A stretch of DNA of 64,000 nt from Actinomycetota bacterium. Lineage in GTDB: Bacteria; Actinomycetota; Actinomycetes; Propionibacteriales; Nocardioidaceae. Under the pieces are notes generated by a model. It searched no databases, was not told where the DNA came from, and saw only the letters and a program-made list of their open reading frames with translations. Location: the NCBI GenBank assembly GCA_009701885.1, contig WLJH01000007.1:62001-126000 (forward strand). Reading direction: 5' to 3'. Below, piece after piece: positions 1 through 64,000 of the stretch. Made by a program: the position numbers and the translations under genes. How positions within the stretch are numbered: position 1 is the first letter of the stretch; each line of letters opens with the position of its first letter.

Positions 1-808
1 CGGAGAGGGCGTAGGCGTCGACGTACTCCGCCCCGCCCTTGCGGGCGCCCTCCTCCAGGGCCTCGGCGAGCCCGCGGTTCATGGTGCGCGCGAAGGCCAG
101 GTCCCCGTCGGCGATGGGCAGCGCCGGGCAGGCGCGGTCGCCCTGCGGGACGATCTGCGGGTAGCCGACGACGAGGATCCGGGCCTCGGGCGCCCGCCCA
201 CGGACGCCCTGGACGACCGAGGAGATCCGCTCCTCGATCTTGGCCAGCACCTCCGGGCCGTCCTCGGAGGCGACGTCGGTGCAGGGGCTGCCTTCGGGGT
301 CGGTCGAGGCGACCTGGGCGCACCCGCCGACGAAGGTCGAGAAGAGGCCGAAGTCGTTGCCGCCGATCGAGACCGTCACCAGCGAGGTGTCCTCGGTGAC
401 CGCCTGCAGCTGCGGCGGGCGGCTCAGGCCGTCGAAGGTCCGCTGGACCCCGATCAGCGAGGTGGTGTCGGCGCCGGCGCAGCTGACGTCCTCGAGCTGG
501 GTGCCCTCGAGCGCGGCTGCCACCAGCGAGGGGTAGTTGCCGCTCGAGCGCAGGCAGCCGTCCTGGGGGTCGGTCTCGGGCACCAGGGGCGCGGAGGTGT
601 AGGAGTCGCCGATAGCGACGTAGCGGGGGTACTCGGCGGTCGCGGAGGCATCCTCGGACGCATCCGTCGTGGCGGGGTCCGAGGCCGAGGGCGAGTCCGA
701 CCCGGAGCCGGAGGGCTGCTCGGAGGCGTCCTCGCCGCACCCGACCAGGGCGACGGACAGGACCGTGGCGGCCAGGAGGCGGGGCAGGGCTCGGGGAAGG
801 GCTCGCAT
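1..808 (-). CDS. SGNH/GDSL-family hydrolase lipoprotein (3' part cut by window edge)
   Basis: This minus-strand gene starts at the ATG at 808 and runs off the left edge of the window, so its C-terminus is missing and the ORF track does not list it. The start gives a basic N-terminus, a short hydrophobic stretch and a lipobox (VALVGC) followed by a Ser/Asp/Pro-rich linker, which indicates a lipid-anchored extracellular protein. The catalytic region begins with GDSYTSAP, the nucleophile block I of SGNH esterases, and GGNDFG matches block III with the oxyanion Asn. The His/Asp block lies beyond the edge. Likely an esterase or lipase acting outside the membrane; the substrate cannot be told. Confidence 0.85.
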   Translation of the reverse strand, partial: MRALPRALPRLLAATVLSVALVGCGEDASEQPSGSGSDSPSASDPATTDASEDASATAEYPRYVAIGDSYTSAPLVPETDPQDGCLRSSGNYPSLVAAALEGTQLEDVSCAGADTTSLIGVQRTFDGLSRPPQLQAVTEDTSLVTVSIGGNDFGLFSTFVGGCAQVASTDPEGSPCTDVASEDGPEVLAKIEERISSVVQGVRGRAPEARILVVGYPQIVPQGDRACPALPIADGDLAFARTMNRGLAEALEEGARKGGAEYVDAYALS

Positions 809-884
809 GGCGCGAACGTACCCGCCGCCGCCCGGGGCACCGACCGGGTGAAGGCGCCCGGGCGGCGCGCTCGAGCCGACGCGC

Positions 885-2054
885 TCACGCCAGGGCGATG
901 GTCAGCGCCAGCACTGTCCCCGGGTCGTCCAGCCGTTCGCCGTACAGCTCGCGCAGCTGCTGCATCCGGTATCGCACCGTCTGCGGGTGCACGAACAGCT
1001 CCGCCGCGACGTCCTCGCGGCGGCCGTGGTGCAGCAGCCACGAGCGCAGCGTCTCGGTGAGCTTCTCGGCCTGCGCGGGCCGCAGGTCGGCGAGCGGTGC
1101 CAGGACCTGGGCGCGCAGGTCGGCGCGCCCCTCGGGGTCGGCGTCCAGCACCAGCCTCGGCAGGTCGGCCTCGGTGTCGGGGCCGAGCCCGGCCTCCCGG
1201 GCCCGCACCGCCCGGTCGTACGACGAGCGCACCTCCAGCCACGGCCGCGCGGGCCCCACGACGGCCTCGCGGTCGCGCACGGCCCGCAGCAGGCCGGCGC
1301 GGGCGCGGCCGTGGGCCTCCGGCACGAGCAGCAGCTCGACCCCCTCGATCCCGGGCACCTCGGGGACCTCGATGGTCGCGGCGCTGACCGCGCCGAGCAC
1401 CGGGCGCGCCTGCGACTCCGGCACCAGCACGGCGGTCAGGGTGGTGGGCGGCTCCCACTCCGCCGCCGCCGCGGCCTCGAGCGTGGCCTCGGCGGTCGAG
1501 CCGTCGAGCAGGTGCCGGGCCACCCGCTCCAGCAGCCGCTGCCGCACGCGCCCGCTGGTGGCCAGCTCGTCGGTGTGCCCGGCGGCGGAGGCGGCCGACA
1601 GCTCGTCGATGAAGGCGAAGGTCAGCTCGGCGAAGCCGCCCACGGCCTCGGCGTCCATGCCGGCCCCGATCGCGGCGGTGGACAGCTCGCGCCAGGAGAC
1701 CCGGGCACCGATCCGGTAGGCCGAGAGCAGCGCGTCGGTGCTCCGGCCGCTGCGCGCCTCGCCCCGACCGAGCTGGTAGGCGCCCTCCACCGCGGGCGCG
1801 GTGGGGGTGCGGGGATCGGTGCCGCGGCGACCGCTGGCCAGGGAGAGGAACCCGCTGAGCGCCAGCTGCACCGCGCTGCGGATCGTGTCGCCCATCGAGC
1901 CGGCCAGGGCGTTCTCGTAGGCCGGCACCTCGTCGATGATCGCGGCCACGACCTGCTCGGCGACCCGCGGGAGGTCGGCGCGCATCCGGGCCGCGGCCTG
2001 GGGTGCCAGGACCAGGCCGTGGTCCGCCGTACGGCGGGGCAGGTCGCGCGGCAC
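885..2054 (-). CDS. PucR-family transcriptional regulator
   Basis: A protein of about 390 residues. Its C-terminus (ELFVHPQTVRYRMQQL) is the helix-turn-helix typical of PucR/CdaR regulators, and the middle has the matching GGDEF-like fold region. The ORF track opens at TTG 2081, but AGGAGG lies at 2059-2064, just before two consecutive GTG codons at 2057 and 2054, so I favour 2054. It diverges from the ferredoxin reductase/desaturase operon, and a 17-bp palindrome sits at its 5' end. By position it is the probable regulator of that operon. The effector is unknown; an acyl or fatty-acid signal is inference only. Confidence 0.85.
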   Translation of the reverse strand: MPRDLPRRTADHGLVLAPQAAARMRADLPRVAEQVVAAIIDEVPAYENALAGSMGDTIRSAVQLALSGFLSLASGRRGTDPRTPTAPAVEGAYQLGRGEARSGRSTDALLSAYRIGARVSWRELSTAAIGAGMDAEAVGGFAELTFAFIDELSAASAAGHTDELATSGRVRQRLLERVARHLLDGSTAEATLEAAAAAEWEPPTTLTAVLVPESQARPVLGAVSAATIEVPEVPGIEGVELLLVPEAHGRARAGLLRAVRDREAVVGPARPWLEVRSSYDRAVRAREAGLGPDTEADLPRLVLDADPEGRADLRAQVLAPLADLRPAQAEKLTETLRSWLLHHGRREDVAAELFVHPQTVRYRMQQLRELYGERLDDPGTVLALTIALA

Positions 2055-2064
2055 CACGCCTCCT

Positions 2065-2081
2065 TTGTTCGCCACGAACAA
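2065..2081. promoter_or_regulatory. 17-bp perfect palindrome, candidate operator
   Basis: TTGTTCG-CCA-CGAACAA is a perfect 7-bp inverted repeat with a 3-bp centre. It lies between the PucR gene and the divergent reductase/desaturase genes, immediately upstream of the preferred PucR ribosome binding site. Position and symmetry fit an operator controlling one or both directions. Inference from sequence only. Confidence 0.55.
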
Positions 2082-2139
2082 GAAACCCGGACGGGTTCAC
2101 GTCGCTGACACAGGACTTTACCCCGAGCGGTCCAGCACC

Positions 2140-3291
2140 ATGGTCGACATGACCACCGCACACCTGCCCGCCGGCGCGGGCGGACGACCCGCCGGCCTCG
2201 GCCGGACGCTGCGGGAGCGCGTCCGGACCGCCGCTCGCTCGGTGGCCGAGTCCGCGGTCACTCCGCTCGACCTCGACGACCTGCTCGACCACTTTCACCC
2301 GCTGCGCCGCGGCGCCGAGCTCTCGGGCCGCGTGCTGGAGGTGGTCCCCGAGACCGCGCAGTCCGCCACCCTCGTCATCAAGCCCGGTCGCGACTGGGCC
2401 GGCCATGTGCCCGGGCAGTACGTCCGCGTCGGGGTCGACGTCGACGGCGTCCGCCTGTGGCGCACCTACTCCCTCACCCACGGCCCGCGTCGCGACGGCT
2501 CGATCTCGATCACCGTCAAGGCGATCGAGGGCGGCACCGTCTCGAACCACCTGGTCCACCGCACCGCCCCCGGCACGATGCTGCGCCTGGCGCAGGCCGA
2601 CGGCGACTTCGTGCTCCCGCAGCCGCTCCCGGCCAAGCTGCTCCTGGTCACCGCCGGCTCCGGCATCACCCCGGTCATCGGCATGCTGCGCAACCTCTTC
2701 TCCCGCGCCACCCCGCCGACCACGGACATCGTGCTCATCCACTCCGCGCTCTCCCGCGCGGAGGTGATCTTCGCCGAGGAGATCCGGGGGTACGCCGCCC
2801 GCGGGCTGATCCGCCTGGTCGAACTGCACACCGACACCGACGGGCTGCTCGACGTCGACTCCCTCGACGAGCTCGTGCCCGACCTGGCCGAGCGTCCGAC
2901 GTACGCCTGCGGGCCCGCGGGGCTGCTCGACGCGCTCGAGGCCCACCACTCCGCACGCGGCCTGGTGCTGCACACCGAGCGCTTCCGCCCCGTGACCGTC
3001 GCGGCACCGGGCGAGGGTGGCACCGTCACCTTCGCCGACGGCCGCGAGGTCAGCGCCGACGGCTCGACCCCGATCCTCGACGCCGCGGAGTCCGCCGGCG
3101 TCCTCATGCCCAGCGGCTGCCGGATGGGCATCTGCATGGGCTGCGTGCTGCCGCTGAAGGAGGGAGCCGTGCGCGACCTGCGCAACGGCGCCCTCACCGT
3201 CGCCGTCCCGGGGGAGACCGACCCGGCCGGCGTCCCGATCCAGACCTGCGTGAGCGCCCCCGCCGGCGCCTGCTCCGTCGACCACTCCTGA
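2140..3291 (+). CDS. Ferredoxin reductase (FAD/NAD(P)H plus [2Fe-2S]), desaturase electron donor
   Basis: A 383-residue flavoprotein with a C-terminal plant-type ferredoxin. The FAD-binding motif RTYSLTHGP lies near residue 107 and the nucleotide loop TAGSGITP near residue 170. The cluster ligands are CRMGICMGC (CX4CX2C) near 328 and a final Cys in QTCVSAP near 369. It is followed after 10 bases by a membrane fatty-acid desaturase, so it almost certainly feeds electrons from NAD(P)H to that enzyme, as Rv3230c does for DesA3 in mycobacteria. ATG 2140 is chosen because the ORF-track extension upstream runs back through the divergent regulator; ATG 2149 is an alternative. Confidence 0.92.
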   Translation: MVDMTTAHLPAGAGGRPAGLGRTLRERVRTAARSVAESAVTPLDLDDLLDHFHPLRRGAELSGRVLEVVPETAQSATLVIKPGRDWAGHVPGQYVRVGVDVDGVRLWRTYSLTHGPRRDGSISITVKAIEGGTVSNHLVHRTAPGTMLRLAQADGDFVLPQPLPAKLLLVTAGSGITPVIGMLRNLFSRATPPTTDIVLIHSALSRAEVIFAEEIRGYAARGLIRLVELHTDTDGLLDVDSLDELVPDLAERPTYACGPAGLLDALEAHHSARGLVLHTERFRPVTVAAPGEGGTVTFADGREVSADGSTPILDAAESAGVLMPSGCRMGICMGCVLPLKEGAVRDLRNGALTVAVPGETDPAGVPIQTCVSAPAGACSVDHS

Positions 3292-3301
3292 GGAGAACCC
3301 G

Positions 3302-4564
3302 ATGACCACGATCACCCGCAAGCCCGAGAACCCCACGGCGCACCTCACCGAGGCCGACATCGAGCAGATCGGCATCGAGCTCGACGCGATCCGCCAGGAC
3401 GTCATCGACTCGCGCGGCGAGCGCGACGCGGCGTACATCCGTCGGCTCGTCGACGTGCAGCGTCGCCTCGAGCTGGGCTCGCGAGCCGTGCTCCTCGGCT
3501 CGGCGATCCCCCCGCTGTGGGTGCTGGGCACCGTCGGGCTCTCGGTCGCCAAGATCCTGGAGAACATGGAGATCGGGCACAACGTCATGCATGGCCAGTG
3601 GGACTGGATGCGTGACCCGAAGATCCACTCGACCACGTGGGAGTGGGACAACGCCTCGACCTCCGACGGCTGGAAGCACAGCCACAACGAGGTGCACCAC
3701 ACGTACACGAACATCGTCGGCAAGGACAACGACCTCGGCTACGGCATCATGCGCGTCGACGAGGACCAGCGCTGGGTGCCGTTCTACCTGCTGCAGCCGC
3801 TGTGGAACTTCGTCAACGCCTGCCTCTTCGAGTACGGCATCGCCGCCTACGACCTCGAGCTCGGCAAGAACCTGAGGATCCCGAAGGAGAAGCGTTCCGC
3901 GGAGTTCCAGGAGAACCTCGCCAAGACCCTGCGGAAGATCCGCAAGCAGGCCACCAAGGACTACGTCGTCCACCCGCTGCTGGCCCTGCCGTTCGGCGGC
4001 GCCGTCGGCGCGCTGGCCGGCAACCTCGTGGCCAACGTCGTGCGCAACGTCTGGTCGCACTCGGTCATCATGTGCGGCCACTTCCCCGAGGGCGTCGAGA
4101 CCTTCGAGCGCGCCGCCATCCCCGAGGACGAGACCCGCGGCGAGTGGTACCTGCGCCAGATGCTCGGCTCGGCCAACATCTCCGGCGGCAAGGTCACGCA
4201 CCTGATGACCGGCAACCTGTCGCACCAGATCGAGCACCACCTCTTCCCCGACCTGCCGTCCAACCGGTACGCCGAGGTCGCCCCCAAGGTGCAGGCGCTC
4301 TTCGAGAAGTACGACCTGAACTACCACGAGGCGCCGCTGCCGCAGCAGCTCTACTCCGCCTGGCACAAGGTCGTGCGGCTCTCGCTGCCCAACGACTGGC
4401 TGGCCACCACCACCCCGAAGAACCTGCCCAGCCAGCTCAAGACGCTCTGGGCGATGTCGACCAAGGGTCCCAAGGTCCGCCGCGCCGCCCAGGCCCGGCT
4501 GACCCAGCTCGCCCGGCGCCAGCAGGCGGCTGCGGCCGAGCAGCCGGGGTCCGCGGCGGCCTGA
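3302..4564 (+). CDS. Membrane fatty acyl (acyl-CoA) desaturase, DesA3-like
   Basis: A 420-residue di-iron membrane desaturase. Three histidine boxes are visible: HNVMHG near residue 93, HSHNEVHH near 125 and HQIEHHLFP near 307, the usual H(X)3-4H, H(X)2-3HH and Q/HXXHH pattern. Hydrophobic stretches lie around residues 65-90 and 220-250. A ribosome site (AGGAG) precedes the ATG by seven bases. It forms an operon with the upstream ferredoxin reductase. Expected role: introducing a double bond into long-chain acyl chains (delta-9 type by analogy) for membrane fluidity. Regiospecificity cannot be read from the sequence. Confidence 0.93.
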   Translation: MTTITRKPENPTAHLTEADIEQIGIELDAIRQDVIDSRGERDAAYIRRLVDVQRRLELGSRAVLLGSAIPPLWVLGTVGLSVAKILENMEIGHNVMHGQWDWMRDPKIHSTTWEWDNASTSDGWKHSHNEVHHTYTNIVGKDNDLGYGIMRVDEDQRWVPFYLLQPLWNFVNACLFEYGIAAYDLELGKNLRIPKEKRSAEFQENLAKTLRKIRKQATKDYVVHPLLALPFGGAVGALAGNLVANVVRNVWSHSVIMCGHFPEGVETFERAAIPEDETRGEWYLRQMLGSANISGGKVTHLMTGNLSHQIEHHLFPDLPSNRYAEVAPKVQALFEKYDLNYHEAPLPQQLYSAWHKVVRLSLPNDWLATTTPKNLPSQLKTLWAMSTKGPKVRRAAQARLTQLARRQQAAAAEQPGSAAA

Positions 4565-4582
4565 GGTCGGGGCGTCAGGTGG

Positions 4583-4648
4583 GGTAGTCCGAATCCGAAT
4601 TGATGCTCAGCTCGCGCTGAGCATCAGAAACGATTCGGAGTATCCCGC
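4583..4648. repeat. 66-nt palindromic element, copy 1 (probable bidirectional terminator)
   Basis: Begins GGTAGTCCGAATCCGAATTG and ends CGGAGTATCCCGC, with a perfect inner stem GATGCTCAGC/GCTGAGCATC around TCGC. It sits between the convergent desaturase and MFS genes. A second copy at 20477-20542 matches at 56 of 66 positions by hand alignment and also lies between convergent genes. Confidence 0.8.
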
Positions 4649-4674
4649 CCAGCGCACCTCTGTGACAGGTGGGG

Positions 4675-5916
4675 CTAGGCCCCGGCGCCGACTGCCGCGA
4701 CGTGGTCCTGGTCGCCGTGGGAGGTGAGCGCGGCCCGGAGCCGGCGCTGCGAGACCACCATGAGCACCACGGCGAGGACCGTCGTCGTCACGGTGACGCC
4801 GAAGGCAGCGGTGTGGGTGCCGGTCGCGTCGGCGAGCCGGCCGGCGACCGAGGCGCCGAGGGCGTAGCCGATCCCGGTCGCGCTCGCGAGCACGGTCATC
4901 GCGGCACCGACCCGGCTCTGCGGCACGACCCGCTCGCCCATGCTGAAGACCGCGATCATGTACGGCGCGACGGCGCAGCCCAGGAGCAGCACCGCCAGCG
5001 TCACGGTGAGCAGCGAGTCGACCAGCAGCAGCGGCAGCGACAGCACCAGCAGCCCGACGGCGGCCGCGAACGCCCGGCGCTCGTGCCCGATCCGCTCCGG
5101 GAGGTACGCCGTCAGCAGGCCCGCCACCGCACTGCCGACGCCCAGCGTGGCGTGGACGAAGCCGGCCGCGCCCGGGTCGCCCGCCGCGGTGGCCAGCACC
5201 GTGGCCCCGGTCTGGGTCGCCCCGAAGAGCACCCCGATGCACAGCTGCGCCAGCGCGAGGGTCAGCAGGATGCCGGTGAGCAGCCTGCCCGCGACGGCCG
5301 CGCCGTGGTGGCGGGTGTGCCGGGCGGAGGCGTCCAGGGCGAAGGCGCTGCCGAAGACCGCGAGCAGCCCGGCCGCCACGAGCAGCGCGCCCGACGGGCT
5401 GATCGCCACCGCGACCAGGCCCACCAGCGCGGGGCCGAGGGCGAAGGACGCCTCGTCGGCCGCGCCCTCGTAGGCGAAGGCGGCATCGACGAGCCGGCGC
5501 TGCTCGTGGCCGGTGCCGTGGGTCAGCGGCCGCCAGCGCACGCGCGCCAGCGGGCCGACCTGTGGCATCGCGAGGCCCGCGAGCGCCGCGATCACGATGG
5601 TGAGCGGCGTCGAGCCGCCGACCTGGAGCACCAGCGCGAGCAGGCCGAGCGCGCCGGCGAGCGACTGCACCAGCACGACCGGCCGCTGGCCGACCCGGTC
5701 GGCGAGGCCGCCCGCGACCGGGGCGCCGAGCGCGTTGGCGACGGCGAGCGCCCCGGCGGCCAGGCCCCCGAGCCCGTAGCGGTCGGTCGCCGAGGAGACC
5801 AGCAGCAGCGTGCCGAGCTGGGACATCGCCAGCGGCAGCCGCCCGAGGAAGGCGACGAGGACGTAGGTGGGGCCGGCGAGGTGGAGCAGTCGACGGTAGG
5901 AAGCGAGGGGACTCAT
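4675..5916 (-). CDS. MFS transporter
   Basis: A 413-residue protein of alternating hydrophobic segments, about twelve membrane spans. The loop GGLADRVGQRPV after span 2 is the major-facilitator signature. The ATG at 5916 is preferred over the ORF-track start at 6042 because AGGA lies at a suitable distance and the extra upstream residues are not membrane-like. It diverges from the MOSC gene. Substrate unknown; a drug or metabolite exporter is the usual guess for this type. Confidence 0.88.
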   Translation of the reverse strand: MSPLASYRRLLHLAGPTYVLVAFLGRLPLAMSQLGTLLLVSSATDRYGLGGLAAGALAVANALGAPVAGGLADRVGQRPVVLVQSLAGALGLLALVLQVGGSTPLTIVIAALAGLAMPQVGPLARVRWRPLTHGTGHEQRRLVDAAFAYEGAADEASFALGPALVGLVAVAISPSGALLVAAGLLAVFGSAFALDASARHTRHHGAAVAGRLLTGILLTLALAQLCIGVLFGATQTGATVLATAAGDPGAAGFVHATLGVGSAVAGLLTAYLPERIGHERRAFAAAVGLLVLSLPLLLVDSLLTVTLAVLLLGCAVAPYMIAVFSMGERVVPQSRVGAAMTVLASATGIGYALGASVAGRLADATGTHTAAFGVTVTTTVLAVVLMVVSQRRLRAALTSHGDQDHVAAVGAGA

Positions 5917-6067
5917 GAGGTGTGTTCCTGGGTGCGGCGGACATCGCGCCGGACCCACCACCAAGAACGCGTCGAACCCTCTGCTTCTGAAGTTGTGGGC
6001 CCAGGATAGCCACGCGGCCCAGCCGCTCACGAACCCGCGCACGCGGCCGGCTCGCTACCGTGGCGGG

Positions 6068-6799
6068 GTGCAGGTCGTCTCCGTCGGGTACGCCGCGGTC
6101 AAGGGCACCCGTCACCTGGCCCGTCCCGAGGTGCGGATCGGGCCGGCCGGGGTCGTCGGGGACCGGCGGTGGTGCCTGGTCGACGTGGCCGCGCGGCAGG
6201 TGCTCCGCACGGTCGCGCACCCGCGGCTGATGGGACTCGCGGTCGACGGGGAGTCGCTCGTCGCAGCCGGCCCCGTCGCGACCGGTTCCGGGGAGCAGGT
6301 CACCTGCGACTACTGGGGCCGCGAGGTGGCCCTCGACCTGATCGACCACCCGCTGGCGGCCCGGGCGGCCCGGCTGCTCGGCCTGTCGCCGGCACGCGAC
6401 GTACGTCTCGCGGCGGCGCCGCCGCGCGGTGTGGTGTACGCCGGCGCGGTGAGCCTGGTCGCGGTCGCGACCCTCGAGGCGCTGGCCGCGGAGGTCGGTG
6501 CGCCGGTGGACCCGCGGCGGTTCCGCGCCAACCTGGTCGTCGACACCGGCCTGCCGCCGCGGGCGGAGGAGGCGTGGGTGGGTCGTGAGGTGCGCGTCGG
6601 AGGTGCCGTCGTGCGCCCGACGGCGCTGACCACGCGCTGCGCCGTCGTCGACCACCACCCCGAGACCGGCGGGCGGGACCTCCGGGTGCTCGCCGCGCTG
6701 CCGGTCGTGGGCGGGACTCCGGTGTGCGGGGTCGACGGCGAGGTGGTCACCGCCGGCGTCGTGCGGCCGGGGGACCCGGTCGAGCTGCTCGAACCCTGA
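6068..6799 (+). CDS. MOSC domain-containing protein
   Basis: A 243-residue protein with an N-terminal beta-barrel segment followed by a MOSC domain (RFRANLVVDTG, TTRCAVVDHHPETG). MOSC proteins bind molybdenum cofactor or carry sulfur on a conserved Cys; the Cys in TTRCAVV is the likely one. The GTG start at 6068 is chosen because TACCGT lies exactly six bases upstream, fitting a leaderless -10, and because there is no ribosome site. Related proteins reduce N-hydroxylated compounds (YiiM, mARC). The precise substrate is not known. Confidence 0.85.
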   Translation: MQVVSVGYAAVKGTRHLARPEVRIGPAGVVGDRRWCLVDVAARQVLRTVAHPRLMGLAVDGESLVAAGPVATGSGEQVTCDYWGREVALDLIDHPLAARAARLLGLSPARDVRLAAAPPRGVVYAGAVSLVAVATLEALAAEVGAPVDPRRFRANLVVDTGLPPRAEEAWVGREVRVGGAVVRPTALTTRCAVVDHHPETGGRDLRVLAALPVVGGTPVCGVDGEVVTAGVVRPGDPVELLEP

Positions 6800-6808
6800 C
6801 GGGTCGGC

Positions 6809-8461
<1,653 letters not shown>

Positions 8462-8524
8462 GGCAGTGATCATGCCGTGCGCCGCGGGCGTGGCGCTGCC
8501 TCCAGAGGTGCGAGGATCGGCGCC

Positions 8525-9376
8525 ATGTCGACCACCGCCTCTCCCGCCGCGCGCGCCGTCACCCGCTCGACCGGGCGGGCCGCCAGCCACGTCACCTGCA
8601 CCGTCACCGACGGGGTCGCCCACGTGCGGCTGGACCGGCCGGAGAAGCTCAACGCCCTGACCCTGCAGGTGCTCGACGACCTCGCGGCCACTGCGCGCAC
8701 CCTGCGCCGCGACAAGAGCCTGCGAGCGGTGGTGCTCTCCGGCGAGGGCGACGCGTTCTGCGCGGGCCTGGACTTCGCGCACGTGATGAAGCAGCCGCTG
8801 CGGGTGGCGCGCTCCTTCGTCCCGAACCCGCTCCGCGGCACCAACACCTTCCAGGAGGCCTGCTGGGCCTGGCGCCGGCTGCCGGTCCCGGTCGTGGCCG
8901 CGGTCCACGGCCACTGCCTCGGCGGGGGGCTGCAGATCGCGCTGGCGGCCGACTTCCGGGTCGCGACCCCCGACTCGCAGTGGTCGGTGCTCGAGGGCAA
9001 GTGGGGGATCATCCCCGACATGTCCGGTGTCCGGTCGCTCAAGGAGCTGGTCGGCATCGACGTGGCCAAGAAGCTGACGATGACCGCCGAGGTCGTCCCC
9101 GGCACCGAGGCCCACCGCCTCGGCCTGGTCACGACCCTCGACGAGGACCCCGTGGCGGCCGCGCTCGCGCTCGCCCAGCAGCTCAAGGGCCGCTCGCCGG
9201 ACCAGCTCGCCGCGGCCAAGCGGCTCTTCGACGACACCTGGACCGCCGGGGCGCGCTACACCTTCCTCCGCGAGCGGGTCGAGCAGGCGTGGCTGCTGGC
9301 GGCGCGCAACACCGCCGTCGCGCGGAAGGCGGCCTTCGCACGGGTCGCCCCGGAGTTCGGCCCGCGAGGACGCTGA
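8525..9376 (+). CDS. Enoyl-CoA hydratase/isomerase (crotonase) family protein
   Basis: A 283-residue crotonase. [13 protein letters not shown] forms the first oxyanion-hole strand and [13 protein letters not shown] the second. A Glu (VLEGKWG) occupies the place of the first catalytic glutamate, while the second (Glu164 of rat hydratase) is not evident in KLTMTAEVV, so it may be an isomerase or hydrolase rather than a standard hydratase. The upstream GAGGAT with seven bases to the ATG may be a leaderless promoter. Pathway inferred: beta-oxidation or a related acyl-CoA route. Confidence 0.9.
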
Positions 9377-9381
9377 CGCCG

Positions 9382-10950
9382 TTGCGGTGGGCCCGTCCGG
9401 TCGCCTGGGTGGCGGTCGTCTCCCTGTGGCTGGCGCTCGGGCCGCTGGTCGTCGTCGCCGTCGTGGTGCTGCTCGCGGTGCCCCGCACGGGTCGCCGCGG
9501 GCGCCCGCTGCTGCTCGGGTCCCGGCCCCCCACCCGTCGTACGACGCTCGCGGCCGCTGCCGCGACCGGACTCGTCGTGGGCGGGCTGTGGGTGCTTCCG
9601 GACGGTCGGCTGCCGGTGCCGCCGGGCGGGGGTGCGTGGGTGACCCCCGGCTACACGGGTCGCCCCGTCTCCGCCCAGCCGCTGCCCCCCGACGACGGGG
9701 ACGTGCCCGACCCGGTCGTCGTGCCGACCGTCTCCGACCTGCCCGGTCCGCTGGGGCTGTCGGTGGAGGTCGACTCGGCGTGGTTCGGCGCGGAGCATTG
9801 CGGCGCCCTGCTGCCCGACTCCCACGGGCGCCTCGCGGCACTGTGCACCAGTCGAAGTGGCGCGCGGCTGAAGGTGATCGACCCGCGCACGCTGCGGCCG
9901 GTCGCGACGCAGGAGCTGCCCGAGGCGTGCGGGGAGCCGGGGGCGCCCGCGCCGCCGGTGCTCGACGCCGCGGGCAACCTGCTCGTCGCCACCGGTGACC
10001 GGCGGCTGCTGCAGGTCGCCACCGCCGACGCCGCGGACGACCCGGCGCTGGTGACCGAGGCGGTCGTGGACCTCGCCCCGGTCGTGCCCGCGGGGGACTG
10101 CGTGGTGGCGGTGGTGCTCGACGGGGCCGAGCGGGCCTGGTTCGCGACGGCCGCCGGGCTCGTGGGCGTCGTCGCCGGGGACGCCGACCCGGTCGTCGTG
10201 GACCTCGGGGAGCCGGTCGGACAGCCGCTGGCCGCCGACCGGGACGGCGTCTACGTCACGACGGTCGAGGCGGTGCACCGGGTCGTCACGAGGGCGGGTG
10301 CCCCGCTGGTCGGGTGGCGCACGGCGTACGAGACCGGGAGCGGGGTGAAGCGCGGCCAGCGCGACGCCGGCAGCGGCTCGGGGGCGGTGCTCGTCGACTC
10401 CGACGCGGGGCCGCTGCTCGCCTTCACCGACAACGCCAACCCGCGGATGCACGTGGTGGTCCTGCGGGCAGGCGACGGCGAGCAGGTCTGCCGCACGCAG
10501 GTCTTCGAGGACGACGCGTCCGCCACCGAGGCCGCCCTGGTGCCGGTGGAGGGCGGCGTGGTCGTCACGAACGGCCACGGCTGGACCGGGCTGTCCAGCG
10601 GGGTGCTCGGCCGCCGCCCGTCGGGCGGCCTGGCGCGGGTGGAGGCGGACTGCCGCACGGCCTGGACCTCCCCGGAGGTCGCGCCGACGTCGGGCGCGAC
10701 CCTCTCGCGGGCGACCGGGCTGCTGTACGCCTGGACCAAGCGCCGCAGCTGGCTGGGCGCCGACGCGTGGTACCTCACCGCCCTCGACGCCCGCACCGGC
10801 CGCACGGCCTGGTCGGCCCGCGGCGGCACCGGCCCGTGGGCCGACAGTGACGGCGCCCCCGTCACCCTCGGCCCCGGTGGCGCAGCCTTCGTCGGCACCC
10901 GCGCCGGGCTGGTCCGGGTCGTCGACGGCACCCGCGGGCTGCGGGACTGA
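9382..10950 (+). CDS. Membrane-anchored beta-propeller-like (PQQ-type) hypothetical protein
   Basis: About 522 residues. Two hydrophobic stretches near the N-terminus ([14 protein letters not shown] and [12 protein letters not shown]) precede a long extracellular region with repeating strands such as [24 protein letters not shown] and [15 protein letters not shown]; the last resembles a PQQ-like propeller blade. No catalytic residues are recognised. It starts five bases after the crotonase stop, probably in the same transcript. TTG 9382 is the first in-frame start outside the previous gene; GTG 9409 is an alternative. Function unknown; possibly a surface-exposed binding protein. Confidence 0.7.
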
Positions 10951-11377
10951 GACTCCTCGTTCGGTGGTCTCTCCCGGCGAGCGACAGCGCGAGCCGTCGT
11001 CGAGACCGCGTGGGCTGTCTGTGGGCGGTGACCAGGTGCGGGTCGATGCGGCGACCAGCAGCGTCTACGTCCGACTGACCGCACCGCTCGAACTGTCGCC
11101 GGCGACTTGCGGCGGCCGGTACGCCCGCCCCCCGGGGGCCGCGCCGGCGCGTCTGTGTCGGGGCGGCGCCACAGGGCAGGGCCGGCGGCTGACGTCTCGC
11201 GGCCCGGCGGGCTGGATGGCATGGCGACGCCGCGAGGACGTCGAGCGGCGGTTCGCCGGCAGCTCGTTCCCCGGGGCTTCTCACTCGTTCGACCAACGGA
11301 GCGGCGGGTGGGCGTGCTGGTAGCCCGGCCACGCGCGTGGTGGTCGGGCTGCGAGCGGGTGCTGCGGTGCCTGGGGG
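10951..11377. other. 427-bp non-coding stretch between convergent genes
   Basis: No convincing gene: overlapping ORFs in several frames share no recognisable domain. The left part (10978-11012) carries one copy of the dispersed GAGCCGTCGTCGAGACCGCG repeat, and similarity to the copy at 57948 seems to continue into the following GTGGG-rich bases. The rest looks like neutral GC-rich spacer. Confidence 0.6.
10978..11012 (-). repeat. Dispersed GGTCTCGACGACGGCTCGC-family repeat, copy A
   Basis: GCGAGCGACAGCGCGAGCC followed by GTCGTCGAGACCGCGTG, the reverse complement of the family consensus. Other copies lie at 11979, 13134, 42203, 57924 and 58025. Confidence 0.65.
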
Positions 11378-12859
11378 TCAGGCGGTGAGTGGGGTGGTGC
11401 CGTCGGGGTGGACGAGGTAGCGCTGGCCGTGGGGGCTGGTCCAGAGCCAGTGGCCTGGTGAGAGTCCGCGGACGGCCCAGGGTCTGCCTGCTGGTGAGGG
11501 GTGGGTCTTGGCGCGGTGGTCGTGCCGGCACAGCGGTGCGAGGTTCTCTGTGCTGGTTTGTCCGGGTGGGCCGCCTTGCTCGGGTGGGACGTACTCGATG
11601 GTGTGGTCGAGGTCGGCGGTCTCGGCGGGCCTGCGGCAGTGCGGGAACGAGCAGGTGGTCCTGGTGAGCTTGACCCGGTTGGCGATGCGGTCGGGGACCT
11701 CGTAGGAGTCGACGGCGACGGTGTCGTGGAGGTCGATGACGGGCTTGACGATGACCTGGGTGCCGGGGACCCCGCACCACTCGCGGATGGCGTCGGCGGT
11801 CAGGAGCTGGCGGTGGTTCTCAATGCGGGCGAGGTTGAGGGCGAGCCCACCGGTGGCGGGGTCGATCTGGGGTGCGCCGGTCAGCGCGGCGTCGCTCAGG
11901 TGGACGGTCAGGATCACGGTGCGGCGGGGAGCCGTGCTGCTTCCGATGCGGGTGCCGGGGTCGGTGGGTGCGCTGGTTGCGCGGTCTCGACGACGCTCGT
12001 CGCTGGCGCTCCTCCCTGCTCGACCATCCTCCGTCGCTCGAGGATCGTCCTCGGGGAGGGTGTCCTGGCCGCGGGCGATGTAGCCGAGGGCTTTGGCGCG
12101 GCGGACAGCGAGGGTGTCGGTGGAGCCGTCGGCGAGGAGCTGGTGGGCGATGTGGCGGATCGCTTGCTCGAGGTCCTCGGCATCAGCGCGGTCGAGGAGT
12201 CCGTCGGCGGACACAGCGGACGAGGTGCCGACGCAGGTGGCGGGGGTGGCAAGGTCGAGGTCGAAGTAGAGGTTGGCGCGGGTGTCGCACTCGGTGACCT
12301 CGGTGGATTCGGGGTCGAACCGGGCGGAGGCTTCGAGGACGAGTCGGTCGACGACGATGGGGCCGGCGGTGTGGACGACGTGGGCGACCTGGGTGTCGAC
12401 GAACGCCACGGCCGCTTCGGAGAGGGCCTTGGTGGTCTGGGCGAGGCGGCGGACCCGCCACGCGGTGACCTGTCCGGCGACGAGTCGGGCCCAGACCTTG
12501 GGGAGGCGGTGCTTGGCCTCGACAGCGTCACCTACGAGCAGGCGCCCGGACTCGCGCGTGCGCCCGAGGGCGGTGGAGAGCTCGGTGACGGCGAAGTCGG
12601 AGACCTCGGGAGCACCGGCGCCGGCGAGGTCGAGCATGGTGTCGGCACCGGGCATCCCGAAGCGCTGGATCCATGCGGACTCGGCGGCGTCGTACGCCTC
12701 CTCGTCGGGGTGGCTGTAGGTGCCGTACAGGTCCGGCATCAGCGCGCCGGTGGTGTGCGCATCTGCCCACTGCGCGACACCGATCAGCAGCTCCCGCGCG
12801 GCGTCGTCCTCGCGCGCCTTGGCGGCGCGGATCGCGTCGAGGAGGGAGCTGGTGGACAT
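11378..12859 (-). CDS. DUF222/HNH endonuclease-signature protein (13E12 family), SOS-controlled
   Basis: A 493-residue protein. The N-terminal ~300 residues are the helical DUF222 region typical of 13E12-type proteins. The C-terminus is an HNH nuclease motif, CSFPHCRRPAETADLDHTI followed by ENLAPLCRHDHRAKTH, with both zinc Cys pairs and the DH pair intact. A dispersed repeat is translated in frame between the domains (GRAGRSASDERRRDRA). Start ATG 12859 is supported by TATACT six bases upstream (leaderless) with a perfect LexA box directly before it; the track start (GTG 12880) lies inside that box. Role likely linked to DNA damage, but the biological target is unknown. Confidence 0.88.
   Translation of the reverse strand: MSTSSLLDAIRAAKAREDDAARELLIGVAQWADAHTTGALMPDLYGTYSHPDEEAYDAAESAWIQRFGMPGADTMLDLAGAGAPEVSDFAVTELSTALGRTRESGRLLVGDAVEAKHRLPKVWARLVAGQVTAWRVRRLAQTTKALSEAAVAFVDTQVAHVVHTAGPIVVDRLVLEASARFDPESTEVTECDTRANLYFDLDLATPATCVGTSSAVSADGLLDRADAEDLEQAIRHIAHQLLADGSTDTLAVRRAKALGYIARGQDTLPEDDPRATEDGRAGRSASDERRRDRATSAPTDPGTRIGSSTAPRRTVILTVHLSDAALTGAPQIDPATGGLALNLARIENHRQLLTADAIREWCGVPGTQVIVKPVIDLHDTVAVDSYEVPDRIANRVKLTRTTCSFPHCRRPAETADLDHTIEYVPPEQGGPPGQTSTENLAPLCRHDHRAKTHPSPAGRPWAVRGLSPGHWLWTSPHGQRYLVHPDGTTPLTA
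11979..12026 (+). repeat. Dispersed repeat copy B, inside the HNH gene
   Basis: GCGGTCTCGACGACGCTCGT, CGCTGGCGCT and CTGCTCGACCA match the intergenic copies at 13134-13175 and 58025-58067. Here the element is read in frame on the opposite strand between DUF222 and HNH. Confidence 0.65.
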
Positions 12860-12865
12860 GGTGAA

Positions 12866-12888
12866 AGTATAGTCGAACACACGTTCGA
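12866..12888 (-). promoter_or_regulatory. LexA/SOS box and -10 element of the HNH gene
   Basis: TCGAAC-ACAC-GTTCGA at 12873-12888 is a perfect match to the actinobacterial LexA operator TCGAAC-N4-GTTCGA. On the minus strand it abuts TATACT (12871-12866), which lies six bases before the ATG, so LexA would sit across the promoter and the transcript would begin at the start codon. Confidence 0.85.
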
Positions 12889-13133
12889 AGAATAGAGTTT
12901 CACCAGGTCAGACCCACTTTCAGGCGAGTTTCTGAAGCGCCGATCCAAGCCCAGCCGAGGCGAGCACCCCAGTGGAGGGCGACCACCCAGACAAGCGCAA
13001 CCAAGAAGCTCAGGTGGCACCCACGGCGACCACGGCTTCCTGAAATCCAGGAACTGCTGCAGCGCGAACGCGCCACGACCCACCGAGGGTGACCCAGGGA
13101 GCAACCAGGGGTACAGCAGGGCGCGGCGGTGTG

Positions 13134-13175
13134 CGCGGTCTCGACGACGGCTCGCTGGCGCTCGCCTGCTCGACC
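13134..13175 (+). repeat. Dispersed repeat copy C
   Basis: CGCGGTCTCGACGACGGCTC followed by GCTGGCGCTCGCCTGCTCGACCA in two halves; near-identical to the right arm at 58025-58067. Confidence 0.75.
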
Positions 13176-13212
13176 AGCGGTGGGCGCTGGCGCTGCTCGC
13201 ATGTCGACCATC

Positions 13213-13260
13213 CATCGCGACATCGCGACATCGCGACATCGCGACATCGCGACATCGCGA
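13213..13260. repeat. CATCGCGA x 6 tandem satellite
   Basis: Six perfect head-to-tail copies of the octamer CATCGCGA. The unit contains the palindrome TCGCGA. It lies between two minus-strand genes outside any gene I accept. Confidence 0.95.
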
Positions 13261-13276
13261 TCGGCGATGGCGACTG

Positions 13277-14209
13277 TCAGGGGTACCGGATGCCCGTGGC
13301 CGCCTCGCTGATCTCCCACAGGCGCCGGGCGGCGTCGGCGTCGCGGGCGCGCTTGCCCATCAGCGTCACCTGGGGCCGACCGGCCATCTCGCCCGGGCCG
13401 CTGGGTCCGCAGTAGGTGCCGCCGGGGAGGTCGGCGGTCGCGGCCATGAGGGTCGGCTGCGCGCCCGCCGCGGCGGACTGGGAGACCGCTCGGATGGTGG
13501 CGTCGAGGATGGAGGCGATGCCGCCGGAGGACCGGCCGTACTGCCCGTTCGCGGCCAGGTGCGTCCCGGCGAACCCGGGGTGCGCGGCCAGCGCCTTGAC
13601 CGGTACTTCGGCGGCCCGGCAGCGCCGGTCCAGCTCGAGGGTGAAGAGCAGGTTGGCGAGCTTGGACCGGGCGTAGGCGCCCCACGGGTCGGCGCGCCGG
13701 GTCTCGGCGCGGGGGTCCTCGAGCGGTGCGCGGCGCGCCACCCGGTGGAACTGCGAGGAGACGGTCACGACCCGGCCACCACTGTCCGCGGCCGTCAGCT
13801 GCGGGAGCAGCAGGCCGGTGAGCAGGAACGGTCCGAAGTGGTTGGTGGCCATGGTCGTCTCGAACCCGTCGTACGTGCGCGGACCCGAGACCCCCATGAC
13901 GCCGGCGTTGTTGACCAGCACGTCGATCGGCCCGAGGGCGGCGGCGGCCGCCCCGGCGGAGCGGACGGAGGCCAGGTCGGAGAGGTCCACGACGAGGGGT
14001 ACGACGTCGGCCGCGGGCACCTCGTCGGTGATCGCCACGGACGTCTCGTCGAGCTTGCGCGGGGTGCGCCCGGCGAGCACGACGCGGGCGCCGCGTCGGG
14101 CCAGCTCGAGCGCGGTGTGGTGGCCGAGGCCACCGAGCGAGGGGCCGGTGACCACGATGGTGCGGCCGGCCTGGTCGGGCATGCGGGCGAGGTCCCAGGT
14201 GTCGGTCAC
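13277..14209 (-). CDS. Short-chain dehydrogenase/reductase (oxidoreductase, retinol-dehydrogenase-like)
   Basis: A 310-residue NAD(P)-dependent SDR. The cofactor loop is VVTGPSLGGLGHHTA, a slight variant of TGxxxGxG. DLSDLASV is the adenine-binding region, NNAGVMG the structural motif and YARSKLAN the catalytic YxxxK. The GTG start at 14209 is preceded by AAGGA five bases upstream. It lies 29 bases downstream of the DinB-like gene on the same strand and is probably co-transcribed. The sequence resembles the WWOX/retinol-dehydrogenase/protochlorophyllide-reductase type; the substrate is unknown. Confidence 0.9.
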   Translation of the reverse strand: MTDTWDLARMPDQAGRTIVVTGPSLGGLGHHTALELARRGARVVLAGRTPRKLDETSVAITDEVPAADVVPLVVDLSDLASVRSAGAAAAALGPIDVLVNNAGVMGVSGPRTYDGFETTMATNHFGPFLLTGLLLPQLTAADSGGRVVTVSSQFHRVARRAPLEDPRAETRRADPWGAYARSKLANLLFTLELDRRCRAAEVPVKALAAHPGFAGTHLAANGQYGRSSGGIASILDATIRAVSQSAAAGAQPTLMAATADLPGGTYCGPSGPGEMAGRPQVTLMGKRARDADAARRLWEISEAATGIRYP

Positions 14210-14238
14210 GGGTCGTCCTTGCGGCTGGTCGGGGCGCC

Positions 14239-15057
14239 TCAGGGGGTGGTGGCCATGCTGTCGAGCACGCGCTGCGCGAGGGCCTCGTCGCCCTCGACCC
14301 GCACGGCCCCGGGGGCCGGACGGCGACCGCCGGCCAGGCACGTGAAGGACTCGCGGTCCATCGCCAGGAGCACGTCGGGGGTCGCGGGCGGCTCGGGGAG
14401 CACGCGGCCGCGGCGGTCCTCGCCGACCTCGAAGGCGAACGGCGCGCTGCCCTCCATCTCCAGCACCAGCGAGGTCCCGGGCTCGGCACCGACCTTCTTG
14501 GCGAGGACGAAGCCCATGGACTCGGCGAGGTACTCCGCGGTGTGCCGCGCCGGCTCGGTGTCCATGCCTCCGGGGCGAGCGACGGCGCGACGCACGTCCT
14601 GCTCGTGCATCCACACGTCGAGGGGGCGGTTGCGCAGCAGCGTGCGCCAGGTCCAGGGCACGCCCCCGAAGATGCGCTCGGGCTTGGCGTCGGCGTCGGT
14701 GGGCGGGTCGGCGAGCAGCGCCGTACGCCGGGCGGTGGCGGCCTCGCGGATCTCGTTGATGATCGCGTCGGGGCTGGCCCCGCGGCGGTTGACGACCCCG
14801 ATCTCGGTGTAGTGGCCCATCAGCCCGGTGACGTGGGCCGGCGGCGGGTCGCCGATGTCGGCGTGCTCCTCCTCGCCGGTCGCCAGCACCTTCTCCAGGT
14901 GGGCGACGTGGGCTGCGACCGCCCGCACGTCCCAGCCAGGGAGGTCGGTGGGCCGGTCCCAGTCGGCCTCGTCCAGGCCCTCGAGCAGGGCGGTGAAGTC
15001 GTCGATCGCCTGCCACCACACGTCGGCGTACCCCGCCAGCACCTCCTGGTCGCTCAT
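14239..15057 (-). CDS. Maleylpyruvate isomerase/DinB-like (TIGR03083) family protein
   Basis: A 272-residue protein whose N-terminal four-helix region (LPGWDVRAVAAHVAHLE) carries the His-containing metal site typical of the mycothiol-dependent MDMPI/DinB superfamily, followed by a C-terminal SCP2-like domain. Such proteins use mycothiol, the actinobacterial thiol, or bind zinc without known activity. The ATG at 15057 has TAAAGT seven bases upstream, fitting a leaderless promoter. It is first in a two-gene unit with the SDR. The reaction is not known. Confidence 0.85.
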   Translation of the reverse strand: MSDQEVLAGYADVWWQAIDDFTALLEGLDEADWDRPTDLPGWDVRAVAAHVAHLEKVLATGEEEHADIGDPPPAHVTGLMGHYTEIGVVNRRGASPDAIINEIREAATARRTALLADPPTDADAKPERIFGGVPWTWRTLLRNRPLDVWMHEQDVRRAVARPGGMDTEPARHTAEYLAESMGFVLAKKVGAEPGTSLVLEMEGSAPFAFEVGEDRRGRVLPEPPATPDVLLAMDRESFTCLAGGRRPAPGAVRVEGDEALAQRVLDSMATTP

Positions 15058-15097
15058 GTGCCGGACTTTAGCGAGCAGCGCCCACCAGGCGGCGTGG

Positions 15098-16858
15098 CTA
15101 CCGGAACCTGACCGCGAGGACCGCAACATCGTCGGCGAGCGCCCCGTCGTCGAGGTCGGTGAGGACCCCGTCGAGGAAGTCGGGGACCGGACCCGGCGGC
15201 TGTGCGAGCGCGGCCTTGCGCAGCCGCTCGAGCCCGTCGGTGAGGTCCTCGCCCCGACGCTCGACCAGGCCGTCGGTGTAGAGCAGCAACGTGGAGCCGT
15301 CGGGGACGCGGCGCCGGTTGTCGCTGCGGTGGGCGTCGGGCAGCACGCCGAGCATGAGGTCGTGGTGCTCGTCCTCGAGCCAGGTGACCTCGCCGTCAGG
15401 GGTCAGCAGCAGCGGTGGCGGGTGGCCGGCGTTGGTCCAGCGCAGGGTGCGGCCGCCGGAGCCGTCGGGCTCCTCGATCCGGAGGTAGACCAGGGTCGCC
15501 AGGCCGTCGACGCCGAGGTCGGCCATCGCCTCCTCCAGGCGCAGCACCTGTCGCGACGGCGGGTCGTCGACGGCCCACGCCAGCGCGCGCAAGGTGGTGC
15601 GCATCTGGCCCATCGTCGCGGCCGCGCCGATGTCGTGCCCGACGACGTCGCCGATCATCAGGCTGGTCGCGCCGGAGGGCATGAGCACGGCGTCGTACCA
15701 GTCGCCGCCGACCTGGTCCCGCGCGGCCGCGGGCCGGTAGCGCGCGGCCATCTCCAGCTCCTCGGTCTCCGGCAGCCGAGGGAGCAGGGCGGTCTGGAGG
15801 ACGACCAGCGCGTCGTGCTGCTCCTGGACGAGCAGGGCGCGGGACAGCGACTGGGCGGCGTACGTCGCCAGCACACCGAGCGTGGCCAGCTCGTCCTCGG
15901 CGAGGTCGCGGCAGTCGTCCCAGATCACCGCCATCGCCCCGAAGGTCCGCCCCGCGGTGGTCAGCGGGAAGAAGGCGCGGCACTCGCCGATCTGCTCGCG
16001 ATAGTCCAGGTCCGGGTAGTGCTGGTTCTGGTCGGCGCGGTCGCGGTAGGCCAGTGGGCGCTCGCTGACGAGGCAGTGGCCCAGGGGGTTGCTCAGGTCC
16101 GCGCGCAGGCTGTTGTTGAGCTGGGCCGAGCGCCACGTGTCCCCGGCCTGTGGCACGTAGTGCAGCCGGGGGACCTCGACGTCGAGGTGCGGCTGGGTCG
16201 GCAGGTCGTGGGCGGCGGCCTCGGAGAGCCAGATGCCGGCGCGCAGGCAGCCGAGCTGCTCGCGGGCCACCCGCTCGGCGGCCGCCGCGACCTCGGTGAC
16301 GGTCGCCGCCGAGGCCAGGCCCTCGCTGAGGGCGAGCAGGACGGCGCTGCGCCGGCCCAGCGAGTCGGCCTCCTGGGCGGCCTCGGCGGCCTCCGCCCGC
16401 AACCCGCGCTGGGCGAGCTCGGTGGAGCACGCGGCGGCGAGGTCCGCCAGGGCCTCGAGCGCGTCGGGGGTCCAGGCGCGCGGCTCGGGGTCGATGGCGC
16501 AGAGCGAGCCGATGATCTGGCCGGTGTGGTCGCGGATCGGGTGGCCGGCGTAGGCGACGACCCCGAGGTCGGGAATCGCCAGGTTGTCGCGCAGGCGCTC
16601 GTCGAGGCGTGCGTCCTCGGTCACGACCGGCGCCTGGTCGTGGACGACCCACTGGCAGAAGGAGTGGGTCAACGGGGTCTGCCGCGCGGCGTCGTACGGC
16701 GCGGGGAGGCCCTCGGCGCCGACGAAGACCTGGCGGTCGGCCTCGACCAGGCTGACCAGCGCGACGGGGACGTCGAGCGCGCGGCGGAGCATCCGCGCGT
16801 AGCGGTCGAACGAGGCGTCCACGCCCAGCGAGGTGGCGCCGTCGTCGAGTCCGTCCAT
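15098..16858 (-). CDS. GAF-GAF-SpoIIE PP2C-type serine phosphatase
   Basis: A 586-residue signalling protein with GAF domain 1 (about residues 20-165, with SFCQWVV and SLCAID motifs typical of the oxidant/light-sensing GAF type), GAF domain 2 (about 180-345), and a SpoIIE-like PP2C phosphatase from about residue 380. The phosphatase has GGDWYDAVLM, GDVVGHDIGAAATMGQ and TDGLVERRGEDL, which contain the metal-binding Asp residues. Such proteins dephosphorylate anti-sigma-factor antagonists. No partner gene lies nearby. GGGGGAGG precedes the ATG. It diverges from the thioredoxin-NHL gene. Confidence 0.93.
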   Translation of the reverse strand: MDGLDDGATSLGVDASFDRYARMLRRALDVPVALVSLVEADRQVFVGAEGLPAPYDAARQTPLTHSFCQWVVHDQAPVVTEDARLDERLRDNLAIPDLGVVAYAGHPIRDHTGQIIGSLCAIDPEPRAWTPDALEALADLAAACSTELAQRGLRAEAAEAAQEADSLGRRSAVLLALSEGLASAATVTEVAAAAERVAREQLGCLRAGIWLSEAAAHDLPTQPHLDVEVPRLHYVPQAGDTWRSAQLNNSLRADLSNPLGHCLVSERPLAYRDRADQNQHYPDLDYREQIGECRAFFPLTTAGRTFGAMAVIWDDCRDLAEDELATLGVLATYAAQSLSRALLVQEQHDALVVLQTALLPRLPETEELEMAARYRPAAARDQVGGDWYDAVLMPSGATSLMIGDVVGHDIGAAATMGQMRTTLRALAWAVDDPPSRQVLRLEEAMADLGVDGLATLVYLRIEEPDGSGGRTLRWTNAGHPPPLLLTPDGEVTWLEDEHHDLMLGVLPDAHRSDNRRRVPDGSTLLLYTDGLVERRGEDLTDGLERLRKAALAQPPGPVPDFLDGVLTDLDDGALADDVAVLAVRFR

Positions 16859-16975
16859 CCAGCCTCCCCCGGGTGTCAGCGCACGCTAACCCGGGGCCGC
16901 CCGGGGCGTCGCCTTTACCCTGTCGACCACCCTTTGGGTTGGTCGGGAGGGTCTGTGCGGGGGAGGATCGGGGGA

Positions 16976-18745
16976 GTGAGCACCCAGCCCCGTCGCCAGC
17001 CCGTCCGGCAGCCCGTCAGGGCCCCTGAGCTCGTCGGCCGCGGGTGGCTCAACACCGACGGCCCGCTGCGCCTCGCGGACCTGCGCGGTCGCTTCGTCCT
17101 GCTGGACTTCTGGACCTTCTGCTGCGTCAACTGCCTGCACGTGCTCGACGAGCTGCGACCGGTCGAGGCGGCGTACGCCGAGGAGCTGGTGGTCATCGGG
17201 GTGCACTCCCCGAAGTTCGTCCACGAGGCCGACCCGGTCGCGCTCGCGGCGGCCGTCGAGCGCTACGGCGTGCACCACCCGGTGCTCGACGACCCCGAGC
17301 TGGTGACCTGGCAGGCCTACACCGCCCGCGCCTGGCCGACGCTGGTGCTCATCGACCCGGAGGGCTACGTCGTCGCGCAGTACGCCGGGGAGGGGCACGC
17401 CCATGGGATCGAGGCGCTGCTGGCCGAGCTGGTCCCGCAGCACCGCGAGCGCGGCACGCTGCAGCCCGGCGACTCGCCGTACGTCCCGCCCGTCGTGGAG
17501 CCGAGCGACCTGCGGTTCCCGGCTTCGGCGGTCCCGCTCGCGGGCGGGGGCGTCCTCGTCGCCGACGCCGGCCACGACCAGGTGGTCGAGCTGTCCGCGG
17601 ACGGCGAGGTCGTGCGCCGCTTCGGCGGGTTCCGCGAGCCCAACGGGCTGTGCCTGCTGCCGGCCGACGTCGCGGTGGCGGTGGGGTACGACGTGGTCGT
17701 GGCCGACACCGTGGGCCACCGGCTGGCCGGGCTGCGGCTGGAGGACGGCTCGGTCCGCACGCTCGCCGGCGACGGGCAGCAGTGGATGCCCGGCGACGGC
17801 GTCGAGCGGCTCTCCTCGCCGTGGGACGTGGCGTGGTGGGGCGACCGGGTGTGGGTCGCGATGGCCGGCATCCACCAGCTGTGGACCCTCGACCCGCTGA
17901 CCGGGGCGGTCGGGGTCGCCGCCGGCACGACCAACGAGGGCCTGCTCGACGGCCCGCTCGCCGACGCCTGGTTCGCGCAGACCTCGCGGCTGGCGCCCGA
18001 CGGGGACCGGCTGTGGATCGCCGACTCGGAGACGTCCTCGCTGCGCTACCTCGCCGACGGCTCCGTGCACACCGTCGTGGGGTCGGGGCTCTTCGAGTTC
18101 GGCTTCCAGGACGGGCCGGCCGAGCAGGCGCTGCTCCAGCACCCGCTCGGGGTCACCGTGCTGCCCGACGGCTCGGTCGCGGTCTGCGACACCTACAACG
18201 GCGCCGTGCGCCGCTACGACCCGGCCAGCGGGTCGGTGGGGACGCTCGCGGACGGCCTGGCCGAGCCGTCGGCGGCGTACGTCGACCCGGCCGACCCCTC
18301 CCAGCTGGTCGTCGTCGAGTCGACCGCCCACCGGCTGACCCGGGTGCCGCTGGGCGGGGTGGTGAGGGTGGACGGGTTCGCGCACTCCACGCAGCGGCCG
18401 GTCACCCCCGTCGCGGCCTCGCTGTCGCTGACGATCACCTTCACGCCGCCGCCGGGGCAGAAGGTCGACGACCGCTTCGGCCCGCCCTCGCAGCTGGTCG
18501 TGGAGTCGACGCCGCCGGGGCTGATCCGCTCCGGCGGCGGCCGCGGCACCGACCTGACCCGAGTGCTCGAGCTGGACCAGCACGCCGGGGAGGGCGTCCT
18601 CCACGTCGCCGCTCGCGCCGCCTCCTGCGACGCCGACGGGGGTGAGGGCGCCGCCTGCCGGATGCACCAGCAGGACTGGGGGATCCCCGTGCGGGTCTCC
18701 GCCGAGGGGCCCGGGGAGCTGGTGCTGCCGCTGGGGGGTGCGTGA
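16976..18745 (+). CDS. Thioredoxin-fold / NHL-repeat protein (NHLRC2-like)
   Basis: A 589-residue protein. Residues about 15-160 form a TlpA-like thioredoxin domain with the redox pair in TFCCVNCLHVL (CVNC). This is followed by an NHL-type propeller (LVADAGHDQVVEL, VADTVGHRLAGL, VAVCDTYNGAVRRYD) and a C-terminal beta domain. No signal peptide is obvious. GTG 16976 follows a purine-rich GGGGGA. The order matches human NHLRC2 and many bacterial homologues of unknown role. A thiol-redox function is likely; the substrate is unknown. Confidence 0.88.
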   Translation: MSTQPRRQPVRQPVRAPELVGRGWLNTDGPLRLADLRGRFVLLDFWTFCCVNCLHVLDELRPVEAAYAEELVVIGVHSPKFVHEADPVALAAAVERYGVHHPVLDDPELVTWQAYTARAWPTLVLIDPEGYVVAQYAGEGHAHGIEALLAELVPQHRERGTLQPGDSPYVPPVVEPSDLRFPASAVPLAGGGVLVADAGHDQVVELSADGEVVRRFGGFREPNGLCLLPADVAVAVGYDVVVADTVGHRLAGLRLEDGSVRTLAGDGQQWMPGDGVERLSSPWDVAWWGDRVWVAMAGIHQLWTLDPLTGAVGVAAGTTNEGLLDGPLADAWFAQTSRLAPDGDRLWIADSETSSLRYLADGSVHTVVGSGLFEFGFQDGPAEQALLQHPLGVTVLPDGSVAVCDTYNGAVRRYDPASGSVGTLADGLAEPSAAYVDPADPSQLVVVESTAHRLTRVPLGGVVRVDGFAHSTQRPVTPVAASLSLTITFTPPPGQKVDDRFGPPSQLVVESTPPGLIRSGGGRGTDLTRVLELDQHAGEGVLHVAARAASCDADGGEGAACRMHQQDWGIPVRVSAEGPGELVLPLGGA

Positions 18746-18852
18746 GGTTCAGCGGGGGTGCGTGAGGTTCAGCGGGGCGCCGCTGGAGGTCACGGGGCGC
18801 CGACGCAGGTGCAGCGGGGGAGCGTGAGGTTCAGCGGGGCGCCGCTGAACCT
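18736..18852. repeat. GCGTGAGGTTCAGCGGGG direct repeats ending in a terminator hairpin
   Basis: Three copies of GCGTGAGGTTCAGCGGGG at about 18740, 18760 (period 20) and 18822. The first contains the TGA stop of the NHL gene. The last forms a perfect 11-bp stem, AGGTTCAGCGG/CCGCTGAACCT, around GGCG (18827-18852). It lies between convergent genes and probably serves as a bidirectional terminator. Confidence 0.8.
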
Positions 18853-18875
18853 TCCGAGAGCCGGAAAAGCCCCGG

Positions 18876-19496
18876 CTACCCCCGCGCCAGCTTCACGGCG
18901 ATGAGCAGCATCGTGACCCCGATCAGCACGTCGAGGACCTGCCAGGCGCGGGGCCGGGCGAAGAGCGGGGAGGCCAACCGCGCGCCGTACCCCAGCCCGG
19001 TGAACCACACCAGCGACGCCACCACCGCGCCGACCGCGAAGGCCCACCGGTCCTCGGAGCCGTTGGCCAGCGAGCCGAGCAGCAGGACGGTGTCGAGGTA
19101 GACGTGCGGGTTGAGCCAGGTCAGTGCGACGGCCGTGAGCAGCGCCGCCGACAGCGGCCCGGCCGCACCCCCCGGAGCCGCGGAGCCGTCCAGCACCTCG
19201 CCGCCCCGCCAGGCCCGGCGGAAGGAGAGGGCGGCGTACGCCGTCAGGAAGACCACCCCGCCCCACCGCACCACGTCGAGCACCACCGGCGCCCGGGTCA
19301 CGATCGTCCCGATCCCGGCGACCCCGGCGCTGATCAGCACCGCGTCGGAGATCGCGCAGACCGCGACGACCGGTCCGACGTGGTGGCGGGCCAGGCCCGA
19401 GCGCAGGACGAAGGCGTTCTGGCTGCCGATCGCCACGATGAGGGTCAGCCCGGCGGCGAGCCCGGTCAGGGCGGTGACGAGGACGGGGGTGAGCAC
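18876..19496 (-). CDS. lysE: LysE/ArgO-family amino acid exporter
   Basis: A 206-residue membrane protein with about six hydrophobic spans. The N-terminal GSQNAFVLRSGL is the LysE/ArgO signature, and LTWLNPHVYLDTVLLLGS is the second conserved block. These carriers export lysine and arginine. The GTG start at 19496 matches the family N-terminus. The neighbour on the opposite strand is a LysG/ArgP-type regulator 69 bases away, the arrangement known from Corynebacterium glutamicum lysE-lysG, so induction by basic amino acids is likely. The name is assigned from family and context. Confidence 0.92.
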   Translation of the reverse strand: MLTPVLVTALTGLAAGLTLIVAIGSQNAFVLRSGLARHHVGPVVAVCAISDAVLISAGVAGIGTIVTRAPVVLDVVRWGGVVFLTAYAALSFRRAWRGGEVLDGSAAPGGAAGPLSAALLTAVALTWLNPHVYLDTVLLLGSLANGSEDRWAFAVGAVVASLVWFTGLGYGARLASPLFARPRAWQVLDVLIGVTMLLIAVKLARG

Positions 19497-19565
19497 GGCT
19501 CGACGGTAGGCAGCGCAACCGATGAAGGGAAGCGAAGGAATCTGCAGGTCCCTTAGCATCGCTTC

Positions 19566-20465
19566 ATGACGGCCCGTCCACCACTCACCGCGCCGCTGCC
19601 CGCGGCCCAGCTCGCCGCCCTCGTCGCGGTCGTGGACCACGGCACGTTCGAGGCCGCCGCCCGGGCGCTGCACGTGACACCGAGCGCGGTCAGCCAGCGG
19701 GTGCGTGCGCTGGAGTCGGCCGTCGGCCAGGTGCTCGTACGTCGGGCCGCACCCTGCACGGCCACCGACGCCGGCCTGGTGCTGGTGCGGCTGGGGCGCG
19801 CGCAGGCGCTGCTGGAGGCCGAGGCCCGCGGCCTCCTGCAGCCGCAGGAGGCCGGTCGCACGGAGCTGGGCGTGGCGGTCAACGCCGACTCCCTGGCGAC
19901 CTGGTTCCGCGACGTCCTCACCGCCGTCGCCGGCTGGGACGACGTGCTGCTGCGCCTGGAGGTCGAGGACCAGGCGCACTCCCACGACCTGCTGCGCCGC
20001 GGCGAGGCCCTGGCCGCGGTCACCAGCGACCCCGTGCCGGTGCAGGGCTGCTCGGTGGAGCACCTGGGGATGATGCGCTACCACGCGGCCGCGGCCACCT
20101 GGCTGGCCGAGCGGCACGCCGACGCCTCCGGCCGCCCCGACTGGAGCCGCCTCCCGATGGTCGTCTTCAACCCCAAGGACACCCTCCAGCACGACCTGCT
20201 GGCCGAGCTGGGCGTGAGCGCCCCGCCCGCGCACCGGGTCCCGACGTCCGCGGACTTCCTCGCTGCGGTCACGGCCGGTCTCGGCTGGGGCATGCTGCCC
20301 GAGGAGCAGCTGGTCCCGCTCGAGCGCGACGGGCGGCTCGTCCGGCTCGCGGCCGACCGGACCGTCGGCGTACCCCTCCACTGGCAGCGCTGGCGCCTGG
20401 ACTCCCCGCTGCTGGACCGGCTCACCGACGCCGTCCGCTCCGCGGCGGCGCGACACCTGGGCTGA
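19566..20465 (+). CDS. lysG: LysR-family regulator of ArgP/LysG type
   Basis: A 299-residue LysR regulator. The N-terminal helix-turn-helix (GTFEAAARALHVTPSAVSQR) is followed by a substrate-binding domain; SAVSQRVRALE is the usual ArgP/IciA wording. It diverges from the LysE exporter, so it should activate export when lysine or arginine accumulates. TAGCAT lies six bases before the ATG and there is no ribosome site, so the transcript is probably leaderless. lysG and argP are names for the same type; the effector is not proven here. Confidence 0.92.
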   Translation: MTARPPLTAPLPAAQLAALVAVVDHGTFEAAARALHVTPSAVSQRVRALESAVGQVLVRRAAPCTATDAGLVLVRLGRAQALLEAEARGLLQPQEAGRTELGVAVNADSLATWFRDVLTAVAGWDDVLLRLEVEDQAHSHDLLRRGEALAAVTSDPVPVQGCSVEHLGMMRYHAAAATWLAERHADASGRPDWSRLPMVVFNPKDTLQHDLLAELGVSAPPAHRVPTSADFLAAVTAGLGWGMLPEEQLVPLERDGRLVRLAADRTVGVPLHWQRWRLDSPLLDRLTDAVRSAAARHLG

Positions 20466-20476
20466 CGACGGCGGTG

Positions 20477-20542
20477 GGTAGTCCGAATCAGAATTGATCC
20501 CCAGCGCGCGCTGAGCATCAATCCGGATTCGGACTATCCCGC
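20477..20542. repeat. 66-nt palindromic element, copy 2 (probable bidirectional terminator)
   Basis: Begins GGTAGTCCGAATCAGAATTG and ends CGGACTATCCCGC. The outer arms pair almost fully. It differs from copy 1 (4583-4648) at about ten positions, several clustered in the unpaired region. It lies between the convergent lysG and fadE5 genes. Confidence 0.8.
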
Positions 20543-20608
20543 GCGCGAACGCCGACGGCCCGCCACCCCGGAGGGCAGCGGGCCGTCGTACGACGTGGGC
20601 TCAGTGCG

Positions 20609-22483
20609 TCAGAACGCAGCCTCGTCGAGGTCCATCAGCGCCAGGTCGGTCGACTCGGCGATCGCGCGCTCGGCGGAGAGCTTCGGGAGCACGTTCTGCG
20701 CGAAGAACTGCGCAGCGGCGACCTTGCCCTCGTAGAACGCCTTGTCCTTGCCGCCGCCGTCGGGGCCGCCGAGCTTCTCCAGCGCGACCTCGGCGCCGCG
20801 GAGCAGCAGCCAGGCGCAGACCACGTCACCGAGCGCCATCAGCAGGCGCGAGGTGTTGAGGCCGACCTTGTAGATGTTGCGGATCTCCTCCTGCGCCGAC
20901 ATCAGATCGTTGATCAGGTGACCGACCATGGCGTTGGCGTCGTCGAGCGCGGTGGCGAGCAGGGCGCGCTCGTTCTTCAGCCGGCCGTTGCCGGCCTCGG
21001 CGTCGAGGAACGCCTGGATCTCGCCGGCCACGTGGCCCAGCGCCCGGCCCTGGTCCTTGACGATCTTGCGGAAGAAGAAGTCCTGGCCCTGGATCGCGGT
21101 GGTGCCCTCGTAGAGGGTGTCGATCTTGGCGTCGCGGACGTACTGCTCGATGGGGTACTCCTGCAGGAAGCCGGAGCCACCGAAGGTCTGCAGGGACTCG
21201 GTGCCCAGCAGGGTCCACGAGCGCTCGGAGCCGTAGCCCTTCACGATCGGCAGCAGCAGGTCGTTGACCGCCTCGGCGAGCTTGGTCTCCTCGGAGTCCA
21301 TCGTGCCCTCGTGCTCGGCGATCATCACCTTGTCCTGCCAGGAGGCGGTGTAGAGCACGAGGGCGCGCATCGCCTCGGCGTAGGACTTCTGCGTCATCAG
21401 CGAGCGGCGCACGTCGGGGTGGTGGGTGATCGTGACGCGCGGCGCGGTCTTGTCGCCGGACTGGGTCAGGTCGGCGCCCTGCTGGCGGGTCTTGGCGAAC
21501 TCCAGGGCGTTGAGGTAGCCGGTGGAGAGGGTGGCGATGGCCTTGGTGCCGACCATCATCCGGGCGTTCTCGATGACCTGGAACATCTGCGCGATGCCGT
21601 CGTGGACCTCGCCGAGCAGCCAGCCGCGGGCCGGCTCGCCGCCGCCGACGGCCGGGTCGCCGAAGGTGACCTCGCAGGTGTTGGAGACCTTGATGCCCAT
21701 CTTGTGCTCGACGTTGGTGACGTAGGCGCCGTTGCGCTCGCCCAGCTCGCCGGTCTCGAGGTCGAAGTGGAACTTCGGGACGATGAAGAGCGAGAGGCCC
21801 TTGGTGCCCGGGCCACCGGCGCCCTCGACGCCCGAGGGGCGCGCGAGGACGAGGTGGATCACGTTGTCGGAGAGGTCGGACTCGGCGGAGGTGATGAACC
21901 GCTTGACGCCCTCGATGTTCCAGGTGCCGTCCTCGTTGGGGGTCGCCTTGGTGCGACCCGCGCCCACGTCGGAGCCGGCGTCGGGCTCGGTCAGCACCAT
22001 GGTGGCGACCCAGCCCTTGTCGATCATGAGCTGTGCGATCTTCTTGTCGCGCTCGATGCCGTTGCGGTGGAGCACGCCGGCGAACATCGGGCCGGCGCCG
22101 TACATCCAGATGGCGGGGTTGGCGCCGAGCACCAGCTCGCCCAGACCCCAGGAGATCGTCGGCGGGGCGGGCGTGCCGCCCAGCTCGGCGAAGGTCTGCA
22201 GGCGCCAGAACTCCGAGTCCATCCAGGCCTGGTAGCTCTTCTTGAACGACTCGGGGAGCGGCGCGGTGTTGGTGGCCGGGTCAAAGACCGGCGGGTTGCG
22301 GTCGGCGTCGACGAAGGACGCGGCGAGGTCCTCGCGGGCGAGGCGCTCGACCTCGGCCAGCACCTCGCGGGCGGTGTCGCCGTCGATGTCGGCGAACGGA
22401 CCGGTGCCCAGGACCTCGTCACGGTTGAGCACCTCGAAGAGGTTGAACTCGATGTCGCGCAGGTTGCTCTTGTAGTGGCTCAC
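20609..22483 (-). CDS. fadE5: Acyl-CoA dehydrogenase, FadE5 type
   Basis: A 624-residue flavoenzyme with the N-terminus [10 protein letters not shown] and the C-terminus LMDLDEAAF, which match my memory of mycobacterial FadE5. The FAD/substrate block [13 protein letters not shown] lies near residue 164 and the catalytic-Glu region [13 protein letters not shown] near 456. It has the extra C-terminal domain of the long bacterial acyl-CoA dehydrogenases. It performs the first step of beta-oxidation over a broad chain-length range and passes electrons to electron-transfer flavoprotein. Upstream lies TACTGGCCGGTA, a candidate operator resembling one before etfD. Confidence 0.94.
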
Positions 22484-22542
22484 GGGGGCCCACCTTCTGC
22501 TCTCGGGAACCGGCGTCGCATGGGGGCAGCACGTCGGTGTGC

Positions 22543-22554
22543 TACTGGCCGGTA
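22543..22554. promoter_or_regulatory. Imperfect palindrome TACTGGCCGGTA upstream of fadE5
   Basis: A TAC-N6-GTA palindrome with a GGCC core in the 250-bp region shared by fadE5 and the divergent Rrf2 gene, about 60 bases before the fadE5 ATG. It resembles CTACCGGTAG before etfD and TetR-type operators in general. Speculative. Confidence 0.35.
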
Positions 22555-22733
22555 ATAAGCGATGATACGCGCGAGTAACTTAGCGGGCAACCACTTCCGG
22601 GTGACGTCCAGATCGGCCGGAACCGGTGCCTGGCAAGGGAATCCGGTGACCGACCGCGTCGGGGCCGCGGCGGCGGGCTGGCCAGGTCGACGATGTCGAG
22701 TGACTCGATCGACTCCTCTGACACACTGGCCCC

Positions 22734-23192
22734 ATGCGCGTCTCCGCCAAGTCCGACTACGCCCTGCGGGCGCTGATCGAGATGTCGGGACGCGTCGGGG
22801 GCCCCGCCGTGAGCGCCGAGGAGCTCGGCAGGCTGCAGGACATCCCTCGCAACTTCCTGCAGGCGATCCTCGCCGACCTGCGCCGCGCCGGCGTCGTGCT
22901 GAGCCAGCGCGGCCAGTCCGGCGGGTGGCGGCTGGCCCGTCCGGCCAGCGAGGTCTCGGTGGCCGACGTGATCCGTGCCGTCGACGGCCCGCTCGTCTCC
23001 GTCTACGGCCTGCGCCCGGAGTCGGTGGAGTACAACGAGCGCGCCGAGCCGCTCCAGCAGGTCTGGATCGCCGCCCGTCGCTCGCTGCGCGACGTCTTCG
23101 AGCACGTCTCCATCCAGCAACTCGCCGACCAGCAGCTGCCCGACTGCGTGTCCCAGCGGACCGCGGACGAGGACGCCTGGGCACCGCACTGA
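22734..23192 (+). CDS. Rrf2-family transcriptional regulator without Fe-S cysteines
   Basis: A 152-residue Rrf2 protein. MRVSAKSDYALRAL and the winged helix IPRNFLQAILADLRRAGVV are clear. The three-cysteine cluster (CX5-7CX5-7C) of IscR/NsrR/RsrR sensors is absent; the only Cys (LPDCVSQ) is near the C-terminus. It should therefore act like CymR or a ligand-binding Rrf2 factor rather than as an Fe-S sensor. It diverges from fadE5 across 250 bases and may regulate it. Start at ATG 22734; the preceding CACACT with eight bases could be a leaderless -10. Confidence 0.9.
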   Translation: MRVSAKSDYALRALIEMSGRVGGPAVSAEELGRLQDIPRNFLQAILADLRRAGVVLSQRGQSGGWRLARPASEVSVADVIRAVDGPLVSVYGLRPESVEYNERAEPLQQVWIAARRSLRDVFEHVSIQQLADQQLPDCVSQRTADEDAWAPH

Positions 23193-23244
23193 CCGCCGGG
23201 ACGGCCGGCTCGACGTACGACGGGGGGCCGGTGCGGCCCCCGGG

Positions 23245-24435
23245 TCAGCCCTCGACGAGGGCGGCGGCGAGCCGGGTGCGGAGGCTGGCCCGCTTGCGCT
23301 CGAGCTTGGCGTTGCGCTTGAGGAGGTCCTCGACGTGCTCGCGGGTGCGGGCCAGCTCGACCAGCAGGTCGCCCAGCGCGTCGGTGGTGGTCGCGAGCCG
23401 CTCCTCGGTCGTGGGCTCCACGACCGCCCGGACCGGCGCGGGCGAGGGCAGCAGCGGCGTGGTGTCGCCGACGACGTCGTACCCGCCGTCGGCGAGGGCC
23501 TTGCGCCAGCGCTCGCCGAGGTCGAGGAGCTCCTCGTGCAGGTCCGCGGGTGCCGGGGGGAGGGCGTCGGAGGTCGGTGCCAGGTGGGCGTCGACCAGCT
23601 GGCGCCGGATCCGCCCGTCCGCGCGGCCGTCGACCGAGGCGTTGACGCCGCGCAGCACCTCGAGCGAGCCCAGGGACGAGCCCAGGGACGAGCCCAGCGC
23701 GCCCGCGGCACCCGTCGCACCGGCGGGGCCCGAGAGGCCCGCCGGGTCGAGGGTGACGGCACTCGCGTGGGTGTCGACCGGCAGCGCGCCGGGGTCGGCG
23801 CCGACGACGCGGGCGACGCACCGCCAGGTGGCGAGGACCGGGTCCTCGCCCGGCTGCGGGACCACGACGTGCACCCGGTCGGGGCGGCGCAGCTCCGAGG
23901 ACCAGCGCTCCAGCACCTGCTCCACGTCCTGGTCGGCCCAGAAGGCACCGGCCTCGTCGAGTCGGCGGGCCGGGTCCAGGACGCGGCGGGCGTAGCGACG
24001 CAGCTCCAGGTCGGAGCCGGCGCGGACCGCCTCGGACCACGCGGCGACCAGCTGCCGCGCGGGGTCGGCCAGCGTCGCGACGAGGTGTACCTCGAAGCCG
24101 GCGAGGCTGTCCAGCAGCAGGGCGACCTGCTCACGCGTGGCGCCGGCCAACAGGTCGTCGGAGACGACGACCGCGTCGTGGGTCTTGGCGCCCTCCTTGC
24201 GCGCACGCTTGCACAGCAGCGCGAGGGTCCCCTCGACCTCCTTGCGCTTCAGCCCGTAGGTGCCGTGCAGGCGGCGCAGCTCCAGGGCGGCACGACGCGC
24301 CTCGTCGGCGCTGCGGGCAGGGACCCGGACGCCGGCCTCCGCGAGCGGGCCGGCGTGGGCGGCGAGCACGGCGGCGAGGCCGCCGGCGCCGGTGTGGGGG
24401 AGTCCGAGGTGGACGACGAACCTGCGCTTGGCCAT
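23245..24435 (-). CDS. Sulfotransferase-like P-loop protein (hypothetical)
   Basis: A 396-residue protein. The N-terminus RFVVHLGLPHTGAGGLAAVL resembles the HIGxPKTGTT phosphosulfate-binding loop of bacterial sulfotransferases, and ATLADPARQLVAAWSE fits the second (3'-phosphate) motif. The C-terminus (about 330-396) is charged and helical, a likely coiled coil. A small tandem LGSSLGSSLGS occurs in the middle. Start at ATG 24435; the larger track ORF runs into the upstream gene. Likely a cytosolic carbohydrate or glycopeptide sulfotransferase relative. The Lys of the usual motif is replaced by His, so activity is uncertain. Confidence 0.65.
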   Translation of the reverse strand: MAKRRFVVHLGLPHTGAGGLAAVLAAHAGPLAEAGVRVPARSADEARRAALELRRLHGTYGLKRKEVEGTLALLCKRARKEGAKTHDAVVVSDDLLAGATREQVALLLDSLAGFEVHLVATLADPARQLVAAWSEAVRAGSDLELRRYARRVLDPARRLDEAGAFWADQDVEQVLERWSSELRRPDRVHVVVPQPGEDPVLATWRCVARVVGADPGALPVDTHASAVTLDPAGLSGPAGATGAAGALGSSLGSSLGSLEVLRGVNASVDGRADGRIRRQLVDAHLAPTSDALPPAPADLHEELLDLGERWRKALADGGYDVVGDTTPLLPSPAPVRAVVEPTTEERLATTTDALGDLLVELARTREHVEDLLKRNAKLERKRASLRTRLAAALVEG

Positions 24436-24503
24436 GCCGCCAGCGTGGTCCCGCCAGGGGAGCGGCAGGTGAACGGCGGGGTGGCGCCCCGCCGACGCCT
24501 CGC

Positions 24504-24989
24504 CTAAGCCTGGGTGAAGGAGGCCATGGTGCGCTCGGGCTCCCAGTAGGCCTTCATCGAGCTCACGCGCCCCTCGTCGTCGACGACGTAGACCATGATG
24601 AGGTCGGTCGTGGTGTGCGAGCCGTCGGCGAAGGCCGTGCGGATCGAGCCGATGTTGGCGCAGGTGTTGCTGCCCGGGTTGGCGAAGGACTCGGTGATGG
24701 TGAAGGCGAAGGTGTCGATCGGCGCGATCGCCTGCTCCCAGAACGCCCGGATGCCCGCGTGCCCGCGGTGGCCCTTGCCCTCGGGGTCGAACATCGAGGG
24801 GCCGACCGGGTCCTCGACGACCCCGTCCTCGGCGTACACCGTCAGCCACTCCTCCAGGTCGCCCTTGGCGACCGCGGAGTAGGAGCGCATCGAGGCCATC
24901 CGCGCCGGGTGCTCGTCGGTGCTGGCGCGCCAGTCGATGGCGTCGGAGGTGAGGGCTGCGGGGCGGGCGGAGCCGGTCGTGGTCGTCAC
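24504..24989 (-). CDS. NTF2-like (SnoaL/ketosteroid-isomerase-fold) protein
   Basis: A 161-residue single-domain protein with the cone-shaped NTF2 fold pattern: YSAVAKGDLEEWLTVYAEDGVVEDPVG at the N-terminal helix/strand and a YVVDDEGRVSSMKAYWEP C-terminal strand pair. The family includes steroid isomerases and polyketide cyclases. GTG 24989 is supported by TACGAT six bases upstream (leaderless). A KstR-like palindrome ten bases further up suggests control with steroid or lipid catabolism, but the catalytic Asp/Tyr set cannot be assigned with confidence. Confidence 0.8.
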   Translation of the reverse strand: MTTTTGSARPAALTSDAIDWRASTDEHPARMASMRSYSAVAKGDLEEWLTVYAEDGVVEDPVGPSMFDPEGKGHRGHAGIRAFWEQAIAPIDTFAFTITESFANPGSNTCANIGSIRTAFADGSHTTTDLIMVYVVDDEGRVSSMKAYWEPERTMASFTQA

Positions 24990-25010
24990 GAGCGGATCGT
25001 ACGACGGAAC

Positions 25011-25024
25011 GAGAACGTGTTCTA
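25011..25024. promoter_or_regulatory. KstR-like box upstream of the NTF2-like gene
   Basis: GAGAACGTGTTCTA matches the mycobacterial KstR operator TnnAACnnGTTnnA at all but the first defined position. It lies ten bases upstream of the predicted -10 of the NTF2-like gene, at the -35 region, where a repressor would block transcription. Confidence 0.5.
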
Positions 25025-25151
25025 GATCTCCGTCTCTCGCGTACGTCGGCGGGACCGGCGCCCGAGGTCAGCACTGCGCCCGGGGGCTGATCTGAACCGC
25101 CGAGCCGTCACTTCCGAACCGCCGACCGGGCAGTTCTGAGCCCCCGACCGG

Positions 25152-25784
25152 TCAGTCCTGCACGTGCCGCTGGGCCCACTCCACGAGCGGGCGCAGCGAG
25201 CGCCAGTCGTCGCGCACCAGGTCGAGCGCCGTGGCCGTGTGGATCTCCGGGCCGAAGCCGTGCTGCCTGCCCAGGGTCAGCGACTTGTGCCGCAGCAGGG
25301 CGATCCGCGGGTGGTCGGCGTCGAAGCCGCGCGGGTGGGTCTTGAGGGTGTCGCCGCCGACCTCGAAGCCCCGCCCCTCCAGCCCCGCGACCAGCGCCTC
25401 CAGCTCGGGTCCGAAGCGCTCGTGCGCGACGGCCTCGCGGTACGCCGCCAGGCGGGTGCCCGACGCCTCATAGAACCCGGCACCGGTGCGCAGGCCGGCG
25501 GGGCTGATCTCGACGTACCACCCCGTCGCCGGGCCGACCCCGACGTACGCGCCCTGGTGGGTCTTGTACGGCGTCTTGTCCTTGGCGAACCGCACGTCGC
25601 GGTAGGGCCGGAAGATCTTCGCGGTCCCGAACTCCGCCTCGAGCTCCTTGCACAGCGCCGTCATCGGCGCTTTCACGGACTCGGCGTACACGTGCTTGTG
25701 GGCCTCCCAGAACGACTTGGTGTTGTCGACCTCGAGGTCGTCGTAGAAGTCGAGCGCCGCGACGGGGAAACCGGTGAACTCCAC
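25152..25784 (-). CDS. DUF2461 family protein
   Basis: A 210-residue protein of the DUF2461/TIGR02453 family. FYDDLEVDNTKSFWEAHK at the start, RPYRDVRFAKDKTPYKTHQG in the middle and HPRGFDADHP near residue 150 are its conserved blocks. No function is established for the family. GTG 25784 has TAGGGT six bases upstream, fitting a leaderless promoter. It lies downstream of the tRNA-Gly and its tandem fragments on the same strand. Confidence 0.88.
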   Translation of the reverse strand: MEFTGFPVAALDFYDDLEVDNTKSFWEAHKHVYAESVKAPMTALCKELEAEFGTAKIFRPYRDVRFAKDKTPYKTHQGAYVGVGPATGWYVEISPAGLRTGAGFYEASGTRLAAYREAVAHERFGPELEALVAGLEGRGFEVGGDTLKTHPRGFDADHPRIALLRHKSLTLGRQHGFGPEIHTATALDLVRDDWRSLRPLVEWAQRHVQD

Positions 25785-25871
25785 GACTCGACCCTAGAAG
25801 CAACCGAGCCCACCGCGGGGGTGGGCTCTCGGTGGTGCGTGGTGCGTGGCGCTCTGCGCGCCCCTGGAATG

Positions 25872-26041
25872 TGGAGCGGATGACGAGACTCGAACTCGCG
25901 ACATCGACGGTGGGCAGAGCGTCGCGCTCTGCGCGCCACGTGGGGGTCTAGGGAACTGGAGCGGATGACGAGACTCGAACTCGCGACATCGACGGTGGGC
26001 AGAGCGTCGCGCTCTGCGCGCCACGTGGCGGTCTAGGGAAC
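25872..26041 (-). repeat. Two 85-bp tandem repeats carrying tRNA-Gly 3' halves (pseudo-tRNAs)
   Basis: Units 25872-25956 and 25957-26041 are identical except for one base. Each begins (plus strand) with the same 37 bases as the 3' end of the real tRNA-Gly, from CCA through the T arm to the anticodon stem. Each then continues with GCAGAGCG-TCG-CGCTCTGC, where the anticodon and D arm should be, and lacks the 5' acceptor half. The period equals the distance to the intact tRNA, so the array is tandem and in phase with it. Confidence 0.9.
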
Positions 26042-26117
26042 TGGAGCGGATGACGAGACTCGAACTCGCGACATCGACCTTGGGAAGGTCGCGCTCTACC
26101 AACTGAGCTACATCCGC
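26042..26117 (-). tRNA. tRNA-Gly (anticodon CCC)
   Basis: A 76-base cloverleaf on the minus strand with acceptor GCGGATG/CATCCGC, D arm GCTC/GAGC, anticodon stem CGACC/GGTCG enclosing TTCCCAA (anticodon CCC), T arm GCGAG/CTCGT around TTCGAGT, discriminator T and encoded CCA. All stems pair. It decodes GGG glycine codons. Two tandem decayed copies follow it downstream. Confidence 0.95.
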
Positions 26118-26177
26118 ACGACCGGCTGACCGGCCGCCGTCATGCTAGACGATCGGCGGCCCAGGCGGGTGCGGGGG

Positions 26178-27845
26178 TCAGCGCGGGTCGGGGAGCGGCG
26201 GGTAGCGGCGGTCGCACTCGGCCGGGCCCTGGCACGAGCGCAGGTCGCGGAGCCGCGAGCGCAGGGCGTCGAGCACGTCGGCGTACCCCCGGGCGCCGCG
26301 GCGCAGGTCGCCACTGCGCAGCTCCAGCAGGTTGTCGAGCTCGTGCGGGTCGACCTCGCGGTCGTAGAGCTCGGACTGGCCGGTGAAGTGCTCGGCGTAG
26401 GTGTAGCGGGCGGTCGTGACGCCGCGGAAGGCCCAGCCGTCGTTGCCGCGCACGGCTGCGCGACGCTTGGTGCCGGCTTGGATGAGCACCGTGCTGGACA
26501 GCGGTCGCGCCCGGTCGCCGCGGAACAGGTCCAGCAGCGAGCGCCCGTCGACGCGGCCCGAGCGGCGCACGTCCTCCAGGGCGCCGGCGGCGTCGAGGAT
26601 GGTGGGCGCGAGGTCGACGGTCTCGGCGAGGGCGGTCGAGGTCTCGCCCGAGGGGACTCCGGGACCGCGGACCAGCAGCGGCACCTGGAGGTTCTCGTCG
26701 TAGACCTGGTTCTTGCCGCGCAGCCGGTGCTCGCCGAGCAGGAAGCCGTTGTCGGAGGTGAAGACCACCAGGGTGCGGCCGAGCTCGCCGGTGCGCTCGA
26801 GGGTGCGCAGGATCGAGGCGTTGGCCTCGTCGACGGCCGCGAGCGAGCGCAGTCGCTGCCGGTGCGTGCGCAGCACCTCCGCCTCGGGCACCTTCGCGCC
26901 GATCCCGGAGTAGCGCGGCTTGTCGGACACGTCGGCCTCGTTGTACGACGGCTTCCGCATCGACGGCGGGCGGGCGTCGTGGTGCAGCCGGTCGTGCCGC
27001 TCGGCGCTGAACGGGTAGCCGACCGGCTTCCCGCCGACGATCGCCTCGTGCGGCGCGACGTGGCTGACCCACAGGAAGAACGGCTTCGCGGCCGGGGCCT
27101 GCTCGCGCACCCACGCCGACGAGCGCCGCGCCAGCACGTCCGTGGCGTAGCCCTTCGGCGTGACCGGGCGCCCGTCGTCGAGGAAGGTCGTGCGCGTGTA
27201 GGCGTAGGTGCGCTCGGTCGTCGGGTCCCACCAGTCCCAGCCGCGCGGGCGGGGCGAGCGGGCGGTGTAGCCGTTGAGCATCTTGCCGGTGAAGCCGGTG
27301 CGGTAGCCGGCCTGGCGCATCCAGGTCCCGAGGTTTCCGCGCAGGTTGCGCCCGTCGCGGTACGCCGCGAACCGTGCGTGGCCGCCGAACGGGCCGTCGT
27401 TGTGCTTGACCCCGTTGTTGTGGGCGTACTCCCCGGTGAAGATCTCCGCCCGGGCCGGGCAGCACAGCGGGTGCGGGGAGATCGCGTTGACGAAGTCGAC
27501 CCCGCGCCCGCCCAGGAGGCGACGGGTGAGCGGCATGGCGGAGAGGTCGGTGTCGGCCTGGTCGTCGGTGGTGATGAGCACGATGTTGGGGCGGCGGGCC
27601 TTGCGGGCCGACGGAGCGACCGCGCCTGGTCCCGCGCCGGCCGCTGCCGGGGCGAGGGCCGCCGGGGCGAGGGCCGCGGCGCGGACGGTCGCGCCGCGTG
27701 AGGTCGCGTCGTCACCGGTGGGGTCGGGTGCGACGACGCCGACGGCCAGGACCCCCGCGAGCACGGTGAGGCCCACCTGGGCGGCGAGCGCGACGGCGCG
27801 GCGGCGCGTCCGTGCGGGCGCGGACGGGCGACGGGAGAGGGACAC
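26178..27845 (-). CDS. Secreted type I sulfatase
   Basis: A 555-residue sulfatase. An N-terminal hydrophobic segment (VALAAQVGLTVLAGVLAVGVV) with an Ala/Pro-rich linker indicates export or membrane anchoring. NIVLITTDDQADTD holds the calcium-binding Asp pair. CCPARAEIFTG (near residue 130) contains the CxPxR signature whose Cys is converted to formylglycine. GKMLNGY and TSDNGFLLGEH are further active-site blocks. It hydrolyses sulfate esters outside the cytoplasm; the substrate is unknown. A formylglycine-generating enzyme would be needed and is not in this window. GTG start with GAAGGG upstream. Confidence 0.92.
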   Translation of the reverse strand: MSLSRRPSAPARTRRRAVALAAQVGLTVLAGVLAVGVVAPDPTGDDATSRGATVRAAALAPAALAPAAAGAGPGAVAPSARKARRPNIVLITTDDQADTDLSAMPLTRRLLGGRGVDFVNAISPHPLCCPARAEIFTGEYAHNNGVKHNDGPFGGHARFAAYRDGRNLRGNLGTWMRQAGYRTGFTGKMLNGYTARSPRPRGWDWWDPTTERTYAYTRTTFLDDGRPVTPKGYATDVLARRSSAWVREQAPAAKPFFLWVSHVAPHEAIVGGKPVGYPFSAERHDRLHHDARPPSMRKPSYNEADVSDKPRYSGIGAKVPEAEVLRTHRQRLRSLAAVDEANASILRTLERTGELGRTLVVFTSDNGFLLGEHRLRGKNQVYDENLQVPLLVRGPGVPSGETSTALAETVDLAPTILDAAGALEDVRRSGRVDGRSLLDLFRGDRARPLSSTVLIQAGTKRRAAVRGNDGWAFRGVTTARYTYAEHFTGQSELYDREVDPHELDNLLELRSGDLRRGARGYADVLDALRSRLRDLRSCQGPAECDRRYPPLPDPR

Positions 27846-27955
27846 CGGGAGCCCTTCGGGTCAGGTGCGGGAGGGAGCGTCAGCAGGCTAGCCGCGGCCA
27901 CCCCCGCGGCGCAGCGGACGCGGCCGGCCCGGCCAGGCAGCGGGGAGGTCGGAGC

Positions 27956-28723
27956 TCAGGGCAGGCGGGTGAGCGCGGCGTACCGCGGGTCCAGGCCGTC
28001 GCCGGAGGAGCGGCCGGTGAGCCGACGGTGCACCCAGGGCGCGGCGGAGGTGCGGATCCACTCCGCGTGCTGGCGCAGCTGCGCGCGCCGGTCGAGCACC
28101 TCGATCTCGCGCGGGCTCGGCACGACCAGGTCGTGCTCGACGCCGAGCGCGTCGAGGACGGCGACGGCCATCCGCTGGTGGCCGGCCGGTCCCATGTGCA
28201 TCCGGTCCTCGTCCCAGTAGCCCCAGTGGCGGTACTCCCGCATCCGCCAGAAGTCCACGACGGTGGCGCCGTGCCGGTCGGCGGCCTCGCGGACCAGCTC
28301 GTTGTAGAGGGCGAACCGTCCGCGCAGCAGGCGGTACGTCGCGGAGCCGCCCGGGTCGAAGGCGGTGAAGACGACCAGCCGGGCGCCGGTCGCGGCCAGC
28401 CGCCCCAGCGCGTCGTCGTACGCCGTCACGAGGGCGTCGACGTCGACCTGCGGTCGCAGGATGTCGTTGGCGCCGGCGTAGATGCTCACGAGGTCCGGCT
28501 CGAGCGCGAGCGCGGGCTCGAGCTGCTCGGCCAGGATCGGCAGCAGCTTGCGGCCGCGGATCGCGAGGTTGGCGTAGCCGAAGTCCGGCTCCCGTGCGGC
28601 CAGCACCTCGGCGACGCGGTCGGCCCAGCCGCGCACGCCGTTCGGGCGCGCGGGGTCGGGGTCGCCGACCCCCTCGGTGAAGGAGTCGCCGAGGGCGACG
28701 TAGCGGCGGAAGGACGGCGGCAC
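27956..28723 (-). CDS. SGNH/GDSL hydrolase (esterase-like)
   Basis: A 255-residue SGNH hydrolase without a signal peptide. YVALGDSFTEGVGD holds the nucleophile Ser, ANLAIRGRKL block II (Gly), YAGANDILRP the oxyanion Asn, and WDEDRMHMGPAGHQRMA the catalytic Asp-His. The set is complete. GTG 28723 is preceded by TAGGGT and six bases, a leaderless start. It diverges from dcd, which has the same arrangement. Substrate unknown. Confidence 0.92.
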   Translation of the reverse strand: MPPSFRRYVALGDSFTEGVGDPDPARPNGVRGWADRVAEVLAAREPDFGYANLAIRGRKLLPILAEQLEPALALEPDLVSIYAGANDILRPQVDVDALVTAYDDALGRLAATGARLVVFTAFDPGGSATYRLLRGRFALYNELVREAADRHGATVVDFWRMREYRHWGYWDEDRMHMGPAGHQRMAVAVLDALGVEHDLVVPSPREIEVLDRRAQLRQHAEWIRTSAAPWVHRRLTGRSSGDGLDPRYAALTRLP

Positions 28724-28791
28724 GCGACGACCCTATGCGGCGGTCGCGGGACGTCGTTCCCGCGTGGGCGTGCGGCGGCTAGGGTCAGCGC

Positions 28792-29367
28792 GTGCTGCTC
28801 TCAGACCGGGACATCGTGGCCGAGATCGACGCCGGCCGGATCGTGCTCGACCCCTACGAGGCCGGGATGCTCCAGCCCTCGTCGATCGACGTGCGCCTCG
28901 ACCGCTTCTTCCGGGTCTTCGACAACCACAAGTACCCCCACATCGACCCCGCGCAGGACCAGTCGGACCTGACCCGGATGGTCGAGCCCGAGGGCGACGA
29001 GCCGTTCATCCTGCACCCCGGGGAGTTCGTGCTCGGCTCGACGTACGAGGTCGTGAGCCTGCCCGACGACATCGCCGCGCGCGTGGAGGGCAAGTCCTCC
29101 CTGGGTCGGCTCGGGCTGCTGACCCACGCGACCGCAGGTTTCGTCGACCCGGGCTTCTCCGGGCACGTGACGCTCGAGCTCGCCAACGTGGCGACCCTGC
29201 CGATCAAGCTCTACCCCGGCATGAAGATCGGCCAGTTCTGCTTCCTGCGGCTGACCTCGCCCTCGGAGCACCCCTACGGCTCGGCGAAGTACGGCTCGCG
29301 CTACCAGGGCCAGCGCGGCCCCACGCCGTCGAAGTCGTTCAAGGGCTTCCACCGCACCCAGATCTGA
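28792..29367 (+). CDS. dcd: dCTP deaminase (probably bifunctional dCTP deaminase/dUTPase)
   Basis: A 191-residue enzyme. [31 protein letters not shown] (conserved active-site region) and [20 protein letters not shown] are family hallmarks, including the catalytic Glu in TLEL. It supplies dUMP (or dUTP) for thymidylate synthesis. Actinobacterial enzymes of this length hydrolyse dCTP directly to dUMP, which I infer here. The GTG start has TAGGGT six bases upstream and no ribosome site, so translation is probably leaderless. Confidence 0.96.
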
Positions 29368-29382
29368 GCCGGGAACCCCTAG

Positions 29383-29411
29383 TTAGGCAGTCCTAAGTTA
29401 GGGTTGCCTAC
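29383..29411 (+). promoter_or_regulatory. Iron box (DtxR/IdeR-like) overlapping the promoter of the siderophore-interacting protein
   Basis: Two adjacent TTAGG...CCTAA-type sequences: TTAGGCAGTCCTAA (29383-29396) and TTAGGGTTGCCTA (29398-29410). The 19-mer from 29393 matches the IdeR consensus at 13 of 19 positions by my count. TAGGGT inside it lies seven bases before the ATG and can serve as the -10, so a bound repressor would cover the promoter of a leaderless mRNA. Confidence 0.75.
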
Positions 29412-30386
29412 ATGACACTCGCCCCGGCCGTGCGGCCGCTGCTGATCTGCGCCACCGAGGTGGTCCACGCCGAGCGGCTCTCCCCGTCCTTCGTCCGGGT
29501 GCACCTGGCCGCCCCCGAGCTCGCGGACCTCGGCGTCGGCCCCCGCTCGTTCGACCAGCGGGTCAAGCTCGTCTTCCCCGACCACGTCGACGGGCCGCTG
29601 CCGGTCGTGCCCGACGGCGAGGACTGGTACGCCGCGTGGCTGGCGCTGCCGCAGCCCGAGCGCGGTCACATGCGCACCTACACCGTGCGCGACGTGGTCG
29701 GCTCGGGCGCCGACACCCGGCTGGTGGTCGACCTGGTCGTCCACGGGGTCGAGGGTCCTGCGGGCGGCGGACACGGCGAGGCCGGGCCCGGCTCCCGCTG
29801 GGCGGCCGCCGCACGCCCCGGCTCCCGCGTCGTGCTGGTCGGCCCGCGCCGCGGGATGCCGTACGGCGGGATCGAGTTCGACCCACCGGCCGGGGCCGAG
29901 CTGCTCCTGGCCGGGGACGAGACGGCCGTCCCCGCGGTGCTCGCCACCCTGGCGCAGCTGGAGCCGACCGCGCGGGGCGCGGCGTTCCTCGAGGTGCCGC
30001 TCGCGGGGGACGTGCCGTCGGCCGTGCACCCCGAGGGGGTCCGGGTGACCTGGCTGCCGCGCGAGGGGGCCGCCCACGGTGCGCCGCTCCACGCGGCCGT
30101 GCTGGAGCACCTCGGGGCCGGGTCCGCACCCGTCGTACCCGACGTGCCGGAGGGCGAGGTCGACCCCGAGCTCTGGGAGACCCCCACCCACTCCTCCTCC
30201 GGCGAGGAGCTGGAGCCGGTCGTCCACACGGTCGGCGACGACCTCGCTGACGTCTACGCCTGGATCGCCGGGGAGTCCCGGCTCGTGACCGGGCTGCGCC
30301 GGGCGCTGGTCCGCGACCTCGGGCTCGACCGCCGCCGGGTCGCCTTCATGGGCTACTGGCGCGAGGGCCGCCCCATGGGTGCCTGA
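29412..30386 (+). CDS. Siderophore-interacting protein (FAD-dependent ferric reductase, ViuB type)
   Basis: A 324-residue protein with the FAD-binding SIP domain first (ERGHMRTYTVRDV; VGPRRGMPYGG) and the C-terminal SIP domain (LLAGDETAVPAVLATL, YAWIAGESRLVTGLRR, VAFMGYWREGRP). It reduces ferric-siderophores in the cytoplasm to release iron, using NAD(P)H. The ATG at 29412 immediately follows an iron box, indicating repression by a DtxR/IdeR-type regulator when iron is plentiful. No siderophore synthesis or uptake genes are nearby. Confidence 0.95.
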   Translation: MTLAPAVRPLLICATEVVHAERLSPSFVRVHLAAPELADLGVGPRSFDQRVKLVFPDHVDGPLPVVPDGEDWYAAWLALPQPERGHMRTYTVRDVVGSGADTRLVVDLVVHGVEGPAGGGHGEAGPGSRWAAAARPGSRVVLVGPRRGMPYGGIEFDPPAGAELLLAGDETAVPAVLATLAQLEPTARGAAFLEVPLAGDVPSAVHPEGVRVTWLPREGAAHGAPLHAAVLEHLGAGSAPVVPDVPEGEVDPELWETPTHSSSGEELEPVVHTVGDDLADVYAWIAGESRLVTGLRRALVRDLGLDRRRVAFMGYWREGRPMGA

Positions 30387-30444
30387 CCCCTGCGCGACCG
30401 AGCGGGCGGTGGTGGTGACGTTCGCGCCCGGGCCGGGACCGGGA

Positions 30445-30532
30445 GGAATCCCCGGATATCAGGCTCTTCTGCCCTTTCAGGAGGGTTGCAACCCCTGACA
30501 AGTGCCAGGAAAGCCTGATATCCGGGGATTCC
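30445..30532. repeat. 88-nt element with perfect 21-bp inverted terminal arms
   Basis: Left arm 30445-30465 (starts GGAATCCCCGGATATC) and right arm 30512-30532 (ends GATATCCGGGGATTCC) are exact reverse complements. The 46 bases between include a second hairpin (CAGGAGGGTT / AACCCCTG). It lies between convergent genes; possibly a strong bidirectional terminator, a REP-like element or the footprint of a small mobile element. Confidence 0.85.
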
Positions 30533-30563
30533 GGCCGCGCCCCGCCACCCACACCCCGCCGGG

Positions 30564-30716
30564 TCAGCCGTCGAGGCGGTCGGCGACCCGGCGCAGCTGC
30601 CCGGCGAGGCGGTGGCGTTGGGGTACCCGGGGCGGACGGGGGGTGCTGCTGCGGGAGAGGCGGTCCTCGCGGCCGGCGCGGGCGCGGGTCTCGACGAGGC
30701 TGGGGTGCTCGATCAC
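30564..30716 (-). CDS. 50-aa basic micro-protein, third gene of the RHH/DUF4097 operon
   Basis: A short ORF below the ORF-track cutoff, from GTG 30716 to TGA 30564. AGGAG lies six bases before the GTG, and it starts 61 bases after the DUF4097 stop on the same strand. The product begins VIEHPSLVETRARAGREDRL and ends QLRRVADRLDG: arginine- and proline-rich, probably disordered with a C-terminal amphipathic helix. No domain is recognised. Context suggests a function tied to the two preceding genes; whether it is translated is unproven. Confidence 0.6.
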   Translation of the reverse strand: MIEHPSLVETRARAGREDRLSRSSTPRPPRVPQRHRLAGQLRRVADRLDG

Positions 30717-30777
30717 GGGTGGCTCCTGGGTGGCTGTCGATGCGGGTGGTCGGTGACGGTGGGGTACGCCGGCAGGC

Positions 30778-31611
30778 TCAGGCCTCGACGAGCGAGACGT
30801 TGCCGCTGACGGTGGTGGCGCGGACCTCGACGTGGTCCTGGCCCTCCGCGGGTTGGCCGGTCGAGCCGAGGGCGGAGTGGATCCGGCCGGTGAGCGAGCT
30901 GATGTCGGTCCACACCGGGGTGCCGGCGGGCACGCCGACCCGGACGTCGCCGGAGGCCGACTTGGCGGTGACCCGGCCGCGTCCGGTCGCGCCGACGACG
31001 ACGCTGCCGGAGCCGCTGGTGAATCCGACGTCGGCGCTGGTGCGGTCGACCCGGAGGTCGCCGGACCCGGACTTCACGACGACCCGGGCGTCTGCGCGGG
31101 CGACGTGCACGTCGCCGGAGCCGGTGGAGACGGCCAGCTCGTCGGTGGCCTCGTCGACGAGCACGTCGCCGGAGCCGGTGCGGATCGCGAGCTCGGCCTG
31201 GGCTCGCCCGATCCGCACGTCGCCGGACCCGCAGTCGATGGTTCCGGGCGCCGCGGTGCTCTCGATGCGTACGTCGCCGGAACCCGTCCGCAGCCGGACC
31301 GCCCCCGCGGGGCCGCTCACGGCGACGTCCGCGCTGCCCAGCTTGACCGCGACGTTGCTGCCGGCCGGCAGCTCGACACTGACGTGCAGGGGGCTGTCGA
31401 AGGCCGAGAGCAGCCCGCCGCGGGGGGCGAGCACGCTGACCTGCCCGTCCCGGTCGTGCACGTCGACGCGCTCGGCGTCACGGCCCTCGACGGTGACGGT
31501 GGCGCCCGTGGGCTCCGCGTCGGCGTCGCGGCAGGTCACGCGGACGTCGCCGCGGCCGATCTCGACGTACAACGAGGCGGGGTCGGTGGGGGTCAGCTCG
31601 TACCGGGGCAT
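30778..31611 (-). CDS. DUF4097-family beta-strand-repeat protein
   Basis: A 277-residue protein built of repeated short strands of the form TGSGDVxI (RTGSGDVRI, CGSGDVRIG, RTGSGDVLV, STGSGDVHV, KSGSGDLRV, TSGSGSVVV, KSASGDVRV), which predicts a right-handed beta-helix. There is no signal peptide, so it is cytoplasmic as annotated. ATG 31611 has GGAGA at a good distance. It follows the RHH gene by 77 bases and precedes a 50-aa ORF. The family is common in actinomycetes but its function is unknown. Confidence 0.88.
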   Translation of the reverse strand: MPRYELTPTDPASLYVEIGRGDVRVTCRDADAEPTGATVTVEGRDAERVDVHDRDGQVSVLAPRGGLLSAFDSPLHVSVELPAGSNVAVKLGSADVAVSGPAGAVRLRTGSGDVRIESTAAPGTIDCGSGDVRIGRAQAELAIRTGSGDVLVDEATDELAVSTGSGDVHVARADARVVVKSGSGDLRVDRTSADVGFTSGSGSVVVGATGRGRVTAKSASGDVRVGVPAGTPVWTDISSLTGRIHSALGSTGQPAEGQDHVEVRATTVSGNVSLVEA

Positions 31612-31688
31612 GGTGTCTCCTGGGTGCACGGGACCGCGGGAGCGGCCGACGGCCGTCCCGGAGCGGGTGTGGATGGGTGGGCGGGTGG

Positions 31689-32228
31689 TCAGATCCAGCC
31701 GGTCATGCGGCGCGCGCCGCGGCGGGTGGGGTCCTGGCCCCCGAGGAACGGCAGGGACGACAGGTCGACGTCGACGTGGACCGCCCCGTCACGCGTGGCG
31801 GAGCGGACGGCCTGGACCAGCCAGGTGTTGAGCGAGGTGCCGGCGCCGGCCGCGGCGTCCTCGGCCCGCTGCTTCAGCGACTCCGGGAGCCGCAGGGTGA
31901 TGCGGGCGACGGTGGCGTCGTCCTCGAGGTCCTCGGGCCGCGGAGGTGCGGGAGGCGCCGGCGGCTCGGGGGCGGGGGGTACGCCGGGTGCTGCGTCGAC
32001 CACGAAGGCCAGGTCGCGCCCGTCGAGCCGGACGTCGACGCCGCCGGCCGGCATCGACGCGGTGATCTCGGCGGCGGCCTGGGACAGCGCCTCCATCAGG
32101 GCCAGCCGGGTGGCGGGCTCCAGGGCGTACCCCAGTCGCTCGGCGGCCGCGGCGACCTCCGGGCCACCGGCCTCGGCAGCGGCCAGCAGGTCGCGGCGGA
32201 GGCTGTCGACGTACGGCGTGATGTCCAT
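31689..32228 (-). CDS. Ribbon-helix-helix (HicB/CopG-like) DNA-binding protein, first gene of the operon
   Basis: A 179-residue protein. The N-terminal ~85 residues are helical with no recognised domain, a proline-rich linker follows, and residues about 120-150 form a ribbon-helix-helix (ATVARITLRLPESLKQRAED, then SLNTWLVQAVRSA). RHH proteins are typically autoregulators and antitoxins. The ATG at 32228 is set by a -10 (CAGTGT) seven bases upstream and a TTGACG -35 seventeen bases above it; an array of TGAYRTCA sites overlies both. Annotation pipelines often call this a HicB antitoxin, but no toxin partner is evident. Confidence 0.82.
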   Translation of the reverse strand: MDITPYVDSLRRDLLAAAEAGGPEVAAAAERLGYALEPATRLALMEALSQAAAEITASMPAGGVDVRLDGRDLAFVVDAAPGVPPAPEPPAPPAPPRPEDLEDDATVARITLRLPESLKQRAEDAAAGAGTSLNTWLVQAVRSATRDGAVHVDVDLSSLPFLGGQDPTRRGARRMTGWI

Positions 32229-32235
32229 GCGCACC

Positions 32236-32290
32236 ACACTGACATCACTCTGACGTCACGTCAAGCAGAAATGATGTCACGGTGACGTCA
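32236..32290 (-). promoter_or_regulatory. Promoter with four TGAYRTCA operator sites
   Basis: TGACATCA (32240), TGACGTCA (32251), TGATGTCA (32272) and TGACGTCA (32283) start at spacings of 11, 21 and 11 bases, that is, two pairs repeated at 32 bases. On the minus strand TTGACG (32264-32259) and CAGTGT (32241-32236) are separated by 17 bases, so the first two sites cover the -10 and spacer. This fits autoregulation by the RHH protein. Confidence 0.7.
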
Positions 32291-32382
32291 TGCGCTCTGC
32301 GGCCGCTGCCTGTCCCGCCGAACCGGCGCATCATTCCGTACACGCTGCACGGAAAGATGCGCCCGCTCGGCGTCCGACGGGT

Positions 32383-32421
32383 CGAGCAGGCAGACGAGTC
32401 CGAGAAACGCCTGCCGGCTCG
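32383..32421 (-). terminator. Hairpin downstream of the CocE-like gene
   Basis: CGAGCAGGCAGACG pairs with CGCCTGCCGGCTCG at 12 of 14 positions with an 11-base loop, just beyond the stop of the minus-strand hydrolase. No T-tract. Probable terminator. Confidence 0.45.
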
Positions 32422-32431
32422 GCAGCAGGGG

Positions 32432-34465
32432 TCAGCAGCGCTTGGACTGCCCCACGCCCGGGCACGGCAGCGAGGCCAGGGAGCGCGGCTTCCGGGTCAC
32501 GACCGGCACGGTGAGCTCCGAGGGCGTCTCCGGACCGGTGTGGATGCGCATGACCGACAGGCTCCCGAGCAGCGTCGGCAGGGTGGGGAGCAGGTGCGGC
32601 AGGTCGAAGGCCTGCACCGAGACCCGCAGCCGGTGGCCCTCGGCGATCCGGGCCGCGGTCGGGAAGACCTCGACGTCGACCGGCTCGACTCCCTCCAGCG
32701 GCTCCTGCGAGTCCGCGGTGAAGGGGTGCCAGGGCTGGACCAGCTTCCCGTCGAGGTAGCGGCTGCGACGCGGGTCGGTCTCGGCGAGCGAGAGCACCTG
32801 CCAGCCGCCGGTCAGGCGGGTCACGGTGCCGTCGGGGGCGACGTCGGAGACCGAGACCGACAGCATCCCGTCGCCGAGCCCGGTCACCGAGGTGAACAGC
32901 CGCGCGTTGATCGGCCCGCGCAGCCGCGTCGCGCGCCGCATCGGCTCGGTCTCGAACACCACGCCGGACAGGTCGTTGACCCGGTTGTCCTCGAAGCAGG
33001 GGTTGGGCAGCGGCAGCTGGCTGGAGCCGGCGTTGAGGATGCCGGCCGTCCACTGGTTCGCCGAGCGGGTGCACGCGCCCGCCACGGGGAGCGGCAGCAC
33101 GTCGGCGGAGCCGGCCTCCGGCGTACCGGTCGTGAGGCCGCCGCTGGCCAGCGCCGTGGTGGCGCTGCCGGAGAGCCTCCAGGAGCGGGCGCGCAGGTCG
33201 CGGTCGATCCACCGGTCAGCGGTGGTCCAGCGGTCGCTGCCCTGCTCGTAGTAGGTGAGGTTCGGGATGTCGCGGTGCAGCCGCGCGTCCTCGCGGCCCT
33301 GCACGTAGTGGTCGAACCACCGCAGCTGCAGCTCCTCGAGCGTGCCGTAGCCCGCGTCGCCGATCTCGGCGGCCGACGAGCCCTCGAGGTGGTCCCACGG
33401 CCCGGTGACCAGCTTGGTCGGCACCCCGTTGGCCTGCAGTGCCTCGAAGAGCAGCGGCGTCCCGCGCTGGAAGAGGTCGAACTCGCCGGAGACGAAGAAC
33501 GCCGGCACCCGCACGCGGTCGATGACGTTGATGACGGAGCGCTGCTCGTAGAACTCGCCGTCGTACGCCGGCTCCTGGGCCAGCAGGGCGGCGGGGATGA
33601 CCTGCGCGGTGAACCCGCCCAGCCCCATGAGGTGGTCGAGGTAGATGCTCAGCGCGCTCTGGGGCTCGCTCGTGCCGACGGCGGGTGGGATGAGCCCGGT
33701 GGCGGTGACGATGCCGAGCCACAGCGGGATGAAGCCGACGTCGATGGCCCCGCCGCTGGCCACGACATCGCGGTAGACGTCCGCGCCCGGCACCTGCGGG
33801 AAGATCGCCTTGAGCCCCGGCGGCTGCGCGGCCGCGGCCCACAGCTGGGAGATGCCCATGTACGACGGGCCGGTCATCGCCGTCTTCCCGTTGCTCCACG
33901 GCTGCTCGTGCGCCCACGTCATGATCTCGCCGGCGTCGGTGTTCTCGCGGGTGTCGAAGGCGTTCCACTGCCCGTTGCTCGACCCGGTCCCGCGCGCGTC
34001 GACGGTCAGCTGCGCGTAGCCGCGCTTCACGAGGTACTCCCCGTTGCTGCCCGCCAGCGGGATCGAGCCCAGCGCGGTCTTGTTGTACGCCGTGATCGTC
34101 ACGACCACGGGGAACCGCTTGTCCACCGGCCGAGGGACGCCGTCGGGGCCGAGCTCGGCGGGCAGCATCAGGTCGCCGCGCAGGATCGTCCCGTCGGACA
34201 TCTCGATCGGGATGTCGTAGCGGTAGCTGATCCCGCCGTACTGCTCCGGGCGCGGGGTCCACTCCCGCCGAGCCCGGCGCTCGGTGCTCGTGGACGCGGT
34301 CACCACGGCGGCCGCCGCGGGTGTCGTCGCGGGTGTCGTCGCGGCTCCGGTGCTCGTGCCCCCTGCGGCCACGGCCGCCGGGGTGCCGGCGAGTGCGCCG
34401 GCTGCGGTGCCGAGCGCGAGCAGCCCGACGAGCAGGCGGACAGGGCGGGACGGGCGAGCGGGCAC
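32432..34465 (-). CDS. Secreted CocE/NonD (X-Pro dipeptidyl-peptidase type) hydrolase
   Basis: A 677-residue protein with a Sec-type signal (RLLVGLLALGTAAGALAGTPAAVA). The alpha/beta-hydrolase domain carries GPSYMGISQ (nucleophile Ser), GEFDLFQRG (Asp) and GPWDHLEGS (His). The C-terminal jelly-roll typical of X-Pro peptidases and cocaine esterase begins near residue 420. Likely an extracellular ester or proline-peptide hydrolase; the natural substrate is unknown. GTG start. It ends in SKRC. Confidence 0.92.
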   Translation of the reverse strand: MPARPSRPVRLLVGLLALGTAAGALAGTPAAVAAGGTSTGAATTPATTPAAAAVVTASTSTERRARREWTPRPEQYGGISYRYDIPIEMSDGTILRGDLMLPAELGPDGVPRPVDKRFPVVVTITAYNKTALGSIPLAGSNGEYLVKRGYAQLTVDARGTGSSNGQWNAFDTRENTDAGEIMTWAHEQPWSNGKTAMTGPSYMGISQLWAAAAQPPGLKAIFPQVPGADVYRDVVASGGAIDVGFIPLWLGIVTATGLIPPAVGTSEPQSALSIYLDHLMGLGGFTAQVIPAALLAQEPAYDGEFYEQRSVINVIDRVRVPAFFVSGEFDLFQRGTPLLFEALQANGVPTKLVTGPWDHLEGSSAAEIGDAGYGTLEELQLRWFDHYVQGREDARLHRDIPNLTYYEQGSDRWTTADRWIDRDLRARSWRLSGSATTALASGGLTTGTPEAGSADVLPLPVAGACTRSANQWTAGILNAGSSQLPLPNPCFEDNRVNDLSGVVFETEPMRRATRLRGPINARLFTSVTGLGDGMLSVSVSDVAPDGTVTRLTGGWQVLSLAETDPRRSRYLDGKLVQPWHPFTADSQEPLEGVEPVDVEVFPTAARIAEGHRLRVSVQAFDLPHLLPTLPTLLGSLSVMRIHTGPETPSELTVPVVTRKPRSLASLPCPGVGQSKRC

Positions 34466-34734
34466 GGCGGACCTCCGGTGTCGACGAGCGTTCGACAGGG
34501 TAGGTCTCGTGCGTGGCGACCGTCACGGCCGTCTCAGGCGCCCCACTGCGCGTCGGTGACCAGACCGTCCCAGGACTCGGGCGGGCGGCAGGTGAGGCTG
34601 GGTCGCGGGTCGCGAACCAGCGTGACGTCCCGACCCGGCCCGCGGGTCGTCCCGGGCTACCTCTCGCGAACGGTCGTCCACACCTGCGCGACGACGGGGC
34701 CCGACCCGTGCCCGGGGCGCGCGAGGGTCGGGAG

Positions 34735-35579
34735 ATGGACGAGCTGGCGCGGGTGCTGCGGGACCAGGACGGGGTGGTGGCCCGCAGGCAGCTGCTCGCT
34801 CTGCCGGGAACCGACGCCACGGCCGTGAACCGGATGCTGCGCCGTCGCGAGCTGGTCGAGGTGCACCGCGGCGTCTACGTCGACCACACAGGTCCGCCGT
34901 CCTGGCAGCAGCTGGCGTGGGCCGCGGTGCTCTGGGCATGGCCGGCCGCGTTGGCGGGGGAGTCGGCGTGGCGCGCGTTCGAGGGGCCGGGGCGCCGCCG
35001 CCGCGACACCGGCCGGATCCACGTGGAGGTGGAGCGGGACCGCAGGCTGGTGCCGCCGCCCGGGATCGTCGTCCGCCGGCGAGCCGGTTCCGGTGACCAC
35101 GTGCTCTGGAACCTGGGACCGCCGCGCGTCCGACTCGAGGAGGCGGTCCTCGACGTCGCCCTGGCCGCTCCCGACGAGCTGGGGCTGGTCGCCGCGCTGG
35201 CGGACGCCGCCGGCTCCCGGCGTACGACGGCAGCGCGTCTGGCCGAGGCGCTGGCCGCCCGGACCCGGGTACCCCGCCGCGGGTTGCTCATGGCGGCGCT
35301 TGAGGACGTGGCGGCTGGGAGCTGCTCGGTGCTGGAGCGGGAGTACCTGCGTCGGGTCGAGCGCGCCCACGGGTTGCCGCTCGACCACACGCTGCTCGCG
35401 GACCGGGACCGCGACCTGGAGCGGGACCTGCTCGTGGCGGGCCGCGGAGGCCGGTCGGTGCGCTCGGGTACGGCCAGGTGCTGGCGAGAGCCTGCACCAC
35501 CGCGCGCGGGGTCGGTGCGGTGCTGCAGGTCGCCGGGTGGGAAGGGGCGGTCCGCAGCTGCGGGGCCTGCAGTGACTGA
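34735..35579 (+). pseudogene. Decayed AbiEi-type / DUF559 protein (internal deletion plus frameshift)
   Basis: The N-terminal ~220 residues are intact: ELARVLRDQDGVVARRQLLA and VEVHRGVYVDHTG are the AbiEi winged-helix start, followed by the usual middle region. After ERAHGLP the expected DUF559 endonuclease core (a strand ending in VVELDGR) is missing, and the sequence rejoins at DRDRDLERDLLVA. One base is then lost near 35465: the frame switches from RSVR to LGYGQVLARACTTARGVGAV, the normal C-terminus, ending at TGA 35577. The original frame has no stop for more than 1.8 kb. Both lesions point to a pseudogene, unless the single-base loss is a sequencing error. Confidence 0.75.
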
Positions 35580-35662
35580 GGCGCTCTGGCCACGCGCCGC
35601 GCGCGCAGCCGCGAGGCGGGGAACGGGTCCCGCGGGAGCGATCCAGTCCGTGCGGTCGGGCT

Positions 35663-35710
35663 CTGTGTGGCGTTTCCGTTCAAGCAGGGTTGAACCGGGA
35701 CGCCACACAG
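35663..35710. terminator. Inverted repeat CTGTGTGGCGT/ACGCCACACAG
   Basis: Perfect 11-bp arms 26 bases apart, with an inner TTCAA/TTGAA pair. It lies between the convergent decayed AbiEi gene and etfD. Confidence 0.65.
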
Positions 35711-35749
35711 TCGTTCTCGCAGGCGGTCCGGGAGGGACCCGCACGAACG

Positions 35750-35783
35750 ACGGAGCCCCGGACCTCGCGGTCCGGGGCTCCGT
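35750..35783. terminator. Strong terminator hairpin downstream of etfD
   Basis: ACGGAGCCCCGGACC and GGTCCGGGGCTCCGT form a perfect 15-bp stem around TCGC, 25 bases beyond the etfD stop. There is no T-run, as usual in high-GC actinomycetes. Confidence 0.85.
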
Positions 35784-35807
35784 GGCGTGCTGCTGTGCCG
35801 GTGGGAC

Positions 35808-38800
35808 TCAGATGTCGAAGAGGGACTCCACCGACTCGATCTCGACGTCCGTGCGGGGCTGGTGGGCCTCGCCGCTGGAGACCGGCTTCGCCTGCTCCGG
35901 GGCCTTCTCCTCGGCAGCCGGCTTCTCGGTGGGCTCCGCCGGGGCAGGCTCCTCCTCGGTCGCCTGCTCCTCGGCGGCTGCCTCGGCCTCGGCGGGTGCC
36001 TCAGTGGTGGCCGCCTCGTCCACGGGCTCGACCTCCGCGGCCGGCTCGGACCCCTCGGACCCAGCGTCCGTGCCGTCCTCGGCGACGTTCTCGGCCGAGA
36101 CGTCGACCGGAGCCGCGGCGCCTGCCGGGGCAGGGGTCGTGCTGGACGGAGCGGTCGCCTTCGGGGGCGCCGGGACGTTCTCCGGGGCCGCGATGTCGAA
36201 GAGCGAGCCACCCGCGTTGAGGTCCACCGCCGGAGCGGCAGGCTCCGTCTCGGCGGCCGGCTCGGCCTTCGCCTCGGTGGCCGCGGGCTCCGGTGCCTTC
36301 TCCTCCGCCGGGGCGGGGGTCTCGGCCTCGGGCTCCGGGGCCTTCTCGTCGGCAGGAGCCGGGGTCTCGGCCTGGGCCGGCTCCGCGGCCTCCTTAGCGG
36401 GGGCGGGCTCGGCCTTCGCAGCCGGAGCGGGCTCCTCGGCGACGATGTCGAAGAGGGAGCCACCGCCGGACAGGTCGACGTCCTGGGCGGGGGCCGGGTC
36501 GGCCCCGGCCGCGGGAGCCGCTGCCTTCGCCGCCGACTCGGACGGCTCCTCGGCAGCAGGCTCGGCCTTCGCCTCGACCGGAGCAGCCTCGGCCCGGGAG
36601 GCCTCCTGCGCGGGGGCCTCCTTCGCCGGGGCGGGCTCCTCGGCCTGCAGGTCGAAGAGCGACCCGCCCGAGCCGAGGTCCGAGGACGGCTCCGGGTCGG
36701 CCTGCTTCGCGGCCGGCTCGGGCTCGGCCTTCGCCTCGGACTTCTCGGTGGCCGGCTCGGCCTTGGCCTCGGCCGGCTCCTCGCCCGCGTCGGAGTCGCC
36801 GCCCAGGTCGAAGAGCGAGCCGCCCGAGGAGGGGGCCTCCTTCGGAGCAGCCTTCGCGGCCTCGGCCTCCTCGGCCGGAGCCTTGTCGGGGGAGGCGGTG
36901 GCCGAGGTCGCCGTGGTGCCCGACTCGTCGTCGAACATGGAGGAGGCGTCGTCGAAGAGCGAGGAGCCGCCGGAGGCCTTGGCCGCCGGACCGGCGTCCT
37001 GGGTCTCGGTGACGGTGTCCTCGGTGATGGTCACGTCGCCGGCCTCGGGCTCGGCCTTGGTGGCCACGTCGGTGCCACCTGAACCGCTGCCGCCGGAGCC
37101 CGACCCCTCGGAGTCGTCGCCGGAAGCCGCGGCCTTCTTGGCGGCCGGGGCCGCCGTACCCGCACCGGCTGCAGCGCCGGCGCCGGGCAGCAGCTTGGTC
37201 GCCTGCTCGCCCTTGACCGAGGCCAGCAGCATCTGCGCGACGTCGAGGATCTCGACCTCCTCGCGCGCCTCGCCCTTGGACTGCTTCATGGTCAGGCCGT
37301 CGGAGAGCATCACGCGGCAGAAGGGACAACCCACGGCGATCTGGTCGGCACCGGTGCCGACCGCCTCGTTCGTGCGGTTCATGTTGATCCGCTCGCCGTA
37401 GTTCTCCTCCATCCACATGCGCGCACCGCCGGCGCCGCAGCAGAAGGACTTCTCGCTGTGGCGCTCCATCTCGACGTACTCCGCGCCGGGCAGGACCTGG
37501 AGCAGCTCGCGCGGGGGCGAGTAGACGCCGTTGTGGCGACCGATGTAGCAGGGGTCGTGGTAGGTGATCGAGCGCTTGTGCGCGCCGGGGCCGGCCGAGA
37601 CCGGGGTCAGCTTGCCCTCGCGCACCAGCCGGTTGAGCAGCTGGGTGTGGTGCACGACCTCGAGCTCGACGCCGAACTCCTTGTACTCGTTCTTGAGCGT
37701 GTTGAAGCAGTGCGCACAGGTCGAGACGACCTTCTTGACGCGGTACTCCTTGAAGTTCTCGACGTTCTGCTGGGCCAGGCCCTGGAACACGAACTCGTTG
37801 CCGGCGCGGCGGGCCGGGTCACCGGTGCAGGTCTCGCCGTTGCCCAGGACGCCGAAGGAGACGCCGGCCATGTCGAGCAGCTCGGCCACGGCGCGGGTGG
37901 TCTTCTTGGCGCGGTCCTCGTAGGCGCCGGCGCAGCCGACCCAGAACAGCCAGTCCACCTCGTCGAGGTTCGAGATGTCCTCACCGACGACCTTGACCTC
38001 GAACGGCAGGTCCTTGGCCCAGTCCATCCGGGCCGAGGACGACATGTTCCACGGGTTGCCCTTGTTCTCCAGGCCCTTGAAGAGGCCGTTGAGCTCGGCG
38101 GGGAAGTTCGACTCGACCAGGACCTGGTGACGACGCATGTCCATGATGTGGTCGACGTGCTCGATGTCGACGGGGCACTGCTGGACGCAGGCGCCGCAGG
38201 AGGTGCAGTTCCACAGCACGTCGGGGTCGATGACCGCGGCGCCGTTGCTGGGGTTGTAGAACCACTCGCCGTCCTCGAGGCCGTCCATCCGACCGCCGGT
38301 CTCGCCGACCAGCGGCTTCTCGACCTCGGTCGCCAGGGCGGTGTCGCCGGCGAGCATCGCCTCGCGGTGCGCCTCGTCGGCCCGCAGGTAGGGGGCCTTG
38401 GCGTAGGCGTGGTCGCGCATCGCGGTGATGAGCAGCTTGGGCGACAGCGGCTTGTCGGTGTTCCACGCGGGGCACTGCGACTGGCAGCGACCGCACTCGG
38501 TGCAGGTGGAGAAGTCGAGGATGCCCTTCCAGGAGAAGTCCTCAAGGGTGCCGACGCCGAGCGTGGAGTCCTCGTCGAGGTCGTCGATGTCGTCGAGCGT
38601 GACCGGCTTGCCGTTGTTCATGAGCGGCTTCATGCCGCCCAGCGCGGTGGTGGCGCCGTCGGTGTCGCGGCCGACCGACTCACGCTTGAAGAAGATGTTG
38701 AACCAGGCGGTGAAGCGGTGCCAGGCGATGCCCATGGTCAGGTTCGAGGAGATGACCATCAGCCAGACCATCGCCAGGACGACCTTGATCATCGCGATGA

Positions 38801-39464
38801 CGACGATGGTGTTCTCGAGCGCCGACTCGTTGCCCTCGACCCCGGCGGGGAACAGGAAGTCGCCGACGTACCCGGAGATCGGGAAGTGGAAGCGGGTGAA
38901 GTCCTCGGGGTGGTCGCTGTCGATCTGGCCGAGGTTGTACTCCGCGCCGCGGATGAACAGGATCGCGGCGCTCTCGACGAGCACGAACGCCTCGACGAAG
39001 TAGGCCTGCCACTGCGTGGAGCCGTAGAACCGGCTCTTGCGGCCCTGGCTTCGCGGGTGGTTGAGCTGGCGCACGACGATCAGCGCGATGATGCCGAGCG
39101 TGCCCAGGAGGCCCAGCCCCTCGCTGACCCACTCGAAGAGGAAGAAGTGGCCCAGGATCGGCAGCGCGAAGTCGGGCTTGAAGAGCTGGACGTAGCCGGT
39201 GGCGACCGCCGAGGAGAGGACGATGAACGCGGCGTAGACGAACCAGTGCATCGCGCCCACGAAGCCCCACTGGAGCATCCGCGTGTGGAGGAGCGACTCC
39301 TTGAGCAGCGTGACGGTGCGCTTGCCCGGGTTGTCGGTGCGCGACGCCGGCTGCCCGACCCGGACCGTCCCGAGGATCGCCCGCACCGCCCGCGTCGTCA
39401 TGGCGACGGCGACGGCGGTGAAGGCCAGGGACACCACGATGGCGATGATCTGGATTGCTGGCAT
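35808..39464 (-). CDS. etfD: EtfD-type membrane (Fe-S)-binding oxidoreductase with SLFD-repeat C-terminal tail
   Basis: 1218 residues. Residues 1-270 are membrane-embedded (five or six spans, nitrate-reductase-gamma-like). Two [4Fe-4S] ferredoxin motifs, CTECGRCQSQCP and CTSCGACVQQCP, follow. Two CCG domains (WVGCAGAYED..CAHCFN and HDPCYIGRH..FCCGAGGARMW) complete a heterodisulfide-reductase-like core ending near residue 760. This matches mycobacterial EtfD (Rv0338c), which passes electrons from electron-transfer flavoprotein to the quinone pool during beta-oxidation. The last ~460 residues are Ala/Glu/Pro-rich and disordered, with seven S[LM]FD motifs. ATG 39464 is preferred over the track GTG 39491. 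CTACCGGTAG lies upstream. Confidence 0.92.
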   Translation of the reverse strand: MPAIQIIAIVVSLAFTAVAVAMTTRAVRAILGTVRVGQPASRTDNPGKRTVTLLKESLLHTRMLQWGFVGAMHWFVYAAFIVLSSAVATGYVQLFKPDFALPILGHFFLFEWVSEGLGLLGTLGIIALIVVRQLNHPRSQGRKSRFYGSTQWQAYFVEAFVLVESAAILFIRGAEYNLGQIDSDHPEDFTRFHFPISGYVGDFLFPAGVEGNESALENTIVVIAMIKVVLAMVWLMVISSNLTMGIAWHRFTAWFNIFFKRESVGRDTDGATTALGGMKPLMNNGKPVTLDDIDDLDEDSTLGVGTLEDFSWKGILDFSTCTECGRCQSQCPAWNTDKPLSPKLLITAMRDHAYAKAPYLRADEAHREAMLAGDTALATEVEKPLVGETGGRMDGLEDGEWFYNPSNGAAVIDPDVLWNCTSCGACVQQCPVDIEHVDHIMDMRRHQVLVESNFPAELNGLFKGLENKGNPWNMSSSARMDWAKDLPFEVKVVGEDISNLDEVDWLFWVGCAGAYEDRAKKTTRAVAELLDMAGVSFGVLGNGETCTGDPARRAGNEFVFQGLAQQNVENFKEYRVKKVVSTCAHCFNTLKNEYKEFGVELEVVHHTQLLNRLVREGKLTPVSAGPGAHKRSITYHDPCYIGRHNGVYSPPRELLQVLPGAEYVEMERHSEKSFCCGAGGARMWMEENYGERINMNRTNEAVGTGADQIAVGCPFCRVMLSDGLTMKQSKGEAREEVEILDVAQMLLASVKGEQATKLLPGAGAAAGAGTAAPAAKKAAASGDDSEGSGSGGSGSGGTDVATKAEPEAGDVTITEDTVTETQDAGPAAKASGGSSLFDDASSMFDDESGTTATSATASPDKAPAEEAEAAKAAPKEAPSSGGSLFDLGGDSDAGEEPAEAKAEPATEKSEAKAEPEPAAKQADPEPSSDLGSGGSLFDLQAEEPAPAKEAPAQEASRAEAAPVEAKAEPAAEEPSESAAKAAAPAAGADPAPAQDVDLSGGGSLFDIVAEEPAPAAKAEPAPAKEAAEPAQAETPAPADEKAPEPEAETPAPAEEKAPEPAATEAKAEPAAETEPAAPAVDLNAGGSLFDIAAPENVPAPPKATAPSSTTPAPAGAAAPVDVSAENVAEDGTDAGSEGSEPAAEVEPVDEAATTEAPAEAEAAAEEQATEEEPAPAEPTEKPAAEEKAPEQAKPVSSGEAHQPRTDVEIESVESLFDI

Positions 39465-39572
39465 TGCTGGGATCTCTCCTCGTCTTCCCACGCCCGCTGG
39501 GGGGCTGGCGCTCGCTGGAGCCTAGGGGCGCGGGGGTGCAGCCGTCAGGCCCGTCCGGGGGTGAGGATGATC

Positions 39573-39582
39573 CTACCGGTAG
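39573..39582. promoter_or_regulatory. Palindrome CTACCGGTAG upstream of etfD
   Basis: A perfect 10-bp palindrome about 110 bases before the etfD ATG, in the gap after the metallohydrolase gene. It resembles the TACTGGCCGGTA site before fadE5; candidate TetR-type operator. Confidence 0.35.
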
Positions 39583-39597
39583 GTAACTTGCGGTGGT

Positions 39598-42093
39598 TCA
39601 GGAGACGCGGACGAGCCGGCCCTTCCCGTCGAACACCGCGGTCATCTCGACCTTGGAGCCGCCGGCGCCCCGGGCGCAGAAGCCGAACTCCCGGCCCAGG
39701 CGCGTGTAGGGCTGGCCCACGGCCTTCATCACCTGCGTGGTGCTCATGCCCGCCCGCAGCTTCCGCTGCACGGTCGCGACCGGCAGCCGGTTGCCCGGGT
39801 TGCGGCAGGAGTCAGGGGCGATGCCGTAGGCGCGCTCCCACATCTGGAGGTACGCCTCGGCGCCGCGCGCCATGTCGTCGAGGATCTTCTTCCCGTCGCC
39901 GCGCTCGGAGGCCTCGGCGATGAGGGAGAGGTCCTGGATCCAGTCGGGGTAGAGGCCGTACTGCGCGACGCCGTCGACGTTGAGGTCGTAGACCCGCTCG
40001 CCGGCGGCCTGCTGGTCGATGCGTACGCCGTTGAAGCCGCGGAACGGGTAGGTGACCGGGTTCGGGACGTCGGCGCCGCGGGGGCCGCCCTGCGCGCCGA
40101 GGCCGTTGATGTCGGCGCCGAAGCCGAAGCCCCAGTAGTAGCGCGGGTCGGCCCAGCCCTGGTGGGTGCGCCACTTGTCCACGAAGCCGGTGCTGTTGCC
40201 GGCGTACGCCGTGATGAAGCCGCCGGCCTTGTAGACGCGCGGGTAGGCGTCGGTGGTGGACCACGAGTGGCTCGACAGCAGCCCGTGGTAGCCCATCTCC
40301 TCGATCTGGTCGAGGGCGGCGTTGCGGGCCTTCACGCTCATGTGGTCGGGGTCGAAGATCATCTTGCGCTCGGCGAGCTCGTTGATCGTGTACTCGCCGA
40401 GGGTCGTCAGGCCGCGGCTGTTGCAGTGCAGCGGCGTGGGGTAGAGCGGCAGGGCGGGGAGGCTCAGCACGCCCGAGACCATCGCGACCGCGCCGAAGAG
40501 CGCGTCCTGCTGGCCCGCGGAGATGTCGGGGGCGCCGAGCTGGGTCTTGTCGGCGCTCTCGCCGTCCTCGGGGTCGCAATGCTGCATGTCCCAGAAGGTG
40601 CCGGTCTCCAGGAAGTTGGCGGTGTTGACCGCCACGCCGGTCTCGCCCGCGTCGCCGGCGATGCCGGACAGGGCGTTGTCGAACTTGTTGACCAGCTCCA
40701 TCTGGCGCACGCCGAGGTCGTGGACCTCGTCCATCTGCTCGGAGATGGCCTCCTCGTCGCACGCCGGCACGTCGCCCAGGCCGGGGATGTTCTTGAACGT
40801 GCAGCCGAACGGCACCGAGGTCTCGATGCCGAGGACGACCGCCATCTTGCCGGCGTTGATGACCTTGCGCGCCTCGTAGGGGCTCGTCACGATCCGGTAG
40901 AAGCCCTTGCCCGGGCCGCCGAACTGCGCGTCGACGTAGTCCTGGAAGGCGTAGGTCTGCGCGGCCTGCAGGCGGATGGAGTCCATGTCGTCGCAGGAGT
41001 TCCGCTTGAGCGGGTAGAGCTGGCACAGCTGATTGTTCTCGACCAGCAGGTTGACGAAGAGCCGCTGGCCGCCGCGCCAGGCGCGCTCCATCCACCGGTA
41101 GTAGGTGCCCTCGTGGGTCAGCGACTGCGGCGCCGGCCAGTCGACGAAGGTCGGCCAGCCGACCGGGTCGTGGCCGGGGGTGCCGGACAGTGCGGTCTCG
41201 AGGACGGCGCCGTAGCCGCCGGTCAGCGTGTGGTCCTCGCAGTCGACCAGCGCGTACGGCGCCCCGAAGCGGTCCCACGGCTTGCCGCAGTGGACCTCGC
41301 CGCCGAGGAACTCGAAGGCCATGTGGTGGGTGTGCGCGTCGACGTACCCGCGCACCTCCTGGAACGGGGTGACGCCGGCGTGCGGGTTGCCCGAGACATT
41401 GACGTCGGCCTCGGGGTACGGCGTGCAGCCGCTCGCCTTGCGCGGGGCGAAGGTCGTCGCGCCGTCGATGGCGAGCTCGCCGCCGGCGTTGGCGAACGCG
41501 AACCGGCCGCCGTCCTCGGTGGCGGTCCACACCGCGGCGTCCGAAGGCTCGGCAGCGGTGCCGCCCGGCACGAGCAGCCGGGAGTCAGGGTCCTGGATGA
41601 GGTAGCTGCCGAGCTCGGTGGGCTTGAAGTAGAGCGGGGTGCCGCCGGGCACGAGCGTGTAGCAGCCGTTGGCCAGGGCGAAGACGGTCCGGGGGGCCTT
41701 GGTGCGGCGGGGGTAGGGGCGGACCGTGCGCAGCCGCGGGTCGGGGAGCGCGCGCTCGCGCTCGACGTAGCTCGTCGCCGCCCGGCGCTCCTCGGCGCTC
41801 GTCGGGTCCGTGGTCTCCTCGGCGGCCGAGCCGGCGCGCGAGAGCGCGTCCATGTCGACGCCCTCGCCGTCCCCGTGACCGTGGTCGCCGTGGATGTCGC
41901 CCTTGATCTCGACCCGGTTTCCTGCCTTGTCCGTCAGGACGAGGCCGCCGCCGCTCTCGGCGCGGTGCACCTCCTGCAGGCCGAGCCGGGGGCCGGCGGG
42001 CTCGCTGTCGGCCAGGACCGGGACAGCCAGGGCGGCGGCGACGACGCCCGCGGCGGTCGCGCCGGCGAGCAGGAGACGGGTGCGGCTGGGCAT
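39598..42093 (-). CDS. Secreted metal-dependent hydrolase (amidohydrolase/peptidase M19-like)
   Basis: An 831-residue exported protein; the signal segment is RLLLAGATAAGVVAAALAVPVLA. The catalytic part resembles amidohydrolase/renal-dipeptidase barrels: YVDAHTHHMAFEFLG near residue 235 (HxH), VLGIETS near 430, DPDHMSVKARNA near 590 and GLLSSHSWS shortly after. Several Cys in the first half could form disulfides. The C-terminal ~70 residues look like an SmpA/OmlA-type fold (AGMSTTQVMKAVGQPYTRLG). ATG 42093 has GGAGG six bases upstream; the track start at 42135 is rejected. A perfect KstR-like palindrome lies 69 bases upstream. Substrate unknown. Confidence 0.75.
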   Translation of the reverse strand: MPSRTRLLLAGATAAGVVAAALAVPVLADSEPAGPRLGLQEVHRAESGGGLVLTDKAGNRVEIKGDIHGDHGHGDGEGVDMDALSRAGSAAEETTDPTSAEERRAATSYVERERALPDPRLRTVRPYPRRTKAPRTVFALANGCYTLVPGGTPLYFKPTELGSYLIQDPDSRLLVPGGTAAEPSDAAVWTATEDGGRFAFANAGGELAIDGATTFAPRKASGCTPYPEADVNVSGNPHAGVTPFQEVRGYVDAHTHHMAFEFLGGEVHCGKPWDRFGAPYALVDCEDHTLTGGYGAVLETALSGTPGHDPVGWPTFVDWPAPQSLTHEGTYYRWMERAWRGGQRLFVNLLVENNQLCQLYPLKRNSCDDMDSIRLQAAQTYAFQDYVDAQFGGPGKGFYRIVTSPYEARKVINAGKMAVVLGIETSVPFGCTFKNIPGLGDVPACDEEAISEQMDEVHDLGVRQMELVNKFDNALSGIAGDAGETGVAVNTANFLETGTFWDMQHCDPEDGESADKTQLGAPDISAGQQDALFGAVAMVSGVLSLPALPLYPTPLHCNSRGLTTLGEYTINELAERKMIFDPDHMSVKARNAALDQIEEMGYHGLLSSHSWSTTDAYPRVYKAGGFITAYAGNSTGFVDKWRTHQGWADPRYYWGFGFGADINGLGAQGGPRGADVPNPVTYPFRGFNGVRIDQQAAGERVYDLNVDGVAQYGLYPDWIQDLSLIAEASERGDGKKILDDMARGAEAYLQMWERAYGIAPDSCRNPGNRLPVATVQRKLRAGMSTTQVMKAVGQPYTRLGREFGFCARGAGGSKVEMTAVFDGKGRLVRVS

Positions 42094-42161
42094 GCGGGGA
42101 CCTCCGGTGAGCACGTTCCGGAGAATCTGACACACGTTCAGGTTCGGTGTCCACGGATTCC

Positions 42162-42175
42162 TGGAACGTGTTCCA
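42162..42175. promoter_or_regulatory. Perfect KstR-like palindrome TGGAACGTGTTCCA
   Basis: Matches TnnAACnnGTTnnA at every defined position and is symmetric apart from the central GT. It lies between the divergent-facing promoter of the metallohydrolase (start 42093) and the end of the EamA gene. Degenerate half sites (CTGAACGTGTG, GGAACGTGCTC) follow towards the start codon. Confidence 0.5.
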
Positions 42176-42202
42176 CCGGATGGGCGCCCACGAGCTCCCG
42201 GC

Positions 42203-42243
42203 CCTCTCGACGACGCGCGCTGGCGCTCGCGGGAGAGACCACC
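42203..42243. repeat. Dispersed repeat copy D (degenerate)
   Basis: CTCTCGACGACGCGCGCTGG followed by CGCTCGCGGGAGAGACCACC. It shares the CTCGACGACG and CGCTGGCGCTCGC cores with copies B and C and lies just after the EamA stop. Confidence 0.55.
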
Positions 42244-42251
42244 GGGGACCC

Positions 42252-43181
42252 CTATGGCGGGGGCGGCCCGGCGGCGGGCCCCTCACGCCCGAGCCCGGCG
42301 ACGGCGAGGAGGACCAGCGCAGTGCCGCCCAGCCCGACCAGCCCGATCCGCTCGTCGAGCACGAGCGCGGCGACGGCTGCGGCCGTGACCGGCTCGAGGA
42401 GGGTGGCGATGGTGGCGGCGGAGCCCGAGGCGGTGCGCAGCCCGGCGTACAGCAGGCCGTAGGCGAGCGCCATGGTGACCACCCCGAGGTAGACCAGGAG
42501 CGCGAGCGCCTGCGGGTCGGTGGTGGTGCGGGGGCCGTCGACGAGGAGGGCGGCCGGCACCAGCAGCAGCGCACCGACGCCGGTGGTGGCGGTGGTGAGG
42601 GCGAGCGGCCCCGTCGAGCGGGCGAGCACCTCGCCCTGCGCGGTCGCGAAGGCGTACGCCGCTCCCGACCCGCACGCGGCCAGCACGCCCAGCAGCGGCT
42701 CGGGGCCGGTGCCGGATCCGCCGTGGCCGGCCCCGAGGGTGACGAGGACCAGGCCGGCGAGCGCGGCGACGAGCACGAGTGCCCGGCCGCCGCCCGGGGC
42801 CCGGCGCTCGCGCACCGACTCGGCCGCGGTGAGCAGCACAGGCGCCAGGCCGAGGCTGACGACGGTGGCGACCGAGACACCCACGAGCGTGACGGCCGCG
42901 AAGTACAGCGCCTGGTAGGCCGCGGTCGAGGCGCCGACGACGACGGTGCGCCGCGGGTGGGAGCGCAGCAGGTCGCGCAGCACCGGGCCGCCGCGCAGCG
43001 CCAGCAGCAGCGCCGCGAGGACGACGCCGGCGAGCACCATCCGCCACGCGCTGATGGTGACGACGTGCATCGGCACCCGCTCGCGCACGAGCTGGACGGC
43101 GAGGCCGCCGGTGCCCCACAGGACGCCGGCGAGGGAGATCTGGAGCAGCCCGAGGCGGGCTGCGGTGGAAGGACTGGTCAC
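42252..43181 (-). CDS. EamA/DMT-family transporter
   Basis: A 309-residue membrane protein with about ten spans in two EamA halves: GVLWGTGGLAVQLV and AYQALYFAAVTLVGVSVATVVSLGLAPVLL in the first, GVVTMALAYGLLYAGL and TIATLLEPVTAAAVAALVLDE in the second. This is the drug/metabolite exporter family (RhaT/YdcZ type). A GTG start at 43181 is consistent with the first helix. Substrate unknown. It precedes a 160-bp gap and lies downstream of the IclR gene on the same strand. Confidence 0.9.
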   Translation of the reverse strand: MTSPSTAARLGLLQISLAGVLWGTGGLAVQLVRERVPMHVVTISAWRMVLAGVVLAALLLALRGGPVLRDLLRSHPRRTVVVGASTAAYQALYFAAVTLVGVSVATVVSLGLAPVLLTAAESVRERRAPGGGRALVLVAALAGLVLVTLGAGHGGSGTGPEPLLGVLAACGSGAAYAFATAQGEVLARSTGPLALTTATTGVGALLLVPAALLVDGPRTTTDPQALALLVYLGVVTMALAYGLLYAGLRTASGSAATIATLLEPVTAAAVAALVLDERIGLVGLGGTALVLLAVAGLGREGPAAGPPPP

Positions 43182-43342
43182 GGGTGCTCCTGCGGTGCGG
43201 TCGAGACGGGCGGGCGTCAGGAGCGCGCGGCACGACCGCCGGCCGGGAAGGCCGACAGGGCGCGGAGGGCTCCGGTCAGGCGACCGGAGGGGGCAGGACC
43301 AGGAGGTTCACACGGCCATCGTGGCAGAGGGGCGGCGGAGGG

Positions 43343-44128
43343 TCAGGTGGTTTCCCGCGGGGCGGGCCGCCCGGCGAGCCGGGCGGTGAGCAGCTGCGCG
43401 GTGCGGCGTACGTCGCCGGCCAGCCGGGCGGGGTCCAGCGACCCGGCCTCGTGGTCGGCCACGGCGTAGGTGACCGCGATGCCGGCCGCGGGGTGGCCGG
43501 TGTGGTCGAGGACGGCTGCCGCGACGCTGGCCAGGCCCTCGGTGACCTCGCCGTCCTCGGTGGCGTGGCCGCGCTGGCGGGTCTCGGTGAGCAGCGTGCG
43601 CAGTGCCGAGGGGGTGCGCGGGCCGCGGCCGGTGCGGTCGACGAAGGCCCCGGCGTCGGGGTAGAGCGCGCGGACCTGGGCGGGCGGGAGGGCGGCGAGC
43701 AGCGCGCGGCCGCTGGCGGTGAGGTGGGCAGGGAGCCGGACGCCGACGTCGGTGACCAGCGGCGGTCGGCCCGGGGCGCGCTCCTCGACGACGTACAGCA
43801 CGTCGCGGCCGTGCAGGACCGCGAGGTGCGCGCTGTGCCCGACCCGGTCGACGAGCTGGGCGAGGGCGCGGCGGCTGAGCCGCTGCAGCGGCTCCTGGCG
43901 GGTGTAGCCGCTGCCGACCTCGAACGCCGCGACGCCGAGGCCGTAGCGCCGCTCCTCGGGCAGGTGCGCGACGAAGCCCTCGGTGACCATGACGCCCAGC
44001 AGGTGGTAGGCGGTCGACCGGGGCAGGTTGCACTCGCGCGCGATCCGCTCCAGCGGCACGGGGCCGGGCTGGGAGGCCAGGAACCGCAGCACCCGCAGGG
44101 TGCGGGTGGCCGCGGGCACCTGGCTCAT
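43343..44128 (-). CDS. IclR-family transcriptional regulator
   Basis: A 261-residue IclR regulator. The N-terminal winged helix (ATRTLRVLRFLASQPGPVPL, then NLPRSTAYHLLGVM) precedes the ligand-binding domain (LTASGRALLAALP; DHTGHPAAGIAVTY). The histidine-use genes hutHU lie 1.9 kb away on the other side of an MFS transporter, so it may be the hut regulator, but the EamA gene next to it is an equally possible target. ATG 44128 is the first Met of the conserved domain. Confidence 0.9.
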   Translation of the reverse strand: MSQVPAATRTLRVLRFLASQPGPVPLERIARECNLPRSTAYHLLGVMVTEGFVAHLPEERRYGLGVAAFEVGSGYTRQEPLQRLSRRALAQLVDRVGHSAHLAVLHGRDVLYVVEERAPGRPPLVTDVGVRLPAHLTASGRALLAALPPAQVRALYPDAGAFVDRTGRGPRTPSALRTLLTETRQRGHATEDGEVTEGLASVAAAVLDHTGHPAAGIAVTYAVADHEAGSLDPARLAGDVRRTAQLLTARLAGRPAPRETT

Positions 44129-44193
44129 GCGCCCAGGTTCTCATCCGGGGACGCCCGGGTGGTCGGGCCGGAGGGCCGGGCCGGGTGGTCGAC

Positions 44194-44535
44194 TCAGGCG
44201 CGGTGCGCGCGCCCGGGGTCGATCCGGTCGGCCTCGCGCAGCCGGTCCTCCTGGCGTGCCTCCTCCAGCGCCAGGTCGCGCTCGGCCTCGGCGACCCGGT
44301 GCTCGGCCTGGTCGGCCTCGGCGCGCAGCACGTCGGCCTCGTCGCGCAGGTTCTCCACGCGGGAGCGCTCGGCGGCGATCGGCTCGTCGTGCCGGACCGC
44401 CTGCTGGCGCAGCCGCTGCGCCTCCTGGCGGCGGTGCTCCCGGCGGCGGGTCGCGGCCTTGGACGCCAGCAACGCGACCAGTGCCAGGACCAGCACGGCG
44501 ACGACGACGATGACGACGATGGTGGTGGTGCTCAT
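44194..44535 (-). CDS. Small membrane-anchored coiled-coil protein (hypothetical)
   Basis: A 113-residue protein with one N-terminal transmembrane helix (IVVIVVVAVLVLALVALLA) followed by a highly charged helix of Arg, Glu, Gln and Ala, a probable cytoplasmic coiled coil. GGGAGGGA precedes the ATG at 44535 at a good distance. Proteins of this make-up are frequent in actinomycetes and are of unknown function. It lies between IclR and an MFS gene on the same strand, about 65 and 107 bases away. Confidence 0.75.
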   Translation of the reverse strand: MSTTTIVVIVVVAVLVLALVALLASKAATRRREHRRQEAQRLRQQAVRHDEPIAAERSRVENLRDEADVLRAEADQAEHRVAEAERDLALEEARQEDRLREADRIDPGRAHRA

Positions 44536-44642
44536 CGGATGTCCCTCCCTGGTTCCGTTCCCCTGGGACTGCCCCGGGCGCGCCCGGGACACGCCACCCG
44601 CGCGGGTGACACGCGCCCGGGACCACCGCGCGGAGCAGGCGG

Positions 44643-45860
44643 TCAGCGCAGGGCGGACTCGCGGCGGGTCGGGACCAGGGGTGCGGCGAGGAGCGGCAGC
44701 AGGGCCGACACGGCGAAGGCGGCGGCGTACCCCACCTCCTCGACGAGGAGCCCGGCGACGGGTGGGACGGCGGAGGCGACGAGGTACTGCGCGGTGTTCT
44801 GCGCCCCGAGGGCGCGGCCGGACCAGAACGGGCCCGCGCGCTCGGCGACGGCGGTGAAGGCCAGCCCGTTGTCGGCGACGGTGACGACGGTGGCCAGCAC
44901 GACGAGGGGTACGGCGACGGCCCAGTCCAGCCCGGCGGCCGCGCCGAGCGCGGCCATGCTCAGGCCGGCGGCGACCGCGACCCAGCGCAGCGGCTGCAGC
45001 CGGCTGCCGACCCGGTCGCTCAGCGCGCCGGCGGCGATCCGGCCCAGCGCGCCGGCGACCTGCGCGAGGCCGACGAGCGAGCCGGCCGCGGCCGCCGACC
45101 AGCCGCGGTCCTCCACCAGCCACACGAGCGCGAAGGTCCACACGAGGAACTGCGGCACGACCAGGAGGACCGAGACCGCGTGGATCCGGGCGAGGTAGGA
45201 GTCCTGGCGGTAGGGGTTCGGGGCGTCGCCCTCGACCCGGGCCGGGCGCGGCGGGTCGACGACGACGAGCGCCACCACGACCGCGCCCACGAGTGCCGCC
45301 AGCGCGGGGACGAGCAGCGCCTGGGCGATGCCTTGCTGCTCGGCGGTGACGGCGATGGAGACAGCCGCGACGCCCACGCCGACCGGCTGCGCCATCTGGC
45401 GGATGCCCATCGCGAGCCCGCGACGGTGCGGCGGGAACCAGCCGACCACGACCCGGCCGCTGGCCGCGGCGGTGCTCGAGGCGGCCGCGCCGGCCAGGAC
45501 GAGCACGAGGCCGAGGGTGACCGGGTCCTGCGAGCGGGCGGCCAGGAGGGCCAGGCCGCCGGCGGCCGCGGTGGTGAGCAGCCCGGTGACCAGGACCAGC
45601 CGCTCGCCGCGACGGTCGGTCACCAGGCCCCACGCGACCAGGGCCAGCACGACGCCGAGCGTGGGGGCGGCCGCCACGAGGCCGGCCTCGGCCAGGCTCA
45701 GCCCCAGCTGGTCGCGCAGGCTCGGGATGAGGAACGCCGGGCCGTGGATCGTGACCGCCGCCGCGGCCTGCGCCAGCGTGGAGGCACCCAGCATCGCCCA
45801 GCGCCGGGTGGCGCTCGGTTCGAGCTGCGGCTTTGGGGCGGTCGTGGTCACCCGCCCCAT
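44643..45860 (-). CDS. MFS transporter, beside the hut genes
   Basis: A 405-residue major-facilitator protein with about twelve spans. The signature WGLVTDRRGERLVL follows span 2, and FPPHRRGLAMGIRQMAQPVG in span 5 resembles the nitrate/oxalate or aromatic-acid carrier subtypes. It is divergent from hutH with 162 bases between them, so a histidine or urocanate carrier is a reasonable idea but not proven. Start ATG 45860. Confidence 0.88.
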   Translation of the reverse strand: MGRVTTTAPKPQLEPSATRRWAMLGASTLAQAAAAVTIHGPAFLIPSLRDQLGLSLAEAGLVAAAPTLGVVLALVAWGLVTDRRGERLVLVTGLLTTAAAGGLALLAARSQDPVTLGLVLVLAGAAASSTAAASGRVVVGWFPPHRRGLAMGIRQMAQPVGVGVAAVSIAVTAEQQGIAQALLVPALAALVGAVVVALVVVDPPRPARVEGDAPNPYRQDSYLARIHAVSVLLVVPQFLVWTFALVWLVEDRGWSAAAAGSLVGLAQVAGALGRIAAGALSDRVGSRLQPLRWVAVAAGLSMAALGAAAGLDWAVAVPLVVLATVVTVADNGLAFTAVAERAGPFWSGRALGAQNTAQYLVASAVPPVAGLLVEEVGYAAAFAVSALLPLLAAPLVPTRRESALR

Positions 45861-45951
45861 CGAACCCGCTCGCGTCCCCCGCCACGCCCGCGTCTCGTCG
45901 TACGCGCTGTGACATTTCCCGCCCCGGCGGTCAGGAATGCCCCGTCATGGA

Positions 45952-45967
45952 GTCTCGGATGCGAGAC
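45952..45967. promoter_or_regulatory. Inverted repeat GTCTCG-GATG-CGAGAC upstream of hutH
   Basis: Perfect 6-bp arms with a 4-bp centre in the region between the MFS gene and hutH, 56 bases before the hutH start. A possible operator, for example for the nearby IclR protein. Weak evidence on its own. Confidence 0.35.
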
Positions 45968-46022
45968 AGGACCCGCGTTGGAGCGCTGGTGGCGGGGCGC
46001 AGGCAGGCGTGTCATGGGAGCC

Positions 46023-47639
46023 ATGAGCCTCTCTGAGTCGTACGCCGCCGGGCGGGTCGTCCCGTCCACCGTCGAGGTCGGTGTCGGACCCGTCAGCCCG
46101 CGCGAGCTGGTGGCCGTCGCGCGGGAGGGCGCGGGGGTGCGGCTGGGGGAGGACGCCCTGGCGGCGATCGACCGCTCCCGCGCGGTGGTCGAGCGGCTCG
46201 CGGCGGCCGACACCCCGGCGTACGGCGTCTCGACGGGGTTCGGGGCGCTGGCCACCCGGCACATCCCGACAGAGATGCGCGCCCGGCTGCAGCGCTCGCT
46301 GGTGCGCTCGCACGCCGCCGGCTCCGGCCCGGAGGTCGAGCGGGAGGTGGTGCGCGCGCTCATGCTGCTGCGGCTCTCCACGCTGGCCACCGGCCGCACG
46401 GGCGTGCGGCGCGAGACCGCGCAGCTGCTGGCCGACCTGCTCGACCACGGCATCACGCCGGTCGTGCGCGAGCACGGCTCGCTCGGCTGCTCCGGCGACC
46501 TCGCGCCGCTCTCGCACTGCGCGCTCGCCCTGATCGGCGAGGGCGAGGTGCGCGACGCCACCGGCACGATGGTGCCCGCCGCCCAGGCGCTGGCCGCGGC
46601 CGGGCTGGCCCCGGTCGAGCTGGCCGCGAAGGAGGGCCTGGCCCTCATCAACGGCACCGACGGGATGCTCGGGATGCTGCTGCTCGCCCTGCACGACCTC
46701 GGCGTCCTGCTGCGCACGGCCGACGTCGCGGCCGCGATGTCGGTCGAGGGGCTCCTCGGCACCGACCGGGTCTTCGCACCGGAGCTCCAGGCGATCCGCC
46801 CGCACCCCGGTCAGGCCGCCTCGGCCGCCAACCTGGTGCGGCTGCTCGCCGACTCCGGCGTGGTCGCCAGCCACCGGGGCCTCCCCGGAAGTCCAGAAGA
46901 GTGCCACCGGGTCCAGGACGCCTACTCCCTGCGCTGCGCCCCGCAGGTCCACGGGGCCGCCCGCGACACCCTCGACCACGCGGCCCAGGTGGCCTCGTGG
47001 GAGCTCGCCTCCGCGGTCGACAACCCGGTGGTGGTCACTGATCCCGACGGCACCGGCCGGGTCGAGAGCAACGGCAACTTCCACGGCGCCCCGGTCGCCT
47101 ACGTGCTGGACTTCCTCGCGATCCCGGTCGCCGACGTGGCCTCGATGAGCGAGCGGCGCACCGACCGGTTCCTCGACAAGGCCCGCAACCAGGGACTGCC
47201 GCCGTTCCTCGCCGACGACCCGGGCGTGGACAGCGGGCTGATGATCGCGCAGTACACCCAGGCCGCCGTCGTCTCCGACCTGAAGCGGCTGGCGGCCCCG
47301 GCCAGCGTCGACTCCATCCCCTCCTCGGCCATGCAGGAGGACCACGTCTCGATGGGGTGGGGGGCGGCCCGCAAGCTGCGCCGCTCCGTCGACGGCCTCG
47401 CGCGCGTCGTCGCGATCGAGGTCATGACCGCGGCCCGGGCGCTGGACCTCCGGGTTGCGGCCCTCGGGGTGGAGCCCGCGCCCGCCACCGCCGCCGTCGT
47501 CGCCCTCCTGCGCGACCACGGCGTCGAGGGCCCCGGCCCCGACCGCCACCTGTCCCCCGAGATCGAGACCTGCGTCGACCTCGTCTCCTCCGGCGCCGTC
47601 CTGGGCGCCGCCACCTCAGTGATCGGAGAGCTCCAGTGA
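46023..47639 (+). CDS. hutH: Histidine ammonia-lyase
   Basis: A 538-residue enzyme converting L-histidine to urocanate and ammonia. [11 protein letters not shown], the cofactor-forming loop [24 protein letters not shown] and [11 protein letters not shown] are the diagnostic blocks. The tripeptide that cyclises to MIO reads Cys-Ser-Gly rather than the usual Ala-Ser-Gly. The start is at ATG 46023; ATG 46014 is three codons upstream in the same frame. hutU follows with a four-base overlap, so the two are translationally coupled. Confidence 0.95.
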
Positions 47640-49309
47640 GCGACACCAACGCGCGCCTGCCCATCCACGCCGCCACCGGCACCGGCCTCACCGCCCGGTC
47701 CTGGCAGACCGAGGCCCCGCTGCGGATGCTGATGAACAACCTCGACCCCGAGGTGGCCGAGGACCCCGACCACCTGGTCGTCTACGGCGGCACCGGCCGT
47801 GCGGCGCGGTCGTGGGCGGCGTACGACGCGATCGTCGCCTCGCTCACCGACCTCGCCGACGACGAGACGCTCCTCGTGCAGTCGGGCAAGCCCGTCGCCG
47901 TCATGCGCACCCACGCGTGGGCGCCGCGGGTGCTCATCGCCAACTCCAACCTGGTCGGCGACTGGGCGAACTGGGAGGAGTTCCGCCGGCTCGAGGACCT
48001 CGGCCTGACGATGTACGGCCAGATGACCGCCGGGTCGTGGATCTACATCGGCACCCAGGGGATCCTCCAGGGCACCTACGAGACGTTCGCCGCGGTGGCG
48101 GACCTCCGGTTCGGGGGGACGCTGGCCGGCACGATCACGGTCACCGCGGGCCTGGGCGGCATGGGCGGTGCGCAGCCGCTGGCGGTGACGATGAACGACG
48201 GTGTCGCGATCTGCATCGAGTGCGACGACGCGCGCATCCAGCGCCGGATCGACCACCGCTACCTCGACGTGCGTGCCTCCTCGCTCGAGGAGGCCGTGGA
48301 GATGGCCGTCGCCGCCCGCGACGAGCGGCGGGCGCTCTCCATCGGCGTGCTGGGCAACGCCGCCGAGCTGCTCCCGCGGCTGCTGGAGATGGACGCGCCG
48401 ATCGACGTGGTCACCGACCAGACCTCCGCCCACGACCCGTTGGCCTACCTGCCGTTCGGCACGCGCTTCGAGGACTGGGAGCGCGAGCGCACCGAGGACC
48501 CGGTCGGCTTCACCAAGCGGGCCCGGGAGTCGATGGCCGCGCACGTGCGGGCGATGGTCGACTTCCAGGACCGCGGCGCCGAGGTCTTCGACTACGGCAA
48601 CTCGATCCGCGACGAGGCGCGCAAGGGCGGCTACGACCGCGCCTTCGACTTCCCGGGCTTCGTGCCGGCCTACATCCGTCCGCAGTTCTGCGAGGGCCGC
48701 GGCCCCTTCCGGTGGGCCGCGCTCTCCGGCGACCCGGCCGACATCGCGGCGACCGACCGGGCGGTCCTCGAGCTTTTCCCCGAGGACGAGCGGCTGCGCC
48801 GCTGGATCACCATGGCCGGCGAGCGCGTGCACTTCCAGGGGCTCCCGGCGCGCATCTGCTGGCTGGGGTACGGCGAGCGCGCCCGCGCCGGGGCGAGGTT
48901 CAACGAGATGGTCGCCTCCGGAGAGCTCAAGGCCCCGGTCGTGATCGGGCGCGACCACCTCGACTGCGGGTCGGTCGCCTCGCCGTACCGCGAGACCGAG
49001 GCGATGCTCGACGGCTCCGACGCGATCGCGGACTGGGCGCTGCTCAACGCGCTGGTCAACACCGCCTCCGGCGCGACCTGGGTGTCGATCCACCACGGTG
49101 GCGGTGTCGGGATCGGCCGCTCGATCCACGCCGGCCAGGTGGTCGTCGCCGACGGCACGGCGCTGGCGGCGGAGAAGATCGAGCGGGTGCTCACCAACGA
49201 CCCGGGCATGGGCGTCGTGCGGCACGTGGACGCAGGCTACGACCGGGCCGACGAGGTCGCCCGGGAGCGGGGCGTGCGGGTGCCGATGCCCTTCCGCTCG
49301 CTGGGCTGA
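47636..49309 (+). CDS. hutU: Urocanate hydratase
   Basis: A 557-residue NAD-dependent enzyme converting urocanate to imidazolonepropionate, the second step of histidine degradation. [10 protein letters not shown] at the N-terminus, [18 protein letters not shown] (NAD-binding region) and [16 protein letters not shown] (conserved Cys) are all present. Its GTG start overlaps the hutH stop (GTGA). The length is that of the family. hutI and later genes of the pathway are not in this window. Confidence 0.96.
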
Positions 49310-49316
49310 GCCTGGC

Positions 49317-49424
49317 GGGACGTCATACGTCGTGCGGAAGGGGACCTCCCGTCCGTATGACGTCCCGAGGGGGCGGGGACGTCATGCGCTCTGTGCCAGC
49401 GGACGTCCCGCCCGTATGACGTCC
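49317..49424. terminator. Repeated GACGTCATAC inverted repeats between hutU and dtd
   Basis: GGGACGTCATAC (49317-49328) pairs perfectly with GTATGACGTCCC (49355-49366). A second, shorter pair, GGACGTCAT and ATGACGTCC, follows up to 49424. The genes are convergent, so this is likely a tandem bidirectional terminator. Confidence 0.75.
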
Positions 49425-49428
49425 GCTC

Positions 49429-49860
49429 TCAGCGGGGCGAGTCGAGGACCATCGTGATCGGTCCGTCGTTGACCGAGGCGACCTGCATGTCCGCGCCGAA
49501 GACGCCGCGCTCCACGCGGGCACCGAGCCGCTCGAGCTCGGCGGCGACGGCGTCGTACAACGTCTCGGAGACCGGGCCGGGGGCGGCGGCCTGCCAGGTG
49601 GGGCGGCGGCCCTTGCGGGCGTCGCCGTAGAGCGTGAACTGGCTGACGAGCAGGACCGGCGCCCCGACGTCGGAGGCGGAGCGCTCGTCGCGCAGCAGCC
49701 GCAGCTCCCAGATCTTGCGGGCGGTCCAGGTGACGTCGGCGGGGCCGTCGTCGTGGGTGACACCGAGGTAGACGAGGAGTCCGGGACCCTCGGTGCGGCC
49801 GACGACCGTGCCGTCGACGGTGACGCTGGCGGACAGGGTGCGCTGGACGACCGCTCGCAT
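49429..49860 (-). CDS. dtd: D-aminoacyl-tRNA deacylase
   Basis: A 143-residue enzyme that removes D-amino acids from mischarged t[38 protein letters not shown] (the SQxTLY motif) and [11 protein letters not shown] (the trans Gly-Pro motif region) are intact. ATG 49860 is favoured because AGGA lies upstream at good spacing; the track start three codons earlier (49869) abuts that site. It is convergent with hutU. Confidence 0.95.
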
Positions 49861-49943
49861 GCGGCTCATCCTGCCCTGGACCCGACCCCATCCGGGTCCC
49901 GGGGCAGTGGGCCGGTCGTGGACCGGCCGAGGCGTGGTGGGTC

Positions 49944-50087
49944 CTAGAAGACCCTGCGGGTGCTGCCGCCGATCGGCACGAGGTTCAGCACCAGGCCGAC
50001 GACGAGCAGGATCGCGCCGATGGTGGTCAGGATCGGGATCGAGGCCACGAGGCCGATGATCAGCAGGACCAGTCCGAGGACGATCAT
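49944..50087 (-). CDS. DUF6131-like 47-aa membrane micro-protein
   Basis: An ORF below the track cutoff, from ATG 50087 to TAG 49944, with GGGAGG seven bases upstream. The product, [20 protein letters not shown] then [17 protein letters not shown], forms two hydrophobic helices and ends GGSTRRVF. This matches the size and wording of the actinobacterial DUF6131 family as I remember it. No function is known. It lies between dtd and the divergent YjbR-like gene. Confidence 0.8.
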
Positions 50088-50186
50088 GGGGTTTCCTCCC
50101 TTGCAGTGCCCGCCCGGGATGGGCGAGCGTTAGGGAACGGATGCCCGCCGGGGGACCCGCACAACCCGCCCGAGGGGGTGAGGGCC

Positions 50187-50594
50187 GTGGCCCACCCGCA
50201 GATGTTCGACGACGACGACCCGGTGCTCGCCCGGCTGGGCGGGCTCGCGCTCGACCTGCCCGGTGCCGCGCGGAAGGTCTCGCACGGTCGTCCCGCGTTC
50301 TTCACCACCAAGGTCTTCGCCTACTACGGCGGCTCGCAGCGGGTGGACGGCGAGTGGGTCGCCCACGACCACGCCCTCCTGGTGCTGCCCGACGAGGCCG
50401 ACCGGCCGGGGCTGCTCGAGGACCCGCGGGTCTGGGTGCCGGCCTACCTCGGGCCCTCCGGCTGGCTCGGGGTCGACCTCGGCCCCGACCCCGCGGCCGT
50501 GGACTGGGCCGAGGTCGGCGAGCTGCTCGACGCCTCCTACCGGCTGACCGCGCCGGCCCGGCTGGTCGCCGCGCTCGACGGCCGCGCCCGGTAG
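50187..50594 (+). CDS. MmcQ/YjbR-family protein
   Basis: A 135-residue protein of the YjbR (CyaY-like fold) family. Conserved features are [20 protein letters not shown] at the start, the central KVFAYYGG strand and a C-terminal [10 protein letters not shown] helix. Its biochemical role is unsettled; a DNA-binding function has been proposed for the family. GTG 50187 follows GAGGG; GTG 50178 is an alternative. Its 3' end overlaps the convergent P450 gene by 58 bases. Confidence 0.85.
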
Positions 50595-51856
50595 CGCACC
50601 TCGCACGGCCCGTCCGCGCGCGCCACCCCGCCGATCTGCGCGGGGACCGGCCGCGGTCGCGCGGACCAGCCCGGCTCCACGTCGTACGACGTCAGCAGGC
50701 GGGTGGCCGCGGCGCTCATCGTCGCGAGCGAGAACGGCTGGGCGGGGCAGGTGTGCCGGCCGTGCCCGAAGGCCGTCACCAGCCGCGGGCTCCCGAGCCC
50801 CGCGGTGTCGGTGAACCGGTGCCGGTCCCACCGGTCGGGGTCCCAGGTGTCGTGGCCGAGAGCGGGGTCGAGGTTGGTGAGCGGCAGCAGGGTCGCGATC
50901 GTCACCCCCCTCCCCACCTCGTACGACGCCGCGCCGGTGTCGAGGGTGAGCGGCTGGAGCACGTGGCGGGACATGATCGACCGCTGCGCGAGCCGGGTCG
51001 ACTCCAGGGCGCACCGGGCGGCGTACCCCTCCTCCGCGGACCGGACCCGGTCCAGCGCCTCCGGGTGCGCGAGCACGTCGACCAGCACCCACCCGAGGGC
51101 GGCGTTGAGGTTGGACATGGAGGCGACGTGCACGAGCACGACGTCGAGGGCGGCACCCCGGCGGGCGGCCCCGGGCGGCTCGTCGGCCCACGCGGTGGCG
51201 ATCCGGCCGAGCAGCCCGTGGGCCCCGGGGTCCGCCGCGGCCGCGTCGACGGCCGGGCCGAGCCGGTCCAGCACGCGCTCCAGGGCGGCCCGCTCCTCGG
51301 CGTACCCGCTCTCGGCGACGGCGCGCATCGTGTCGGGGTGGACGAAGGAGGCGGCGCCGTCGAGCAGCTCGAGGTCGGCGCCCAGGGCGTCGAAGGTGGG
51401 GCCGACGGCGGAGCCGGGCCCGCCCCAGGAGGCGAGCCCCATCCGGTGCCCGAGCCGGCGGGTGAGGGCGAAGAGGTCGACGGAGCCGGCCTCGCCCAGG
51501 GCCGCGACCTCGGCGTCGAGGGCGAGGTCGAGGGCGGCGAGGTAGGTCGCGACGTCGTCCTTGCGGAAGAGGTCGCCGGGCAGGGTGCGGCGGCCGTCGA
51601 AGACCTCGTCGGGCAGCTTGCGCCGCAGCATGAGGTAGTCGGCGACGCCCTTGTTGGCGACGTCCTCGGGCAGGGCGTAGAAGGAGTCCACGCCGGTGGG
51701 GGAGAAGCAGAAGAGGTAGGTGTCGCCGCCGGAGACGGCGGCGAAGGTGTCGCCGTGCTCGGCGCGGGCGGCGGCCACCGCGGCCACGGCGTCGTCGACC
51801 GGTGCGTCCCAGGGCAGCGCCAGGTCGGCGACGGGTGGGGTCGGGCGGATTCTCAC
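50537..51856 (-). CDS. Cytochrome P450 (atypical I-helix)
   Basis: A 439-residue P450. The ExxR of helix K is ESTRLAQR (near residue 285) and the haem-ligand loop is FGHGRHTCPAQPFS (Cys near 368). The expected oxygen-activating A/G-G-x-D/E-T-T of helix I is replaced by VASMSNLNAALGW, which has no acid-Thr pair, as in some P450s that do not need normal dioxygen activation. It starts seven bases after the SDR stop, forming a two-gene unit, and no redox partner is adjacent. Its last 19 codons overlap the convergent YjbR-like gene. Confidence 0.88.
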   Translation of the reverse strand: MRIRPTPPVADLALPWDAPVDDAVAAVAAARAEHGDTFAAVSGGDTYLFCFSPTGVDSFYALPEDVANKGVADYLMLRRKLPDEVFDGRRTLPGDLFRKDDVATYLAALDLALDAEVAALGEAGSVDLFALTRRLGHRMGLASWGGPGSAVGPTFDALGADLELLDGAASFVHPDTMRAVAESGYAEERAALERVLDRLGPAVDAAAADPGAHGLLGRIATAWADEPPGAARRGAALDVVLVHVASMSNLNAALGWVLVDVLAHPEALDRVRSAEEGYAARCALESTRLAQRSIMSRHVLQPLTLDTGAASYEVGRGVTIATLLPLTNLDPALGHDTWDPDRWDRHRFTDTAGLGSPRLVTAFGHGRHTCPAQPFSLATMSAAATRLLTSYDVEPGWSARPRPVPAQIGGVARADGPCEVRYRARPSSAATSRAGAVSR

Positions 51857-51863
51857 CTCAGGC

Positions 51864-52670
51864 TCACTTCAGGCCCGGGTGGCTCTTGACGAGCACCGGC
51901 AGCAGCAGCGTCCGCGGCGTGACCTGCGAGACGGCCGCCGCGACCCGGTTGGCCCGGCCCGGGATGACCACGAGCCGGCCCTTGGCCAGCCCCGCCACGG
52001 CGTCCCGGGCGACCTGCTCGGCGGAGACCCACATGACCGCGGGCAGCGCGGCCTCGGCGTCCTCCTTGCTGAAGCCCGCGCGCTCGCCGAAGCCGGTGTG
52101 GACCGGCCCCGGGCACAGCGTCGTGGCGGTGACCCCCGTGCCGCGCAGCTCGCCGGCCAGGGACTGCGTGTAGGACAGCACGAACGCCTTGCCGGCGCCG
52201 TACCCCGCCTGGCCGGGCAGGGGCTGGAACGCCGCGGTCGAGGCGACGTTGAGGACGGCGCCCCGACCCCGCGAGACCATGCCGGGCAGCAGCCGCGCGC
52301 ACAGGTCGACGACTGCCACGACGTCGACCTCCACCATGTGCATCTCGGCGTCGGGGTCGCTGTCGTGCACGGGTCCGAGGGTGGAGAACCCGGCGTTGTT
52401 GACCAGCACCTCCACGGTGCGGTCGGCGGCCAGCAGCGCGTCGGCCAGGGCGGCCCGGTCCGCGCGGGAGCCGAGGTCGCAGGGGAGCACCGAGGCACCC
52501 GCGTGGCCCTCCAGCTCCGCGGCGAGCGCCTCGAGCTTGTCGACCGAGCGGGCCACGAGGGTGACGTGGTGGCCGCGGCGGGCCAGCTCGCGGGCGATCT
52601 CGGCACCGATGCCCGAGGAGGCGCCGGTGACGACGGCGGTGCGGTCGCCCGCGGGGGAGGGGAGGGACAT
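51864..52670 (-). CDS. Short-chain dehydrogenase, co-transcribed with the P450
   Basis: A 268-residue SDR with TGASSGIGAEIAREL (cofactor), NNAGFSTLG (structural) and YGAGKAFVLSYTQSL (catalytic YxxxK). The C-terminus (SQVTPRTLLLPVLVK) is hydrophobic, as in the ketoreductase/17-beta-HSD12-like group. ATG 52670 is chosen over the longer track ORF. It is followed within seven bases by the P450, so the two may act on one lipid or terpenoid substrate; that is inference. Confidence 0.9.
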   Translation of the reverse strand: MSLPSPAGDRTAVVTGASSGIGAEIARELARRGHHVTLVARSVDKLEALAAELEGHAGASVLPCDLGSRADRAALADALLAADRTVEVLVNNAGFSTLGPVHDSDPDAEMHMVEVDVVAVVDLCARLLPGMVSRGRGAVLNVASTAAFQPLPGQAGYGAGKAFVLSYTQSLAGELRGTGVTATTLCPGPVHTGFGERAGFSKEDAEAALPAVMWVSAEQVARDAVAGLAKGRLVVIPGRANRVAAAVSQVTPRTLLLPVLVKSHPGLK

Positions 52671-52749
52671 GCGCGGGATGCTCCCAGGTTTCACCCGTGG
52701 CGCCGAGACCCCCGAGGGCACCTGACCTGCTGCTCCTAGGCTCGAGCCC

Positions 52750-54240
52750 GTGAGCCTGCCCCACGACCTCCCCCACCAGCTGCGGGGCGCCCTCGTCGCC
52801 GCCGACTTCACCTACGACGCCGTCGCCGAGCTGCTCGGGCCGCTGGCTCACGACGCACTGGCCCGCAACGAGACGGTGCCCGGGCTGCGTCGCACCCGCG
52901 ACGGCAGCCCGCTGTCCACGCTGGTGCGGCTCTTCCTGCTGCAGGTGCCGGTCGCGGCCTCCGCCGCCGAGTCCGCGCTGCCGGGCCTGGTCGACCGGCT
53001 GGCCGCGGAGGGCCTGCTCGAGCAGAGCGTCGGGGAGGTCGCGGCCCGCCTCGACGTGCGCCCGTACGCCGCCGACGACCAGCACCTGTGGGTCGTCTCC
53101 GACCTGACGCCGGGCCTGGACGGCGCCCCGCAGCGGGTCGGCCCCGACCACGTGCTCGGCATCAGCCCTGCCTCGACCTCGCTGGCGCAGCTGACGATCC
53201 GCGAGCCGGTCGGCCGCGCGCTCGACCTCGGCACCGGCTGCGGCGTGCAGGCCCTGCACCTCGCCCAGCACGCGCAGACCGTCGTCGCCACCGACGTCAA
53301 CGCCAGGGCCCTGCGGCTGACGCGCTTCAACGCCGCGCTCAACGACGTCGAGGGGCGCATCGACGTGCGGGACGGCTCGTTCTTCGAGCCGGTGCGCGGG
53401 GAGCGCTTCGACCTGATCGCCACCAACCCGCCGTTCGTGATCTCCCCGGCCACGGGCGAGCGGCTGGTCTACCGCGACTCCGGGCTCCCCGGCGACCGGG
53501 TCGTCGAGGACATCGTCCGAGCCGCGCCCGGGCACCTCACCCCCGGCGGCTGGTGCCAGGTCCTGGCCAACTGGGTCATCGCCCGCGACACGCCGTGGGA
53601 CGAGCGGCTCGCGGGCTGGCTCTCGGACGACGTGGACGCGCTCGTGGTGCAGCGCGAGGTGCTCGACCCGGCGGCGTACGTCGAGCTGTGGCTCAAGGAC
53701 GCCGGCCACCACCCCTCGACGGGCGCGGTCGGGATGGAGGAGTACCACCAGCGCTACGACACCTGGCTGGCGTGGTTCGACGAGCAGGCGATCGAGGCGG
53801 TCGGCTTCGGGTGGATCCACCTGCACCGGCGTACCGGCTCCGAGGCGGGCGCCCCCGCCCGCGAGCTGCTGTCGTGGCCCTACGACGTGGAGCAGCCGAT
53901 CGCCCCCGCCGTGGCCGCGTGGGGCCGGGCGGTCCACGTCGACGCCGGCCCGTCGGCACGGCTGGTGCTGCGCCCCGACGTGCGCCAGGAGACCGTCGGC
54001 CCGGTCGGGGCCGAGGACCCCGAGACCATCGTCCTGCGCCAGCAGACGGGCCTGCGCCGCGCCCGCACGGCCGACACCGTGGTGGCCGGGCTGGCCGGGG
54101 CGTGCGACGGGGAGCTGACGGTCGGGCAGATCCTGGACGCCCTGGCGCAGATCCTCGACCTCGACCCCGCCGCCACCCGGGAGGACTACCTGCCGGTGGT
54201 CGCCGAGCTGGTGCGCGAGGGGTTCCTCGTCGAGGGCTGA
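52750..54240 (+). CDS. Class I SAM-dependent methyltransferase (HemK/RlmG-like)
   Basis: A 496-residue protein. An N-terminal helical domain (1-115) resembles the DUF7059 region. The methyltransferase has motif I LDLGTGCGVQALHLA near residue 158 and the catalytic NPPF near 226, typical of N-methyltransferases acting on guanine, adenine or glutamine. The C-terminal ~130 residues form a further winged-helix-like part. GTG 52750 has TAGGCT seven bases upstream, so it is probably leaderless. The target (rRNA, DNA or protein) is not determinable here. Confidence 0.88.
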   Translation: MSLPHDLPHQLRGALVAADFTYDAVAELLGPLAHDALARNETVPGLRRTRDGSPLSTLVRLFLLQVPVAASAAESALPGLVDRLAAEGLLEQSVGEVAARLDVRPYAADDQHLWVVSDLTPGLDGAPQRVGPDHVLGISPASTSLAQLTIREPVGRALDLGTGCGVQALHLAQHAQTVVATDVNARALRLTRFNAALNDVEGRIDVRDGSFFEPVRGERFDLIATNPPFVISPATGERLVYRDSGLPGDRVVEDIVRAAPGHLTPGGWCQVLANWVIARDTPWDERLAGWLSDDVDALVVQREVLDPAAYVELWLKDAGHHPSTGAVGMEEYHQRYDTWLAWFDEQAIEAVGFGWIHLHRRTGSEAGAPARELLSWPYDVEQPIAPAVAAWGRAVHVDAGPSARLVLRPDVRQETVGPVGAEDPETIVLRQQTGLRRARTADTVVAGLAGACDGELTVGQILDALAQILDLDPAATREDYLPVVAELVREGFLVEG

Positions 54241-54255
54241 TCGATCGAGGGCTGA

Positions 54256-54645
54256 TCAGGCAGGCAGTGCCGGCACGACGTCGGTGTGGGTGAAGTCGTC
54301 TCCGACGTACAGCAGCGGTGCGCCCGTCACCCTCGCCAGCGCATAGGAGTAGGTGTCGCCGAGGTTGAGGCGCGGAGGAGAGCCCGACCCCTTGCCGAAG
54401 CGTCGGTACGCCTCCGCAGCCACCTCGCTGTGCTCCTGGGTGAAGGGCACGGTCTCGATGTCCAGCTCAGCAATCAGCGGCTCCGCCCCGAGTGCCAGTC
54501 TGCGATGGGCCACGACGGCCGTCTCGACCCGGGTGGGCGCCGACATCCGGGCTCGGCCCTCACACGTCAGGATCGCGTGGGCCAGCTCGGCCGCCGTGGG
54601 CTCGCCGAGGAGGATCGCCATCACGGCGGAGGTGTCGACGATCAC
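54256..54645 (-). CDS. vapC: VapC-type PIN-domain toxin
   Basis: A 129-residue PIN ribonuclease. The acidic centre is complete: Asp in VIVDTSAVMAIL, Glu in APTRVETAVVA, Asp in NLGDTYSYALA and Asp in YVGDDFTHTDV. GTG 54645 overlaps the vapB stop (GTGA), which is why I place the start there rather than at 54660. It should cleave a specific RNA and be neutralised by VapB. No obvious defect. Confidence 0.92.
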   Translation of the reverse strand: MIVDTSAVMAILLGEPTAAELAHAILTCEGRARMSAPTRVETAVVAHRRLALGAEPLIAELDIETVPFTQEHSEVAAEAYRRFGKGSGSPPRLNLGDTYSYALARVTGAPLLYVGDDFTHTDVVPALPA

Positions 54646-54890
54646 CGCGGCAGTCCCCACTCGTCGTACAGGTCGTCATCGGTGAGGAAGGGCTCGTCGC
54701 TCGACTCGCGGATCGCGCGGGCCAGCTCCAGGATCTCCTCGACGCTGGCCCTGCGCCGAGGAACCGGCTCGCGCTCCACCGCTTCGGCCAGGGCTGCCCG
54801 CACGGCTGCGGTCATCGACGTGCCCCGCCGCTGCGCCAGCTCGCGCGCGAGTCGGTAGACCTCGGGGTCCTTGAGGTTCAACGTGGGCAC
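54642..54890 (-). CDS. vapB: VapB-type antitoxin
   Basis: An 82-residue antitoxin. The N-terminus NLKDPEVYRLARELAQRRG, followed by SMTAAVRAAL, is the PSK/ribbon-helix-helix form common to actinobacterial VapB. The C-terminus (EPFLTDDDLYDEWGLPR) is the acidic toxin-wrapping segment. GTG start with GGAG just upstream. TTCTACC-N6-GGTAGAA lies 20 bases before the start, a likely autoregulatory operator. Confidence 0.92.
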   Translation of the reverse strand: MPTLNLKDPEVYRLARELAQRRGTSMTAAVRAALAEAVEREPVPRRRASVEEILELARAIRESSDEPFLTDDDLYDEWGLPR

Positions 54891-54909
54891 TCCTCCAGCG
54901 TACGGCGGG

Positions 54910-54929
54910 TTCTACCGTCGAGGGTAGAA
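54910..54929. promoter_or_regulatory. Inverted repeat upstream of vapB (candidate VapBC operator)
   Basis: TTCTACC-GTCGAG-GGTAGAA, perfect 7-bp arms, 20 bases before the vapB start. TAGAAC on the minus strand within it may be the -10. Fits the usual conditional autoregulation of vapBC. Confidence 0.65.
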
Positions 54930-55154
54930 GTCGGCACCGACGTGCGAGGACGTCTCTCCACAGGCCCCGCTCCGACCTCGTGGCAGGTCCGGCGAGCCGC
55001 CCGCCCCCGACGTACGACGCGAGCCCCGTCGCCCCCACGCGCTACCGTGATCGGCGCCGACCCCCTGCGCGGGCCGGCCCCGGACCCGGGTGCACCCCCG
55101 TCCGGACGTCTCCAGCCCCGCGCAGCGCCCCCGATCGAAGGAACACCCAGCCCC

Positions 55155-57911
<2,757 letters not shown>

Positions 57912-57923
57912 GCGCCACCGTGG

Positions 57924-58067
57924 GTCGAGCAGGCGAGCGCCAGCGAGCCGTCGTCGAGACCGCGTGAGGTGCCTGTGGACTCTGCCCACAGCCGGTCGCC
58001 GTGGGCACGGTCGCCGTGCGGCGTACGCGGTCTCGACGACGGCTCGCCGGGGGCTCGCCTGCTCGAC
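57924..58067. repeat. Inverted pair of dispersed repeats (42/43-bp arms) downstream of topA
   Basis: Left arm 57924-57965 (GTCGAGCAGGCGAGCGCCAG...) and right arm 58025-58067 (ACGCGGTCTCGACGACGGCT...) are near-perfect reverse complements about 58 bases apart. Both belong to the family found at 10978, 11979, 13134 and 42203. The inter-arm region has its own small hairpins (TGTGGA/CCACA). It may act as a terminator between topA and tmk. Confidence 0.85.
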
Positions 58068-58118
58068 CACCGAGGACCCTGCCCCGCCCCTGTCCCCGCC
58101 GCCCCGTAGGTTCGCCCC

Positions 58119-58790
58119 ATGACCCAGCACCCGGCCGCGCAGGCGACCTGGCCCGGCCGCTGGACCGCCCGCGGGCTCTTCGTCTGCTTCGAGGGGGGCG
58201 AGGGGTCCGGCAAGTCGACCCAGTCGCGCCTGCTGCGCGACCACCTCGAGCAGCAGGGCCGCGAGGTGCTGCTGACCTTCGAGCCCGGCGACACCCCGGT
58301 CGGTGCCGAGCTGCGGCGGATCGTGCTGAGCCCCGAGACCGGAGCGCTGTCGGACCGCACCGAGGTGCTGCTCTACGCCGCCGACAAGGCCGAGCACGTC
58401 GACACCGTCGTCCTGCCGGCGCTGGAGCGGGGCGCGGTCGTCGTCACCGACCGGTACGTCGACAGCACGCTCGCCTACCAGGGCGCGGGTCGCACGCTGC
58501 CGGTCGCCGACGTGGCGCACGTCGCGCGCTGGGCGACCGGCGACCTCCGCCCGCACCTGACCGTGGTCCTCGACCTCGAGCCGGCCGCGGGGCTGGGCCG
58601 GTTCGAGGGGCGCGACCGGATCGAGGGCGAGTCGCTGGAGTTCCACCAGCGGGTGCGGCAGGCGTTCCTCGACATGGCCGCCGAGGACCCGGAGCACTAC
58701 CTCGTCCTCGACGCCCGGGCTGCCGTCGAGGAGATCGCCGCCGCCATCCGCGAGCGGGTGGAGGAGCTGCTGCCCGGGGTGACCCGATGA
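58119..58790 (+). CDS. tmk: Thymidylate kinase
   Basis: A 223-residue kinase making dTDP from dTMP. P-loop FEGGEGSGKSTQ, the DRYVDSTLAYQG (DRY) motif and LID segment FEGRDRIEGESLEFH are intact. ATG 58119 has TAGGTT six bases upstream, so it is probably leaderless; an N-terminal extension of ~15 residues precedes the P-loop. It overlaps holB by four bases (ATGA), the usual tmk-holB coupling. Confidence 0.96.
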   Translation: MTQHPAAQATWPGRWTARGLFVCFEGGEGSGKSTQSRLLRDHLEQQGREVLLTFEPGDTPVGAELRRIVLSPETGALSDRTEVLLYAADKAEHVDTVVLPALERGAVVVTDRYVDSTLAYQGAGRTLPVADVAHVARWATGDLRPHLTVVLDLEPAAGLGRFEGRDRIEGESLEFHQRVRQAFLDMAAEDPEHYLVLDARAAVEEIAAAIRERVEELLPGVTR

Positions 58791-59947
58791 GTGTCTGGGA
58801 CGACCTGGTCGGTCAGCGGCCCGTCATCGAGACCCTGCGCGCGGCGGCCGCGGGCAACGGGATGACCCACGCCTTGCTCATCACGGGGCCGCCGGGCTCG
58901 GGCCGCTCCAACGCCGCCATCGCCTTCGCCGCCGCGCTGCAGTGCGAGCGCGGGCCCGGCCCCGAGGCCGGCTGCGGTGCCTGCCACGCCTGCACCACCG
59001 CGCTGGCCGGCTCCAACCCCGACGTGACCCGGGTGCAGACCGAGTCGGTCCAGTTCCGCGCCAAGGACGCCCGCGAGATGGTGCGCAAGGCCGCGATGAG
59101 CCCGGTCTCGCACCGCTGGCAGGTGATCGTGGTCGAGGACGCCGACCGCTTCAACGACACCTCCGGCAACGCCGTGCTCAAGGCCGTGGAGGAGCCGGCG
59201 CCACGCACCATCTGGCTGCTGTGCGCGCCGACCACCGAGGACGTCCTGCCCACGATCCGCAGCCGCTGCCGGCTGGTCTCGCTGTCCACGCCCACCGCGC
59301 CCGACGTCGCGGAGTTCCTCGTGCGGCGGCACGGCGTGGGGGAGGCGCTGGCGTCGTACGCCGCCCGCGCGAGCCAGGGGCACATCGGCCGGGCCAAGGC
59401 GCTCGCCCTCGACGAGGCCACGCGCAACCGTCGCCGCGAGGTCGTCTCGCTGCCAGCGCGGCTGACCACGCTCGGGGCCTGCATGCAGGCGGCCACCAAC
59501 CTCGCCGACGTGGCGAAGGAGGAGGCCGAGGCGATCACGACCGATCTCGACGCGCGGGAGAAGGCCGACCTCGACCGGGCGTTCGGGTACGAGGACAAGG
59601 GTCGCCGGCCGCGGGAGTACGCCTCGGCGCTGCGCGAGATGACCGAGGACCAGAAGCGGCGCGCGCGGCGACGGGTCCTCGACGTGGTCGACCGCAGCCT
59701 GATGGACCTGGTCTCGGTCTACCGCGACGCGATCGCGCTCGGCACCGGTGCGCCCGGCGAGCTGGTCAACGAGGAGATCCGCCCGGACGTGCAGGAGGTC
59801 GTGCGCACCTCCACGCCCGAGCTCAACCTGCGGCGGATCGCGTGGGTCTTCGAGGCCCGCGAGCAGATGCTGGAGTTCAACGTCCCGGTCGCCTTGGCGC
59901 TGGAGTCCATGATGGTGGCGCTGAAGGTACCCGAGGGGAGCAGGTAG
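58787..59947 (+). CDS. holB: DNA polymerase III subunit delta'
   Basis: A 386-residue clamp-loader subunit. The N-terminal AAA+ domain has ITGPPGSGRSNAA (P-loop form with Arg), zinc cysteines in CGACHACTT, and the SRC motif in TIRSRCRLVSL. The C-terminal part is longer than in E. coli and contains a charged segment. ATG overlaps the tmk stop. It helps load the sliding clamp at replication forks. Confidence 0.95.
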   Translation: MSVWDDLVGQRPVIETLRAAAAGNGMTHALLITGPPGSGRSNAAIAFAAALQCERGPGPEAGCGACHACTTALAGSNPDVTRVQTESVQFRAKDAREMVRKAAMSPVSHRWQVIVVEDADRFNDTSGNAVLKAVEEPAPRTIWLLCAPTTEDVLPTIRSRCRLVSLSTPTAPDVAEFLVRRHGVGEALASYAARASQGHIGRAKALALDEATRNRRREVVSLPARLTTLGACMQAATNLADVAKEEAEAITTDLDAREKADLDRAFGYEDKGRRPREYASALREMTEDQKRRARRRVLDVVDRSLMDLVSVYRDAIALGTGAPGELVNEEIRPDVQEVVRTSTPELNLRRIAWVFEAREQMLEFNVPVALALESMMVALKVPEGSR

Positions 59948-59951
59948 CCAG

Positions 59952-61523
59952 ATGTCGCAGACGATGGTGCGCGTGATCGCTGGGGTGACCGCGCTCGCGC
60001 TGGTGCTGACCGGACTCGGGGTGGCCCTGGCGCTGGTCTTCACGGGTGAGGACGACGCGACTCCCGACCGCGACGGCCCGGCTCCCACGACGACCCCGGC
60101 CCCGGGGGCGACCGACGCCCCTGACCCCGCGCTCGAGGAGTACTACTCCCAGCAGCTCGACTGGGCCCCCTGCGAGCAGGACGACGACCTCGAGTGCGCG
60201 GTGCTGACCGTGCCCGTCGACTACGCCGAGCCTGAGGGCGACACCCTGCGCGTGGCGCTGCTCAAGGTGCCGGCCACCCGGCCCGACCAGCGGATCGGCT
60301 CGCTCGTGGTCAACCCGGGCGGCCCCGGTGCTCCCGGCACCTCGTACGCCGCCTCGGCCGGCCAGGTCCTCCGGCCCGCGCTCTTCCAGGCCTACGACAT
60401 CGTCGGCTTCGACCCGCGCGGCACCGGCGCCTCGGCCCCGGTCGACTGCCTCTCCGACGCCGAGATGGACGAGTTCCTGGCCGCCGACCCCGCCCCGGAC
60501 ACCGAGGCGGAGGTCGACGCGGTGGTCGAGGGGCTCGAGGACTTCTTCGAGGCGTGCGAGCAGAACTCCCCGGACATCGTCGGCCACGTCACCACCGTCG
60601 AGACCGCCCGCGACATGGACGTCCTGCGCGCGGCGCTGGGCGAGTCCGAGCTCGACTACCTCGGCGCCTCCTACGGCACCAAGCTCGGCGCCACCTACGC
60701 CGAGCTCTTCCCTGACCGGGTCGGGCGCCTCGTCCTCGACGGCGCCGTCGACGTCTCGCTGTCCTCGCGCGACCTGACGCTCGGCCAGGCCGCCGGCTTC
60801 CAGCGGGCGCTGGAGGCGTACGTCGGAGCCTGCGTCGACGCCGGTGACTGCTTCCTGGGCGACTCGGTGGACGCCGGGCTGCAGCGGATCTCCGACTTCC
60901 TCGACGAGGTCGACGCCCAGCCGTTGCCTGCGGGCGACCGCGACCTCACCGTCGGCAACGCCTTCTACGGGATCATCACCCCGCTCTACGTCAGCGACTT
61001 CTGGTTCCTGCTCGACGAGGCGCTCGAGACGGCCTTCCGCGGCGACGGCGCCTCCCTCATGCGCCTCGCGGACCTCTACGCCTCGCGCAACCCCGACGGC
61101 ACGTACGCCGACAACTCCACCGAGGCGATCTACGCCATCAACTGCCTCGACGACCCGGGCTCCACCGACCCCGCCGAGATCCCCGCGCAGATCCCCGAGG
61201 TCGAGGAGGTCTCCCCGACGCTGGGCGAGGTCTTCGCGTGGTCGCTGGTCGGGTGCCTCGGCTTCGACCTGGAGCCGGCCGAGGAGGCGCCGCAGATCCG
61301 CGCCGAGGGAGCCGCGCCGATCCTGGTCGTCGGCACCACCCGCGACCCGGCCACCCCCTACGAGTGGGCCGAGGCGCTGGCCGACCAGCTCGCCTCCGGG
61401 GTGCTGCTGACCCGCGACGGCGACGGCCACACGGCGTACAACTCCGGCAACGAGTGCATCGACTCCACCATCGAGGCCTACCTGCTCGAGGGCACCGTGC
61501 CCGAGGACGGCAAGCGCTGCTGA
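59952..61523 (+). CDS. Secreted/membrane-anchored alpha/beta hydrolase (tripeptidyl-peptidase-like)
   Basis: A 523-residue protein with an N-terminal membrane/signal segment (VIAGVTALALVLTGLGVALALV) and an acidic, Pro/Thr linker. The alpha/beta-hydrolase has NPGGPGAPGTSY (oxyanion), GASYGTKLGATYAELFP (nucleophile Ser near 239), VGTTRDPATPYEWA (Asp near 461) and DGDGHTAY (His near 492), with the C-terminal TAP-like domain of the SlpD/SlpE and proline-iminopeptidase group. It starts four bases after holB. Likely extracellular peptidase; specificity unknown. Confidence 0.92.
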   Translation: MSQTMVRVIAGVTALALVLTGLGVALALVFTGEDDATPDRDGPAPTTTPAPGATDAPDPALEEYYSQQLDWAPCEQDDDLECAVLTVPVDYAEPEGDTLRVALLKVPATRPDQRIGSLVVNPGGPGAPGTSYAASAGQVLRPALFQAYDIVGFDPRGTGASAPVDCLSDAEMDEFLAADPAPDTEAEVDAVVEGLEDFFEACEQNSPDIVGHVTTVETARDMDVLRAALGESELDYLGASYGTKLGATYAELFPDRVGRLVLDGAVDVSLSSRDLTLGQAAGFQRALEAYVGACVDAGDCFLGDSVDAGLQRISDFLDEVDAQPLPAGDRDLTVGNAFYGIITPLYVSDFWFLLDEALETAFRGDGASLMRLADLYASRNPDGTYADNSTEAIYAINCLDDPGSTDPAEIPAQIPEVEEVSPTLGEVFAWSLVGCLGFDLEPAEEAPQIRAEGAAPILVVGTTRDPATPYEWAEALADQLASGVLLTRDGDGHTAYNSGNECIDSTIEAYLLEGTVPEDGKRC

Positions 61524-61526
61524 GAC

Positions 61527-61740
61527 CTTCGCTGGTCGAGGTGCGAGGCGCGCCAGCGCCGAGCCACGAGCCCGGTGACCCCAGGGTCGAGGTGCGGGTC
61601 GAGGTGCGGGTCGAGGCCTGGTGACGCGCAGGACCGCGTCCTGGGGCCTCGACTCCGGTCTCGACTCCGGCCACGAGGCACACCTCGACCCCGGCTCCCG
61701 GCGCGCGGGCTCCCGGCGCGCGGGCTCCAGGGCCGCGCGG
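61527..61740. repeat. Cluster of short tandem duplications
   Basis: In the 261-bp gap after the hydrolase: a degenerate copy of the GGTCGAGGTGCGAG...GCCAGCGCCGAGCC repeat (61527-61575), GGTCGAGGTGCG twice plus a partial third copy (61585-61616), CTCGACTCCGG(T/C) twice (~61648-61671), and GGCTCCCGGCGCGC twice (~61693-61725). No gene is recognised. Confidence 0.65.
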
Positions 61741-61784
61741 GCGCCCCAGGGCCTCGCGGGACCCAGGTGCCGGTGCCGGGGCGG

Positions 61785-62186
61785 TTACCGCGGCAGCACC
61801 GCCCGGGCCAACCCCCGCAGGGTGTCCGCGGCGAAGCCGCCCATGGAGAACGCGTCGTCCCAGACGACGATCTTGCCGTCGCGCAGGGTGAAGGTGCCGC
61901 GCACCCAGAACTCCGAGCGCAGGCGGCCGAGGGTGATCCAGTCGGTGCGGTCGGTGAGCACCGAGTCGCCGTCGGCGGCGACCGCGACGGTGTGCATCTC
62001 GTAGCCGAAGCCGATCCCGCGCTTCTCCATCCCCAAGAGCGCACCGGTCGCGCGGCGACCGCGCAGCGTCGGCAGCCCGGTGTTGCGCCACTCGACCTCG
62101 GGGTCCAGCAGGTCGACCGCGGTGCGGGCGTCGCCGGCGGCGAGGGCGTCGAGGAACGTGGTGACGACGGAGACCTGGTCGATCAT
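61785..62186 (-). CDS. Limonene-epoxide-hydrolase-like (NTF2-fold) protein
   Basis: A 133-residue protein. VVTTFLDALAAGDARTAVDLLDPEVEWRNTG and TDRTDWITLGRLRSEFWVRGTFTLRDGKIVVW fit the LEH family, with Asp and Arg at positions that could form the epoxide-hydrolysing pair. ATG 62186 has TACCCT six bases upstream, indicating a leaderless promoter. It lies downstream of an amine oxidase on the same strand, 58 bases away. Mycobacterial LEH relatives hydrolyse lipid or sterol epoxides; the substrate here is unknown. Confidence 0.85.
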   Translation of the reverse strand: MIDQVSVVTTFLDALAAGDARTAVDLLDPEVEWRNTGLPTLRGRRATGALLGMEKRGIGFGYEMHTVAVAADGDSVLTDRTDWITLGRLRSEFWVRGTFTLRDGKIVVWDDAFSMGGFAADTLRGLARAVLPR

Positions 62187-62244
62187 GCGGACAGGGTAGG
62201 GGTGCGTCCGGGCGGGGGGTCGTCGGCTCCCCGGCCGGACCCGC

Positions 62245-63594
62245 TCACAGCACCCCCAGCACCTCCCGGGCGGTCGCCTCCCCGGAGAGCACCGCACCCT
62301 CCATGTAGCCGTTCCACACCGGCGAGCACTCGGTGCCGGCCCAGTGGACCCGCCCGACCGGCTCGCGCAGCGCCGGGCCGAAGCCGGTCCACACGCCCGG
62401 GGCGAAGTGCGCGCCGTAGCAGCCGCGGGTGAACTCCTCCGCGGTCCAGTCGCGCTCGACGTACTCCACCGGCGAGGCGGCCCGGGGCCCGAAGTAGCGA
62501 ACCAGGCACTCCACGATGGCCGCCTGCCGCTCGGCGGGAGACCGACCCGACCAGGAGCGGGCGGCGGCGCCCTCGAGGAAGCCGCTGAGGATGCCGCGGT
62601 CGTAGCCAGGTGGCGAGTTGTCGAAGACGACCTTGAACGGGCCGGTGTCCGAGCCGACCTGGCCGTTGAGGCCCTCGTCACGCCAGAACGGCGACTCGTA
62701 GACCACGTGCGCCTTGATCACCGAGCCCTGGGGCAGCTTCTGGGTCAGCTGGTCGCGCTGGGCCGGCAGGGCGGGGGAGTAGCGCAGCCGCCCGGCCAGG
62801 GTCGGCGGGAGCGTCACGACCACGCGCGCGCCGTCGAACCGCGTGCCGTTGCGAGTGACCACCGAGACGCCCGAGCCGTCCTGGGAGATCGCCCCCACCG
62901 GCTGGCCCAGCCGCACGTCGAGCCCCTCGGCCATCCGCTGCGAGACCAGCACGGAGCCGCCCTCCACCCGGTCCTGCTGGGCGCCGCGGTCCACGGCCAT
63001 CAGCGTGTCCAGGTCGGTGCCGGAGCGGGTGTAGAAGAGCGCGTGCAGCAGCGAGAGGTCGGCGGTCTCGCAGGCGAAGACCGCCTCGGTGAAGAGCTCG
63101 AAGTAGGCCCGGCCCTGAGGGGTCCGCAGGTTGCGCCGGATCCAGGTCGCCAGGGTCTGCTCGTCCAGGCGGTGGGCGCCGGGCGTGGTCCACGGCGCGT
63201 CGAGGTCGGTACGCCGGGCCAGCCGGCCGAAGCGGGTGACGCCCTGTGCCAGGTCGGCCAGTGCGACAGGGTTGATCCGCGGCACCGCGCCCTTGCGACC
63301 GGCCAGTCGCCCCGTCCGGCGACCGAGGCCGAAGACGATGTCGCCGTCGTTGTACGTCGGGACGGTGCTGAGCCCGAGCTCGGCGACCAGCTCGTACATC
63401 CGGTCCTGGGTCGGCCCGATCCACTGCCCCCCGAGCTCGATCCACTGACCGTCCGACAGCGTCCCTCCCTCGGTGCGCCCGCCGACCCGGTCGCGCGCCT
63501 CGACCACCACGACCGACCGGCCCTCCGCGGCGATGGCCCGAGCCGCCGCCAGCCCGGAGAGCCCGGCCCCGACGATGACGACGTCCCAGCCCAT
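62245..63594 (-). CDS. Flavin monoamine oxidase family protein
   Basis: A 449-residue FAD enzyme. VVIVGAGLSGLAAARAI is the dinucleotide fold, EARDRVGGRTEGG the following GG-R motif, and HWAGTECSPVWNGYMEGAVLSG the C-terminal FAD motif. The Cys in FTRGCYGAHFAPG matches the position of conserved residues in bacterial putrescine/monoamine oxidases. It deaminates amines, giving aldehyde, ammonia and peroxide. ATG 63594 has AGGAGG seven bases upstream. It diverges or follows closely on the LysR gene, which may regulate it. Confidence 0.94.
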   Translation of the reverse strand: MGWDVVIVGAGLSGLAAARAIAAEGRSVVVVEARDRVGGRTEGGTLSDGQWIELGGQWIGPTQDRMYELVAELGLSTVPTYNDGDIVFGLGRRTGRLAGRKGAVPRINPVALADLAQGVTRFGRLARRTDLDAPWTTPGAHRLDEQTLATWIRRNLRTPQGRAYFELFTEAVFACETADLSLLHALFYTRSGTDLDTLMAVDRGAQQDRVEGGSVLVSQRMAEGLDVRLGQPVGAISQDGSGVSVVTRNGTRFDGARVVVTLPPTLAGRLRYSPALPAQRDQLTQKLPQGSVIKAHVVYESPFWRDEGLNGQVGSDTGPFKVVFDNSPPGYDRGILSGFLEGAAARSWSGRSPAERQAAIVECLVRYFGPRAASPVEYVERDWTAEEFTRGCYGAHFAPGVWTGFGPALREPVGRVHWAGTECSPVWNGYMEGAVLSGEATAREVLGVL

Positions 63595-63657
63595 GCGCGT
63601 TCCTCCTCGTACGCCGGTGGCCCCCCGGCGTACGACGGGGCGTGCGGTGCCTCGAGG

Positions 63658-64000
63658 CTAGGGCGTGACGGGGTCCGGTGTCGCGGGCGTCGCGGGACGG
63701 CGTGACGCGGTCGCCTCCGCGATGGCCTGCATCCGGGTCGTGGCGAGGTCGATCATCAGCCGGGCGGCGGGGGACAGCACCGCGCCCTTGCGGTGCACGA
63801 CGGCGAAGGTGTCGAACTGGCGCGGTCGCAGCGAGACCCAGCCGGCGTCGGGGGCCAGTCGCGGGAGCAGCTGCTGGGCCGCGCCGAGGGGGATGATCGA
63901 GTCGGCGTACCCCCGCCCCACCAGCTCCACCGCCGTCTCGATGTCCTCGACCTCGATCCGGCTGGCGGGGTTGCGGCCGGCCTCGTGCAGCATCCGGCGC
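63658..64000 (-). CDS. LysR-family regulator, C-terminal part (5' end beyond window)
   Basis: Only the last ~114 residues are present. IEVEDIETAVELVGRGYADSIIPLGAAQQL and FAVVHRKGAVLSPAARLMIDL are the end of a LysR substrate-binding domain; the helix-turn-helix lies outside the window. It reads towards the amine oxidase gene on the same strand, 63 bases away, which makes a regulatory link plausible. Confidence 0.8.
   Translation of the reverse strand, partial: RRMLHEAGRNPASRIEVEDIETAVELVGRGYADSIIPLGAAQQLLPRLAPDAGWVSLRPRQFDTFAVVHRKGAVLSPAARLMIDLATTRMQAIAEATASRRPATPATPDPVTP

Follow-up and report, generated by a model that had tools for sequence, protein, structure and literature searches.

The window, by which we mean the whole stretch of 64,000 nucleotides analysed, encodes a membrane-bound EtfD-type oxidoreductase whose last third is an acidic, disordered chain interrupted by copies of one short motif. 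This raises the question of what such a tail might do and with which partner.

The etfD gene, its product and the conservation of the tail

The gene, the parts of its product and the motifs of the tail are located as follows:

35808..39491, minus strand: etfD, membrane Fe-S oxidoreductase, open reading frame of 1227 aa from an upstream GTG
37200..39464, minus strand: folded core with TM helices, 4Fe-4S and two CCG domains (Pfam, alignment to 9ojn, AF2 model of the relative L010)
35811..37190, minus strand: disordered acidic tail, about residues 768-1227, ~460 residues (composition, AF2 model of L010)
36951..36962, minus strand: motif 1, SLFD, residues 844-847, followed by D
36930..36941, minus strand: motif 2, SMFD, residues 851-854, followed by D
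36807..36818, minus strand: motif 3, SLFD, residues 892-895, followed by L
36651..36662, minus strand: motif 4, SLFD, residues 944-947, followed by L
36447..36458, minus strand: motif 5, SLFD, residues 1012-1015, followed by I
36195..36206, minus strand: motif 6, SLFD, residues 1096-1099, followed by I
35814..35825, minus strand: motif 7, SLFD, residues 1223-1226, terminal, followed by I and the stop codon (compared with the endings of 43 tails)

Met10 (MPAIQII) is as likely a start as the upstream GTG. Judged by two CCG domains, 4Fe-4S and core homology, the protein is a predicted EtfD-type membrane ETF:menaquinone oxidoreductase: Pfam matched CCG in two stretches (E 4.1e-37) as well as Fer4, and residues 13-787 align to the solved EtfD of M. 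smegmatis (PDB 9ojn) with an E value of 4.5e-200. The AF2 model of the 1001-residue relative L010 shows the long N-terminal helices of EtfD-type transmembrane segments and is folded until about residue 740; its tail has pLDDT values mostly below 50 and lacks secondary structure. Because the closest genes belong to named Nocardioides species, the host is most likely a Nocardioides. A long open frame runs antisense to the tail (34513-37401, plus strand), joined upstream, as judged by eye, to an AbiEi/DUF559-like reading; it is probably a side effect of GC-rich codon usage.

The tail has a net charge of -76 over 467 residues, and all seven of its aromatic residues lie inside the motifs. Seven S[LM]FD motifs were observed, against a mean of 0.002 in composition-preserving shuffles, and the last belongs to a conserved end block, GEAHQPRTDVEI..SLFDI. 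Pattern searches of the own genome revealed no second protein with an SLFD cluster. A previous sequence-only reading had described seven such motifs in a disordered acidic tail of about 460 residues, with the last at the chain end, and its positions were borne out; it had erred in calling them evenly spaced, as the gaps grow along the window tail (7, 41, 52, 68, 84 and 127 residues).

For comparison, we assembled a set of 43 distinct tails, each containing LFD two or more times; they come from Nocardioidaceae and two Streptomyces. SLFD motifs occurred in 16/16 sampled genomes of the window's genus, and 324 of the 356 tail phenylalanines in the 43 proteins fell inside motifs. Nearly all tails terminate in [SG]LFD[LIY]; the ending is LFD plus one residue in 42/43 and DDLWDD in the remaining one (G060). 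Across 140 pairwise alignments, aligned identity was 95% within motifs vs. 52% in the filler. Comparing motif and filler in relatives was the check by which the idea of multivalent docking sites had been proposed to stand or fall, and the conserved motifs in drifting filler support it. The tail is a real and strongly conserved feature, and its role is probably one of docking.

Some relatives carry other tails. Six Nocardioidaceae proteins (L023-L025, L101, L102 and L106) have no internal SLFD and a constant hydrophobic tail end, DRLF/DTLF or GSL. In Aeromicrobium (L091, L092 and L147) the EtfD tails are very acidic and have repeats of a different kind, such as SEKEKAAWANVGPVNTDLTP in L092 and L147; a DANPSG block is conserved, but there is no short terminal motif copy.

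Covariation with EtfB and the probable partner of the tail

The own genome contains one EtfBA pair. We took EtfB and EtfA from 59 genomes, of which 23 encode an SLFD tail and 36 do not, and found that EtfB residue 157 is Gln in 23/23 of the former and 0/36 of the latter, which makes it the sole perfect separator among ~580 EtfB/EtfA columns. It remained the only one after 748 columns of the EtfD core had been added (total ~1330). EtfB residues 153, 155, 156, 160, 164, 173 and 175 were also among the strongest discriminating columns, all of which were chosen after looking at the data, and with only the closest relatives compared, 7 of the 12 strongest of the ~1330 columns fell in EtfB 151-178. 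EtfA 64-66 and EtfD core positions 357-381 and 559 discriminate the two groups too, and by a score over 25-residue windows EtfB was no outlier vs. EtfA or the EtfD core, so that only single columns stand out. On a tree built without the EtfB signature segment, SLFD and Gln157 changed three times each, and the independent contrasts agreed in 3/3 cases, which are too few for significance (sign test, p 0.25).

A natural switch was found in the sister species G053 and G060, the latter of which has changed its tail from SLFD to DDLF/DLWDD. Their EtfB proteins differ at 35 positions, 11 of them clustered within the 25 residues from position 154 onward (permutation p 0.005), a count exceeding that of SLFD/SLFD pairs with more total EtfB differences. 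The EtfD core helix, which is also discriminating, is unchanged between the two species.

The AF2 model of EtfB (mean pLDDT 83) contains strands at 153-157, 160-166 and 171-177. The discriminating positions 153, 155, 157, 160, 164, 173 and 175 alternate along these three predicted strands, so that they are expected on the same face of a three-stranded sheet. The net charge of this face is +0.83 in SLFD genomes vs. -0.92 in the others, without a similar shift on the opposite face, as would be expected if the face met an acidic peptide. The EtfB of Phycicoccus, whose tails carry DPWD, has no clear signature, and the EtfB face of Dermacoccus, with a tailless EtfD, is nearly the same as that of a dgc-operon EtfB of Streptomyces (see below). 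An acidic residue occupies position 164 in mycobacteria, but likewise in tailless Amycolatopsis. An overall charge flip of EtfB and EtfA between lineages with acidic and basic tails was not seen, EtfB being acidic in all of them. A Kribbella genome with three EtfB proteins (L268, G085) has one that clusters within Nocardioides and no longer carries Gln157; the EtfD of this genome is tailless.

On the EtfD core tree, the SLFD-tailed proteins of Streptomyces ureilyticus and S. blattellae are nested within the Nocardioides clade. They are encoded in the following operon:

L145:489-7994 and L146:515-7688: DAO/GCV_T dehydrogenase - EtfB - EtfA - SLFD-tailed EtfD

This EtfD is apparently of the Nocardioides type and gained by transfer. 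Its gene lies directly downstream of those for EtfB, EtfA and the dimethylglycine-dehydrogenase-type DAO+GCV_T protein, with a glycine-betaine transporter or a Rieske oxygenase gene nearby, and by its gene content the operon is a betaine/dimethylglycine catabolism locus. The position of the gene beside those for ETF and a DAO/GCV_T protein suggests that the tail goes with ETF and not with acyl-CoA dehydrogenases. The EtfB of the operon shares only about 30% identity with the main EtfB and lacks Gln157 in spite of its SLFD-tailed neighbour, which argues against taking Gln157 as a strict rule. A second, diverged EtfB of this kind was found in 12/41 sampled Nocardioides (L304-L311); one genome sampled for both (G129) has a second ETF but one EtfD, which would therefore serve two ETFs.

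With modest confidence, we lean towards reading the tail as a multivalent docking line for ETF, which it would contact via EtfB. Among the partners listed by the sequence-only reading, ETF is favoured by the EtfB covariation, the single ETF pair, the operon linkage in Streptomyces and the co-immunoprecipitation of EtfB with M. tuberculosis EtfD (PMC8593149). EtfD, seated in the membrane, would extend its disordered acidic tail into the cytoplasm, presenting 5-11 short SLFD sites with one at the very tip. Each site would weakly bind the same ETF surface, putatively one face of the three-stranded beta-meander that spans residues 153-177 of EtfB; in SLFD lineages this face is poorer in acidic residues and bears Gln157. 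Such docking would hold ETF close to EtfD and may thereby let electrons reach the Fe-S clusters faster, with no need for a tight complex. This idea can be tested directly: it specifies the motif and the EtfB face, including Gln157, and two sister species offer a natural motif switch.

That the tail instead docks another partner, such as an acyl-CoA dehydrogenase, a scaffold or a respiratory complex, and turns EtfD into the hub proposed by the sequence-only reading, we regard as unlikely. The association with EtfB would then reflect shared ancestry, which the mere three independent contrasts and the missing signature in the dgc EtfB of Streptomyces would allow. However, a hub for acyl-CoA dehydrogenases found no support, since SLFD was retained beside a dimethylglycine-dehydrogenase-like gene in place of an ACAD, and one uniform motif per protein would be more in keeping with a receptor present in single copy than with the numerous FadE paralogues. 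Distinctly improbable is a binding of the motifs to EtfD itself, either as intramolecular docking to the core or as tail-to-core links clustering EtfD in the membrane. Core columns 559, 562 and 398-401 do track SLFD, and core and tail moved jointly into Streptomyces, where EtfB is different. Yet the core residues 559 and 562 are unaltered in G060 despite its altered motif, and the AF2 model of L010 shows no rise in confidence and no structure at any motif, a weak argument given the shallow alignment.

Layout of the motifs and recurrence in other lineages

The spacing of the motifs follows a rule. Among 41 SLFD tails with at least five motifs, which are related and hence not 41 independent cases, the gaps increase towards the C-terminus in 40 (median Spearman 0.98), and the widening persists in 35/38 if the last gap is dropped. 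The mean rho of 0.87 compares with a maximum of 0.24 across 500 shuffles of the gaps within tails. The residue after SLFD shifts in a fixed order from polar to Leu/Ile along the tail, being hydrophobic in 19%, 60%, 92% and 100% of the copies from the first to the last quarter, and without exception at the last copy. The widening could reflect chain physics, with sites evenly spread in space, or the age of the copies; the fitted gap exponents (0.95 for SLFD vs. 0.51 for KRPG) favour neither.

Similar layouts with other motifs were found elsewhere. The tails of Mycobacteriaceae carry a GLG[IM]..K[RA]PG repeat with a copy at or near the C-terminus, and gaps widen in 10/10 tails with enough copies; a de novo score for terminal copies overlooks several of these tails owing to the variant sequence of their final copy. 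Four tails of the Phycicoccus clade contain 7-11 DPWD each and all terminate in DPWD, with a widening that is weak overall and weak or absent in two of the four. The Mobilicoccus tail repeats a SAADALAMM-like segment at widening gaps of 55, 84, 110 and 179. Repeats are also present in the tails of Kineosphaera and Enemella, with neither a terminal copy nor widening gaps shown for Kineosphaera. EtfD is tailless in Kribbella, Micromonospora, most Streptomyces and several other families, and the EtfD core tree requires four changes for SLFD. We tentatively consider it possible that EtfD tails of Actinomycetota have repeatedly evolved a widening motif ladder with a C-terminal rung, whose lineage-specific motif co-evolves with one EtfB face. 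If so, a rapidly changing lexicon would serve a bacterial respiratory enzyme as a means of fishing for its electron carrier.

The codons of the motifs bear on the origin of the copies. The motif Ser is encoded by TCG in 84% of the copies vs. 38% elsewhere, suggesting that the copies probably derive from a common unit by duplication. The tail might accordingly be a low-complexity by-product, a duplicated module without binding function whose order records the age of the copies; young proximal copies could account for the short proximal gaps, and some genera do without a tail. We judge this very unlikely, as the motif Leu codons are divided between CTC and CTG, which together with the difference in identity between motif and filler indicates selection on the protein, the peptide being what is kept. 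The fixed terminal copy and the unrelated motifs in similar layout elsewhere also argue against it. Scarcely credible is that the motifs mimic the recognition loop of ETF-beta and recruit acyl-CoA dehydrogenases directly: SLFDI loosely resembles the Leu-x-x-Ile of the human loop, but the own EtfB loop reads RYPSFKGIM instead of S-L-x-x-I, and the tail is retained alongside a non-ACAD dehydrogenase. The DNA clamp-binding pentapeptide QL[SD]LF was likewise rejected, as its first position requires Gln and the context in the tail is mostly GGSLFD.

Comparison with known systems

The closest described case is the mycobacterial EtfD (Rv0338c, IspQ; MSMEG_0690; PDB 9ojn), with a core homologous across 775 residues. 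According to a recent paper (PMC13083937, EMBO J 2026), the M. smegmatis protein has an invisible C-terminal region of ~30 kDa with conserved interspersed repeats, and the mycobacterial tail is described there as disordered with interspersed repeats, citing Szekely 2020. The same paper reports that AlphaFold 3 places a region of the mycobacterial tail in contact with ETF and that ETF was not recovered together with purified M. smegmatis EtfD. EtfD is a candidate tuberculosis drug target, and no ETF-EtfD complex is known to have been solved. For mycobacteria, therefore, an encounter of the tail with ETF has already been proposed, and the earlier statement that no role had been described is partly outdated; it stands in so far as the mycobacterial motif is a different one. 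Both tails are disordered after CCG2 and have interspersed repeats, a terminal copy and widening gaps, but the mycobacterial one carries GLGI/M..KRPGAKK in a near-neutral to basic chain and that of the window SLFD[LI] in a strongly acidic one. The GLG[IM]..KRPG repeat that marks the mycobacterial type is absent from the window tail, whose motif is SLFD. Literature searches gave no match for an SLFD motif and, besides PMC13083937, no paper on a linear motif of EtfD. The consulted passages of that paper mention neither the SLFD lexicon nor the layout rule and its return with other motifs, nor the covariation with EtfB.

FadF of B. subtilis and DgcB of P. aeruginosa are EtfD homologues likewise linked to ETF but with short or absent tails (PMC13083937). 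The Streptomyces dgc-like locus offers a DgcB-like context, yet with an SLFD-tailed EtfD of the Nocardioides type.

Should the tail indeed dock ETF, it would offer one of the rare examples of a bacterial respiratory chain using multivalent linear motifs for docking, and the rule of their spacing would recur, with different motifs, in separate lineages. In its working, without any claim of homology, it would resemble EPYC1 and CsoS2, which bind Rubisco, and the endocytic adaptors with DPW, NPF or clathrin-box motifs, in all of which a disordered chain captures a folded partner by means of short motifs that recur along it. It would differ from these systems in having its chain anchored to a membrane enzyme of respiration.
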